Below, piece after piece: positions 1 through 41,945 of a stretch of 41,945 bases of DNA. Both the position numbers and the translations under genes were made by a program. The notes under the pieces were generated by a model that saw only the letters and a program-made list of their open reading frames with translations, searched no databases and was not told the origin of the DNA. The stretch is from Comamonadaceae bacterium (GTDB taxonomy: Bacteria > Pseudomonadota > Gammaproteobacteria > Burkholderiales > Burkholderiaceae_C). Within the stretch, counting starts at the first letter, position 1; each line of letters opens with the position of its first letter. Where the stretch lies: assembly GCA_947373245.1 (NCBI GenBank), contig CANBWY010000015.1:1-41945 (forward strand). Direction: 5' to 3'.

Positions 1-278
1 TTGATGCGATTATCAATTTCGTCTGTAGTTAGCTCAATGATGCCTTTTTCACGAAGTGACTTTAGGCGACGATGAATCGTAGTTGGTGAAGTGTCAGTTT
101 CTAACTGCATGGCCTCCAGCACTGTGATTTGCTTTCCTGTGTTCCATGCGGAAGCTAATTGATGAAGTGGCCTCTCTTCCGTTGAGTCCATAGTTGGAAA
201 CGTGGGAATAGCTTTAAGTGCTTGAACTAGGTTCAAAAACTTGAGATAAGCAGATGGGGCCGTATTGTTTTTTGTCAT
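1..278 (-). CDS. Winged-helix (MarR-like) transcriptional regulator, 3' end cut by window edge
   Basis: An open frame reads leftward from ATG at 276-278 to the window edge without a stop, giving 92 residues of the N-terminal part. The visible protein has a short polar N-terminus followed by a helix-turn-helix-like stretch in which 'TSPTTIHRRLKSLREKGII' (about residues 66-84) fits a recognition helix and the start of a wing, as in MarR/Lrp-type winged helices. The partner-binding or ligand-binding part lies outside the window. It is divergent from the exported hydrolase at 355, with 76 bp between the start codons, so it may control that gene or itself. The fold is inferred from sequence pattern alone; the exact family is unknown. 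Confidence 0.6.
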   Translation of the reverse strand, partial: MTKNNTAPSAYLKFLNLVQALKAIPTFPTMDSTEERPLHQLASAWNTGKQITVLEAMQLETDTSPTTIHRRLKSLREKGIIELTTDEIDNRI

Positions 279-354
279 AGCAAAAGTTTACCTTTGGGGT
301 TGTTATCTCAAAACTGTCTAATATGCCTAGCAATATGAATTAGGAGTTTTGCGA

Positions 355-1170
355 ATGAGATGGATGGCTACAACTTTCAAGGTAATTTCTTTTGCATTGA
401 TTTGCACACTTGCAAAAGCGCAAACGCCAAGCGTGAGCGTTCAGTGGTTGGGGCAGTCTGCTTTCAAAATCACATCACCACAGGGTAAGGTCATCATCAC
501 AGACCCTTGGTTGAAGGCCAATCCTTTGACGCCTGTGGCGTTTAAAACGCTTGAAAACTTGGGCAAGGTGGACGTATTGCTGGTCACACATGGTCACCTT
601 GATCATTTTGCAGACGCGCCAGCTATTGCGAAGCTGAACAACATTCCCATGTATGCGCCCGGTGACATGAACGCTTCGGTCGTGGCGCTGGGTATCCTCC
701 CGCCAGAGTTGGCGCCGAGATTCAATAAAACAGGCACGGTGGAGCCAAGTCCCGGAATCAAAGTGACGGCTGTTCATGCAGAGCATTCGTCGGTCATTAA
801 CTGGAAAAATCCGATGACGAACAAAGATGAAATCCATGTGGGAGGCGAACCGGTGGGCTACATCATTGAGCTAGAAAATGGGTTCAAGATTTATCACATG
901 GGTGATACGGGTTTGTTTGGGGACATGAAAATGATCGCTAGCTATTACAAGCCAGACCTGCTGTTGATTCCGATCGGTGGAAACTTCACGATGGGCCCCA
1001 AGGATGCGGCTTATGCCGCACGTGAAATGTTGAATATTCCCAAAATCATTCCCATGCATTACGGTGCGAATCCGTTGGCCAAAGGGACTGCGCAGGAGTT
1101 TCAAAACTTCATGAAAGATTCGCAGCTGAATGTGTTTGTACTCAAGCCAGGTGAGGTCAAGAACTTTTAA
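355..1170 (+). CDS. Exported metallo-beta-lactamase-fold metal-dependent hydrolase (UPF0173/UlaG-like)
   Basis: The protein has 271 residues. An N-terminal signal peptide ending near AKAQ (residues 20-23) indicates export to the periplasm. The metal-binding motif HGHLDH lies at residues 79-84, and further ligand candidates are the His of VHAEHSS, the Asp of HMGDTG and the His of IPMHYGA. This arrangement is that of the UPF0173/UlaG-like branch of the metallo-beta-lactamase superfamily, whose members hydrolyse varied substrates; the substrate here cannot be told. ATG 355 is preferred because GGAG at 343-346 sits 8 bases upstream, whereas TTG 349 is too close to it. It stands alone, divergent from a regulator and convergent with a lipoprotein gene. 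Confidence 0.8.
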   Translation: MRWMATTFKVISFALICTLAKAQTPSVSVQWLGQSAFKITSPQGKVIITDPWLKANPLTPVAFKTLENLGKVDVLLVTHGHLDHFADAPAIAKLNNIPMYAPGDMNASVVALGILPPELAPRFNKTGTVEPSPGIKVTAVHAEHSSVINWKNPMTNKDEIHVGGEPVGYIIELENGFKIYHMGDTGLFGDMKMIASYYKPDLLLIPIGGNFTMGPKDAAYAAREMLNIPKIIPMHYGANPLAKGTAQEFQNFMKDSQLNVFVLKPGEVKNF

Positions 1171-1207
1171 GCCATGACTTGCTTCTGGTTTTCAATTTTG
1201 CTAAAAA

Positions 1208-1789
1208 TTAATGCGTCGTGATGATCGCCGGGCCAATGTCTTGGAAAGGACCCAAGGGGTTTTTTTGGTTATCAATTTCGTTGACCTCAGGCTGGCCCCC
1301 CCAAGATTTGTAAACCACCACATCGTCGACGATGAGTATCAAGGCGTTGAAGCGCCAGCCGGTTGTTTCTGTGCGTCGGCGGTAATTGATGAAGTCTTGA
1401 AAAAATGTGCCTGTGCGTTTTTTTTCAATTTTTGCAATATTTAACTCCCACCCCCTGCACGCATCTCTTGCAGAAAGACAGGCGGCAACGCCTGGGCCGA
1501 GTTCTTCTTTGGTTAAGACGCCGCTGCTCAAAAATTTCTTCGAAATGTCTGAAAACGACAAAAGCACGGTGTTGGGTTGATGGCTGGGGTCCAAATTCAG
1601 AGCAGCCAAGTCATGCACTGTACTTTTCATGGGCACCAAAGACTCGATGGCCTGTCGTGCTTGGTCAAAGCTATTGAAATAAAAAGACTCACTACCGGCC
1701 TTGGGCAGCAAGACGGAACAAGCCGCTAAAGAAAGGGCGCTGAGGCACGCGCCAACGGCCTTCAAAAGAAAACTTTTTCGGTCAGTCAT
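1208..1789 (-). CDS. Putative lipoprotein of unknown function
   Basis: The protein has 193 residues. The N-terminus is a lipoprotein signal: basic MTDRK, a hydrophobic stretch, then the lipobox LAAC with Cys24 as the lipid attachment residue. The rest is soluble, without membrane helices or a motif I recognise; a region with 'TGWRFNALILIVDDVVVYKSWGG' character (described by position: about residues 143-165) suggests a beta-rich domain. ATG at 1787-1789 is chosen because it places the signal peptide at the N-terminus; an in-frame upstream ATG at 1858 would overlap the divergent cysM start and bury the signal. The intergenic space to cysM is 59 bp, so promoters must be shared or overlapping. 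Function unknown. Confidence 0.7.
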   Translation of the reverse strand: MTDRKSFLLKAVGACLSALSLAACSVLLPKAGSESFYFNSFDQARQAIESLVPMKSTVHDLAALNLDPSHQPNTVLLSFSDISKKFLSSGVLTKEELGPGVAACLSARDACRGWELNIAKIEKKRTGTFFQDFINYRRRTETTGWRFNALILIVDDVVVYKSWGGQPEVNEIDNQKNPLGPFQDIGPAIITTH

Positions 1790-1848
1790 TCGAGTCGCTC
1801 CATTCGGTCTGAACCGTTCAACCGCCATGTTATGGCACATTAACACCC

Positions 1849-2763
1849 ATGATTTCAAAAAATTTATATCCTACGATTGAAGACGCCATTGGCAAGACGC
1901 CCTTGGTCGCTTTGCAGCGCATTGGCGTGGCTGACAACGCTAAGCGTGGCAACGTGATTTTGGGTAAGTTGGAAGGCAACAACCCCGCAGGCTCTGTGAA
2001 AGATCGTCCCGCTTTGTCGATGATCCAACGCGCCCAAGAACGCGGCGATATCAAGCCAGGCGACACACTGATTGAGGCGACGTCTGGCAACACGGGCATT
2101 GCCTTGGCGATGGCGGCGGCGATCAAGGGCTACCGCATGGTGTTGATCATGCCGGAGGACCTGTCCATCGAACGCGCACAAACTATGAAGGCGTTTGGTG
2201 CCAAGCTAATTTTGACGCCCAAGAGCGGTGGCATGGAATACGCGCGTGACTTGGCAGAGCGCATGGCCAAAGAAGGCAAGGGCCGCGTACTCGACCAGTT
2301 TGCCAACGAGGACAACCCGCGCATCCATTACGAAACCACAGGCCCTGAGCTTTGGGAGCAGACGCAGGGTCGCATCACGCATTTCGTCAGCGCCATGGGG
2401 ACCACGGGCACCATCACGGGGGTGTCGCGTTATTTGAAAGAAAAGAATCCGGCCATTCGCATCATCGGTGCTCAACCGTCGGAGGGGTCACGCATTCCGG
2501 GCATCCGCAAGTGGCCGCAAGAGTACTTACCCAAAATCTACGATGCCAAAAATGTCGATGAACTGGTCTACGTGAGCCAAGACGATGCCGAAGAAATGTG
2601 CCGTCGCATGGCGCGTGAAGAGGGTATTTTTGCGGGCATCTCGGCAGCCGGTGCGTGCTGGGTTGCCTTGCAAATTGCGCAGCAGGTCGAGAACGCGACC
2701 ATTGCCTTCATCGTCTGCGACCGGGGTGACCGTTATTTGTCCACAGGAGTTTTTCCCGCATGA
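1849..2763 (+). CDS. cysM: Cysteine synthase B (O-acetylserine sulfhydrylase)
   Basis: PLP-dependent enzyme of the fold-type II family that makes L-cysteine from O-acetylserine and sulfide, or S-sulfocysteine from thiosulfate in CysM-type enzymes. The PLP lysine is K51 in NPAGSVKDRPALS. The substrate loop is TSGNTGIALA (about residues 78-87), and a glycine-rich phosphate loop GTTGTITG lies near residue 185. The 304-residue length and the absence of a CysK-type C-terminal extension fit CysM. It ends in a 4-base ATGA overlap with the downstream TusA-like gene, so the two are translationally coupled. This pairing suggests a sulfur-transfer role alongside assimilation. The assignment to CysM rather than CysK rests on overall character and length. 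Confidence 0.93.
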   Translation: MISKNLYPTIEDAIGKTPLVALQRIGVADNAKRGNVILGKLEGNNPAGSVKDRPALSMIQRAQERGDIKPGDTLIEATSGNTGIALAMAAAIKGYRMVLIMPEDLSIERAQTMKAFGAKLILTPKSGGMEYARDLAERMAKEGKGRVLDQFANEDNPRIHYETTGPELWEQTQGRITHFVSAMGTTGTITGVSRYLKEKNPAIRIIGAQPSEGSRIPGIRKWPQEYLPKIYDAKNVDELVYVSQDDAEEMCRRMAREEGIFAGISAAGACWVALQIAQQVENATIAFIVCDRGDRYLSTGVFPA

Positions 2764-2987
2764 ACATCGATGTCGAGCTGGACACGCGCGGCCTGAACTG
2801 TCCGCTGCCTATTTTGAAAGCCAAGAAAGCACTGACGGCGATGCACAGCGGTCAGGTGCTGCGTGTGGTGTCAACAGACACAGGGTCATTACGCGACTTT
2901 GCGGCGTTTGCCAAACAAACGGGCAATGAGTTGTTGTCGCAGTCCACCGAGGGCAGCGACTTCATTCACGTCCTTAAGCGACGTTGA
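2760..2987 (+). CDS. TusA-like sulfurtransferase (SirA/YeeD family)
   Basis: A 75-residue cytosolic protein with the family signature [12 protein letters not shown], where Cys14 of the CPxP motif is the persulfide carrier. The family passes sulfur from cysteine desulfurases to acceptors such as TusD or Moco/thiouridine enzymes; which partner applies here is unknown. The start codon overlaps the cysM stop (ATGA at 2760), so co-expression with cysM is very likely. Its 3' end overlaps the convergent galU by 14 bp. It could be true tusA or one of its paralogues, and the symbol is left open for that reason. Confidence 0.85.
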
Positions 2988-3858
2988 GCTGCTTGAGGTA
3001 GTCGCGGAACTCAGCACCCACTTCGGGGTGCTGCAACGCCAATTCGACCGAGGCTTGCAAGAACCCTTGTTTGCTGCCGCAGTCGTAGCGCTTGCCTTCG
3101 TAGGCGAAGGCCAAAACCTTTTCTGTGGCCAGTAAGCCTGCAATGCCATCGGTGAGTTGAATTTCGCCTTGCACGCCACGGCCGCCTGCGCGGATGCGCT
3201 CAAACACCGCGGGGGTCAAGATGTAGCGCCCGGCCACCGTGGTGCGTGAAGGCGCAACTTCGGCTTTGGGTTTTTCCACCATTTGCTGAATGTCGACCAA
3301 ACCGTTGCCAATGGCTGTGCCGGCCACCACGCCGTAGCGGTGCACGTGCTCAAGCGGTACTTCTTGTACGGCCAATACCGAAGACTGTGTGCGCGCAAAC
3401 ACCTCGGCCATTTGCTTTAACACGCCGGGGCCACCGTTTTTGCCACGCATCAAATCGTCGGCCAGCAGCACAGCGAACGGTTCGTCACCTACCAAGTGCT
3501 CGGCGCACAACACGGCATGGCCCAGTCCCAATGCACGCGCTTGGCGCACATAAACGCACTGCATGTCGTCGGGTTGCACGCTGCGCACGATGTCGAGCAG
3601 GGCTTGCTTGCCAGCGGCTTCGAGTTCGGTCTCCAACTCGTAAGCCATGTCGAAGTGGTCTTCGATGGCGCGCTTGCTGCGGCCTGTGACGAAAATCATT
3701 TCACGAATGCCCGCCTCATACGCCTCTTCCACCGCGTATTGAATCAGCGGTTTATCGACCACGGTCAGCATTTCTTTGGGGCTGGCCTTGGTGGCGGGCA
3801 AGAAACGCGTGCCCATGCCTGCGACAGGGAAAACGGCTTTGGTGAGGGCTTTGGTCAT
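2974..3858 (-). CDS. galU: UTP--glucose-1-phosphate uridylyltransferase
   Basis: Cytosolic nucleotidyltransferase making UDP-glucose from UTP and glucose-1-phosphate for surface polysaccharides and related pathways. The nucleotide-binding motif [18 protein letters not shown] is at residues 14-31, followed by [13 protein letters not shown]. Further family blocks are LADDLM in the middle and [10 protein letters not shown] toward the C-terminus. The length of 294 residues is normal for bacterial GalU. It lies 39 bp downstream of valS on the same strand and may be read through from it. The 3' end overlaps the convergent TusA-like gene by 14 bp. Confidence 0.95.
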
Positions 3859-3897
3859 ATGCGTGAAATTAATAGTTCTGCCAAGTTTAACGAGGCT

Positions 3898-6800
3898 TTA
3901 TTTCCCGAGTTTGACAAGCTGCTCTTGTACTTTGACCAAAGTCGCCGTGAATTCGGCCACGCGCTTCTTGGCTTCTTCAATCACCGCAGGCGGTGCTTTG
4001 GCCACGAAGGCTTCGTTGCTGAGCTTGGCACCCGCTTTTGTAATTTCGTTTTGCAGGCGTTCGACTTCTTTGCCCAGACGAATTTTCTCAGCGGCCACAT
4101 CCACTTCCATGAACAAACACACCCGCAACTCGCCAATCACCGCCACAGGTGCGGCTTGTGCCGCAGCAGACCACGCGGCTTCGTCGTCAAACACTTTGAC
4201 TTCGCTGAGTTTGGCCAGTGCTTGCAACACGGGAGCCACGCCTTGCATGAAGGCATGTTCTTCGACATTCCCAGCCAGTGCAAACAAAGGCATGCGGGTG
4301 GCGGGCGACACGCTCATCTCACCGCGCAAGTTACGACAGGCATCAACCAATGACTTGACGCGAGCGACATAGGCCTCGGCTTGCGCGTCGATGCGTTCAG
4401 GCTGGCTCACGGGGTAAGCCGCGATGCTGATGGACGCCGCCTTGTCGTCGGCCTGGATACGTCCAGCCACCACCGCCACGGTTTGCCACAGCTCTTCGGT
4501 GATGAAGGGGGTGATGGGGTGTGCCAAACGCAAGATGGTCTCCAGCGTGCGAATCAGCGTGCGGCGCGTCGCACGTTGCTGGGCGTCGTTGCCCGTGTTG
4601 ATTTGCACTTTGGCGATTTCCAAATACCAATCGCAAAACTCGTTCCACACAAAGTCGTAAATGGTGTTGGCCACGTTGTCTAAACGGTACTCAGCAAAGC
4701 CCTTGGCCACTTCAGCTTCCACGCGCTGTAGCTTAGAAACAATCCAGCGGTCCGCTTGGCTGAATTGCATATAACCGTGGGCCGAGCCGCCCACGGCGCA
4801 ATCTGCTTTGCTGTGCTCCATGAGGCCACAGTCTTGACCTTCGCAGTTCATCAACACAAAGCGCGAGGCGTTCCACACTTTGTTGCAAAAGTTGCGGTAG
4901 CCCTCGCAGCGTTTGCTGTCAAAGTTGATGCTGCGACCCAGCGAAGCGAGCGCTGCAAAGGTGAAGCGCAGCGCGTCTGCGCCGTAGGCGGGAATGCCTT
5001 CGGGGAATTCTTTTTCAGTTTGCTTGCGCACTTTGGGCGCAGTTTCGGGTTTGCGCAGGCCTTGGGTGCGTTTGTCGAGCAAGGGCGCCAGCGTGATGCC
5101 GTCAATCAAGTCCACGGGGTCAAGCACGTTGCCCTCCGACTTGCTCATCTTCTTGCCTTGTGCGTCCAGCACCAGACCGTGGATATACACATGTTTGAAC
5201 GGGACCTTGCCTGTGAAGTGCGTGGTCATCATGATCATGCGGGCGACCCAGAAGAAGATGATGTCGTAGCCGGTGACGAGCACCGATGATGGCAAATACA
5301 AGTCGTAGTCACTCATGCCGCTGGCGAGGGTGCCGGAACCGGCCTTGCTCCCACTCGCTTCGCTCGCAATGTCGCTGCGTCCGGCTCCGGCACCCTCGCC
5401 AGCTACTGGCCAACCCATGGTGCTGAATGGCACGAGTGCTGATGAATACCAGGTGTCCAGTACGTCTTCGTCACGCTTGAGTGTTTTGCCTGGTGCCTTG
5501 GCTTGCGCCTCTGCTTCATCGCGCGCCACATACACATGGCCGTCTTCGTCGTACCAAGCTGGAATTTGATGGCCCCACCACAGCTGGCGGCTGATGCACC
5601 AGTCGGTGATGTTGTTCATCCACTGGTTGTAGGTGTTGACCCAGTTCTCGGGCACAAAGTTCACTTGGCCCGTTTGCACCGCGTCGATGGCTTTTTGGGC
5701 AATGCTTTTGCCTGTGGCGTCGCCTTTGCCCACTTGGTTCATGGCGACAAACCATTGGTCGGTCAGCATGGGCTCGATCACTTGGCCGGTGCGGGCGCAG
5801 CGCGGCACCATGAGTTTGTGTTTTTTGACCTCCACCAAAGCGCCTGCGGCTTCGAGGTCGGCCACCACGGCTTTGCGGGCCACGAAGCGGTCGAGGCCAC
5901 GGTATTTTTCGGGGGCGTTGTCGTTGATGGTGGCGTCGAGGTTGAGCACACCGATGATGGGCAACTTGTGGCGCTGGCCCACGGCGTAGTCGTTGGTGTC
6001 ATGCGCGGGCGTGACTTTGACCACGCCCGTACCGAACTCCCGGTCTACGTAGTCGTCGGCAATCACGGGGATGGTGCGGCCGCACAGGGGCAGGTTGACC
6101 TGTTTACCGATCAGGGCGCTGTAGCGCTCGTCTTCAGGGTGCACCATCACGGCCACGTCGCCCAGCAAGGTTTCGGGGCGGGTGGTGGCCACGGTGAGTG
6201 AACCCGAACCATCGGCTAAGTCATAGCGGATGTGCCACATCGAGCCGTCTTCTTCGGCGCTCTCTACTTCCAAGTCTGACACGGCGCTTTGCAAAATCGG
6301 GTCCCAGTTGACCAAGCGTTTGCCACGGTAGATCAGGCCTTGTTCGTACAGCTGCACAAAGGTTTCGGTCACGGTTTTGGACAGCTTGGGGTCCATCGTG
6401 AAGTATTCGCGGCTCCAATCCACGCTGTCGCCCATGCGGCGCATCTGGCTGGTGATGGTGCTGCCGGATTCTTCTTTCCACTCCCAGACCTTGCTCACAA
6501 AATTTTTGCGTGCTTCAGCGGGGGTGGGGCCCATGTCGTGGCGGCTGATGCCTTTGGCTTGCAGCTGGCGTTCCACCACGATTTGCGTGGCGATGCCCGC
6601 GTGGTCCGTGCCAGGAATCCAGGCGGTGTTGAAGCCCGACATGCGGTGGTAGCGCGTCAGGCTGTCCATGATGGTTTGGTTGAACGCGTGTCCCATGTGC
6701 AGGGTGCCGGTCACATTGGGCGGCGGCAGTTGGATGGCGAACGCGGGGGCATCGGCCACTGGCGTGCCCGTGCCACGGAAACCGGCCACGCCATAGCCGC

Positions 6801-6918
6801 GTTGTTCCCATTCGGGGCCCCAATGGGCTTCAAGCGCGGCGGGCTCGAACGATTTGGACAGACGGTTCAATCCGGGCTGTTCGAGGGAAGTCGATGCGTT
6901 GGGGGGCGTGTTGCTCAT
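3898..6918 (-). CDS. valS: Valine--tRNA ligase with an in-frame palindromic-element insertion
   Basis: Class I aminoacyl-tRNA synthetase of 1006 residues that charges tRNA-Val. The HIGH-type motif is HMGH at residues 74-77 ([13 protein letters not shown]) and the KMSKS loop is at residues 590-594. The large editing domain lies between them, and the C-terminal coiled-coil arm that contacts tRNA is visible in the last 65 residues. ATG 6918 (MSNTPP) is preferred over an upstream in-frame ATG at 6957, whose extra residues look non-native. Residues 506-533, rich in Gly, Ala and Ser, come from an 82-bp inverted-repeat element and sit between PFSTMGWP and [13 protein letters not shown], where E. coli ValRS has only a short loop. 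The frame stays open, so the enzyme is probably functional. It is followed by galU. Confidence 0.96.
5321..5402. repeat. REP-like palindromic element inside valS
   Basis: Two 22-bp arms at 5321-5342 and 5381-5402 are inverted copies matching at 21 of 22 positions, separated by a 38-bp spacer that holds the purine-rich string CGAGCGAAGCGAG on the minus strand. In the valS mRNA the single mismatch becomes a G-U wobble, so the arms can form a continuous 22-bp stem. The element is in frame with valS and translates into 28 small, flexible residues. The architecture resembles REP/MITE-type dispersed palindromes of proteobacteria, but no second copy was noticed in this window, so the repeat family is an inference. 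Confidence 0.75.
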
Positions 6919-7005
6919 GGGGCAGGCTTTTGACAAATAAAAAACGGCGAGCACCAAGGCTGCCGTGATGGCCGAAAACGGGGATGCGACATTTTACCTA
7001 GGGTG

Positions 7006-9465
7006 CTACTTGCCGAGCTTGTGCGCCCGCGCATTGCTTTGCAAGCGTGAATCTTGCGCAGGTTCTTTGTGGCAGGCGCGGCGATAGGCTTGCAGTGTTT
7101 TGTCGGCCAAGGCCAGCACGCTGTTGGCTTCGTAGCTGCCGCCTTTGAGGTTTTCACCAAACCGCGCGCCCATCAGCAACTCGGCCCCTTCGCTGGCGTG
7201 GGCCGCGGTGTAGATGTGGAATTGACCCTGTGCCACGGCATCGATCACGGTTTGGCTGAGCATCAGGTGTTGGCGGTTGCGCTGCGGAATTAACACGCCT
7301 TGTGTGCCATCCAGCCCCAAGGTTTGGCAGGTGTGAAAGAAACCTTCGATTTTTTCATTCACGCCGCCCACGGGCAAGATCTCACCGTTGAGGTTGACCG
7401 CGCCTGTGACCGCAATGTTTTGTTTGAGTGGCAAGCCTGAGAGCGCCGACAGCAAGGCGTACAGCTCTGCACACGATGCCGAGTCGCCTTCGACGCCGTG
7501 GTACTCCTGCTCAAAAACTACCGAGGCGTTGAACGCCAAGGGCGCGATGTGCGAGAACAAGGCGGTCAAATAGCTGTGCAAGATCAACACGCCTTTGTCG
7601 TGGATGGGGCCAGACAGCTTCACCTCGCGCTCAATGTTCAACAAACCTTCATTGCCCGCGTAGGTCAGCGCCGTGACGCGCACAGGAAATCCAAACGCGT
7701 GGTCCCCCAGCTCAATCACCGTCAAACCGTTGACTTGCCCCACTTTGTCGCCTTGTACGGAGATCAGTCGTTCGCCATCGGTGATCGAGTCTTGCAAACA
7801 TTGCTCGGTGTAGCCATTTCGAAATGCCCGTGCTTGGATGGCCGTTTCTACGTCAACGGCTTGCACCCAGCTTGCACCGCGTTGGCGTGCATGGCTGGCA
7901 CTCTCGATGACGAGGGACTCGGTGTGCGAGAACAAGGCGCTTTGGCGGGTTTGATCGTCTACTTCGCGGTGTGTGCATTCAATCAAGCGCGCCACCGCGG
8001 CGGCTTGGAAATGTGGCAGTTCTAGGCGCTGGCAGCAGTGGGCCACAAAGATGGCCGAGGCCCGGCGCGTTTGTGTGCTGGCGGGGAAGCTTTCGGCAAA
8101 CTCCACTTTACACATGAAGCGTCTAAAGAATTCAGGCGCGCCTTCTTGCAGCACGTAGTATTCCTCCACCGTGCCAATCAACACGATTTTGACCTTGAGT
8201 TGCACAGGTTCTGGCTCCAAGGCCACCGTGGCGATGGGGGAGAGGTGCAGCCCCGCCTCTTCAATTTGCAAGCGCCCGCTGCGCAAAAAGCGCGAAAGCT
8301 TTTCCCACACCAAGGCGTCACTCAGCAAGTCGCGCACATGCAGCATCAAGAAACCGCCATGGGCTTTGAGCAAGCTGCCCGCGCGGATGCGCGAGAAGTC
8401 GGTCAGCAGCACATCGTCTTCGGTTTGGTACTCCACGCTGCCAAACAGGGTGCGAAACACGGGGTTGTCTTCTACCAAGACGGGGGCGCCTTGGGTGCCG
8501 TGGTTGTCGACTGCCAAATTCACGCGGTAGCGCAGCAGCAGGGTGTTGAGTGCTTCGAGACGCTCTTGCTCTTCGTCGTCGTCCAAGGCTTCGAACAGGT
8601 CAAGGTTTTCCAACACATCGGCCATGACGTTTTCAAAGTAGTGGTCAAGCTTGGCTTGGTCCGGTGTGGGTTGGGTCAGGGTTTTGCCAATTTGCGCCAG
8701 CTCTTGCACGAGCAAGGGCTTGATGGTTTGGCGGCGCAGGGCTGCCAAGCCTTCATTTTTCACGCGGTCGATGGGGCGTGTTTTGTTAAGAAAGTTGGCA
8801 ATTTCTGCACGCAATTCCACTTCGGCTTGGTCAATCGCCGTGCGGCGCTCTTTGGGTAATGCGAGTGCTTCGGCCTCGGTCAGGGGCATGCCTTTGTCGT
8901 CACGCAAAGTGAAGACTAAATGCCCATTTTCTCGGAACAGGGCAAAGCTGCGCGCTTCGGCAAACGCATCTAGCACGGCGTAGGCGCGGTCCTCTTCTTG
9001 TTGGTAGGTTTTCTCGATGTGCTCGCTCTCCACTTTGAAGTCTTGCGCGGTCAAGCGTTTGGGAATATCGGACATCAATGTTTTGGTGAGCTGCGCCATC
9101 AGCATGCGCAACTTGCGACCTTCACCCGCAGCGATGTGCAGGGCGTGTGGGCGCTCTGGCAAGTCGAAGTTGTGCAAAAAGCACAGGTCAGGGGGGACGG
9201 GCCGATTAGCCGCCACGCTTTGCATCATTTGTTGCAGCAAGGTGGAGCGACCGCTGCCGACTTCGCCCAAGACAAACAGGTTGTAGTTGGCTTGGTCCAT
9301 CTCCAAACCAAAGCGTGCCGCGGTTTGCGCACGCTCTTGGCCAATCCACGGGAGGGGTTGCGTCACCAACTCGGCGGTGTTTGAAAAGTCCAAGTCGGTG
9401 GGGTGGACGGTCAAACGTAAGTCGGTGGCTGCAACGGGCGTGGCACCCTGGTGTGTAGCGGTCAT
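7006..9465 (-). CDS. LonB/LonH-like ATP-dependent serine protease
   Basis: An 819-residue protein with an N-terminal AAA-type ATPase region and a C-terminal Lon peptidase domain. Walker A is GEVGSGRST at residues 67-75. The catalytic dyad is Ser662 (EGDSAS) and Lys705 (GGVNEKIEGF), 43 residues apart, the same spacing as Ser679/Lys722 of E. coli Lon. The long middle section with charged helices is typical of the E. coli YcbZ (LonH)-type branch, which lacks the N-terminal substrate domain of LonA. The segment expected to carry Walker B reads GGFLMLH, with His376 where Asp is usual. It is encoded upstream of valS, 87 bp away, on the same strand. A role in quality control is the family expectation, not shown here. 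Confidence 0.88.
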   Translation of the reverse strand: MTATHQGATPVAATDLRLTVHPTDLDFSNTAELVTQPLPWIGQERAQTAARFGLEMDQANYNLFVLGEVGSGRSTLLQQMMQSVAANRPVPPDLCFLHNFDLPERPHALHIAAGEGRKLRMLMAQLTKTLMSDIPKRLTAQDFKVESEHIEKTYQQEEDRAYAVLDAFAEARSFALFRENGHLVFTLRDDKGMPLTEAEALALPKERRTAIDQAEVELRAEIANFLNKTRPIDRVKNEGLAALRRQTIKPLLVQELAQIGKTLTQPTPDQAKLDHYFENVMADVLENLDLFEALDDDEEQERLEALNTLLLRYRVNLAVDNHGTQGAPVLVEDNPVFRTLFGSVEYQTEDDVLLTDFSRIRAGSLLKAHGGFLMLHVRDLLSDALVWEKLSRFLRSGRLQIEEAGLHLSPIATVALEPEPVQLKVKIVLIGTVEEYYVLQEGAPEFFRRFMCKVEFAESFPASTQTRRASAIFVAHCCQRLELPHFQAAAVARLIECTHREVDDQTRQSALFSHTESLVIESASHARQRGASWVQAVDVETAIQARAFRNGYTEQCLQDSITDGERLISVQGDKVGQVNGLTVIELGDHAFGFPVRVTALTYAGNEGLLNIEREVKLSGPIHDKGVLILHSYLTALFSHIAPLAFNASVVFEQEYHGVEGDSASCAELYALLSALSGLPLKQNIAVTGAVNLNGEILPVGGVNEKIEGFFHTCQTLGLDGTQGVLIPQRNRQHLMLSQTVIDAVAQGQFHIYTAAHASEGAELLMGARFGENLKGGSYEANSVLALADKTLQAYRRACHKEPAQDSRLQSNARAHKLGK

Positions 9466-9513
9466 GGTGCATTCTCTCTAGACAATTAAAAAATATTATG
9501 CGCCGGGACACGC

Positions 9514-10773
9514 GTGCAAAATAGTGTTTTATTCGACGAAGGAAAACCTGTGCTGCAAGTGCGTTACAAAATGGCGGCGGCTGCGTTGGCCGTGGTGGTG
9601 TTTCTTGGCTTAGTCCTGCCGCGTGTGCTGTATGGCCCCAAGGTGCAGGTCGAGACGGTGGTGCAACGCAACTTTGTGCAAACGGTGGTGGCCAGTGGGC
9701 GTGTCGAAAATCCGCACCGTCTAGAGGTGGGGGTGCAGTTGACCGGGACCGTGGCGGCCGTGCCAGTGAGCGAAGGCCAGCGCGTCACACAAGGAATGGT
9801 GCTGATTCAGCTCGAGTCGATGGAGCTGCAAGCCGCCTTGCGACAAGCCGAGTTGGCAGAGCAAGAGGCACGCGTTCATGTGCGGCAATTGCAAGAGCTG
9901 CAAGAGCCGGTGGCTGAGCAAGCCCAGCTGCAAGCTCAAGCGAACTATGAAAACGCACAGCGCAATTGGGAGCGCAGCCAAGCGCTGTTTGACAAAGGGT
10001 TCATCGGCTCTGCGGCCAAGGATGAGGCGCAACGCGCCGCACAAGTGGCGCTGGCGCAGCTGAACACCACGCGCCAGCAATTGCTCAGTGTGCGCAAAGG
10101 GGGCAGCGAAATTGCGGCGGCCCAAGCGGCACTGTTGTCTGCACAGGCTGTCGTGGCGGGCGCGCGTTCGCGCCTGAGCTACACCCAAGTCAAAGCACCG
10201 GTCAACGGCACGCTGATTGCGCGTACGGTGGAGCCGGGCGATGTGGTGCAACCGGGCAAAGCGCTGATGGTGTTGTCGCCGGCGGGAGACACACAGCTGG
10301 TGTTGCAAATTGACGAAAAAAATCTGAACTTGGTGCATCTGGGGCAATCAGCCTTGGCTTCGGCGGACGCCTACGCCAATGAACGTTTTGATGCTACGGT
10401 GGCCTATATCAATCCCGGCGTGGATGCGCAGCGGGGCTCGGTAGAGGTCAAGCTCAATGTGCCCACGCCGCCAGAGTATTTGAAACAAGACATGACGGTG
10501 TCGGTGGACATCGAGGTGGCACGGCGTGAGCAAGCGGTCTTGGTGTCTGCCGATTCCGTGCACGACCTCGACAAAGCCCAGCCGTGGGTGTTGCGCGTGC
10601 GCCAAGGCCATGCGCAGCGCCAAGATGTGACGTTGGGGCTGTTCAGCAACGGACTGTGTGAGGTCTTGTCTGGACTGAGCGCCGGCGATGTGGTGGTGCC
10701 AAAGGTGGCAAGTGACGTGAGCGATGGCACGCGCATGCGAGCCGTGATGACCGTGAAAGGAGCCCAGCCTTGA
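9514..10773 (+). CDS. Periplasmic adaptor (membrane fusion) protein of an ABC exporter
   Basis: HlyD/MacA-type adaptor of 419 residues that would bridge an inner-membrane transporter to an outer-membrane channel. One N-terminal membrane helix is at about residues 20-40. Two lipoyl half-motifs (near residues 72-90 and 230-250) flank a long coiled-coil hairpin rich in Gln, Ala and Glu, and beta-barrel and membrane-proximal domains follow. GTG 9514 gives the longest form; GTG 9550 has a better ribosome-binding site (AAGGAAAA at 9538-9545) and may be the true start. The stop overlaps the permease start by 4 bases (ATGA-type), so the three genes form an operon. No outer-membrane factor is nearby; a TolC-like protein would have to come from elsewhere. 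Confidence 0.85.
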   Translation: MQNSVLFDEGKPVLQVRYKMAAAALAVVVFLGLVLPRVLYGPKVQVETVVQRNFVQTVVASGRVENPHRLEVGVQLTGTVAAVPVSEGQRVTQGMVLIQLESMELQAALRQAELAEQEARVHVRQLQELQEPVAEQAQLQAQANYENAQRNWERSQALFDKGFIGSAAKDEAQRAAQVALAQLNTTRQQLLSVRKGGSEIAAAQAALLSAQAVVAGARSRLSYTQVKAPVNGTLIARTVEPGDVVQPGKALMVLSPAGDTQLVLQIDEKNLNLVHLGQSALASADAYANERFDATVAYINPGVDAQRGSVEVKLNVPTPPEYLKQDMTVSVDIEVARREQAVLVSADSVHDLDKAQPWVLRVRQGHAQRQDVTLGLFSNGLCEVLSGLSAGDVVVPKVASDVSDGTRMRAVMTVKGAQP

Positions 10774-11999
10774 TCGCGTGGTTACCTTTTGAAGCTTGGG
10801 TGTCATTGCGCTTCATGCGTGAAGGCCGAGTTCAAACCTCTTTCATTGTGGGCGGCATTTCGATTGGCGTCGCGGTGATTGTGTTTATGTCGGCCCTGCT
10901 CGCTGGCTTGCAAAGCAACTTTGTGCGTCGTGCGTTAACAGGCCAGGCCCACATTCAAGTGCTGCCGTTGAAAGAGGTCGTGCGGCCTTTGCGCGGGCAA
11001 GAGTCAGGTTGGCAAGAGCGTGCAACCTTGCAAGCGCCTTTGCAACGTTTGAAAAGCATTGACCAGTGGCAAAACGTTGCCACGCAAATTTCAGCCATGC
11101 CAGATGTTGCTGTGGTTTCTCCCGCAGCCACGGGGTCTGCATTGGTCGCGCGCGGCCAAGCGAATCGTGCGGTGACGTTGACTGGCATCATTCCAGACTT
11201 GTATTTTCGCATCGTGCCTTTGCCTGAAAAAATCGTGAAAGGGCAAGCAAAAATGGAAGTCGATACGATTTTTATCGGGACCGATTTGGCCACGGACCTT
11301 GGCGTCACGGTGGGTGACAAGTTGATCTTGTCGGCGTCCAGCGGTGCCTCCAACACCTTGAAGGTGGCGGCTATTTTTGATTTAGGTAACAAAGGCGCGA
11401 ACAGTCGCAATACCTACGTGGAGCTACGAACTGCACAAAGTTTGCTAGGACTGGCGGGTCTGGTGTCGGTACTCGACATCACGGTACACGATGTTTATGG
11501 GGCCGAAGTGGTGGCGCAGCGTATCAGTTCGTTGATGCATGTCGAGGCGGACAGCTGGATCAAAACGAACGAGCAATTTTTTACGGCGGTGCATGCGCAA
11601 ACCATCGCCAATACGGCGATTCGATTTTTTGTGGCCTTGTCGGTCGGCTTTGGCATCGCCAGTGTCTTGGTGGTGTCGGTGGTGCAGCGCTCACGTGAAA
11701 TTGGTATTTTTCGAGCCATGGGCATCACGCGTGGGCAAATTTTGCGCATCTTTTTGTTGCAGGGTGGCTTGCTTGGTTTGTTCGGCGCCATCACCGGTTC
11801 GGCCATGGGCGGCGCGGCGCTGATGTTGTGGCACCGCTTTGAGCGCAATGCGGATGGCACCGAGTTGTTCCCGCTCACGCTTGAGCCATTGTTGTTTGTC
11901 CAAGCTTTGCTGCTGGCAACGCTCACTGGTTTGTTGGCCGCCTTTGCCCCCGCATTACGCGCCGCTAGGCTTGATCCCGTGGTGGCCATTCGTGGATAA
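10770..11999 (+). CDS. ABC exporter permease, FtsX/MacB-LolC type
   Basis: A 409-residue inner-membrane protein with the four-helix FtsX-like layout: one helix at about residues 25-47, a large periplasmic domain (about 48-275), then three helices near residues 285-310, 330-355 and 370-395. The conserved block [16 protein letters not shown] before the third helix is the cytoplasmic coupling segment of FtsX/LolC/MacB permeases. It overlaps the adaptor gene by 4 bases and lies 4 bp before the ATPase. The order adaptor-permease-ATPase matches DevBCA-type exporters of cyanobacteria and differs from MacB, in which ATPase and permease are fused. The substrate is unknown; macrolide, lipid or siderophore export cannot be told apart by sequence. 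Confidence 0.87.
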
Positions 12000-12003
12000 A
12001 ACT

Positions 12004-12696
12004 ATGTCGACCCAACGCCCTGTCTTAGAGCTTCGCGGCATTGTGAAGACCTTCAACCTGGGGCAACCCAACGAAACTGAGGTCTTGCACGGCATTGACT
12101 TCATCTTGCAGCCGGGCGAGTTTTGTTCCGTGATTGGACCTTCGGGCTCAGGCAAAAGCACGTTGCTCAACATCGTCGGTTTACTGGATCGGCCAACCCG
12201 TGGCACTTTGGCCGTGTGCCAACAAGAAACCACCACGTTGAATGACAGCGCACTCACGCAGCTGCGCGGGCACAACATTGGTTTTGTATTTCAGTACCAC
12301 CACCTCATCAGCGCCTTCAGCGCGATTGAAAACGTCATGATGCCGATGGTGGGGGATGCCGGTTTTTTCAATGACGCCATGCGCGAGCGTGCCGCTGCGT
12401 TGTTGGCGAGCGTTGGTTTGACGCGTTGGAAAGACGCACCCGCGATGCAACTCTCGGGCGGTCAACAGCAGCGGGTGGCCGTGGCACGCGCCTTGGCCAT
12501 GAAGCCGTCCTTGATTTTGGCCGACGAACCCACAGGTAATTTGGACACCAAGAGCGCAGACGCAGTGTTTGATTTGCTGCTCAGTGTGAGCCGTGAGCAA
12601 GGCACCAGCGTGTTGTTTGTCACGCACAACGCGGCACTGTCTGCACGATGTGATCGGACCATTGAAGTGGTCGACGGTCAAATCAAACCCCGTTGA
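12004..12696 (+). CDS. ABC exporter ATP-binding protein (DevA/LolD/MacB class)
   Basis: A 230-residue nucleotide-binding subunit. Walker A is [11 protein letters not shown], the signature is [14 protein letters not shown], Walker B is [12 protein letters not shown] and the H-loop is [13 protein letters not shown] is typical of the LolD/MacB/FtsE class that drives FtsX-type permeases, which fits the gene before it. ATG 12004 is chosen because it begins [13 protein letters not shown], the normal N-terminus; the in-frame extension upstream reads as permease antiframe. Its TGA stop abuts the convergent CoA-transferase stop, forming TGATCA at 12694-12699 with no intergenic base. Confidence 0.94.
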
Positions 12697-13869
12697 TCAC
12701 TCAGTGAGGCTGCGCAACACCTCGTCGGTGTGTTCGCCCAAGCGCGGTGCAGGTCGCCACACCCCGGTGGGGGTGCCGCTCATGCGCACCGGTGGACGCA
12801 GTTGACGCAGCAGACCTTCATGTGGATGCGGTACATCGAGCCACCCGTGTGTGGCTGCAAGGTGCGGATCGGTTAGCAAATCGTCGAGCTTCATCATGGG
12901 CATGACGGGAATGTCATGTGCTGTGAAGTCTTTCATCCACTCGGCGCTGGTGCGTGTGCGCAAGTGTTCGCCCACGAAGGCGTAGAGCGCATCAATGTGC
13001 TTCAGGCGTTCGGCATGACTGCCAAAACGTGCATCAGTTCGAAACAAATCGGGTAGTCCGACCAGCTTTAAAAATGCTTGCCAATGCGCGTCGTTGTACA
13101 TGAGGGCGCAAAGGTGGCCGTCTTGCGTGGCGTAAGGTTTTCGGTTGGCCGACAACATGCGCGCGTAGCCCATAGGGGCGATGGGGGGCTGCCAAGTTTC
13201 GCCGCTCAAATGTTCGCCCAACACAAACTGCAGCAAGCACTCAAACATCGGCACTTCCACGTGCTGGCCTAAGCCGGTGCGGTAGCGTGCAATGACGGCC
13301 GCCATCACCGCGTGCACCATGTTGAGCCCGGTTACCCGATCGGCAAAGGTGGTGGGCGCGTAGCGTGGCTCGCTGCTGCCACTTTGCGTCATCAGCCAAG
13401 GGATGCCTACGGCGCCTTGAATGAGGTCGTCATAGGCGGGCCAGTCGGAATAGGGGCCGCCTTCGCTGTAGCCATAGGCGCCACACACCACCAAGCGTGG
13501 GTTGAGCGCGTGCAAGGTGTCGAATGACAAGCCCAAACGCGCCATCGACGCGGGGCGAATGTTGTAGGTCAGCACGTCGGCGGTTTTGCACAGGGCCAGC
13601 AACTGTTCGCGTTGTTCGGGTTGGCGCAGGTCCAGCACCACCGAACGTTTGTTGCGGTTGGCGTTGATGAAAATGTGGCCCATGCCCGGGTGCTTCATCG
13701 GTCCTGCGTGGCGCATGATGTCGCCGCTGGGCGGTTCGATTTTGATGACGTCGGCGCCGTAGTCACCCAAGATTTGTGTGGCGTAGGGTCCCAGCACCAC
13801 GCCCGTCAGGTCAATCACGCGCAAGCCTGCGAGGGCGCCTTGTATGGCCGTGTTCTCGTGGTGGTCCAT
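12697..13869 (-). CDS. CaiB/BaiF-type CoA-transferase
   Basis: Family III CoA-transferase of 390 residues, which moves CoA between carboxylic acids through an aspartyl-anhydride. The catalytic Asp is probably D147 or D148 in WPAYDDLIQGA, and the N-terminal block LAGLRVIDLTGVVLGPYATQILGDYGADVIKIE (by position, residues 13-45) is family-typical. The Bug solute-binding gene lies just 3 bp upstream on the same strand, so the two are co-transcribed: a capture protein plus an activating enzyme for one organic acid. No other degradation gene accompanies them, and the acid is unknown. Confidence 0.88.
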   Translation of the reverse strand: MDHHENTAIQGALAGLRVIDLTGVVLGPYATQILGDYGADVIKIEPPSGDIMRHAGPMKHPGMGHIFINANRNKRSVVLDLRQPEQREQLLALCKTADVLTYNIRPASMARLGLSFDTLHALNPRLVVCGAYGYSEGGPYSDWPAYDDLIQGAVGIPWLMTQSGSSEPRYAPTTFADRVTGLNMVHAVMAAVIARYRTGLGQHVEVPMFECLLQFVLGEHLSGETWQPPIAPMGYARMLSANRKPYATQDGHLCALMYNDAHWQAFLKLVGLPDLFRTDARFGSHAERLKHIDALYAFVGEHLRTRTSAEWMKDFTAHDIPVMPMMKLDDLLTDPHLAATHGWLDVPHPHEGLLRQLRPPVRMSGTPTGVWRPAPRLGEHTDEVLRSLTE

Positions 13870-13872
13870 GGC

Positions 13873-14865
13873 TTACTCTGGCGTGATGCCAGCCGCCTTG
13901 ACCCAGCCGCCCCATTTTTTAATTTCAGCCTCAATGGTTTTGGCCAAGGCCGCAGAGTCTTCCACATCGATGTCGATGCCAGCGGCTTGAATTTTTTCAC
14001 GCACCTCAGGTTTGGCCAACACGGCCATCAAGGTGGCGGTGGCCTTTCTTTGCACATCAGCGGGAATGCCGGCGGGTGCCATCAGGCCGAACCAAGCGCT
14101 GACGTTGTAGTCTTTTACTGTTTCGCCAATGGGCGGTACGTTGGGGGCTTTGCTGGCGCGTTTGCGGGTGGTCACACCCAGGCCACGCAGGCGACCACCA
14201 TTCATTTGCGACACGGCGTTTCCTGTATCGGCAAAGGCGAATTGAATTTGGCCACCTAGCAAATCGGTCAAGGCGGGGGGAATGCTTTTGTAGGGGACGT
14301 TGATGGTTTGCAAGCCTGCCAATTCATTGAGCATGGCAGCTGACACCAACGAGCCGGATGAGCCGTGCCCAAAAGCGAGCTTGCCCGGATTGGCTTTGGC
14401 GTAGCTCACAAACTCTTTCATGTCCTTGGCCGGGAAATCGTGATTGACCATCAAGATAAAACCCACTTCACCAATCTTGCCGATGGGTGTGAAGTCTTTC
14501 ACAGGGTCGTAAGGCAACTTGCGGTAAAGGTGGAGGTTGGCCGCTTGCGTGGTGCTGGTGGTGACCAAGAAGGTGTAGCCATCCGCAGGCGCTGTCTTGA
14601 CCGCTTCGGCACCCAAGATGCCGTTGGCACCCGCTTTGTTGTCGATGGTGATGGGCTGGCCCCATGCCTCGCTCATGGCTTGGGCCACGATGCGCCCTAG
14701 GTTGTCGGTGGCGCTGCCCGCGCTAAAGGGCACCACAAATTTGATGGCTTTGTTGGGGTAGCTTTGTGCCAAGACCGAGGGCGCTACTAGGCAGCCAAGC
14801 GCTACGGCGGTCAAGCCCGCACACAGGGTGCGTTTCAGGGCTGAGGTGGGGTTGATGTCGCGCAT
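13873..14865 (-). CDS. Bug-type tripartite tricarboxylate transporter solute-binding protein
   Basis: A 330-residue periplasmic protein with a signal peptide (cleavage after LAQS, near residue 35) and the Bug hallmark block IKFVVPFSAGSATDNLGR near residue 40, followed by DGYTFLV. Family members bind carboxylates by a helix-dipole/backbone mode and feed TctAB permeases; no tctA or tctB is present here, which is usual for orphan Bug genes in Burkholderiales. The start has a strong leader, ACAGGAGACAACC (14867-14879 on this strand), shared with the Bug gene at 40758. It is transcribed just ahead of a CoA-transferase. The ligand is unknown. Confidence 0.9.
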   Translation of the reverse strand: MRDINPTSALKRTLCAGLTAVALGCLVAPSVLAQSYPNKAIKFVVPFSAGSATDNLGRIVAQAMSEAWGQPITIDNKAGANGILGAEAVKTAPADGYTFLVTTSTTQAANLHLYRKLPYDPVKDFTPIGKIGEVGFILMVNHDFPAKDMKEFVSYAKANPGKLAFGHGSSGSLVSAAMLNELAGLQTINVPYKSIPPALTDLLGGQIQFAFADTGNAVSQMNGGRLRGLGVTTRKRASKAPNVPPIGETVKDYNVSAWFGLMAPAGIPADVQRKATATLMAVLAKPEVREKIQAAGIDIDVEDSAALAKTIEAEIKKWGGWVKAAGITPE

Positions 14866-14908
14866 GGGTTGTCTCCTGTATTTTTGGAGATCTTAATGCG
14901 CTTGCGCC

Positions 14909-15343
14909 TTAATCTTGGGTGGCGCGCCGTTGCACGGCATCGATGTACGCGTGGCCATCGGGTGGGCGGCCACTGCGTTGGCTTTCCCAAATCATTTGCC
15001 CCAACGCATCCATGGTCTCGTGGTGGGCGTCGTGTAGCGAGTCGCGTTTGGCGCTGAGCAACTCCACCGCTTGGCGAATGCCGCGTGGCTGGTCGATGGA
15101 GCATTGCTCGCTCACCGACAGGTGCATGGACAGGTGCAAGAAGGGGTTGGTCTTGCCGTCTTTGACTTCGTACATGCGCTCTAGCGCTGCATCGACATTG
15201 GCGAAGTCGGGGTGGTACTCGGGATGCTCGGCCACCCATTGGCTGGCCAAGGTTTCCAAGGCATCCATGGGCTGGGCGTTGCGCCACTTGGCGTAGACCG
15301 AGCAGAAAAAGCGCCGAACGTCGGCTTGGCTGGGTTCAAACAT
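14909..15343 (-). CDS. DUF1841 family protein
   Basis: A 144-residue cytosolic protein beginning MFEPSQADVRRFFCSVYAKW, with HPEYHPDFANVD in the middle and HLSMHLSVSEQ further on; these blocks fit the DUF1841 family of unknown function found across Beta- and Gammaproteobacteria. Histidines recurring in HPEYH, HLSMHL and HDAHHE could bind a metal, but this is a guess. It begins 8 bp after the ferredoxin-NADP reductase gene on the same strand, so it is likely co-transcribed with fpr. No role can be assigned. Confidence 0.85.
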   Translation of the reverse strand: MFEPSQADVRRFFCSVYAKWRNAQPMDALETLASQWVAEHPEYHPDFANVDAALERMYEVKDGKTNPFLHLSMHLSVSEQCSIDQPRGIRQAVELLSAKRDSLHDAHHETMDALGQMIWESQRSGRPPDGHAYIDAVQRRATQD

Positions 15344-15351
15344 GCCGAGCT

Positions 15352-16128
15352 TTATTGCTCAACAAATGCGCGTTCCACCACGTAGTCGCCGGGTGTGGTG
15401 GTGGAGCCTTCTTTGAAGCCGCGTTCATCCAGCAGCGTGCGCATATCTTTGTTCAAGCCGGGGCTGCCGCAAATCATGATGCGGTCATGCGCGGGGTCGA
15501 GGTTGGGTAGACCTAAATCTTGGGTGAGCTTGTTGGAGATGAGCAAGTCGGTCACGCGGCCTTGGTTTTTGTAGGGCTCGCGTGTGACGGTGGGGTAGTA
15601 CAACATCTGGTTGCTGACCATCTCGCCCAAGAACTCGTGCTTGGGCAGCTCCTCGGTCAAGTAGTCGTGGTAAGCGAGTTCTTTGACTTCGCGCACACCG
15701 TGCACCAAGATGACTTTTTCGAAACGCTCATAGGTTTCAGGGTCGCGCACGACGCTCAAGAACGGAGCCAAGCCAGTGCCGGTGCCAATCAAGTACAGGT
15801 TTTTGGCGGGCAACAGATAGTCGATCAGCAAAGTGCCAGTGGGTTTTTTGCCGATGACGATTTTGTCGCCCACTTTGATGTGTTGCAGCTTGGAGGTGAG
15901 GGGGCCGTCTGGCACCTTGATGCTCAAAAACTCCAAGTGCTCTTCGTAGTTGGCGCTGACGATGCTGTAGGCACGCAACAGCGGTTTGCCGTTTTCGCCA
16001 CGCAGGCCAATCATGGTGAAGTGGCCGTTGGAGAAACGCAGCGAGGTGTCGCGTGTGGTGGTGAAGCTGAACAGGCTGTCGGTCCAATGGTGGACGGACA
16101 AAACTTCTTCGTCTAGGAATGCACTCAT
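15352..16128 (-). CDS. fpr: Ferredoxin--NADP(+) reductase
   Basis: A 258-residue FAD enzyme that exchanges electrons between NADPH and ferredoxin or flavodoxin. The FAD-binding RAYS motif is at residues 52-55 (RAYSIVSAN) and the NADP-binding glycine motif GTGTGLAPF is at 115-123. The C-terminus ends VERAFVEQ, with an aromatic residue near the end, as in bacterial FPR of subclass I. Length is normal. It has no clear Shine-Dalgarno sequence; a 9-bp stem-loop lies about 25 bp upstream of the start. The DUF1841 gene follows within 8 bp. Confidence 0.94.
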   Translation of the reverse strand: MSAFLDEEVLSVHHWTDSLFSFTTTRDTSLRFSNGHFTMIGLRGENGKPLLRAYSIVSANYEEHLEFLSIKVPDGPLTSKLQHIKVGDKIVIGKKPTGTLLIDYLLPAKNLYLIGTGTGLAPFLSVVRDPETYERFEKVILVHGVREVKELAYHDYLTEELPKHEFLGEMVSNQMLYYPTVTREPYKNQGRVTDLLISNKLTQDLGLPNLDPAHDRIMICGSPGLNKDMRTLLDERGFKEGSTTTPGDYVVERAFVEQ

Positions 16129-16152
16129 GACTTGGGTAAAAACAAGAGAAAT

Positions 16153-16180
16153 TAAGCCCTCTAGTGTAGGCGAGGGCTTA
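16153..16180 (-). terminator. Stem-loop between trmL and fpr, possible terminator or fpr leader element
   Basis: Perfect 9-bp inverted arms TAAGCCCTC (16153-16161) and GAGGGCTTA (16172-16180) enclose a 10-base loop. On the minus strand the stem is followed by a T-rich run (16138-16152), so it could end transcription of trmL. The T run is interrupted and lies only about 10-25 bases from the fpr start, so the stem may instead be part of the fpr 5' untranslated region. Both readings are inference from sequence. Confidence 0.5.
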
Positions 16181-16252
16181 AAACCTAGGGCTATATGTGT
16201 CTAGATTTGCCGCTATAAGGCTGGGCTTGTCCTTTGTTGTCAGCACGCGGGG

Positions 16253-16272
16253 CTGTCAGGCTCTGTCAGGCT
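16253..16272. repeat. Tandem 10-bp duplication over the trmL stop
   Basis: CTGTCAGGCT occurs twice head to tail at 16253-16262 and 16263-16272. The second copy covers the trmL stop codon at 16266-16268 on the minus strand. Because a stop is also formed in the first copy, the protein end is not altered. It looks like a small slippage duplication. Confidence 0.6.
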
Positions 16273-16736
16273 TTGTGGGCGAAGCTGTTTTGTCGCCATG
16301 CCTCAAAGGTGATGACGGCCACGGCGTTGGACAGATTCAGACTGCGCTGGCCCTCGCGCATGGGCAGGCGCAGGCGCTGTGACAAGTCAAAACTGTCGCG
16401 AATGTCGGCTGGCAAGCCACGGGTCTCAGACCCAAACACAAACCAATCGCCAGGCTGAAACGCCGTGTCGTGCGCCGTGCTGGAACCTTTGGTGGTCATG
16501 GCAAACAAACGGGTAGGGTCGGGTTGGGCGTCCTTCAAGAAGGTGGCCCAGTCGGCGTGGCGCAAGACGGGGGCGTACTCGTGATAGTCCAATCCCGCGC
16601 GACGCATGTGTTTGTCGTCCATCGAGAAGCCCAGTGGCTCCACCAAGTGCAGGGTGCAGCCGGTGTTCGCCGCCAAGCGGATGACGTTGCCCGTGTTGGG
16701 CGGAATTTCGGGGTGGACGAGGACGATGTTGAACAT
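16266..16736 (-). CDS. trmL: tRNA (cytidine/uridine-34 2'-O)-methyltransferase
   Basis: SPOUT-class methyltransferase of 156 residues that methylates the wobble ribose of tRNA-Leu isoacceptors. The N-terminal block MFNIVLVHPEIPPNTGNVIR is diagnostic, followed by FGSETRGLP and the C-terminal knot region LSNAVAVITFEAWRQ that binds S-adenosylmethionine. Start 16736 matches the usual family N-terminus; an in-frame ATG at 16745 would add three residues. It lies leftward of an unrelated AT-rich region and 137 bp upstream of fpr. Confidence 0.92.
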   Translation of the reverse strand: MFNIVLVHPEIPPNTGNVIRLAANTGCTLHLVEPLGFSMDDKHMRRAGLDYHEYAPVLRHADWATFLKDAQPDPTRLFAMTTKGSSTAHDTAFQPGDWFVFGSETRGLPADIRDSFDLSQRLRLPMREGQRSLNLSNAVAVITFEAWRQNSFAHKA

Positions 16737-16877
16737 GGAGGGCATTGTCCCGCATTCATTCGGGACGCCCTCGTGGCTTTCATGGCTGTATGCGTGACTG
16801 ATGGCTAGCCAATACTAAATATGCTCTAGAACCAATCGACTATTGATCCATACCTTGTGTCAAATTAGCATTTCATC

Positions 16878-17222
16878 ATGCTTAATTCATCGACTGTTTC
16901 AAATATTTTTCTGGTCTGTTGTCTCGTGGCGAACGTTGTCACTTTTCCCTCTGTCATGGCGGAGGTCAATCAATACAAAGATACTTCAAACGCACTGGGA
17001 AACGAAGAACGAGAGTTCATATTCGCTGGACATTGTCCAAACGGTGAGGCCTATCGAATCTTTGCTTACCAGATGGATGTGGATGGGCTAGCCCAATCGT
17101 TTTATGACTATGAGGGGCCTGCAGGCAAAGGCACGGTGAGAACGGGGGTGTCACCCAAAAAGATGGCCTTACGTGTTTGTCACGAATTGGCCGATATCAC
17201 CGATGGCTCAAAGTACGACTGA
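16878..17222 (+). CDS. Small exported protein of unknown function
   Basis: A 114-residue protein with an N-terminal hydrophobic signal and a likely signal-peptidase site after VMA (about residue 28). The mature part is polar and acidic and has two Cys (in HCPNG and RVCHE) that could form a disulfide in the periplasm. I recognise no domain. It is the first gene of an AT-rich block that continues with a response regulator and a hybrid kinase on the same strand, 118 bp downstream, so it may be a sensor partner or a target of that system. The ribosome-binding site is poor, which lowers confidence in the exact start. Confidence 0.6.
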   Translation: MLNSSTVSNIFLVCCLVANVVTFPSVMAEVNQYKDTSNALGNEEREFIFAGHCPNGEAYRIFAYQMDVDGLAQSFYDYEGPAGKGTVRTGVSPKKMALRVCHELADITDGSKYD

Positions 17223-17340
17223 TGAAATCAAGATTGACTATTTAATTGGTAATTTATAACTAATATTAAGTGTATTGAAGCTTATCTAAAACCAAAGTTT
17301 AGTTGTCTTGGTAATCGCTAATGAGTAGCATGCCAAATAC

Positions 17341-17973
17341 ATGGATACAAGTTACAAAAATTCCCTTTTGATCATCGATGACCATCCGGTTTACCGTGAT
17401 GCATTGAGCGAAAAATTAGCCATTGAATTTACGCCAGATGGGATTGAAGTTGCAGTTGCAAGCAACGCAAATCAAGGGCTAGAACTCATCGAGCAATCGA
17501 ATAAACATTGGGTCATCGTGCTTGACATACTGATGCCGGGACTTAGCGGCCTTGCAGGGATCAAAGTTTTTAAAAAAATACACCATGTCGCGCACGTTGT
17601 CGCAATTTCAGGTTTAGATGAACATCTATGGGAGCCAAAAACAGTTTCTGCGGGTGCCTCTATCTTTATTTCTAAAAATAGCACGTCAGAATTCATTATT
17701 CGTAAACTCAGACCCCTACTGACCCATAGTGCTGACCTTGTCATTCCTCGCAGAAACGTTGAACCCAAAGAGTTTCGACTCACGCAAAGGCAGCTAGAAG
17801 TTCTTGATTTGATTTCACAAGGACATCCAAACAAAATCATTGCCGACTTTCTCGACATCAGTGAGCAAACCGTCAAGATACACATCAATCAGATATTTAA
17901 AGAGCTGCGTGTATTCAATAGAACACAAGCGCTGATCACAGCGCAGAAGAATCAACTTCTTAGAAGCCAATAG
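17341..17973 (+). CDS. Response regulator, NarL/LuxR family
   Basis: A 210-residue DNA-binding response regulator. The receiver domain (about 1-125) has acidic pocket residues D13-D14, the phospho-acceptor D62 in VLDILMPG and the conserved K112 in FISKNS. A C-terminal LuxR-type helix-turn-helix (about 147-205) begins LTQRQLEVLDLISQGHPNK and contains the recognition segment ISEQTVKIHINQIFKEL. It lies 29 bp upstream of a hybrid histidine kinase, its evident partner. No strong Shine-Dalgarno site precedes ATG 17341. Codon use and base composition are AT-rich relative to the flanking housekeeping genes. Targets are unknown; palindromes at 19836 are candidates. Confidence 0.9.
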   Translation: MDTSYKNSLLIIDDHPVYRDALSEKLAIEFTPDGIEVAVASNANQGLELIEQSNKHWVIVLDILMPGLSGLAGIKVFKKIHHVAHVVAISGLDEHLWEPKTVSAGASIFISKNSTSEFIIRKLRPLLTHSADLVIPRRNVEPKEFRLTQRQLEVLDLISQGHPNKIIADFLDISEQTVKIHINQIFKELRVFNRTQALITAQKNQLLRSQ

Positions 17974-18002
17974 AGCTAAGAAAAATATTTCTCGCAAAAT
18001 AC

Positions 18003-19790
18003 ATGACTGAAAAATCAACTGCAACAATCGATGAAGATTTGATGGATGACGCTTTGAATCACGTCTATCTATTGCGTGAAAAATCAGCGCACATCATCAA
18101 GGCAGCACGTTCAGCGACGCTGGCGAACGTGCTGGCACCTTTGCTCTGTATTCCAATGTTCAAGGATGAAGTAAGGCCTTCACATTTAAATATTTGGCTT
18201 GGTTATATGCTCGTGGTGGTGGTTATTCGAACGTGGATAGTTTTCAAATTAGAATATAAAGCTGAAAATATAATTAATCCTCAACGAGATTTGAAAAATA
18301 TAACGTTGGGTGTCGGGATCGTCGGCTTCGGTTGGGGGCTGGGGTGGCTTTTGATGGCGCCGGATTTGCTAATGGTTAATCGCATGATCTATGTGTATAT
18401 GACCACTGCCGCAATGATATCAAGCATGTTTGCATATAGTATTAATAAAGCTACTTTTTACGCATTCACCTTACCTATCATGATCCCCTCTTTGGGTACG
18501 GTTTTATGGTCTGGTGATATTTTTCCATGGCCATTCTCAGTAGGCTTGGCGTCTTTGTATGTTGTCGTTCTGAGTATTGCAAAAAGTTTTGCTAAAACTT
18601 TTGAAGATTCTGTTAGTTTACGATTTCGTAACGAACGGCTTTACCAGCAGTTGGCAAATGAGCGCGATCAATCTGTTGCTGCCAATGCCGCTAAATCTAA
18701 ATTCATTGCGGTGGCAAGTCACGATTTACGACAGCCCATGCACGCAGTCAACGTTTATTTAGATTTAGTGAATCTGAATAACTTGCCCGTAGCAGAAAGC
18801 AAGTCACTGGTAAAAATTCAAAATAGCATCTCAACACTAAATTCCATGTTCGACTCTTTGTTAAACATTAGCAAACTTGATGCTGATGTCACGCAGGTCA
18901 ATAACCGCGCTTTTCGCCTAGAGGAACTTGCAAATTCAATCCGTGATCTCACAGAAACAAAAGTCAAAAATAAAGGACTCGCTTTTCATATCGACTCAGA
19001 GGATTTAATTGTGCGTGGCGATAAATTGCTATTGCAGCAAATCTTGAATAATCTCGTCTCGAATGCAATTCAATACACTGAAAAGGGCGAGATTGAAGCT
19101 AGATTTGCAGCGCAGAATGATTGTTTAGTGATTGAAGTTCGAGACACAGGATGCGGTATAGACGAATCAGAGCAGCAACAAGTTTTTAATGAGTTTTACC
19201 GTGCTGACGCAACGCGATCTTTGCACGATGGACTTGGGCTAGGATTATCAATTGTGAAGCGATTGTGTGATCTTATTGGTGCTGATGTCCGTGTCTTTTC
19301 CGAAATGGGGCAAGGTACTCAATTTGTAGTGACTACCCCCTACGCCGTATGCTTTGGCGAAGATGAGATCAATTCAAGCAAGGTAACTTTGAAGACTTTC
19401 AATACCCATCGAAGTCTTCAAGGTAAAAAAATTGCAGTCATTGAAGACAATCCAATTATTGTTGAAGCCTATCGACAAGCCCTTGCAAGCAAAGGGGCGC
19501 ATGTGTTGGTTTTGTCTGAGTTTGACAATGAGTTGAACTTTCAACTTGAGGCAATTGATCAAATAGATTGCATTCTGAGTGATTACCGTTTAAGTCAAAC
19601 GACGGGTGACCTATTGATACAGAAACTGCGTGAAAACTATAACGAAGAAGTTCCTGCCATCATTGTGACGGCTGATACTTCACCTTCACACATCAATCTA
19701 TTTGAGCGGTTGAATGTTCAGGTCATACATAAACCTATAAGTTTTCAAGAAGTTGCATGCGCAATTGAAAAATTAATTACCCCTGCATAG
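18003..19790 (+). CDS. Hybrid sensor histidine kinase with C-terminal receiver
   Basis: A 595-residue inner-membrane kinase. The N-terminal part (about 35-195) contains several hydrophobic helices and no large periplasmic loop, so sensing is probably within or near the membrane. The HisKA phospho-acceptor is H240 in VASHDLRQPMHA. The ATPase domain has the N box NNLVSNAIQYTEKG, G1 box DTGCGID and G2 box GLGLGLSIV. A C-terminal receiver carries D527 in LSDYRL and a Lys in IHKPIS. DLRQPMHA is the H-box variant common in kinases paired with NarL-type regulators. The receiver may act as a phosphate sink or relay. It follows the response regulator by 29 bp. The signal is unknown. Confidence 0.92.
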   Translation: MTEKSTATIDEDLMDDALNHVYLLREKSAHIIKAARSATLANVLAPLLCIPMFKDEVRPSHLNIWLGYMLVVVVIRTWIVFKLEYKAENIINPQRDLKNITLGVGIVGFGWGLGWLLMAPDLLMVNRMIYVYMTTAAMISSMFAYSINKATFYAFTLPIMIPSLGTVLWSGDIFPWPFSVGLASLYVVVLSIAKSFAKTFEDSVSLRFRNERLYQQLANERDQSVAANAAKSKFIAVASHDLRQPMHAVNVYLDLVNLNNLPVAESKSLVKIQNSISTLNSMFDSLLNISKLDADVTQVNNRAFRLEELANSIRDLTETKVKNKGLAFHIDSEDLIVRGDKLLLQQILNNLVSNAIQYTEKGEIEARFAAQNDCLVIEVRDTGCGIDESEQQQVFNEFYRADATRSLHDGLGLGLSIVKRLCDLIGADVRVFSEMGQGTQFVVTTPYAVCFGEDEINSSKVTLKTFNTHRSLQGKKIAVIEDNPIIVEAYRQALASKGAHVLVLSEFDNELNFQLEAIDQIDCILSDYRLSQTTGDLLIQKLRENYNEEVPAIIVTADTSPSHINLFERLNVQVIHKPISFQEVACAIEKLITPA

Positions 19791-19835
19791 GGTTCAATCT
19801 ATAGAATAGATGGTTTTAATCATCTGATTGAACTA

Positions 19836-19849
19836 TCGTTCTAGAACGA
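19836..19849. promoter_or_regulatory. 14-bp perfect palindrome upstream of the 50-residue ORF
   Basis: TCGTTCTAGAACGA reads identically on both strands. It lies 46 bp after the hybrid-kinase stop and 53 bp before the start of the small membrane protein at 19902. Its size and symmetry suit a dimeric DNA-binding protein; the nearby NarL-type regulator is a natural candidate, but this is inference. A weaker inverted repeat (19809-19824) lies just before it. Confidence 0.45.
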
Positions 19850-19870
19850 AAAATCGATTCCAATTTTCAT

Positions 19871-19888
19871 TGTATTTTTTAAAATACA
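19871..19888 (+). promoter_or_regulatory. AT-rich stem-loop in the leader of the 50-residue ORF
   Basis: TGTATTTT (19871-19878) and AAAATACA (19881-19888) are perfect inverted arms around two bases. The structure ends 6 bases before the AAAGGA ribosome-binding site of the ORF at 19902. It could be an operator, a weak terminator remnant or a structure affecting translation; sequence alone does not decide. Confidence 0.35.
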
Positions 19889-19901
19889 TGCAAAGGAATC
19901 A

Positions 19902-20054
19902 ATGATGCAAACGACTAAACTCAATTTAATTTTACATTTTGTATTGACCGCTGTGATCGCTGTTTTGTTATACGGAAAAATAGATTATTCATCGAATAAT
20001 GACACGCTTTGTCCTGCTATCACAGAGACTTTAATTTGTATGATTGGCCCTTAA
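19902..20054 (+). CDS. Small single-pass membrane protein, 50 residues, unknown
   Basis: A short open frame starts ATGATG at 19902 with a good ribosome-binding site (AAAGGA, 19892-19897, spacing about 4-7). The peptide begins MMQTTKLNLILHFVLTAVIA; residues 8-24 form one hydrophobic helix, and the rest (about 25-50) is polar and has two Cys (C37 and C46) that would lie in the periplasm if the N-terminus is inside. It follows the hybrid kinase by 111 bp with a palindrome and stem-loop between. This suggests its own regulated promoter and perhaps a role as an accessory or target of the two-component system. No family is recognised. Being so short, it might be spurious, but the ribosome site and helix support it. 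Confidence 0.5.
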   Translation: MMQTTKLNLILHFVLTAVIAVLLYGKIDYSSNNDTLCPAITETLICMIGP

Positions 20055-20104
20055 CCATTTATTCAGATCGCTTGTATATCGAAACACAAGGGCTGTGGTG
20101 ACTG

Positions 20105-20869
20105 TCAGGCGTTGCTTTTTGCCTCTGTGCGAGCCAGTACCAAGCCGGTGATGTGCGCAGCCCCTGCGGCGCGTAGGGCGCGAGCGGCTTCGTACAGAGA
20201 GGCCCCGGTGGTCATCACGTCGTCCACCAGCACCACGCGTTGGCCATACACGGCTGGCACGCGCTCTGGCGCTATCCAAAATGCACCGCGTACATGGTCG
20301 AGCCGATCTTCGCGCGAGGCGCCCACTTGGTGGGCACGGTCGCCGCTGCGCAGCAGGGTGTGTGCATGGGTCTTGTGCGGGGCCAGCTGACGGGCCAGCT
20401 CTAGGGCTTGGTTGAAGCCGCGTTCGCGCAAGCGCGTGGCCGAGAGCGGCATGGGGACCACGAGGTTGGCTTCGTCTAGCGCGGGCTCGACCCATGGGGC
20501 ATGACGCATCACATGCGCCAAGGCGCGGGCCACGCTGGGGTCAGCTTGGAACTTGAGGCGCGCAATGCAGTCGGACCACGGAAAGGTGTAGCTCACAGCG
20601 GCCACGCAGGCGTCGAGTGGGCTGGGGTGTTGGTCGCAGTTGCGGCAGCTGGGTTGGTGGGACGTGAGGGCGCAGGTGGGGCAACGCAAGGTGGGTTGTG
20701 CAAATCGTTCGATGCAAGACACGCACAACGGTTGGCTGGGCCAAGCATGGCAGACCTGACAGACGCTGGGCAGCATCAGCAGCTGGCGCCATTGCAAGCC
20801 GATTTGCCAGCGGAGTCGCAAGCCGAAGTGGGGCTTGTGCAAAGCCCTGCCGCGCTGAGGGAGTGTCAT
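20105..20869 (-). CDS. comF: ComF family phosphoribosyltransferase-like protein
   Basis: A 254-residue cytosolic protein with an N-terminal zinc-ribbon-like set of Cys pairs (CQVC, CVSC, CPTC, CRNC; about residues 37-78) and a C-terminal type I phosphoribosyltransferase domain with the PRPP motif VVLVDDVMTTGAS. The family (ComF/GntX) is linked to DNA uptake and natural transformation, though its exact reaction is not settled. RLRERGFNQALELAR is a further family block. It is divergent from the methyltransferase gene at 20893, with only 23 bp between start codons, so the promoters must overlap the coding regions. Confidence 0.9.
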   Translation of the reverse strand: MTLPQRGRALHKPHFGLRLRWQIGLQWRQLLMLPSVCQVCHAWPSQPLCVSCIERFAQPTLRCPTCALTSHQPSCRNCDQHPSPLDACVAAVSYTFPWSDCIARLKFQADPSVARALAHVMRHAPWVEPALDEANLVVPMPLSATRLRERGFNQALELARQLAPHKTHAHTLLRSGDRAHQVGASREDRLDHVRGAFWIAPERVPAVYGQRVVLVDDVMTTGASLYEAARALRAAGAAHITGLVLARTEAKSNA

Positions 20870-20892
20870 GTACTCAATATACTGCTGCTTAA

Positions 20893-21807
20893 ATGTCTGA
20901 TACCTCTCGCCCTGAGCGCCCTCCCACCTTAGACCCTGTCGCCAGCGCCCGTTGGTCCGCTTGGCCGCACACGCAATCGCCTTGGCTCAACGAAGAGATC
21001 GGGCAGCGCATGGAAGACCGCTTGCAGTGGATCCGTTTGCAGCCTCAGTCGTGGGTCGATTGGGCCCCCCTCAGTGGCGGCTTGCAGACGCACGGCAAGC
21101 TCCGCGCGCGATACTCACAAGCGGCGTGCCAAGTGATAGAAGCCAGCCCACGGCGCGAACGCCTTGCGCGTCAAGCCTTGCAAGCGCCTTGGTGGCAGCG
21201 TTGGCTCAAAACCAATGCCTTGACTTTTGGTGAACCCGCTGCAGCCAGTGCCAATATGGTGTGGGCCAATATGGCGCTGCACACCAGCGATGACCCGCAA
21301 GCCTTGCTCAAGAAATGGCATCAACTGCTGGCCGTGGATGGCTTTTTGATGTTTTCCTGTCTCGGACCGGACACGCTGCGCGAACTCAACGAGGTCTACC
21401 AACGCATGGGCTGGCCACCTGCTTGCCATGCCTTCACCGACATGCATGACTGGGGAGACATGTTGGTGCAAGCAGGTTTTGCAGAGCCCGTGATGGACAT
21501 GGAGCGCATCACCCTGACCTATGCCAATGTCGACAGTTTGTTGGCCGAGTTTCGTGCGCTAGGCCGCAACCTGCATCGTGAACGCTTTGCGGGCCTGCGC
21601 GGCAAACAATGGTTGGCGCAGTTGAAAAATGCACTGCTGGTGTTAGCCAAACCGAACCAAGAGGGCCGCTTGAGTTTGACGGTTGAAGTGATTTATGGAC
21701 ATGCCTTGAAGCCTTTGCCACGTCTCAAAGTCAAGGGCGAGAGCACGGTCAGCCTACAAGACATGCGCACGCTACTAGGACAATCCCTTAGCAGTGAGTC
21801 TGTATGA
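20893..21807 (+). CDS. BioC-like SAM-dependent methyltransferase
   Basis: A 304-residue protein similar in layout to malonyl-ACP O-methyltransferase (BioC), the enzyme that starts biotin synthesis. The post-motif features are visible: NMVWANMALHTSDDPQ and LAVDGFLMFSCLGPDTLREL, the latter typical of BioC-type enzymes. The usual SAM-binding glycine motif I is not clear; the place where it is expected reads WVDWAPLSGGLQTHG, which is degenerate. So activity is uncertain. It is divergent from comF and lies upstream of the cox operon, with about 105 bp before coxB. No other bio genes are near. Confidence 0.72.
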   Translation: MSDTSRPERPPTLDPVASARWSAWPHTQSPWLNEEIGQRMEDRLQWIRLQPQSWVDWAPLSGGLQTHGKLRARYSQAACQVIEASPRRERLARQALQAPWWQRWLKTNALTFGEPAAASANMVWANMALHTSDDPQALLKKWHQLLAVDGFLMFSCLGPDTLRELNEVYQRMGWPPACHAFTDMHDWGDMLVQAGFAEPVMDMERITLTYANVDSLLAEFRALGRNLHRERFAGLRGKQWLAQLKNALLVLAKPNQEGRLSLTVEVIYGHALKPLPRLKVKGESTVSLQDMRTLLGQSLSSESV

Positions 21808-21828
21808 TTTTCTGTGTGAGCTTGTAGC

Positions 21829-21878
21829 GCAAACCAAGCTTGGACACTGTGTGCTAGATCAGTGTTTGACGGGTTTGC
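21829..21878 (+). promoter_or_regulatory. Nested inverted repeats in the coxB leader
   Basis: Outer arms GCAAACC (21829-21835) and GGTTTGC (21872-21878) enclose inner arms ACACTG (21844-21849) and CAGTGT (21860-21865), and the left half also includes the 10-bp palindrome CCAAGCTTGG (21834-21843). The segment lies 34 bases before the coxB start. It can fold into a two-tier hairpin if transcribed, or serve as operator DNA. Function is inferred only from position and symmetry. Confidence 0.4.
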
Positions 21879-21912
21879 AGTCCTGAAGACAAAAAACATT
21901 GAGGCGATCAAA

Positions 21913-23082
21913 GTGACGAAGAACCATCTTTTACAAAAGTTGACTTCAGGTGTGTTGTTCCTCGCCACTTGGGTGAGCACAGCCGCTTGGGCGGTGAACG
22001 ATTTGCCGGGCGGCCCTGCCGTGTGGCAGATGAACCTCCAACCTGGTGCGACCAAAATTGCGCAAGAGCAGGGCTGGCTGCATTGGTTCATGCTCATCAT
22101 CTGCTCGGTCATTTTTGTGGCGGTTTTCGGTGTGATGTTTTATTCCATTTGGAAGCACCGCAAATCGGTGGGGCATAAATCGGCCAGCTTCCACGAATCG
22201 GTCAAAGTCGAAATTGCGTGGACCGTCATTCCTTTCATCATCGTCATCTTGATGGCCTTACCAGCGACCAGGGTGGTGGTGGCTCAAAAAGACACCTCCA
22301 ATGCGGACTTGACGATCAAAGCCACAGGCTACCAGTGGAAATGGGGCTATGACTACCTCAAAGGTCAAGGCGAAGGCATTGGCTTCATCTCCACGCTGGA
22401 CAATGCGCAGCGCGAAATGTCGAACAACGGCGCCAAGGGCGTGGACATCGACGATTACCTGTTGAAAGTTGATAACCCGCTGGTGGTGCCTGTCAACAAA
22501 AAGATCCGCATCATCACCACGGCCAATGACGTGATCCACGCGTTTGCTGTGCCATCACTGGGGGTGAAGCAAGATGCGATTCCCGGCTTCGTGCGTGACA
22601 CCTGGTTCCGCGCCGAAGCGGTGGGCGACTACCACGGTCAGTGCCAAGAGCTGTGCGGCAAAGAACACGCCTACATGCCCATTCATGTGAAGGTACTCAG
22701 CGCGGCTGATTACACCGCTTGGGTGGCGGGTGAGCAAAAGAAGATGGCGGCCAAACTGGAAGATCCTTCCAAGATTTGGACTTTGGATGAAATCACCCAA
22801 CGCGGTGCCAAGGTCTATGCCGCCAACTGCGCGGCTTGCCACCAGCCCAACGGAAAAGGCATGGGCCCCATCAAGCCCCTTGACGGTTCTGCTGTCGTTT
22901 TGGATGCGGACAAGACCCGTCAAATCAAAGTGCTGTTGAACGGTCAAAACAATTTGGCCATGCCAAGCTGGAAGATGCTCAGCGACACTGATATTGCTGC
23001 TGTCATCAGCTTCACGAAAAACAATTGGTCCAACAAGACCGGCCAGCTGGTGCAGCCTGCCGATGTCAAGGCCGCCCGTTAA
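21913..23082 (+). CDS. coxB: Cytochrome c oxidase subunit II fused to a cytochrome c domain
   Basis: A 389-residue inner-membrane subunit of aa3-type oxidase. A signal peptide (ending AAWA) is followed by two membrane helices (about residues 56-80 and 102-120) and the periplasmic CuA domain with CQELCGKEHAYMP, the copper ligand set. A C-terminal cytochrome c domain has the heme c site CAACH. GTG 21913 is chosen because GAGG sits 8 bases upstream and it puts the signal peptide at the N-terminus; an earlier in-frame GTG at 21862 lacks a ribosome site. It opens the cox operon, with coxA 26 bp downstream. Confidence 0.95.
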   Translation: MTKNHLLQKLTSGVLFLATWVSTAAWAVNDLPGGPAVWQMNLQPGATKIAQEQGWLHWFMLIICSVIFVAVFGVMFYSIWKHRKSVGHKSASFHESVKVEIAWTVIPFIIVILMALPATRVVVAQKDTSNADLTIKATGYQWKWGYDYLKGQGEGIGFISTLDNAQREMSNNGAKGVDIDDYLLKVDNPLVVPVNKKIRIITTANDVIHAFAVPSLGVKQDAIPGFVRDTWFRAEAVGDYHGQCQELCGKEHAYMPIHVKVLSAADYTAWVAGEQKKMAAKLEDPSKIWTLDEITQRGAKVYAANCAACHQPNGKGMGPIKPLDGSAVVLDADKTRQIKVLLNGQNNLAMPSWKMLSDTDIAAVISFTKNNWSNKTGQLVQPADVKAAR

Positions 23083-23108
23083 AAGCTAGCGTTTCGAAGG
23101 AACACATC

Positions 23109-24719
23109 ATGAGCGCAGTCCTCCATTCCCACGGTCACGACGACCACCACGGTGCCCCTCACGGCTGGCAGCGTTGGGTGTTTGCCACCAACCACAAAGA
23201 CATTGGTACTTTGTATCTGCTGTTTGCCTTCACCATGCTGATGATCGGTGGCGTCTTGGCGCTGCTGATTCGTGCAGAACTGTTCCAGCCCGGGTTGCAA
23301 TTGGTCAACCCCGAGTTGTTCAACCAGCTCACCACCATGCACGGACTGATCATGGTGTTTGGCGCCATCATGCCGGCCTTCGTCGGCTTTGCGAACTGGA
23401 TGATTCCGTTGCAAATCGGTGCATCTGACATGGCTTTTGCCCGCATGAACAACTTCAGCTTTTGGTTGATGATTCCTGCGGCGGTGACCTTGGTCAGCTC
23501 GTTTTTCATGCCCGGCGGTGCACCTGCTGCGGGCTGGACGCTTTATGCGCCGTTGACCTTGCAAATGGGGCCGTCGATGGATGCAGGTATTTTCGCCATG
23601 CATCTGTTGGGCGCTTCGTCGATCATGGGTTCGATCAACATCATCGTGACCATCCTCAACATGCGTGCCCCCGGCATGACCTTGATGAAGATGCCCATGT
23701 TTGTGTGGACTTGGTTGATCACCGCTTATTTGTTGATCGCCGTGATGCCTGTGCTGGCTGGCGCGATCACCATGACTTTGACCGACCGTCACTTTGGCAC
23801 AACGTTTTTCAACCCCGCAGGCGGGGGTGACCCCATCATGTACCAGCACATCTTCTGGTTCTTTGGCCACCCTGAGGTGTACATCATGATCTTGCCGGCC
23901 TTCGGCATCATCAGCCAGATCGTGCCAGCTTTTGCGCGCAAGAAATTGTTCGGTTATGCCTCGATGGTGTACGCCACATCGTCGATTGCGATTTTGTCGT
24001 TCATCGTGTGGGCGCACCACATGTATGCCACAGGCATGCCTGTCACGGGCCAGTTGTTCTTCATGTACGCCACGATGTTGATCTCCGTGCCCACGGGCGT
24101 GAAGGTGTTCAACTGGATCGCGACCATGTGGCGCGGCTCCATGACATTTGAAACGCCCATGCTGTTTGCGGTGGGCTTCATCTTTGTGTTCACGATGGGT
24201 GGCTTTACTGGCCTGATCTTGTCAATGGCACCGATTGACACCCAAGTGCAAGACACCTACTACGTGGTGGCGCATTTCCACTACGTATTGGTGGCGGGCT
24301 CTTTGTTTGCCATGTTCGCGGGCTTTTATTACTGGTCCCCCAAGTGGACCGGTGTGATGTACAACGAAAAGCGCGGCCAAATCCATTTCTGGTGGACCTT
24401 GATTGCTTTCAACGTCACGTTTTTCCCCATGCATTTCTTGGGTTTAGCCGGTATGCCACGTCGCTACGCGGACTACCCCATGCAGTTTGCCGATTTCAAC
24501 GCGGTGGCCTCGATTGGTGCGTTCTTCTTTGGTTTTGCACAGGTTTACTTTTTCATCTTTGTGGTGCTGCCAACAATGCGCGGCCACGGTGACAAAGCGC
24601 CCGCTAAACCTTGGGAAGCCGCCGAAGGCTTGGAGTGGGAAGTGCCTTCACCTGCACCTTTCCACACTTTTGAAACACCACCCAAGTTGGACGCGACAGC
24701 TACCCGCGTGATTGGCTGA
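23109..24719 (+). CDS. coxA: Cytochrome c oxidase subunit I
   Basis: The catalytic subunit, 536 residues, with twelve membrane helices and the heme a and a3-CuB centre that reduces oxygen. Diagnostic segments include HGLIMVFGAIMPAF, WFFGHPEVYIMILPAFG (CuB His and the crosslinked Tyr), IVWAHHMYATG and VVAHFHYVLV with the heme ligands. The N-terminal His-rich tail HSHGHDDHHG may bind copper. ATG 23109 has GAAGGA about 8 bases upstream and is preferred over an upstream in-frame ATG at 23025, which lies within coxB. The gene is followed after 2 bp by a small assembly protein. Confidence 0.97.
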   Translation: MSAVLHSHGHDDHHGAPHGWQRWVFATNHKDIGTLYLLFAFTMLMIGGVLALLIRAELFQPGLQLVNPELFNQLTTMHGLIMVFGAIMPAFVGFANWMIPLQIGASDMAFARMNNFSFWLMIPAAVTLVSSFFMPGGAPAAGWTLYAPLTLQMGPSMDAGIFAMHLLGASSIMGSINIIVTILNMRAPGMTLMKMPMFVWTWLITAYLLIAVMPVLAGAITMTLTDRHFGTTFFNPAGGGDPIMYQHIFWFFGHPEVYIMILPAFGIISQIVPAFARKKLFGYASMVYATSSIAILSFIVWAHHMYATGMPVTGQLFFMYATMLISVPTGVKVFNWIATMWRGSMTFETPMLFAVGFIFVFTMGGFTGLILSMAPIDTQVQDTYYVVAHFHYVLVAGSLFAMFAGFYYWSPKWTGVMYNEKRGQIHFWWTLIAFNVTFFPMHFLGLAGMPRRYADYPMQFADFNAVASIGAFFFGFAQVYFFIFVVLPTMRGHGDKAPAKPWEAAEGLEWEVPSPAPFHTFETPPKLDATATRVIG

Positions 24720-24721
24720 GC

Positions 24722-24835
24722 ATGACCACGCCAGAGCAACGCAAAAACAACCTTCGCCTCGGGCTGATCTTGGCCTCAGTGGCGTTGGTGTTCTTTGTCG
24801 GCTTCTTTGTCAAAGTCATGTTGTTGAATCGCTGA
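24722..24835 (+). CDS. Cytochrome oxidase small assembly protein
   Basis: A 37-residue peptide starting MTTPEQRKNNLRLGLILASV with one hydrophobic helix (about residues 13-34) and a short basic end. It begins 2 bp after the coxA stop and ends 4 bp before ctaG, so it is embedded in the operon. Peptides of this size and place are annotated as cytochrome oxidase small assembly proteins in Burkholderiales; the mechanism is not known. Confidence 0.75.
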   Translation: MTTPEQRKNNLRLGLILASVALVFFVGFFVKVMLLNR

Positions 24836-24839
24836 AGCC

Positions 24840-25445
24840 ATGGCTGCCCCTCGTCATAACTTGCTCATGTTCAAAAAGCTGCTCGTCGTGGCAGCGGGCA
24901 TGTTCGCCTTTGGTTATGCCTTGGTCCCCATGTACAAAGCGATTTGCGAATTCACCGGCATCAACATCTTGGCCTTGGGTGAGCGCGAAATTCCGGGTTC
25001 TGGCAGCGCACGTTTCAACGCGAGCAACACGCAAGTCGATACCAGTCGCACCATCACGGTGGAGTTTGACGCCAACGCGCGGGGTCCTTGGAAATTCAAG
25101 CCCGCGCAAAGCTCCATGCAAGTGCATCCGGGCGAGATGATGACCGTGATGTACGAATTCGAAAATGTGCAAGACCGCGTCATGTCGGCCCAAGCCATTC
25201 CCAGCTATGCACCGCGCCAAGCGGCGGCGCATTTCAACAAGTTGGAATGTTTCTGTTTTAACCAATACACCTTGGCACCTGGCGAGAAAAAGCAGTGGCC
25301 TGTGGTGTTTGTGATTGACCATAAGTTATCCAAAGACGTGACCACCATCACCTTGTCGTACACCTTCTTCGAGGTGGGTTCTAAAACGCCAGCTGCACCG
25401 ACTGCTGCGTTAGATGCACCGCACAAAGCCGAGGTGGGGGTATGA
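24840..25445 (+). CDS. ctaG: Cytochrome c oxidase assembly protein CtaG/Cox11
   Basis: A 201-residue membrane-anchored copper chaperone that delivers copper to CuB of subunit I. One N-terminal helix (about 10-32) anchors a periplasmic beta-domain. The copper-binding motif ECFCFNQ is present, as are the family blocks YKAICEFTGINI and PAQSSMQVHPGE. The length is normal. It shares an ATGA overlap with the following DUF2970 gene. Confidence 0.95.
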   Translation: MAAPRHNLLMFKKLLVVAAGMFAFGYALVPMYKAICEFTGINILALGEREIPGSGSARFNASNTQVDTSRTITVEFDANARGPWKFKPAQSSMQVHPGEMMTVMYEFENVQDRVMSAQAIPSYAPRQAAAHFNKLECFCFNQYTLAPGEKKQWPVVFVIDHKLSKDVTTITLSYTFFEVGSKTPAAPTAALDAPHKAEVGV

Positions 25446-25636
25446 GCCAAAAAACATCACTGCTGCGCTCTGTCAAAGCGGTGGCTTGGTCGTTTTTGGG
25501 AATTCGCAAAAGTAGCGAGTTTCAAGAGGACATCGACAAGATCACGCCCTTGCATGTGCTGGGCGTGGGGTTGGTGGCCGTGTTCCTGTTTGTGATCAGC
25601 TTGATCGTGTTGGTCAATTTGGTCGTCGCGAAATAA
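25442..25636 (+). CDS. DUF2970 family small membrane protein
   Basis: A 64-residue protein with an N-terminal amphipathic part containing AVAWSFLGIRKSSEFQED, typical of DUF2970, and one C-terminal membrane helix (about 40-62). The start overlaps the ctaG stop by 4 bases, indicating translational coupling. Its constant place between ctaG and coxC in Burkholderiales suggests a part in oxidase assembly or stability, but no function is established. Confidence 0.85.
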   Translation: MSQKTSLLRSVKAVAWSFLGIRKSSEFQEDIDKITPLHVLGVGLVAVFLFVISLIVLVNLVVAK

Positions 25637-25649
25637 TGAAGGAGTGGAA

Positions 25650-26531
25650 ATGAGTAGCACCGCACATGGCACAACGCCTTACTACTACGTACCTCATGCG
25701 TCACGCCATCCGGCGCTGGCCGCCTTAGGTCTGTTCTTTGTGATTCTTGGCGCAGGCCAGTGGGTCAATGGCGTGGCTTGGGGCAAGTACAGCTTGTTTT
25801 TTGGCCTCGTATTTTGGTTGGGGGTCCTCTACCAATGGTTCGGAGACACCATCCGTGAGAGCGAAGGTGGTCAATATGGGCACAAAGTTGACTTGTCTTT
25901 TCGCTGGAGCATGAGCTGGTTCATTTTCTCGGAAGTCATGTTCTTCGGTGCCTTCTTCTCTGCCTTGTGGTGGGCGCGTGCCCACTCTGTGCCCATGTTG
26001 GGCAGCTTAGACAATGCCGTGTTGTGGCCCGATTTCAAGGCCGTGTGGCCAACCGTTGCGGCTGGTGCGACGGCGTCACCAGCCGGCATCATTGAACCCT
26101 TCCAGGTGATGACGCCTTTTTGGTTGCCCACTATCAACACCGCATTGTTGTTGAGCTCTGGTGTGACATTGACCATCGCTCACCACGCGCTGATTGAAAA
26201 CAAGCGAAGCACCACTATCAAGTTCATGTGGCTGACGGTGTTGTTGGGCATTGTGTTCTTGCTAGTGCAAGGCTATGAGTACTTCCATGCCTACCACGAG
26301 ATGAACCTCAAACTCAGCTCAGGCGTGTATGGTTCGACCTTTTTCATGCTTACTGGCTTTCACGGGTTTCACGTGTTCTTAGGCATGTTGATGTTGTTGG
26401 TCATGACCTTGCGTTTGCAAAAGGGCCACTTCACACCTGAGAAACACTTTGGTTTCGAAGGTGCTGCTTGGTATTGGCACTTTGTGGACGTGGTTTGGTT
26501 GGGCTTGTACATCTTGGTGTATTGGATGTAA
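25650..26531 (+). CDS. coxC: Cytochrome c oxidase subunit III
   Basis: A 293-residue inner-membrane subunit with seven helices, which stabilises the oxidase and may serve proton uptake. Recognisable blocks are FSEVMFFGAFFSALWW, GVTLTIAHHALIENKR and the C-terminal AAWYWHFVDVVWLGLYI. ATG 25650 is preferred because AAGGAG at 25639-25644 precedes it by 5 bases; an in-frame GTG at 25644 lies inside that ribosome site. A strong terminator follows within 20 bp and ends the first cox transcription unit. Confidence 0.96.
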   Translation: MSSTAHGTTPYYYVPHASRHPALAALGLFFVILGAGQWVNGVAWGKYSLFFGLVFWLGVLYQWFGDTIRESEGGQYGHKVDLSFRWSMSWFIFSEVMFFGAFFSALWWARAHSVPMLGSLDNAVLWPDFKAVWPTVAAGATASPAGIIEPFQVMTPFWLPTINTALLLSSGVTLTIAHHALIENKRSTTIKFMWLTVLLGIVFLLVQGYEYFHAYHEMNLKLSSGVYGSTFFMLTGFHGFHVFLGMLMLLVMTLRLQKGHFTPEKHFGFEGAAWYWHFVDVVWLGLYILVYWM

Positions 26532-26547
26532 GCCTCTTTCACACACA

Positions 26548-26578
26548 ACAAAGGCCGCATGTGCGGCCTTTGTTTTTG
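26548..26578 (+). terminator. Rho-independent terminator after coxC
   Basis: Arms of 12 bases at 26548-26559 and 26562-26573, including AAGGCCGCA and TGCGGCCTT, form a perfect GC-rich stem and are followed by a run of T (26573-26577). It lies 17 bp after the coxC stop. The A-rich left flank could also let it work for the leftward gene that ends at 26594. Confidence 0.9.
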
Positions 26579-26593
26579 TGGGGCTGGCGATGT

Positions 26594-26815
26594 TTATTGA
26601 CCTGCGGCAATCCCTGTGGGCTGAATCAGCCCAAAATGCCAACTCACCAAAATACACAGAAACAAGACAATCGAAATACCCACCCGAAGGCCTAGGGCTC
26701 TGACCATTTGGCTGGATTGAGTTTTGCCATGGCGCCCTTTGCGCATCATGAAGACCAAGGCAGATCCCAAGCTGGCGAGAATGGCGAAGAAGGCTATTGC
26801 AACAATGAATTTCAT
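26594..26815 (-). CDS. DUF2909-like twin transmembrane protein
   Basis: A 73-residue protein starting MKFIVAIAFFAILASLG with two hydrophobic helices (about 2-24 and 43-64) separated by a basic loop RKGRHGK. This layout and its place in the cox locus fit the DUF2909 (twin transmembrane) family. An in-frame ATG at 26824 would add three residues. Its start codon overlaps that of the divergent SURF1 gene within CATG at 26813-26816, so the two genes cannot be separately transcribed without a promoter inside the other. It points against the operon and converges on the coxC terminator. Confidence 0.75.
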   Translation of the reverse strand: MKFIVAIAFFAILASLGSALVFMMRKGRHGKTQSSQMVRALGLRVGISIVLFLCILVSWHFGLIQPTGIAAGQ

Positions 26816-27578
26816 GCGTGTCATTATCTCTGTCCCACGCACCCGTGCCTTTGCATGGGTGACACTGGCCATGCTGATTGGTGTGACGGTGACGGTGCGT
26901 TTGGGGTTTTGGCAGCTCTCCCGCGCCGCAGAAAAGCAACAGCGCCATGATGCCATCGTGCAGCAGATGGCCGCACCCGAGCTAGACACGGCGGCCCTGT
27001 TGGCAGAGCCTGCCAACTTCCAGCATGTGCACCAACGCGTTGCCTTGCAAGGCGAATGGCTTGCCGACAACACCGTGTACTTAGACAATCGCCCCATGAA
27101 CGGCCGCGCAGGGTTTTGGGTGCTCACGCCTTTGCAGTTGAATGCCACCACGCGCGTGTTGGTGCAACGCGGTTGGGTGCCGCGTCACCAACTGGACCGC
27201 ACTTTGTTGCCTGAGATTCAAACGCCTGCAGGTGCCGTGAAAATTCAAGGGCGTCTCGCGCCGCCACCCTCCACGTTGATGGTGTTGGGCAGCGAGTCAG
27301 AGACCACAGCCGCTGCATCAGCGCCTGCCAAGATTCGTCAAAATCTCAACCTAGAGGCCTACGCTGCCCAAGTCGGCGGGGGATTCGCCGCCACCGTGCT
27401 GCAAACCGATGCAGCATCAGACGGTTTGTTGCGTGACTGGCCTGAAATCGCGACAGGGGTTGAAAAAAACCTCGCTTATGCCTTTCAATGGTTCGCACTC
27501 GCTGTGTTGCAGCTGATGCTCTACATTTGGTTCCAATTCATTCAACCGTATCGCCATGCAAGACGCTCCTCGTTCTAA
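26805..27578 (+). CDS. SURF1 family cytochrome oxidase biogenesis protein
   Basis: An inner-membrane protein of about 257 residues with an N-terminal helix (WVTLAMLIGVTVTV) and a C-terminal helix (FQWFALAVLQLMLYIWFQF), flanking a periplasmic domain. Family blocks are RLGFWQLSRAAEK, YLDNRPMNGRAGFWVLTPL and VLVQRGWVPR. SURF1 proteins help insert heme a into subunit I. The start is ambiguous: ATG 26805 has AAGAAGG 11 bases upstream, and ATG 26814 overlaps the divergent gene start. An upstream extension to 26724 would overlap that gene fully and is rejected. It overlaps the next gene by 23 bp. Confidence 0.88.
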   Translation: MNFMRVIISVPRTRAFAWVTLAMLIGVTVTVRLGFWQLSRAAEKQQRHDAIVQQMAAPELDTAALLAEPANFQHVHQRVALQGEWLADNTVYLDNRPMNGRAGFWVLTPLQLNATTRVLVQRGWVPRHQLDRTLLPEIQTPAGAVKIQGRLAPPPSTLMVLGSESETTAAASAPAKIRQNLNLEAYAAQVGGGFAATVLQTDAASDGLLRDWPEIATGVEKNLAYAFQWFALAVLQLMLYIWFQFIQPYRHARRSSF

Positions 27579-28248
27579 ATCACTGCACCCACTGGGAATG
27601 ACGGTGTATGACATGCCATCTCCCGCCGAGGTGGTGCAAGTCGATAGCAAGCGCACGGCCTTAGGCCGCTTGCGCATGTTGCTGGTTTTGTTGGTGTGTG
27701 CGGCGCCTGTGGTGGCGTCTTATTTCACGTATTACGTGGTGCGCCCTGAGGGACGTCGCAACTTTGGCGATTTGATTGAGCCTGTGCGCCCCTTGCCCGA
27801 TGTGAAGGTGCAGGCTTTGAATGGTGATGTTGTGCAACTGCCCGCGCTCAAAGGCCAGTGGCTGTTGATCAGTGTGGCGGGTGGCGATTGCCAAGCGGAC
27901 TGCCAGCATCAGCTGTATTTGCAGCGCCAAATTTTGACGGGCTTGGGCAAAGACCGCGCACGCACCGAGTGGGTGTGGCTGGTGAACGACCAAGCCGAAG
28001 TGCCCAGCCGCCTCTTGCCCGGTTTGAAAGAAGCCACCGTCTTGCGCATCGATGGCCAAGCGTTGGCGCAATGGTTGCAAGCGGCTGATGGCCAACAGCT
28101 GCAAGACCATTTGTATTTGGTAGACCCGCACGGCCAATGGATGATGCGTTTTCCGCCCAAACTCAGCACCGAAGGCGCGTTGAAAACCAAGCGTGACATT
28201 GAGCGCTTATTACGTGCTGCCGCGTCTTGGGACGAGGCGGGCCGCTAA
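27556..28248 (+). CDS. Membrane-anchored thioredoxin-fold protein of the cox locus
   Basis: A 230-residue protein with a single helix at about residues 40-60 and a periplasmic domain that looks SCO/thioredoxin-like: DVKVQALNGDVVQLPALKGQ, then WLLISVAGGDCQADCQ and a C-terminal HLYLVDPHGQWMMRFP. The CxxxC (C112-x3-C116 approximately) resembles the copper-binding CxxxCP of SCO proteins but lacks the proline. It sits between SURF1 and ctaA, a position usual for this protein in Burkholderiales, where it is called a cox biogenesis protein. A role in copper or thiol handling is inference. ATG 27598 is an alternative start. Confidence 0.75.
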   Translation: MQDAPRSKSLHPLGMTVYDMPSPAEVVQVDSKRTALGRLRMLLVLLVCAAPVVASYFTYYVVRPEGRRNFGDLIEPVRPLPDVKVQALNGDVVQLPALKGQWLLISVAGGDCQADCQHQLYLQRQILTGLGKDRARTEWVWLVNDQAEVPSRLLPGLKEATVLRIDGQALAQWLQAADGQQLQDHLYLVDPHGQWMMRFPPKLSTEGALKTKRDIERLLRAAASWDEAGR

Positions 28249-28278
28249 GTTCTGCACGCAATCAGCCCTGCATCTCAC

Positions 28279-29409
28279 ATGACCGAAAGCCTGTACAACC
28301 TCACGCCGATGCTGCACCTGCTCATCACGGGCGCCTTGGTGGCCATGGTGCCGCTGTGTTGGGTGTGGCTGCGTAACCCCCAGGCGTCGACCACGCGGCG
28401 TGTGCAAGCGCTGACCTTGATCACCTTGTTCCTCACTTTTGATTTGGTGTTGTTTGGTGCGTTCACCCGTTTGACCGACTCTGGTTTGGGCTGCCCCGAT
28501 TGGCCAGGCTGTTATGGCCACGTCAGCCCCGTGGGCGCACAAGATGCAATTGCCTTGGCTCAAGCCCAAATGCCCACGGGCCCTGTGACACACACCAAAG
28601 CGTGGATAGAAATGGTGCACCGCTACTTGGCCATGGCCGTCGGTGGATTGATCTTGACCTTGGTTGTTTTTGCCTGGCTGCGCCGTTGGAGAGGCGACGT
28701 CAGCAGCAAGGTGCTGTGGCCCACGTTCACCTTGCTGTGGGTGTGTGTGCAAGGCGCGTTTGGCGCGTTGACGGTGACCATGAAGTTGTTCCCCCTCATC
28801 GTCACGCTGCATTTGTTCGGTGGCTTGGTATTGCTTGCTTTGTTGACCCTACAGGTGCAACGCCAACGCTTGGCGAGTGAGCGCAGTCAATCAATTTTGA
28901 TGTCGCCTAGGTTGTATGCCGCGACCTTGTTGGGCATGCTGCTATTGACGGTGCAGGTGTTGCTGGGTGCTTGGGTCAGTACCAACTACGCGGTGCTGGC
29001 TTGCAACACCTTTCCGCAATGTCAAAACAGTTGGTGGCCGTTGATGAATTTTGAGCAAGGTTTTACCTTGTGGCGTCATCTCGGTGTCGATGCGACGGGT
29101 CAGCCTTTGGTGTTTGAGTCGCTCACGGCGATTCATTACGTGCACCGTTTGGCTGCTTATGGGGTGTTGGTTTATCTCACGGTGCTCGCGTTGTCATTGC
29201 GTCGTGTGCGTGCTTTGAAAACGTTGGCGCATGGGCTGCTGGCGTGTGTGTTGTTGCAGTTGCTCACGGGCTTGTCGAACGTGGTGTTCGGTTGGCCTTT
29301 GGCCGCTGCTGTGTTGCACACCGGTGGCGCTGCGGCGCTGGTGGTGGTGCTGATGTGGATTCTGACCGGTGCGCGGCCTTCGCGTAGCACGGTGTTGAAT
29401 GGATTGTGA
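28279..29409 (+). CDS. ctaA: Heme A synthase (COX15/CtaA)
   Basis: A 376-residue inner-membrane monooxygenase that converts heme O to heme A. Eight hydrophobic helices are visible. The motif [21 protein letters not shown], given by position (about residues 55-75), and the His-bearing blocks [26 protein letters not shown] and VLHTGGAA are the heme-binding helices of the family. The second Cys pair (ACNTFPQCQ) is characteristic. It overlaps the longest possible ctaB frame by a few bases but not its chosen start. Confidence 0.94.
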
Positions 29410-29422
29410 CGAGACCCGTTTT

Positions 29423-30310
29423 ATGAGCCTTGCTTCTCCTTCGTTGTCACGCTGGCGCCAATTCAATGCGCTGACCAAGCCACGCGTGATTCAACTCATT
29501 GTGTTTTGTGCCCTCATCGGCATGGTGCTGGCTGTGCCCGGTGTGCCGTCTTGGCCTGAGGTGCAACTGGCCTTGTTGGCTTGTTTGGGTATTTGGTTTG
29601 TGGCGGGTGCAGCAGCGGCCTTCAACTGCTTGGTCGAGAAGGGCATTGACGCGCGCATGAAGCGCACCGCATGGCGACCTACCGCCAAAGGCGAGTTGAG
29701 TGACCGCGAGACCTTGTTGTTCTCCACACTCATGTGCGCGATAGGCTCATTCATTCTGTATGTATGGGTGAACCCGCTCACCATGTGGCTGACCTTCGCC
29801 ACCTTTGTCGGTTACGCGGTGGTCTACACGGTGATCTTGAAGCCGCTCACCCCACAAAACATCGTGATTGGCGGCGCATCTGGTGCCATGCCGCCCGTGC
29901 TGGGCTGGGCCGCGATGGCGGGCGAGGTGAGCCCCGAGGCTTTGATTTTGTTTCTCATCATTTTCTTGTGGACGCCGCCGCATTTTTGGGCTTTGGCGCT
30001 GTACCGCGTGGAGGACTATCGCAAGGCGGGCTTGCCCATGTTGCCCGTCACGCACGGCAACGCATTCACGCGCTTACAAATCTTGCTCTACACCTTTGTG
30101 TTGTTGGCCGCTTGCTTGATGCCGTTCATCTACCGAATGAGCGGCTGGTTTTACTTGGTCAGCGCAGTGATCTTGAGCTTAGGGTTTTGTGGCTACGCCT
30201 GGGCCTTGTGGCGCAACTACTCGGACGCGCTGGCTCGCAAGACTTTTCGCTTTTCTTTGATTCACCTCAGCCTGCTATTCGCAGCACTTTTGATAGATCA
30301 TTACCTGTGA
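29423..30310 (+). CDS. ctaB: Protoheme IX farnesyltransferase (heme O synthase)
   Basis: A 295-residue UbiA-type membrane prenyltransferase that adds farnesyl to heme B, giving heme O for CtaA. The Asp-rich motif is [19 protein letters not shown], and the second signature block is [20 protein letters not shown]. The start at ATG 29423 gives the usual N-terminus (MSLASPSL, then a KPRVIQL block); ATG 29399 lies before the ctaA stop and lacks a ribosome site. It overlaps the sco start by one base (TGATG). Confidence 0.95.
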
Positions 30311-30906
30311 TGCTGCTTCATTCCCGTCGATTCTTGTGTTCCGCTTTCGCCGTGTTGGCCTTGTCGGCGTGCAGTCCAGATCAGCCTAAGTTCAATGCCA
30401 TTGACATCACCGGGGCTGATTACGCCAAGGGTTTCACCTTGACTGATCACAACGGCCAAAGCCGAAGCCTGACTGACTTCAAAGGCAAGGTGGTGGTGCT
30501 GTTCTTTGGCTACACCCAATGTCCCGATGTGTGCCCCACATCCATGGCCGAGTTGGCCGAAGTCAAACGCCTGCTAGGCGCAGATGGCGACAAGTTGCAA
30601 GGCGTGTTCGTCACGGTTGACCCAGCGCGTGACACCGCGGAATTGCTCAAGGCCTATATCGCCAACTTTGATCCCACTTTCGTGGCCTTCATCCCCACGC
30701 CCGAGCAGTTGGCTGCGGTCGCCAAAGACTACAAAATTTATTACAAAAAGGTGGACGGCAAAACGCCTACCAGCTATACCGTGGACCACTCTGCTGGCAG
30801 CTATGTGTATGACACGCAAGGCAATTTGCGTTTGTACAGCCGTTACGGCGTGGGGCCGCAGGTGTTGGCGCAAGACATTCAGACCTTGCTGAAAACCACG
30901 CCTTAA
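30310..30906 (+). CDS. SCO family copper chaperone (Sco1/SenC), lipoprotein
   Basis: A 198-residue protein with lipobox LSAC (Cys21), so it is membrane-tethered in the periplasm. The copper ligands are C71 and C75 of CPDVCP and H161 of VDHSAG, the full SCO set. Family blocks FFGYTQCPDVCPTSMAEL and VTVDPARDT are present. SCO proteins deliver copper to CuA of subunit II. The start is ATG 30310, overlapping the ctaB stop by one base. It ends the oxidase locus and overlaps the convergent LysR gene by 3-4 bases. Confidence 0.94.
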   Translation: MLLHSRRFLCSAFAVLALSACSPDQPKFNAIDITGADYAKGFTLTDHNGQSRSLTDFKGKVVVLFFGYTQCPDVCPTSMAELAEVKRLLGADGDKLQGVFVTVDPARDTAELLKAYIANFDPTFVAFIPTPEQLAAVAKDYKIYYKKVDGKTPTSYTVDHSAGSYVYDTQGNLRLYSRYGVGPQVLAQDIQTLLKTTP

Positions 30907-31817
30907 GTTGTGCGTATGAAGTTTTCGCTTTGATTGGCTTTTTCGATTAAAAAATCAATGCAAGTTTTAATGGCCCGGCTCCTATGTCTAGAGGGGAGAT
31001 AGAGCAAATACATGTTCGTGCCAAATATGCTCAGGCGGTGGTCATCTAAGGCGGTCACTACTTGGCCGCTGGCAATCACATCACACACCAAATAGTCAGG
31101 AACCAGCCCTATGCCTAGGCCAGCAAGAATGACTTCTTTTAAAAATGGGTAATGGTCGGAAATCAAGGTAGGCGTCAAGATCACTTCTTGGCGTACATCA
31201 CCTTGGTAGGCACGAAGTGACAGCTGACGACCCACCACATTCGCCGTGAGGATGGGCTGTGTTCGTAATTGCGATAGCTCGGTCGGCATGCCGTTGTGTT
31301 GTGCAAATTCTTTGGAAGCACAGGCAAGGTAGCGAACGGTGCCCATGTCTTTCGCCACCATGGTTTCGGGGGGCTGGGGCAAGATGCGAACAGCGATGTC
31401 CACGTCATCGCGCAAGTTGTCAATGCGGTTCTCGAACACCACATCGAGCACAACGCCAGGATAGCGTTGTTTGAACTCAATGAGCCAAGGAGTCATCACG
31501 ATGTGGCCATAGCCACTCGGTACGCTGAGGCCAACACGACCTTGCAAACCTTGACCTAGGTTTGTCACAGTTTCATGGGCACTTGCCATTTCATGTCGGA
31601 TTGCCCGTCCATGCTCACACAGACGCCAACCGAGTTCAGTTGGCTCCATACGCCGACTGGTCCGCCGTATGAGCTCCGCACCTAGTGCTTTTTCGAGCTG
31701 ACGCAGGTGGTAGCTGACATTGGCCCGAGTCATCTTTAGCTTGCTCGCTGCTTTGCTGAGATTGCCAGCGTCAATGATGTCGACAAGTAGGGTGAGTGAG
31801 GCGAAATCAACTTTCAT
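30903..31817 (-). CDS. LysR family transcriptional regulator
   Basis: A 304-residue regulator with an N-terminal winged helix-turn-helix (about residues 3-62: NLSKAASKLKMTRANVSYHL) and a C-terminal substrate-binding-type effector domain starting near GRVGLSVPSGYGH. LysR proteins typically act on the divergent promoter next to their own gene. Here that is the beta-oxidation cluster starting at 31906, and an inverted repeat with the T-N11-A form lies between them. The likely inducer is the acid or acyl-CoA degraded by the cluster (inference). Its 3' end overlaps the convergent sco gene. Confidence 0.92.
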   Translation of the reverse strand: MKVDFASLTLLVDIIDAGNLSKAASKLKMTRANVSYHLRQLEKALGAELIRRTSRRMEPTELGWRLCEHGRAIRHEMASAHETVTNLGQGLQGRVGLSVPSGYGHIVMTPWLIEFKQRYPGVVLDVVFENRIDNLRDDVDIAVRILPQPPETMVAKDMGTVRYLACASKEFAQHNGMPTELSQLRTQPILTANVVGRQLSLRAYQGDVRQEVILTPTLISDHYPFLKEVILAGLGIGLVPDYLVCDVIASGQVVTALDDHRLSIFGTNMYLLYLPSRHRSRAIKTCIDFLIEKANQSENFIRTT

Positions 31818-31830
31818 AAGTAAATATATT

Positions 31831-31845
31831 TTGACATAGCGTCAA
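31831..31845. promoter_or_regulatory. Candidate LysR-type operator
   Basis: TTGACATAGCGTCAA is a 5-bp perfect inverted repeat with a 5-base spacer and includes the T-N11-A core (T31832, A31844) of LysR-type binding sites. It lies 13 bp before the lysR start codon and 60 bp before the cluster start at 31906. A weaker TTG-N7-CAA site follows at 31852-31864. Two such sites are usual for LysR regulation. The match is by pattern only. Confidence 0.55.
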
Positions 31846-31905
31846 TAAAGTTTGTGATTGTCAAGCAAAACTATCTACTGAACAATCCTATTTAAGACAA
31901 AAAGA

Positions 31906-34035
31906 ATGAAGAGACACCATTTGCTAACCCAACCTGTAATTCCTTTCGTACACACAGCCAGATCGGGTGAGCTGTTGGTCGTCACGATTGACCACCCGCC
32001 CGTCAATGCCCTCAGTGAGGAGGTTCGCCGCGGATTGATGGCTGCCATGGATCAGGCCGAGGCGGATTCAAACGTGAAGGGCGTGTTGTTATTGGGCGCC
32101 GGGCGCGCGTTCATTGCGGGTGCAGACATCCGTGAGTTTGGTCGACCGCCGATGCAGCCCATCTTGCCCGTGGTGTGCAATCGCATCGAGGCGTGTCGCA
32201 AGCCAGTGATTGCCGCCATTCACGGCCCAGCCTTGGGTGGCGGCTTAGAGGTGGCATTGGCTGCGCACTACCGATTGGCCATGCCAGGTGCCAAGCTTGG
32301 CCTGCCCGAGGTGCAGCTGGGCTTGTTGCCAGGGTCAGGCGGCACGCAGCGTGCACCGAGAGTGATGGGGGTCGAAGCTGCGGTGAACTTGATGTTGAGC
32401 GGTCGGCACATGACAGCGCAAGAAGCGCTGACCAGCCAATTGGTCGATCGGCTGGGTGAGGGGACTGATGTCTTGCAAGCCGGCTTGTCTTACGCGCGTG
32501 AGTTACTTGCCAATGGTGCGCCGGTTCGACGTACCCGTGATTTGGCGGCATTCAAGGCCGACCACGCTCATCAAATGGATGTGCTGGAAAAGATCCAAAA
32601 AGACGTTGAAAAGAAATCGCGCGCATTGTTTTCGCCTCTCAAAGTGATTGAGGCCGTGAGAGCTGGCTTAGAAATGTCGTTTGACGAGGCGTTGGCCAAC
32701 GAGCGCACCTTGTTTCTGCAATGCATTGATAGCCCACAGCGTGCAGGTTTGATCCATGCATTTTTTGCAGAGCGCGAAGTGCTGAAAGTCCCAGAGGTGA
32801 AAAACGTCGCGCCGCGCCCCTTGGCAAGTGTTGGGGTTGTTGGCGGAGGGACCATGGGGGCGGGCATTGCCGTGTCCGTGTTGGATGCGGGTCTGCCCGT
32901 GACGATGATTGAACGTGATGACGAGGCGCTGGCCAAAGGGCGCTTCAACGTTGAAAAGGTTTACAACGGCTTGATGGCCAAGGGACGTATGACTGCGCAT
33001 GCAAAGGCTCAGTTGATGGCGAGATTCAGCACCAGCACCCATTACGATGCCTTGGCCCATGCGGATTTGGTGATTGAAGCCGTTTTTGAAGAGATGTCCG
33101 TCAAGAAAGCCGTGTTCGCTGAGTTGGACCGTGTTTGCAAACCCAATGCAGTGCTCGCGACCAACACGTCTTACTTGGACATCCATGAAATTGCAGCCAG
33201 CATTGCACGACCGCAAGATGTGATTGGGCTGCATTTTTTCTCGCCTGCAAACATCATGAAGCTTCTTGAAATTGTGGTGCCTGAGAAAGCAAGTGCAGAT
33301 GTTGTGGCTACCGCCTTTAGTTTGGCAACCCAACTCAAAAAAATGCCGGTCCGTGCAGGTGTCTGTGATGGGTTTATCGGCAACCGAATTTTGGCGGTTT
33401 ACCGAGCTGCAGCGGATCACATGATGGAGGATGGCTGTTCTCCCTATGAGATTGATGCAGCGATGCGTGACTTTGGCTATCCCATGGGGCCATTCCAAGT
33501 GTCTGATTTGGCAGGAGGTGACATTGGTTGGGCCACGCGTAAACGACGCGCGTCTACACGTGCCCCCAACGCACGCTATGTACAAATTGCAGATCGTATC
33601 TGCGAGCGCGGTTGGTTTGGCCAAAAATCAGGACGTGGCTATTACCTCTACCCAGACGGCGCTCGCACGGGCGTGCCTGACCCAGAAGTTTTACAAATCA
33701 TTGATACAGAGCGCATACGCGCCAACATCAAACCTAGCGCTCTGCCCGCGGAACATATTGTTCGCAAATACATGGCTGCCATGATCAACGAGGGAGCAAA
33801 TGTGGTGCATCAAGGTATTGCATTACGCCCCTTGGATGTGGATGTCACGTTTGTTCATGGCTATGGTTTTCCGCGATACCGTGGTGGCCCGATGAAGTAT
33901 GCGGATATGTATGGTTTGGAGAGGGTTCTTGGTGACATTCAAGAGTTCGCCAAGCAGGACCCGTTGTTTTGGCAGCCTTCGCCCTTGCTTGTGAAGCTGG
34001 TTGAAGATGGCAAAGACTTCGCGAGTCTGAACTGA
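31906..34035 (+). CDS. Bifunctional enoyl-CoA hydratase / 3-hydroxyacyl-CoA dehydrogenase (FadJ/PimF-like)
   Basis: A 709-residue fusion enzyme that hydrates enoyl-CoA and oxidises the 3-hydroxyacyl-CoA with NAD. The crotonase domain (about 20-200) has the oxyanion block FIAGADIREF and both catalytic glutamates, E115 (GGGLEVALA) and E135 (LGLPEVQLG), 20 apart as in FadB. The dehydrogenase half has the NAD motif VGGGTMGAG (about 309-317) and the His of GLHFFSPAN, and a C-terminal repeat ends with GYGFPRYRGGPM. It is the first gene of the rightward cluster, 88 bp from the LysR gene, and corresponds to the pimF place in pim operons. Confidence 0.92.
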   Translation: MKRHHLLTQPVIPFVHTARSGELLVVTIDHPPVNALSEEVRRGLMAAMDQAEADSNVKGVLLLGAGRAFIAGADIREFGRPPMQPILPVVCNRIEACRKPVIAAIHGPALGGGLEVALAAHYRLAMPGAKLGLPEVQLGLLPGSGGTQRAPRVMGVEAAVNLMLSGRHMTAQEALTSQLVDRLGEGTDVLQAGLSYARELLANGAPVRRTRDLAAFKADHAHQMDVLEKIQKDVEKKSRALFSPLKVIEAVRAGLEMSFDEALANERTLFLQCIDSPQRAGLIHAFFAEREVLKVPEVKNVAPRPLASVGVVGGGTMGAGIAVSVLDAGLPVTMIERDDEALAKGRFNVEKVYNGLMAKGRMTAHAKAQLMARFSTSTHYDALAHADLVIEAVFEEMSVKKAVFAELDRVCKPNAVLATNTSYLDIHEIAASIARPQDVIGLHFFSPANIMKLLEIVVPEKASADVVATAFSLATQLKKMPVRAGVCDGFIGNRILAVYRAAADHMMEDGCSPYEIDAAMRDFGYPMGPFQVSDLAGGDIGWATRKRRASTRAPNARYVQIADRICERGWFGQKSGRGYYLYPDGARTGVPDPEVLQIIDTERIRANIKPSALPAEHIVRKYMAAMINEGANVVHQGIALRPLDVDVTFVHGYGFPRYRGGPMKYADMYGLERVLGDIQEFAKQDPLFWQPSPLLVKLVEDGKDFASLN

Positions 34036-34062
34036 TCAGTCGAAATTATTTCAAGGATATTT

Positions 34063-35250
34063 ATGCGTGAAGCCGTCATTGTTTCTACCGCTCGTACACC
34101 TCTAACCAAATCGCACCGTGGTGATTTCAATGCCATTTCTGGTGCAGAGCTTGCCTCGCATGCCGTTAAAGCGGCGGTCGATCGATCGGGTGTGGATGTG
34201 AATTTGATAGAAGACGTCGTCCTAGGCTGTGGCTACCCCGAGGGGCGTTTGGGTCGCAACGTGGCACGAGCCAGTGTGGTGCGTTCCGGCTTGCCTTTAA
34301 GCATTGCAGGCGCCACTGTCAGCCGTTTTTGTGCATCTGGTTTGCAGGCCGTTGCCATGGCGGCGGGGCGCATTGTGGTGGATGGTGCACCTGTGATGGT
34401 GGCGGGTGGGCTTGAGAGTATTTCCGGTTTGCGTCGAGGCGCTGGAGCAAGCGTGGATGAAGGCATTGATCCATGGATCGCGCAACACAAACCCGACTTG
34501 TACCTGCCCATGATTGAGACGGCTGATATCGTGGCGCAGCGCTACAACATCAGCCGTGAAGCGCAAGATCTATTTTCTGTAGAGAGCCAACGTAAAACAG
34601 CACAAGCGCAAGCTGCGGGGCGCTACAAAGAAGAAATTATTTCCGTGACCACCAAGATGGCAGTGACGAACAAAGACACCCAAGAGGTTTCGCATCAAGA
34701 GGTCACGGTTGACCACGACACCAGCAACCGTCCTGGCACGAGCTATGAATCGCTGGCCAAGTTACAGCCAGTGCGAGGCGCTGGCCAATTCATCACCGCT
34801 GGAAATGCTTCTCAACTCTCCGATGGTGCATCTGCTTGCGTGATGATGGATGCAAAGCGGGCATCGCAGTTGGGTCTGCAAGCTTTGGGCGCGTTTCGCG
34901 GCATGGCACTGGCCGGATGTGAGCCAGATGAAATGGGCATTGGCCCGGTGTTTGCTGTGCCTAAGTTGTTGGCGCGACATGGCCTCACGGTGGACGACAT
35001 TGATCTGTGGGAATTAAACGAGGCCTTTGCATCGCAATCCATTTACTGCCAAAAAAAGCTAGGTATTCCTGATGAACGTTTGAACGTGAACGGTGGTGCG
35101 ATTTCTATTGGGCATCCATTCGGCATGACAGGTGCCCGATTGGTTGGGCATATCTTGCTTGAGGGGCGACGTCGCAAAGCCAAATGGGGCGTCGTCACCA
35201 TGTGCATCGCTGGCGGCATGGGTGCTGCTGGTTTATTTGAAATATTTTGA
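34063..35250 (+). CDS. Acetyl-CoA acyltransferase (thiolase)
   Basis: A 395-residue thiolase cleaving 3-ketoacyl-CoA to acetyl-CoA and a shorter acyl-CoA. The nucleophile is C90 in SRFCASGLQ, the His is H351 in [13 protein letters not shown], and the second Cys is C381 in [11 protein letters not shown], the complete triad. NEAFASQS is a further family block. It lies 27 bp after the bifunctional enzyme. In this cluster it is the likely degradative thiolase (PimB-like); a biosynthetic acetoacetyl-CoA thiolase is less likely from context. Confidence 0.93.
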
Positions 35251-35262
35251 GAAGGGGACGCT

Positions 35263-36459
35263 ATGGATTTGAACTTTACCCCTCAAGAAGAAGCATTCCG
35301 AGGCGAAGTGCGGGCTTTTCTGGGGCACAAGCTTTCGGCTGAGTTGTCTGCCAAGGTCCGTGCGGGTGAACATTTGTCGAAGGCTGAGATGGAGGGTTGG
35401 CATGCCACGTTGAATGCGCGTGGCTGGCTGGCTAACCATTGGCCCGAGGAATGGGGTGGGCCGGGTTGGAGTGCCGTCGAAAAGTTTATTTTTGAAAATG
35501 AGTGTGCCTTGGCGCATGCCCCGCGCATCGTGCCCTTCGGTGTCAGTATGTTGGGGCCGGTCTTGATGAAGTACGCAAGCCAAGCGCAGAAGGCGCACTG
35601 GTTGCCACGCATTTTGGATGGTTCGGACTGGTGGTGCCAAGGCTATTCTGAGCCTGGCTCGGGTTCTGATTTGGCATCGGTCAAAACAACGGCGGTGCGT
35701 GAGGGTGACCATTACATCGTGAATGGCCAAAAAACTTGGACTACGCTGGGTCAGTACGCCAACATGATTTTTTGCCTCGTACGAACAGATCGTGAAGCAA
35801 AGGCGCAATCGGGCATTAGCTTTCTACTGGTGGACATGAACTCGCCCGGTGTTGAAATACGCCCCATCATCACACTGGATGGTGCGCACGAAGTCAATGA
35901 AGTGTTTTTCACGGATGTCAAGGTTCCTGCTGAGAACTTGGTGGGTGAGGAAAACAAAGGTTGGACGTATGCGAAATACCTGCTGACCTATGAACGAACC
36001 AACATTGCGGGTGTTGGCTTTTCGGTTGCCGCTTTAGAAAAACTCAAGGTCGTGGCTGATCGTGTTTTTTGCAATGGCAAGCCACTGTCACACGATGCTT
36101 TGTTTTCAGCGCGTTTGGCCAAAGTCGAGATTGATTTAGAAAACATGAAAACCACCAACTTGCGTGTCATCGCCGCTGTTGCTGGTGGCGGGGCTCCAGG
36201 CGCTGAAAGTTCCATGCTTAAGATTCGTGGCACCGAAATTCGCCAAGAAATTTTGTCATTGACGCGACGCGCCATGGGACCTTACGCGGCGCCTTTCTTT
36301 CAAGAAAAGCAAGAAGACACAAGCCATCTTTCACCGCTGGGAGATGAGGCTGCGGCGACAGCTGCTTGCATGTACTTTAACAATCGCAAACTGTCCATCT
36401 TTGGTGGTTCAAACGAAATTCAGAAGAACATCATCTCTAAGATGATCTTAGGCCTGTGA
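35263..36459 (+). CDS. Acyl-CoA dehydrogenase (large, PimC-like)
   Basis: A 398-residue FAD enzyme that introduces the 2,3 double bond. Visible parts are GYSEPGSGSDLAS with the flavin-contact Ser region, the VNGQKTWTT block, and a C-terminal FGGSNEIQKNII. The usual MCAD-type C-terminal Glu (EGT) is replaced by SNE; E244 in LTYERTNIAG aligns with the catalytic Glu254 of isovaleryl-CoA dehydrogenase, so that residue is the likely base. It lies 12 bp after the thiolase and 30 bp before a second, distinct dehydrogenase; pairs like this are heteromeric PimC/PimD in other bacteria. Confidence 0.9.
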   Translation: MDLNFTPQEEAFRGEVRAFLGHKLSAELSAKVRAGEHLSKAEMEGWHATLNARGWLANHWPEEWGGPGWSAVEKFIFENECALAHAPRIVPFGVSMLGPVLMKYASQAQKAHWLPRILDGSDWWCQGYSEPGSGSDLASVKTTAVREGDHYIVNGQKTWTTLGQYANMIFCLVRTDREAKAQSGISFLLVDMNSPGVEIRPIITLDGAHEVNEVFFTDVKVPAENLVGEENKGWTYAKYLLTYERTNIAGVGFSVAALEKLKVVADRVFCNGKPLSHDALFSARLAKVEIDLENMKTTNLRVIAAVAGGGAPGAESSMLKIRGTEIRQEILSLTRRAMGPYAAPFFQEKQEDTSHLSPLGDEAAATAACMYFNNRKLSIFGGSNEIQKNIISKMILGL

Positions 36460-36489
36460 TGGCCCGCTGAGTGAAGAAAGGAAAGACGA

Positions 36490-37626
36490 ATGCAATTCGA
36501 ACATACCGAAGACCGTCGCATGTTGACGGACAGTCTGAATCGTTTTGTCTCTGAGCAATACGCCACAGACATGCGTAACAAAATCGCCTATGGCGCTGAA
36601 GGTCATAGCCCAAAGTTGTATGCACAGTTCGCAGAGTTGGGAGCGATTGGTGCGCTATTTCCAGAATCGGTGGGTGGCTTTGCTGGCGAAGGATTCGACA
36701 TCAGTGTGGTGTTCGAGTGCCTTGGCAGAGGCATCGTGCCAGAACCACTTTTAGGCGCTTTGCTGGTCGGTCGTGCGCTGATGTTGGCCGGCAGTGATAC
36801 CCAAAAATCTCAATTGGCAAGTTTGATCGACGGGACGGCACTTGCCGCTTTGGCGCATGACGAACCGGGTACACACTATGAATTGAATCACGTGGCCACG
36901 GTTGCTACACGCGTGGGCAGCCACTGGGTTCTCACGGGCACCAAGGGCTTGGTGAGCTTTGGTGAAAAGGCGGACTGGCTGTTGGTGTCTGCGCGCACAG
37001 CAGATGCCAAAGACAGCACGACAGGGATTAGCCTGTTTCTCATACCAGGCCATACGGCGGGTATCACGCACCGGTCTTTCAATCGCATCGACGGCGGACG
37101 CGCTTCTGAGCTGGTGTTTGACAAGGTGCAAGTGCATTCAGATGCCTTGTTGGGCGTCGAGGGTGAGGGCTATGCCGTGCTTGAGCGTGTGCGTGGCTAT
37201 GCTTTGCTGGCCTTGTGCGCGGAGGCCATTGGCGCAATGGATGTCGTCAAGGACCAAACCTTGGAATACCTGCGAACGCGCAAACAGTTTGGCTCACCCA
37301 TCGGAAGCTTTCAAGCCTTGCAGCATCGCATGGTGGACTTGCTGCTGGAGGTCGAGCAGGCGCGTTCAGCCGTCATCAATGCTGCCGCAGTCATGGCGTT
37401 AGAGGACCGAGTGGTGCGTGAGAAAGCGTTGTCTGCGGCCAAGTTCAGCATTGGACGCATTGGCGCTCTAGTGGCTGAGGAAAGCATTCAGCTGCATGGC
37501 GGCATTGGCATGACTTGGGAATTGCCCTTGTCTCATTACGCCAAGCGTTTGGTCATGATTGACCATGAGTTCGGCGATGAGGACCATCATTTGGCACGTT
37601 TCATTGCATTGAGCCAAGCGCACTGA
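36490..37626 (+). CDS. Acyl-CoA dehydrogenase (small, PimD-like)
   Basis: A 378-residue member of the acyl-CoA dehydrogenase superfamily. The FAD-binding C-terminal part has ESIQLHGGIGMTWELPLSHYAKRL, and the mid-region VLTGTKGLVSFGEKAD is a degenerate form of the substrate block. I do not see a clear catalytic Glu at either usual place, which fits the partner subunit of a heteromeric dehydrogenase. It begins 30 bp after the larger dehydrogenase and precedes the hydratase/isomerase by 12 bp. Its separate activity is uncertain. Confidence 0.87.
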   Translation: MQFEHTEDRRMLTDSLNRFVSEQYATDMRNKIAYGAEGHSPKLYAQFAELGAIGALFPESVGGFAGEGFDISVVFECLGRGIVPEPLLGALLVGRALMLAGSDTQKSQLASLIDGTALAALAHDEPGTHYELNHVATVATRVGSHWVLTGTKGLVSFGEKADWLLVSARTADAKDSTTGISLFLIPGHTAGITHRSFNRIDGGRASELVFDKVQVHSDALLGVEGEGYAVLERVRGYALLALCAEAIGAMDVVKDQTLEYLRTRKQFGSPIGSFQALQHRMVDLLLEVEQARSAVINAAAVMALEDRVVREKALSAAKFSIGRIGALVAEESIQLHGGIGMTWELPLSHYAKRLVMIDHEFGDEDHHLARFIALSQAH

Positions 37627-37638
37627 ACAGAGGCGGCT

Positions 37639-38439
37639 ATGTCACACGTATTGGTTACGCGTCGCGAAGGGGCAGTGTTGGTTTTGTCCCATCACAATGT
37701 GGCCGCTCGTAATGCGTTATCCCCAGAGTTCTACACCGCTGTGGGGCATGCGCTGCGTGAGGCTGCCGATGACCCATCGGTCGGTGCCATTGTTCTGACC
37801 GGTGCAGGTGGGCATTTTTGCGCCGGTGGCGACTTGCGACAATTGGTGAAGCGGCGCGAATTGCCCGTTGAAGCGCGTCGCGCTCGGCTCGAAGACTTGC
37901 ATGATTTGATTCGCTCCGTGCGTGATTGCCCCAAACCGGTGATCGCTGCTGTTGAAGGGGCGGCCGCTGGTGCGGGTCTGTCCTTGGCCATGGCTTGCGA
38001 CATGCTGGTTGCAGCCAAAGATGCTGTATTTACTGTGGCTTATGTGAAGGTGGGACTAACGCCTGATGGTGGCGCAACCGCTTTTCTGGCCGAATTCGTT
38101 TCGCGACAAGTGTTGACGGAGTTGTGTTTGACCGGCGCACCGCTCAGTGGTGAGCGCATGCACGCCTTGGGGGCGGTGAACCGGCTTGTGGAATCCGGCG
38201 CTGCGCTTTCACATGCGATCACGCTTGCCACCGAAATTTCAAAAGGGCCACAAAAGGCGATGGGGCGCATCAAGCATTTGTGTCGCTTGACGATGCATCA
38301 TTCTTTGGAAGAACAACTCGAACTTGAAGCACAGTCCATGGTCGATGCCATGGGGAGCGATGAGTCGATGGAAGGCATTCAAGCTTTTCTAAATAAAAGA
38401 GCACCCAATTACATTCAATTACGCGAAGGCAGTGAATGA
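37639..38439 (+). CDS. PaaG-like enoyl-CoA isomerase/hydratase family protein
   Basis: A 266-residue crotonase-fold protein. The oxyanion block GGHFCAGGDLRQL and the AAGAGLSLAMACD helix are present. Both hydratase glutamates are missing: Ser115 stands for Glu144 and Tyr135 for Glu164 (rat numbering). Instead there is Asp143 in LTPDGGAT, the place of the catalytic Asp of E. coli PaaG (PDCGG). PaaG isomerises ring-opened CoA esters and also 3,4- to 2,3-dehydroadipyl-CoA, which would suit a dicarboxylate pathway. So isomerase is more likely than hydratase. It overlaps the CoA-transferase start by 4 bases. Confidence 0.85.
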   Translation: MSHVLVTRREGAVLVLSHHNVAARNALSPEFYTAVGHALREAADDPSVGAIVLTGAGGHFCAGGDLRQLVKRRELPVEARRARLEDLHDLIRSVRDCPKPVIAAVEGAAAGAGLSLAMACDMLVAAKDAVFTVAYVKVGLTPDGGATAFLAEFVSRQVLTELCLTGAPLSGERMHALGAVNRLVESGAALSHAITLATEISKGPQKAMGRIKHLCRLTMHHSLEEQLELEAQSMVDAMGSDESMEGIQAFLNKRAPNYIQLREGSE

Positions 38440-39671
38440 ACATACCCAATCCAAATCTGGAAAACGACCTTCCGCTTCAGGGGATACGCGTCTTAGATCT
38501 TTCCCGTGTATTCGCGGGTCCCATGTGCGGCATGGTCTTGGGGGACTTCGGTGCTGAAGTGATCAAGGTCGAACACCCGGGGCGTGGTGACGATACGCGT
38601 GACTGGGGGATCCGCATCGGCAAGACTGAGACCACTTACTACAACAGCATGAACCGAAACAAACGGTCCATCACGATTGATCTTCAGTCACCGCAAGGGG
38701 TGAAATTGATCCATGAGCTGGTGCCTCAGTTCGATGTGGTGATTCACAATTTCAAAACGGGTGGCGCTGAAAAATTAGGCATTGGTTACGAGCAACTCAA
38801 AGCACTCAAGAACGATCTGATTTATTGTGCAATTGCGGGCTACGACAGCAGTGGGCCAGAGGCAAGTCGCCCCGGCTATGACCTCGTGATTCAGGCAGAA
38901 GCCGGCTTGATGGCGCTCAACGGTGACGCGTCCATGCCGCCCCTGAAATTTGGTGTGGCCGTTGTTGATCTCATGACGGGTATGTATTCGGCTCAAGCAA
39001 TTCTTGCCGCCTTGTTGCGTCGTGAGCGTCGCGGCATGGGGCAGCTCATCGAGATGGCGTTGTACGACTGTGGTTTGTCCATCTCTGGCTATTACGGATT
39101 AGATGCATTGCAGCTCGGTCATGATCCAGAGCGCTACGGCAATGCGCATCCTTCCATCGTGCCTTATGGCATGTACGAAGCGGCGGATGGTCCATTGATC
39201 ATTGCCGTGGGCAACAACGCACAGTTTGAAAAGTTTTGTCGTCAAGTCATACAGCGACCTGATATTGTCGAGAACCCGCTTTTTGCCACCAATGTGGAGA
39301 GGGCAAAAAACCGTCAGGCCTTGGGACCCATGCTCAAGGCCTTGATTCATTCATTTCCACGCGAAGTATTGCTTGAGCGCTTGACCTCTGCAGGCATTCC
39401 TTGTGGCAAGGTGGCAGGTTTGCATGAGGCCTTGACCAATGCGCGCGCACAACGCAGCCATATGGTGCAAAACATCCCTCATCCTGTTGTTGGTACGACG
39501 CCAGTTTTTGCACCCCCTTACCGTTTGGATGGACAGCGCTTGCCGATACGCAGCGCGCCTCCCACTTTGGGAGAGGGGACGCGTGCTGTGCTGCAAGAAC
39601 TGCTGTCTATGAGCGATAGCCAACTCGAGGCCTTGCAGACGGCAGGGGTGTTGACACTGCCGAACCCGTGA
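38436..39671 (+). CDS. CaiB/BaiF-type CoA-transferase
   Basis: A 411-residue family III CoA-transferase. The catalytic Asp is D149 in SRPGYDLVIQA, and the N-terminal block IRVLDLSRVFAGPMCGMVL is family-typical. In this cluster it probably activates the acid to its CoA ester with succinyl-CoA or another donor, in place of the ATP-using ligase (PimA) of pim operons; human SUGCT, a glutarate CoA-transferase, belongs to the same family. It shares an ATGA overlap with the isomerase gene and precedes two Bug genes. Confidence 0.92.
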   Translation: MNIPNPNLENDLPLQGIRVLDLSRVFAGPMCGMVLGDFGAEVIKVEHPGRGDDTRDWGIRIGKTETTYYNSMNRNKRSITIDLQSPQGVKLIHELVPQFDVVIHNFKTGGAEKLGIGYEQLKALKNDLIYCAIAGYDSSGPEASRPGYDLVIQAEAGLMALNGDASMPPLKFGVAVVDLMTGMYSAQAILAALLRRERRGMGQLIEMALYDCGLSISGYYGLDALQLGHDPERYGNAHPSIVPYGMYEAADGPLIIAVGNNAQFEKFCRQVIQRPDIVENPLFATNVERAKNRQALGPMLKALIHSFPREVLLERLTSAGIPCGKVAGLHEALTNARAQRSHMVQNIPHPVVGTTPVFAPPYRLDGQRLPIRSAPPTLGEGTRAVLQELLSMSDSQLEALQTAGVLTLPNP

Positions 39672-39695
39672 TGAACCCACTGTCTGGAGATTGCT

Positions 39696-40694
39696 ATGTT
39701 TTCTAAACACATGACGGATGCCATGTTTCGATGGATTTTGAGCAGCGTTTGCTTGGCTGCTTCATTGGGCTGCGTGCACGCCCAGCAGGGGAGTTGGCCC
39801 GACAAAACAATCAAATTGATCGTTCCTTTTCCCGCGGGTGGGCCGACGGATACAGCCTCTCGCATTGTTGGCCAGCGGCTGGCTGATCGGCTCAAGCAGA
39901 CCGTGGTTGTTGAAAACAAAGCCGGTGCCTCTGGCGCGATTGCCGCCGCACAAGTGGCCAAGGGTGCCGCGGATGGTTATACCTTGATGATGCTTGCAAC
40001 GCCCACGATGTTGGCACCACACTTCAACAAAGCGGCAGGCTATGACACGACAAAAGATTTCATGCCCGTGGCAACGGTTTACGACCTGCCGATCGTGATC
40101 GTTGTCAACACGGCGCTGTTGCCCGATGTGACTGATTTGTCCAAGCTCATCGCGCACGCCAAGGCACAAGCGAAGCCGATGAACTACACAAGTTCAGGCG
40201 TTGGTAGTTTTGGTCATTTGAGTATGGAATTGCTTCAGCAATTGGCCGGTTTTGAAATGCAACATGTGCCATACAAAGGTGGCGTACCTGCCATCACCGA
40301 CACGATTGGTGGCGTCGTGCCGGTCATGTATTCAGACCTCGTTGCTGCGCTGCCGCACATCAAGTCGGGTAAGTTGCGTGCCATTGCGATTGGTTCACCG
40401 CAACGCGTGAGCGTAGTTCCCGATGTGAAGACTATCTCTGAGCAAGGCTTCAAGGGCTATGACGCAGTTTCTTGGGGCGGCTTGCTCGTCACCAAAGGTA
40501 CGCCTCAGGCGATCGTGGACAAGCTGGCGAGCGAGGTGCAAGACATATTGGCTGCAAAAGAGATCCAAGATAGATTGCGCGATGCGGGCTGTATCGCCAA
40601 CTTTCAAGGACCCGCTCAGATGGGGCAACGTATTCAGAGCGACGATGTCAAGTGGGGGCGCGTGATTCGCGAGAGAAATGTTTCAAATGATTGA
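39696..40694 (+). CDS. Bug-type solute-binding protein (first of two)
   Basis: A 332-residue periplasmic binding protein with a signal peptide ending near VHAQ and the hallmark IKLIVPFPAGGPTDTASR near residue 41. DGYTLMML and the C-terminal DAGCIANF blocks fit the TTT family. It lies 24 bp after the CoA-transferase, with GGAG about 8 bases before ATG 39696. No TctA/TctB permease follows. It likely binds the same acid as the cluster degrades; AdpC of Rhodopseudomonas palustris, an adipate-binding TTT protein, is a precedent. Confidence 0.9.
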   Translation: MFSKHMTDAMFRWILSSVCLAASLGCVHAQQGSWPDKTIKLIVPFPAGGPTDTASRIVGQRLADRLKQTVVVENKAGASGAIAAAQVAKGAADGYTLMMLATPTMLAPHFNKAAGYDTTKDFMPVATVYDLPIVIVVNTALLPDVTDLSKLIAHAKAQAKPMNYTSSGVGSFGHLSMELLQQLAGFEMQHVPYKGGVPAITDTIGGVVPVMYSDLVAALPHIKSGKLRAIAIGSPQRVSVVPDVKTISEQGFKGYDAVSWGGLLVTKGTPQAIVDKLASEVQDILAAKEIQDRLRDAGCIANFQGPAQMGQRIQSDDVKWGRVIRERNVSND

Positions 40695-40757
40695 TGCAAG
40701 TCGTGATGGCTGCATGAATGGGTCAGAGAAATCAAATACAAACAGGAGACAACCAAG

Positions 40758-41750
40758 ATGAAAAGCTACTTACGACGTCAGGTGCTGGCCAATGCCGCGA
40801 TGGCCTTGATGACCTTGTGTGTTGGGTCGCAAGCTCAAGCTCAAGCCTATCCGTCCAAGCCTATTAAATTAATCGTGCCCTACGCGCCGGGTGGTGCGAC
40901 GGACATCATTGCGCGCACCTTGGCTGAAAAGCTTTCAGACCGTTTGGGACAGCCTGTATTGATCGATAACCGAGCTGGGGCAGGTGGCGTCACAGGGACT
41001 GATGCAGCGGCCAAATCTGCGCCAGACGGTTATACCTTCTTGGTGTCGTTGGGCACCACGGTTTTGATTAATCAGTTCTTGTATGAAAAACTGCCGTACA
41101 ACCCAAGTCGTGATTTTGCACTTGTCTCGCAGCTGGCTTTGGCGCCTGTCACACTCTTGGTGAATCCAAACTCTCAGATCAAAAATGCCAATGATCTCAA
41201 GGCGCATATCCTCAAAAATCCAAGCAAATTGTCTTATGGTTCTTGGGGAATGGGGTCGTACGCGCATCTTGCGGGCGCCTATCTCAGCCAAAGTCTGAAT
41301 GCAGACATGACCCATGCTGCTTACAAGGGCGAGGCACCGATGCTGCAAGACTTGGTGGGTGGGCAAATTGATTTTGCGTTTGCCAGTGCACAAACTGCAA
41401 AGCCTTATATCGACTCGGGCAAGCTGCGTTCAATCGCCGTGACCGGCGAGCAACGCATGAGTGTCTTGCCAAGCATCCCAACCATGCGTGAGCAAGGTTT
41501 CAAGGATGATATTTTTCACGTCACGGGTTGGATCGCAATGGCTGCACCTGCAAAGACGCCCAACGATGTTTTGCAACGTGTCTCGGCTGAAGTGCGTGCC
41601 ATCGTGGCTTTGCCAGAAACGCAGGATCGAATCAATAAGATGGGATTCATCCCAGTGGGTAATACCCCAGAGCAATTTTCGGTCATTTACAAAAATGAAT
41701 TCCCTGTTTGGGAGCGTGTGGTGAAGTTGTCTGGCGCTAAACTGGACTAA
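40758..41750 (+). CDS. Bug-type solute-binding protein (second of two)
   Basis: A 330-residue periplasmic binding protein with a signal peptide ending AQAQA and the hallmark [18 protein letters not shown], followed by [15 protein letters not shown]. It differs clearly from the first Bug protein next to it, so it is not a recent duplication. The leader ACAGGAGACAACC (40742-40754) is identical to that of the Bug gene at 14865. It lies 63 bp after the first Bug gene and just before a glutaryl-CoA dehydrogenase gene. The two proteins may bind different acids or chain lengths. Confidence 0.9.
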
Positions 41751-41766
41751 GAAGAGAGATATTCAA

Positions 41767-41945
41767 ATGAGTTCTACTAGTTTTTCTTGGTCTGATCCTT
41801 TTTTGCTCGACCTGCAACTGAGTGACGACGAACGCCAAGTCAAAGATGCGGCCGCTGCCTATTGCCAAGCGCGTTTAGCCCCTCGCGTTTTGGAGGCTTT
41901 CCGTCACGAAACAACCGATGTCGCCATCTTTCGCGAAATGGGTGA
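41767..41945 (+). CDS. gcdH: Glutaryl-CoA dehydrogenase, N-terminal part (cut by window edge)
   Basis: The open frame runs from ATG 41767 to the window end, giving 59 residues. They include [18 protein letters not shown] and [20 protein letters not shown], which match the N-terminal pattern of glutaryl-CoA dehydrogenases (WxDPLLLDxQLxxDER, FRHExxDxxIFREMG) and differ from other acyl-CoA dehydrogenases. The enzyme oxidises and decarboxylates glutaryl-CoA to crotonyl-CoA. AGAGAG lies about 9 bases upstream. It is 16 bp after the second Bug gene and so in the same unit. The catalytic residue is outside the window. Confidence 0.8.

Follow-up and report, generated by a model that had tools for sequence, protein, structure and literature searches.

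A palindrome in frame within valS of a Comamonadaceae bacterium, very probably one of a genus-restricted family of repeats

Introduction

Insertions of Rickettsia palindromic elements (RPEs) are tolerated in surface loops of proteins, and MITEs have conserved terminal inverted repeats. The published accounts of such elements are cited below from excerpts. RPEs are palindromic repeats of ∼150 bp that lie in frame in unrelated housekeeping genes and encode a conserved peptide (PMC10969869). Rickettsia is the best-known home of in-frame palindromes, to which REPs, in scattered cases, were added in 2013: Di Nocera et al. 2013 (PMC3733652) report REPs in the coding sequences of a number of bacteria, where uvrA and other repair genes, along with those for tRNA synthetases, stand out as hosts. 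The same paper describes REPs with stems of 5–13 bp and loops of 2–20 bp (inner loop regions of at most 27 bp in one set), and finds that those between genes mostly separate convergent or unidirectional neighbours. ERIC/RU and other MITEs occur intragenically as well (PMC2759123, PMC2229807). For the Correia element of Neisseria, in-place inversion has been described in connection with neighbouring gene expression (PMC10969869).

Here we describe a palindrome within the valS gene of a Comamonadaceae bacterium; the window below means the whole stretch of 41,945 nucleotides that was analysed. The element works like an RPE or an intragenic REP, yet we file it as a member of neither. Rickettsia and other bacteria have in-frame insertions of this sort too; what sets the present family apart is a different build, and the occurrence of both orientations at one spot of two genes.

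Results

A palindrome in frame within valS

The locus has the following features.

3898..6918, minus strand: valS, the essential host gene, encoding valine-tRNA ligase of 1006 aa; its frame is unbroken across the element
5320..5403, no strand assigned: palindromic element of 84 bp, 28 codons, ValRS residues 506–533; open in all six frames
5320..5342, plus strand: left arm, 23 bp, of locus-specific sequence
5381..5403, plus strand: right arm, 23 bp, pairing with the left arm at 22 of 23 positions (96%)
5347..5376, plus strand: conserved centre of ∼30 nt, GCTCCCACTCGCTTCGCTCGCAATGTCGCT in the window copy, common to other copies in the genome and genus

The gene product was identified by TIGR00422, with a score of 1047.9 bits where the cut-off is 612.1. 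A sequence-only reading of the window had reported 22-bp arms matching at 21 of 22 positions; the inverted repeat is present and reaches one base further at each end (arms of 23 bp, 22/23), with 38 nt separating the arms in an inverted-repeat search. The 28 extra residues of ValRS, 506–533, that the same reading had named are encoded exactly by the 84-bp element. A scan of the whole window (20-bp arms, at most 2 mismatches, 4–80 nt between arms) returned nine matches, all of them registers of the valS palindrome, so that the window has no other inverted repeat of this size; three dinucleotide-preserving shuffles of the window returned none under the same settings. Folding gave z-scores of −5.9 for one DNA strand, −6.6 for the other and −8.9 for the mRNA (−69.4 kcal/mol).

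By alignment, the insertion point falls where residue 474 of Thermus ValRS (1GAX) meets residue 475, GWPEETE/DLKAFYPGDVLVTG, a place at which both 1GAX and the ValRS of relatives have a short loop. This position was taken from the 1GAX alignment, an AlphaFold model (5-sequence alignment, mean pLDDT 37) being left unused.

A conserved centre on private stems

Genomes were searched with a pattern of the centre, CGCTTCGCTCNNAATGTCGC. In its own genome the pattern has five sites at up to one mismatch and 14 at up to three, against 1 + 1 sites at up to three for a reversed control pattern. Six same-genus genomes have 4–8 centre sites each at up to two mismatches (control, 0), some of the two-mismatch sites being stemless. 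At E ≤ 0.1, a sequence model of the centre had matches in 24 out of 33 selected same-genus genomes: 3–11 matches in 15 genomes and one in nine, counts that take in weak matches.

The arms pair with themselves. Over 24 bp, arm complementarity averages 0.90 (minimum 0.71) within an element and 0.49 (sd 0.07, maximum 0.71) between elements (n = 31), the best register being allowed in both cases; some of the top between-element values come from elements at one and the same locus. These 31 elements were hand-chosen to represent loci, some loci by two or three species, and stemless copies were left out; adding six poor-stem copies lowers the within-element mean to 0.84. Arms pair better than the best of 50 shuffles in 31 of 35 distinct copies, the other four being L005 (own genome), L021, L042 and L066 (L, G and C numbers are our handles for loci, genomes and contigs). 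Stems are 17–33 bp long, with 31–43 nt between the paired arms (n = 31). Because arms differ between loci, searching the genome with the whole element, a check proposed along with the original observation, returns only the centre elsewhere: recurrence holds for the centre and not for the arms.

Flanking genes sort the copies into 16 clusters, one of them with two loci; with valS, which stands outside this grouping, there are therefore ∼18 loci in the genus. Many of them are common to several species by the same grouping, and so are old.

A 25-base pattern at up to two mismatches matched 3 of 250 genomes of the taxonomic family, all three from the same genus, and none of the 247 genomes of its other genera. 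In a phylum sample, an exact 21-base pattern was found in 2 of 299 genomes, the own genome and one other. Across genome contigs an exact 24-base pattern returned 28 stretches, only from Limnohabitans and Comamonadaceae/Burkholderiales records. Matches of the centre that carry a name are Limnohabitans sp. JirII-31, B9-3 and Jir61, together with Comamonadaceae/Burkholderiales assemblies, and as judged by these named matches the host genus is Limnohabitans.

Copies were also seen at contig ends: L109 (G003:C79:1-280, a fold-back), G003:C3, G003:C14, G004:C273, G011:C20 and G011:C21. Draft assemblies thus seem to break at palindromes, which makes the copy numbers lower bounds.

The GCGAAGC within the centre may fold as the very stable DNA mini-hairpin, and the centre resembles a cosmopolitan repeat, AGATTCTTCGCTTCGCTCAGAATGACA. 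The 21-base core of the latter, a AGATTCTTCGCTTCGCTCAGAATGAC-like sequence similar to the centre, is widely dispersed and was met in 36 viral-contig stretches (L153–L188), six of them with two copies; no long stems around the AGATTCTTCGCTTCGCTCAGAATGAC-like copies in these stretches were seen by eye.

Genomic settings of the copies

Most loci lie between genes. In the nine intergenic settings examined, where sequence alone served to recognise the genes, the neighbours converge in seven, diverge in one (hemA) and are unidirectional in one. Oppositely oriented copies form pairs, 124–189 bp apart, at three loci. At the YqeY locus G058 (L071) has two opposite copies and G050 (L066) has one. The left arm of the G050 copy pairs with the right arm of one G058 member (1.00), and its right arm with the left arm of the other (0.83). 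Since the G050 arms match one arm of each G058 copy, two members have fused at their shared centre.

Copies lie in frame in four protein genes: valS, a uvrA gene (UvrA-type, TIGR00630), recG (NF008166) and a DUF3025 gene (PF11227). Relatives show a short loop in its place at each of the four. The UvrA-type gene is of double length, with an open frame of 1939–2004 codons (L261–L265). The initial proposal of an RPE-like insertion in frame is thereby borne out: the palindrome belongs to a repeat family, is absent at the same place in the valS of close relatives, and has kin in frame in three more genes.

Filled, empty and damaged sites

The valS survey covered 50 loci, counted by eye: 42 same-genus loci (61 same-genus genomes were searched) and eight of other families. 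The centre is present in 18 of the 42 and in none of the eight. Eleven of the filled loci have the window orientation (one degraded, L025), six have the opposite orientation, and one is an ambiguous fold-back contig end. The suggested alignment of relatives' ValRS has the segment in some and lacks it at the same place in close ones. Relatives are thus partly without the segment and the centre is found elsewhere in the own genome, the reverse of the outcome (segment in all relatives, no further copies) that the sequence-only reading had held out against its proposal.

Sister genomes G053, whose valS is filled, and G033, whose site is empty (GWPEKTPDY), pair with support 1.000 in both half-gene trees; outside this pair the left-half and right-half trees disagree. 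Identity dips beside the site: the 40 codons that immediately precede it have 85.5%, the five windows further left 91.7–96.9%. Disagreeing trees and the dip together indicate that recombination probably moved valS alleles; given the disagreement, gain, precise loss and recombinational replacement look alike at this site and are indistinguishable.

Other sites are damaged or variable. In the valS of G009 the 5′ arm is gone. The 30 uvrA loci divide into five with the centre, four with another repeat, 14 with a short loop and seven unparsed. In recG the element is intact in 1 of 23 genomes (G042; 2 of 25 were unread); by our reading the recG of G049 is a degraded remnant, and in relatives such as G058 both aligned flanks abut without an extra base. 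The DUF3025 gene has an intact element in 6 of 13 loci, one arm left in three and nothing in four (by eye; 5 of 18 unparsed), the remnants being the right arm alone in G009 and G041 and the left arm alone in G011. Judging from these partly deleted sites, insertions seem to decay by in-frame deletions. No clear target-site duplication was seen by eye between empty and filled recG and valS sites, whose flanks have diverged. An origin of the arms by fold-back duplication of flanking DNA is not supported, as the arms are unseen in empty recG sites.

ValRS has other extra segments. The valS of G050 (L354, G050:C1:2117300-2117560) has a second, non-palindromic insertion near residue 331, with 90 bases between matched parts, and the ValRS of another family (L353, G086) has an extra segment, HIISAQPEPAEGSTDS, which looks like a translated copy of another dispersed repeat. 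The segments in other families (L351–L353) and the one near residue 331 in L354 were set aside, not being palindromes of the Limnohabitans centre family.

Opposite orientations, frames and peptides

In the valS pair G022/G013, L033 scores 121 against the reverse complement of L042 and 40 in direct comparison, and the outer flank is common to the two genomes in direct orientation. In the uvrA pair G050/G042, the corresponding scores of L204 against L229 are 129 and 30. Because arms and flanks are common, in-place inversion is a simpler account than re-insertion in the opposite sense. L109 (G003) was dropped as inversion evidence, being a fold-back contig end. The change of orientation swaps peptide RSDIGREADGRQ for LAPVRFAPDVAA in valS, and QRHSERSEEEQD for SCSSSLRSECRGD in uvrA.

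Of the six frames of the canonical centre, one contains a stop. Five frames are in use: four open ones, by valS and DUF3025 together, inverted valS, uvrA and inverted uvrA, and the stopped one, by recG through a variant without the stop. Use of the fifth open frame was not seen among the valS, uvrA, recG and DUF3025 copies. There is no conserved encoded peptide: valS has SDILSEAKRS and APLRDAQNVA, uvrA has RHSERSEEE and SSSLRSECR, and recG has VATLRAKRGA.

Centre and flank identities were compared in small sets of loci found by protein searches, a choice independent of the centre, with flanks of 60 + 60 coding bases. They were 0.973/0.835 for valS type 1, 0.953/0.857 for inverted valS, 0.920/0.810 for uvrA and 0.876/0.818 for DUF3025; valS type 2, a set that takes in the degraded L025, is the exception, with a centre no more alike than the flanks (0.817/0.838). 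With the centre more alike than the flanks in four of five sets, selection on it may be at work, and gene conversion between copies would explain the likeness equally well.

RAYT genes and the mobiliser

One RAYT-like gene was found in seven of eight genomes searched (79.4 bits against an NCBIfam cut-off of 80), and none in the own genome, which is 84% complete. At all seven RAYT loci (L189–L195) a different repeat, AATTGGGGTCAGA..CCCAATT, stands on either side of the gene, and these 3.3-kb loci contained no inverted repeats (score ≥12, ≤60 nt between). We rejected RAYT as the mobiliser, since the repeat beside it differs from the valS-element family. The AATTGGGGTCAGA..CCCAATT repeat also lies in the uvrA loop (L266, L275, L276, L278), where G010 has it as a palindrome and G022, G014 and G007 have one half of it; palindromes of two families therefore survive there.

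GTAG stands at an end of 2 of the 31 elements (chance mean 1.5), one of the two being the window's own element. CGTC lies within 5 nt of a stem end in nine of the 31; the chance mean is 3.5, and 4 of 300 draws gave as many. It is far from general, and the excess may reflect some kinship with CGTC REPs.

For the centre-family element we found no transposase, no target duplication and no within-species difference, and so its mobility is something that we infer. The palindrome was called mobile from the start; many loci are common to several species, and hence old, and the movement that we put forward is a past one.

Discussion

Comparison with known systems

RPEs are nearest in habit: an in-frame palindrome in protein genes, absent from relatives' orthologues (PMC10969869, in excerpt). 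They occur in other bacteria and have a conserved peptide; in the present family it is the DNA of the centre that is conserved, and five of its frames are in use. As RPEs are described in that excerpt, this sets the two apart. With intragenic REPs, as excerpted from PMC3733652, the family shares in-frame insertion, uvrA, repair and tRNA synthetase hosts, convergent settings, opposite pairs and complementary stem changes; the weak CGTC excess near the ends of Limnohabitans elements may be a further likeness to GTAG/CGTC REPs. The term "REP-like", applied to the palindrome at first, suits these habits better than the build (n = 31): stems of 17–33 bp against 5–13, and 31–43 nt between arms against 2–20. 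The Limnohabitans family is also without a general end tag or a RAYT link, its stems are locus-specific, and it has at most 11 matches per genome.

ERIC/RU and other MITEs are likewise small non-autonomous repeats adding peptide segments; Limnohabitans arms differ from MITE ends in not being conserved between loci (0.49 between elements, 0.90 within). With the Correia element, as excerpted, the family shares the in-place inversion of a small repeat, and differs in that the coding sequence of uvrA and valS is concerned. Among the matches listed in our literature searches, titles and the beginnings of abstracts do not describe the Limnohabitans centre family. DNA and peptide strings of the element had no match in open-access literature, and the excerpts drawn on contain no description, for REPs or MITEs, of a conserved centre on locus-specific stems.

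Origin and maintenance

We hold it very probable that the valS palindrome is a member of a genus-restricted, non-autonomous palindromic repeat, a long hairpin with a ∼30-nt centre, that was inserted in frame. Such a repeat would have spread in the past as a hairpin, probably of single-stranded DNA, handled by an enzyme. Insertions would have been kept where their length was a multiple of three, the frame was free of stops and the peptide fell in a length-tolerant loop. Hairpin-templated repair or selection could then have kept the stems paired at many loci despite sequence drift, and repair or recombination between the arms could have turned the element round, replacing the peptide. The added peptide is most likely a tolerated passenger, because the centre is read in five different frames across genes and orientations. 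That an enzyme recognises the centre on any long stem, which would account for a conserved centre on stems private to each locus, and can flip the element in place, flips in valS and uvrA amounting to reversible protein variation, seems to us unlikely; if true, flips of a coding palindrome would exchange one peptide for another in housekeeping enzymes.

The palindromes could instead be functional structured nucleic acids (a bidirectional terminator, an RNA motif or a protein site) in which the loop is recognised and the stem is purely structural, with the copies in genes as side products. Stems that vary while pairing is kept, a conserved centre, the convergent gene ends of seven of the nine intergenic settings and the keeping of the same loci between species all fit this. 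No Rfam family matched at its gathering score in 10 loci (30,200 bases), T-runs after the hairpin were seen by eye once (L074), and neither four in-frame gene loci nor both orientations in two genes would be expected of a terminator. We rate the idea as possible and somewhat unlikely; it is compatible in part with an in-frame mobile repeat, the two being not altogether exclusive. In our judgement the element is very unlikely to be a REP that the RAYT (Y1 transposase) of the genus mobilises, or to derive from CGTC REPs with a lengthened stem. The RAYT-like gene in seven of eight genomes and the CGTC excess (9/31 against 3.5 by chance) would suit such an origin, as would REPs known within uvrA and tRNA synthetase genes (PMC3733652, in excerpt). 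It is the different repeat, AATTGGGGTCAGA..CCCAATT, that flanks RAYT at 7/7 loci, however, and the inverted-repeat scan found none beside RAYT; GTAG ends are at chance level, though the window's element has one, and stem and loop sizes lie outside the REP range.

Two further accounts concern ValRS itself. A role of the added peptide in the enzyme, in regulation or binding, would agree with its being in frame, stop-free and kept in several species, and with a centre more alike than the flanks in most sets. We consider such a role highly improbable, since the peptide is wholly different between orientations, is missing in close relatives and is replaced by other peptides in other host genes. Hardly credible is an ordinary expandable Gly/Ala/Ser-rich loop that is palindromic by accident. 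ValRS loop length does vary between genera, but arms paired at 22/23 have no equal in shuffles and the same centre stands at other loci in other frames; recurrence of the centre and arm pairing within elements contradict an accident.

Significance

Filled, empty, partly deleted and oppositely oriented states coexist in a free-living freshwater genus with cultured strains, and the arrival, the loss, and the cost or benefit of the peptide are therefore directly testable. Its special value lies in the series of states in four genes and in the two opposite-orientation cases. Why unrelated repeat families should share uvrA, other repair genes and tRNA synthetases as hosts (for REPs, PMC3733652 in excerpt) calls for explanation.
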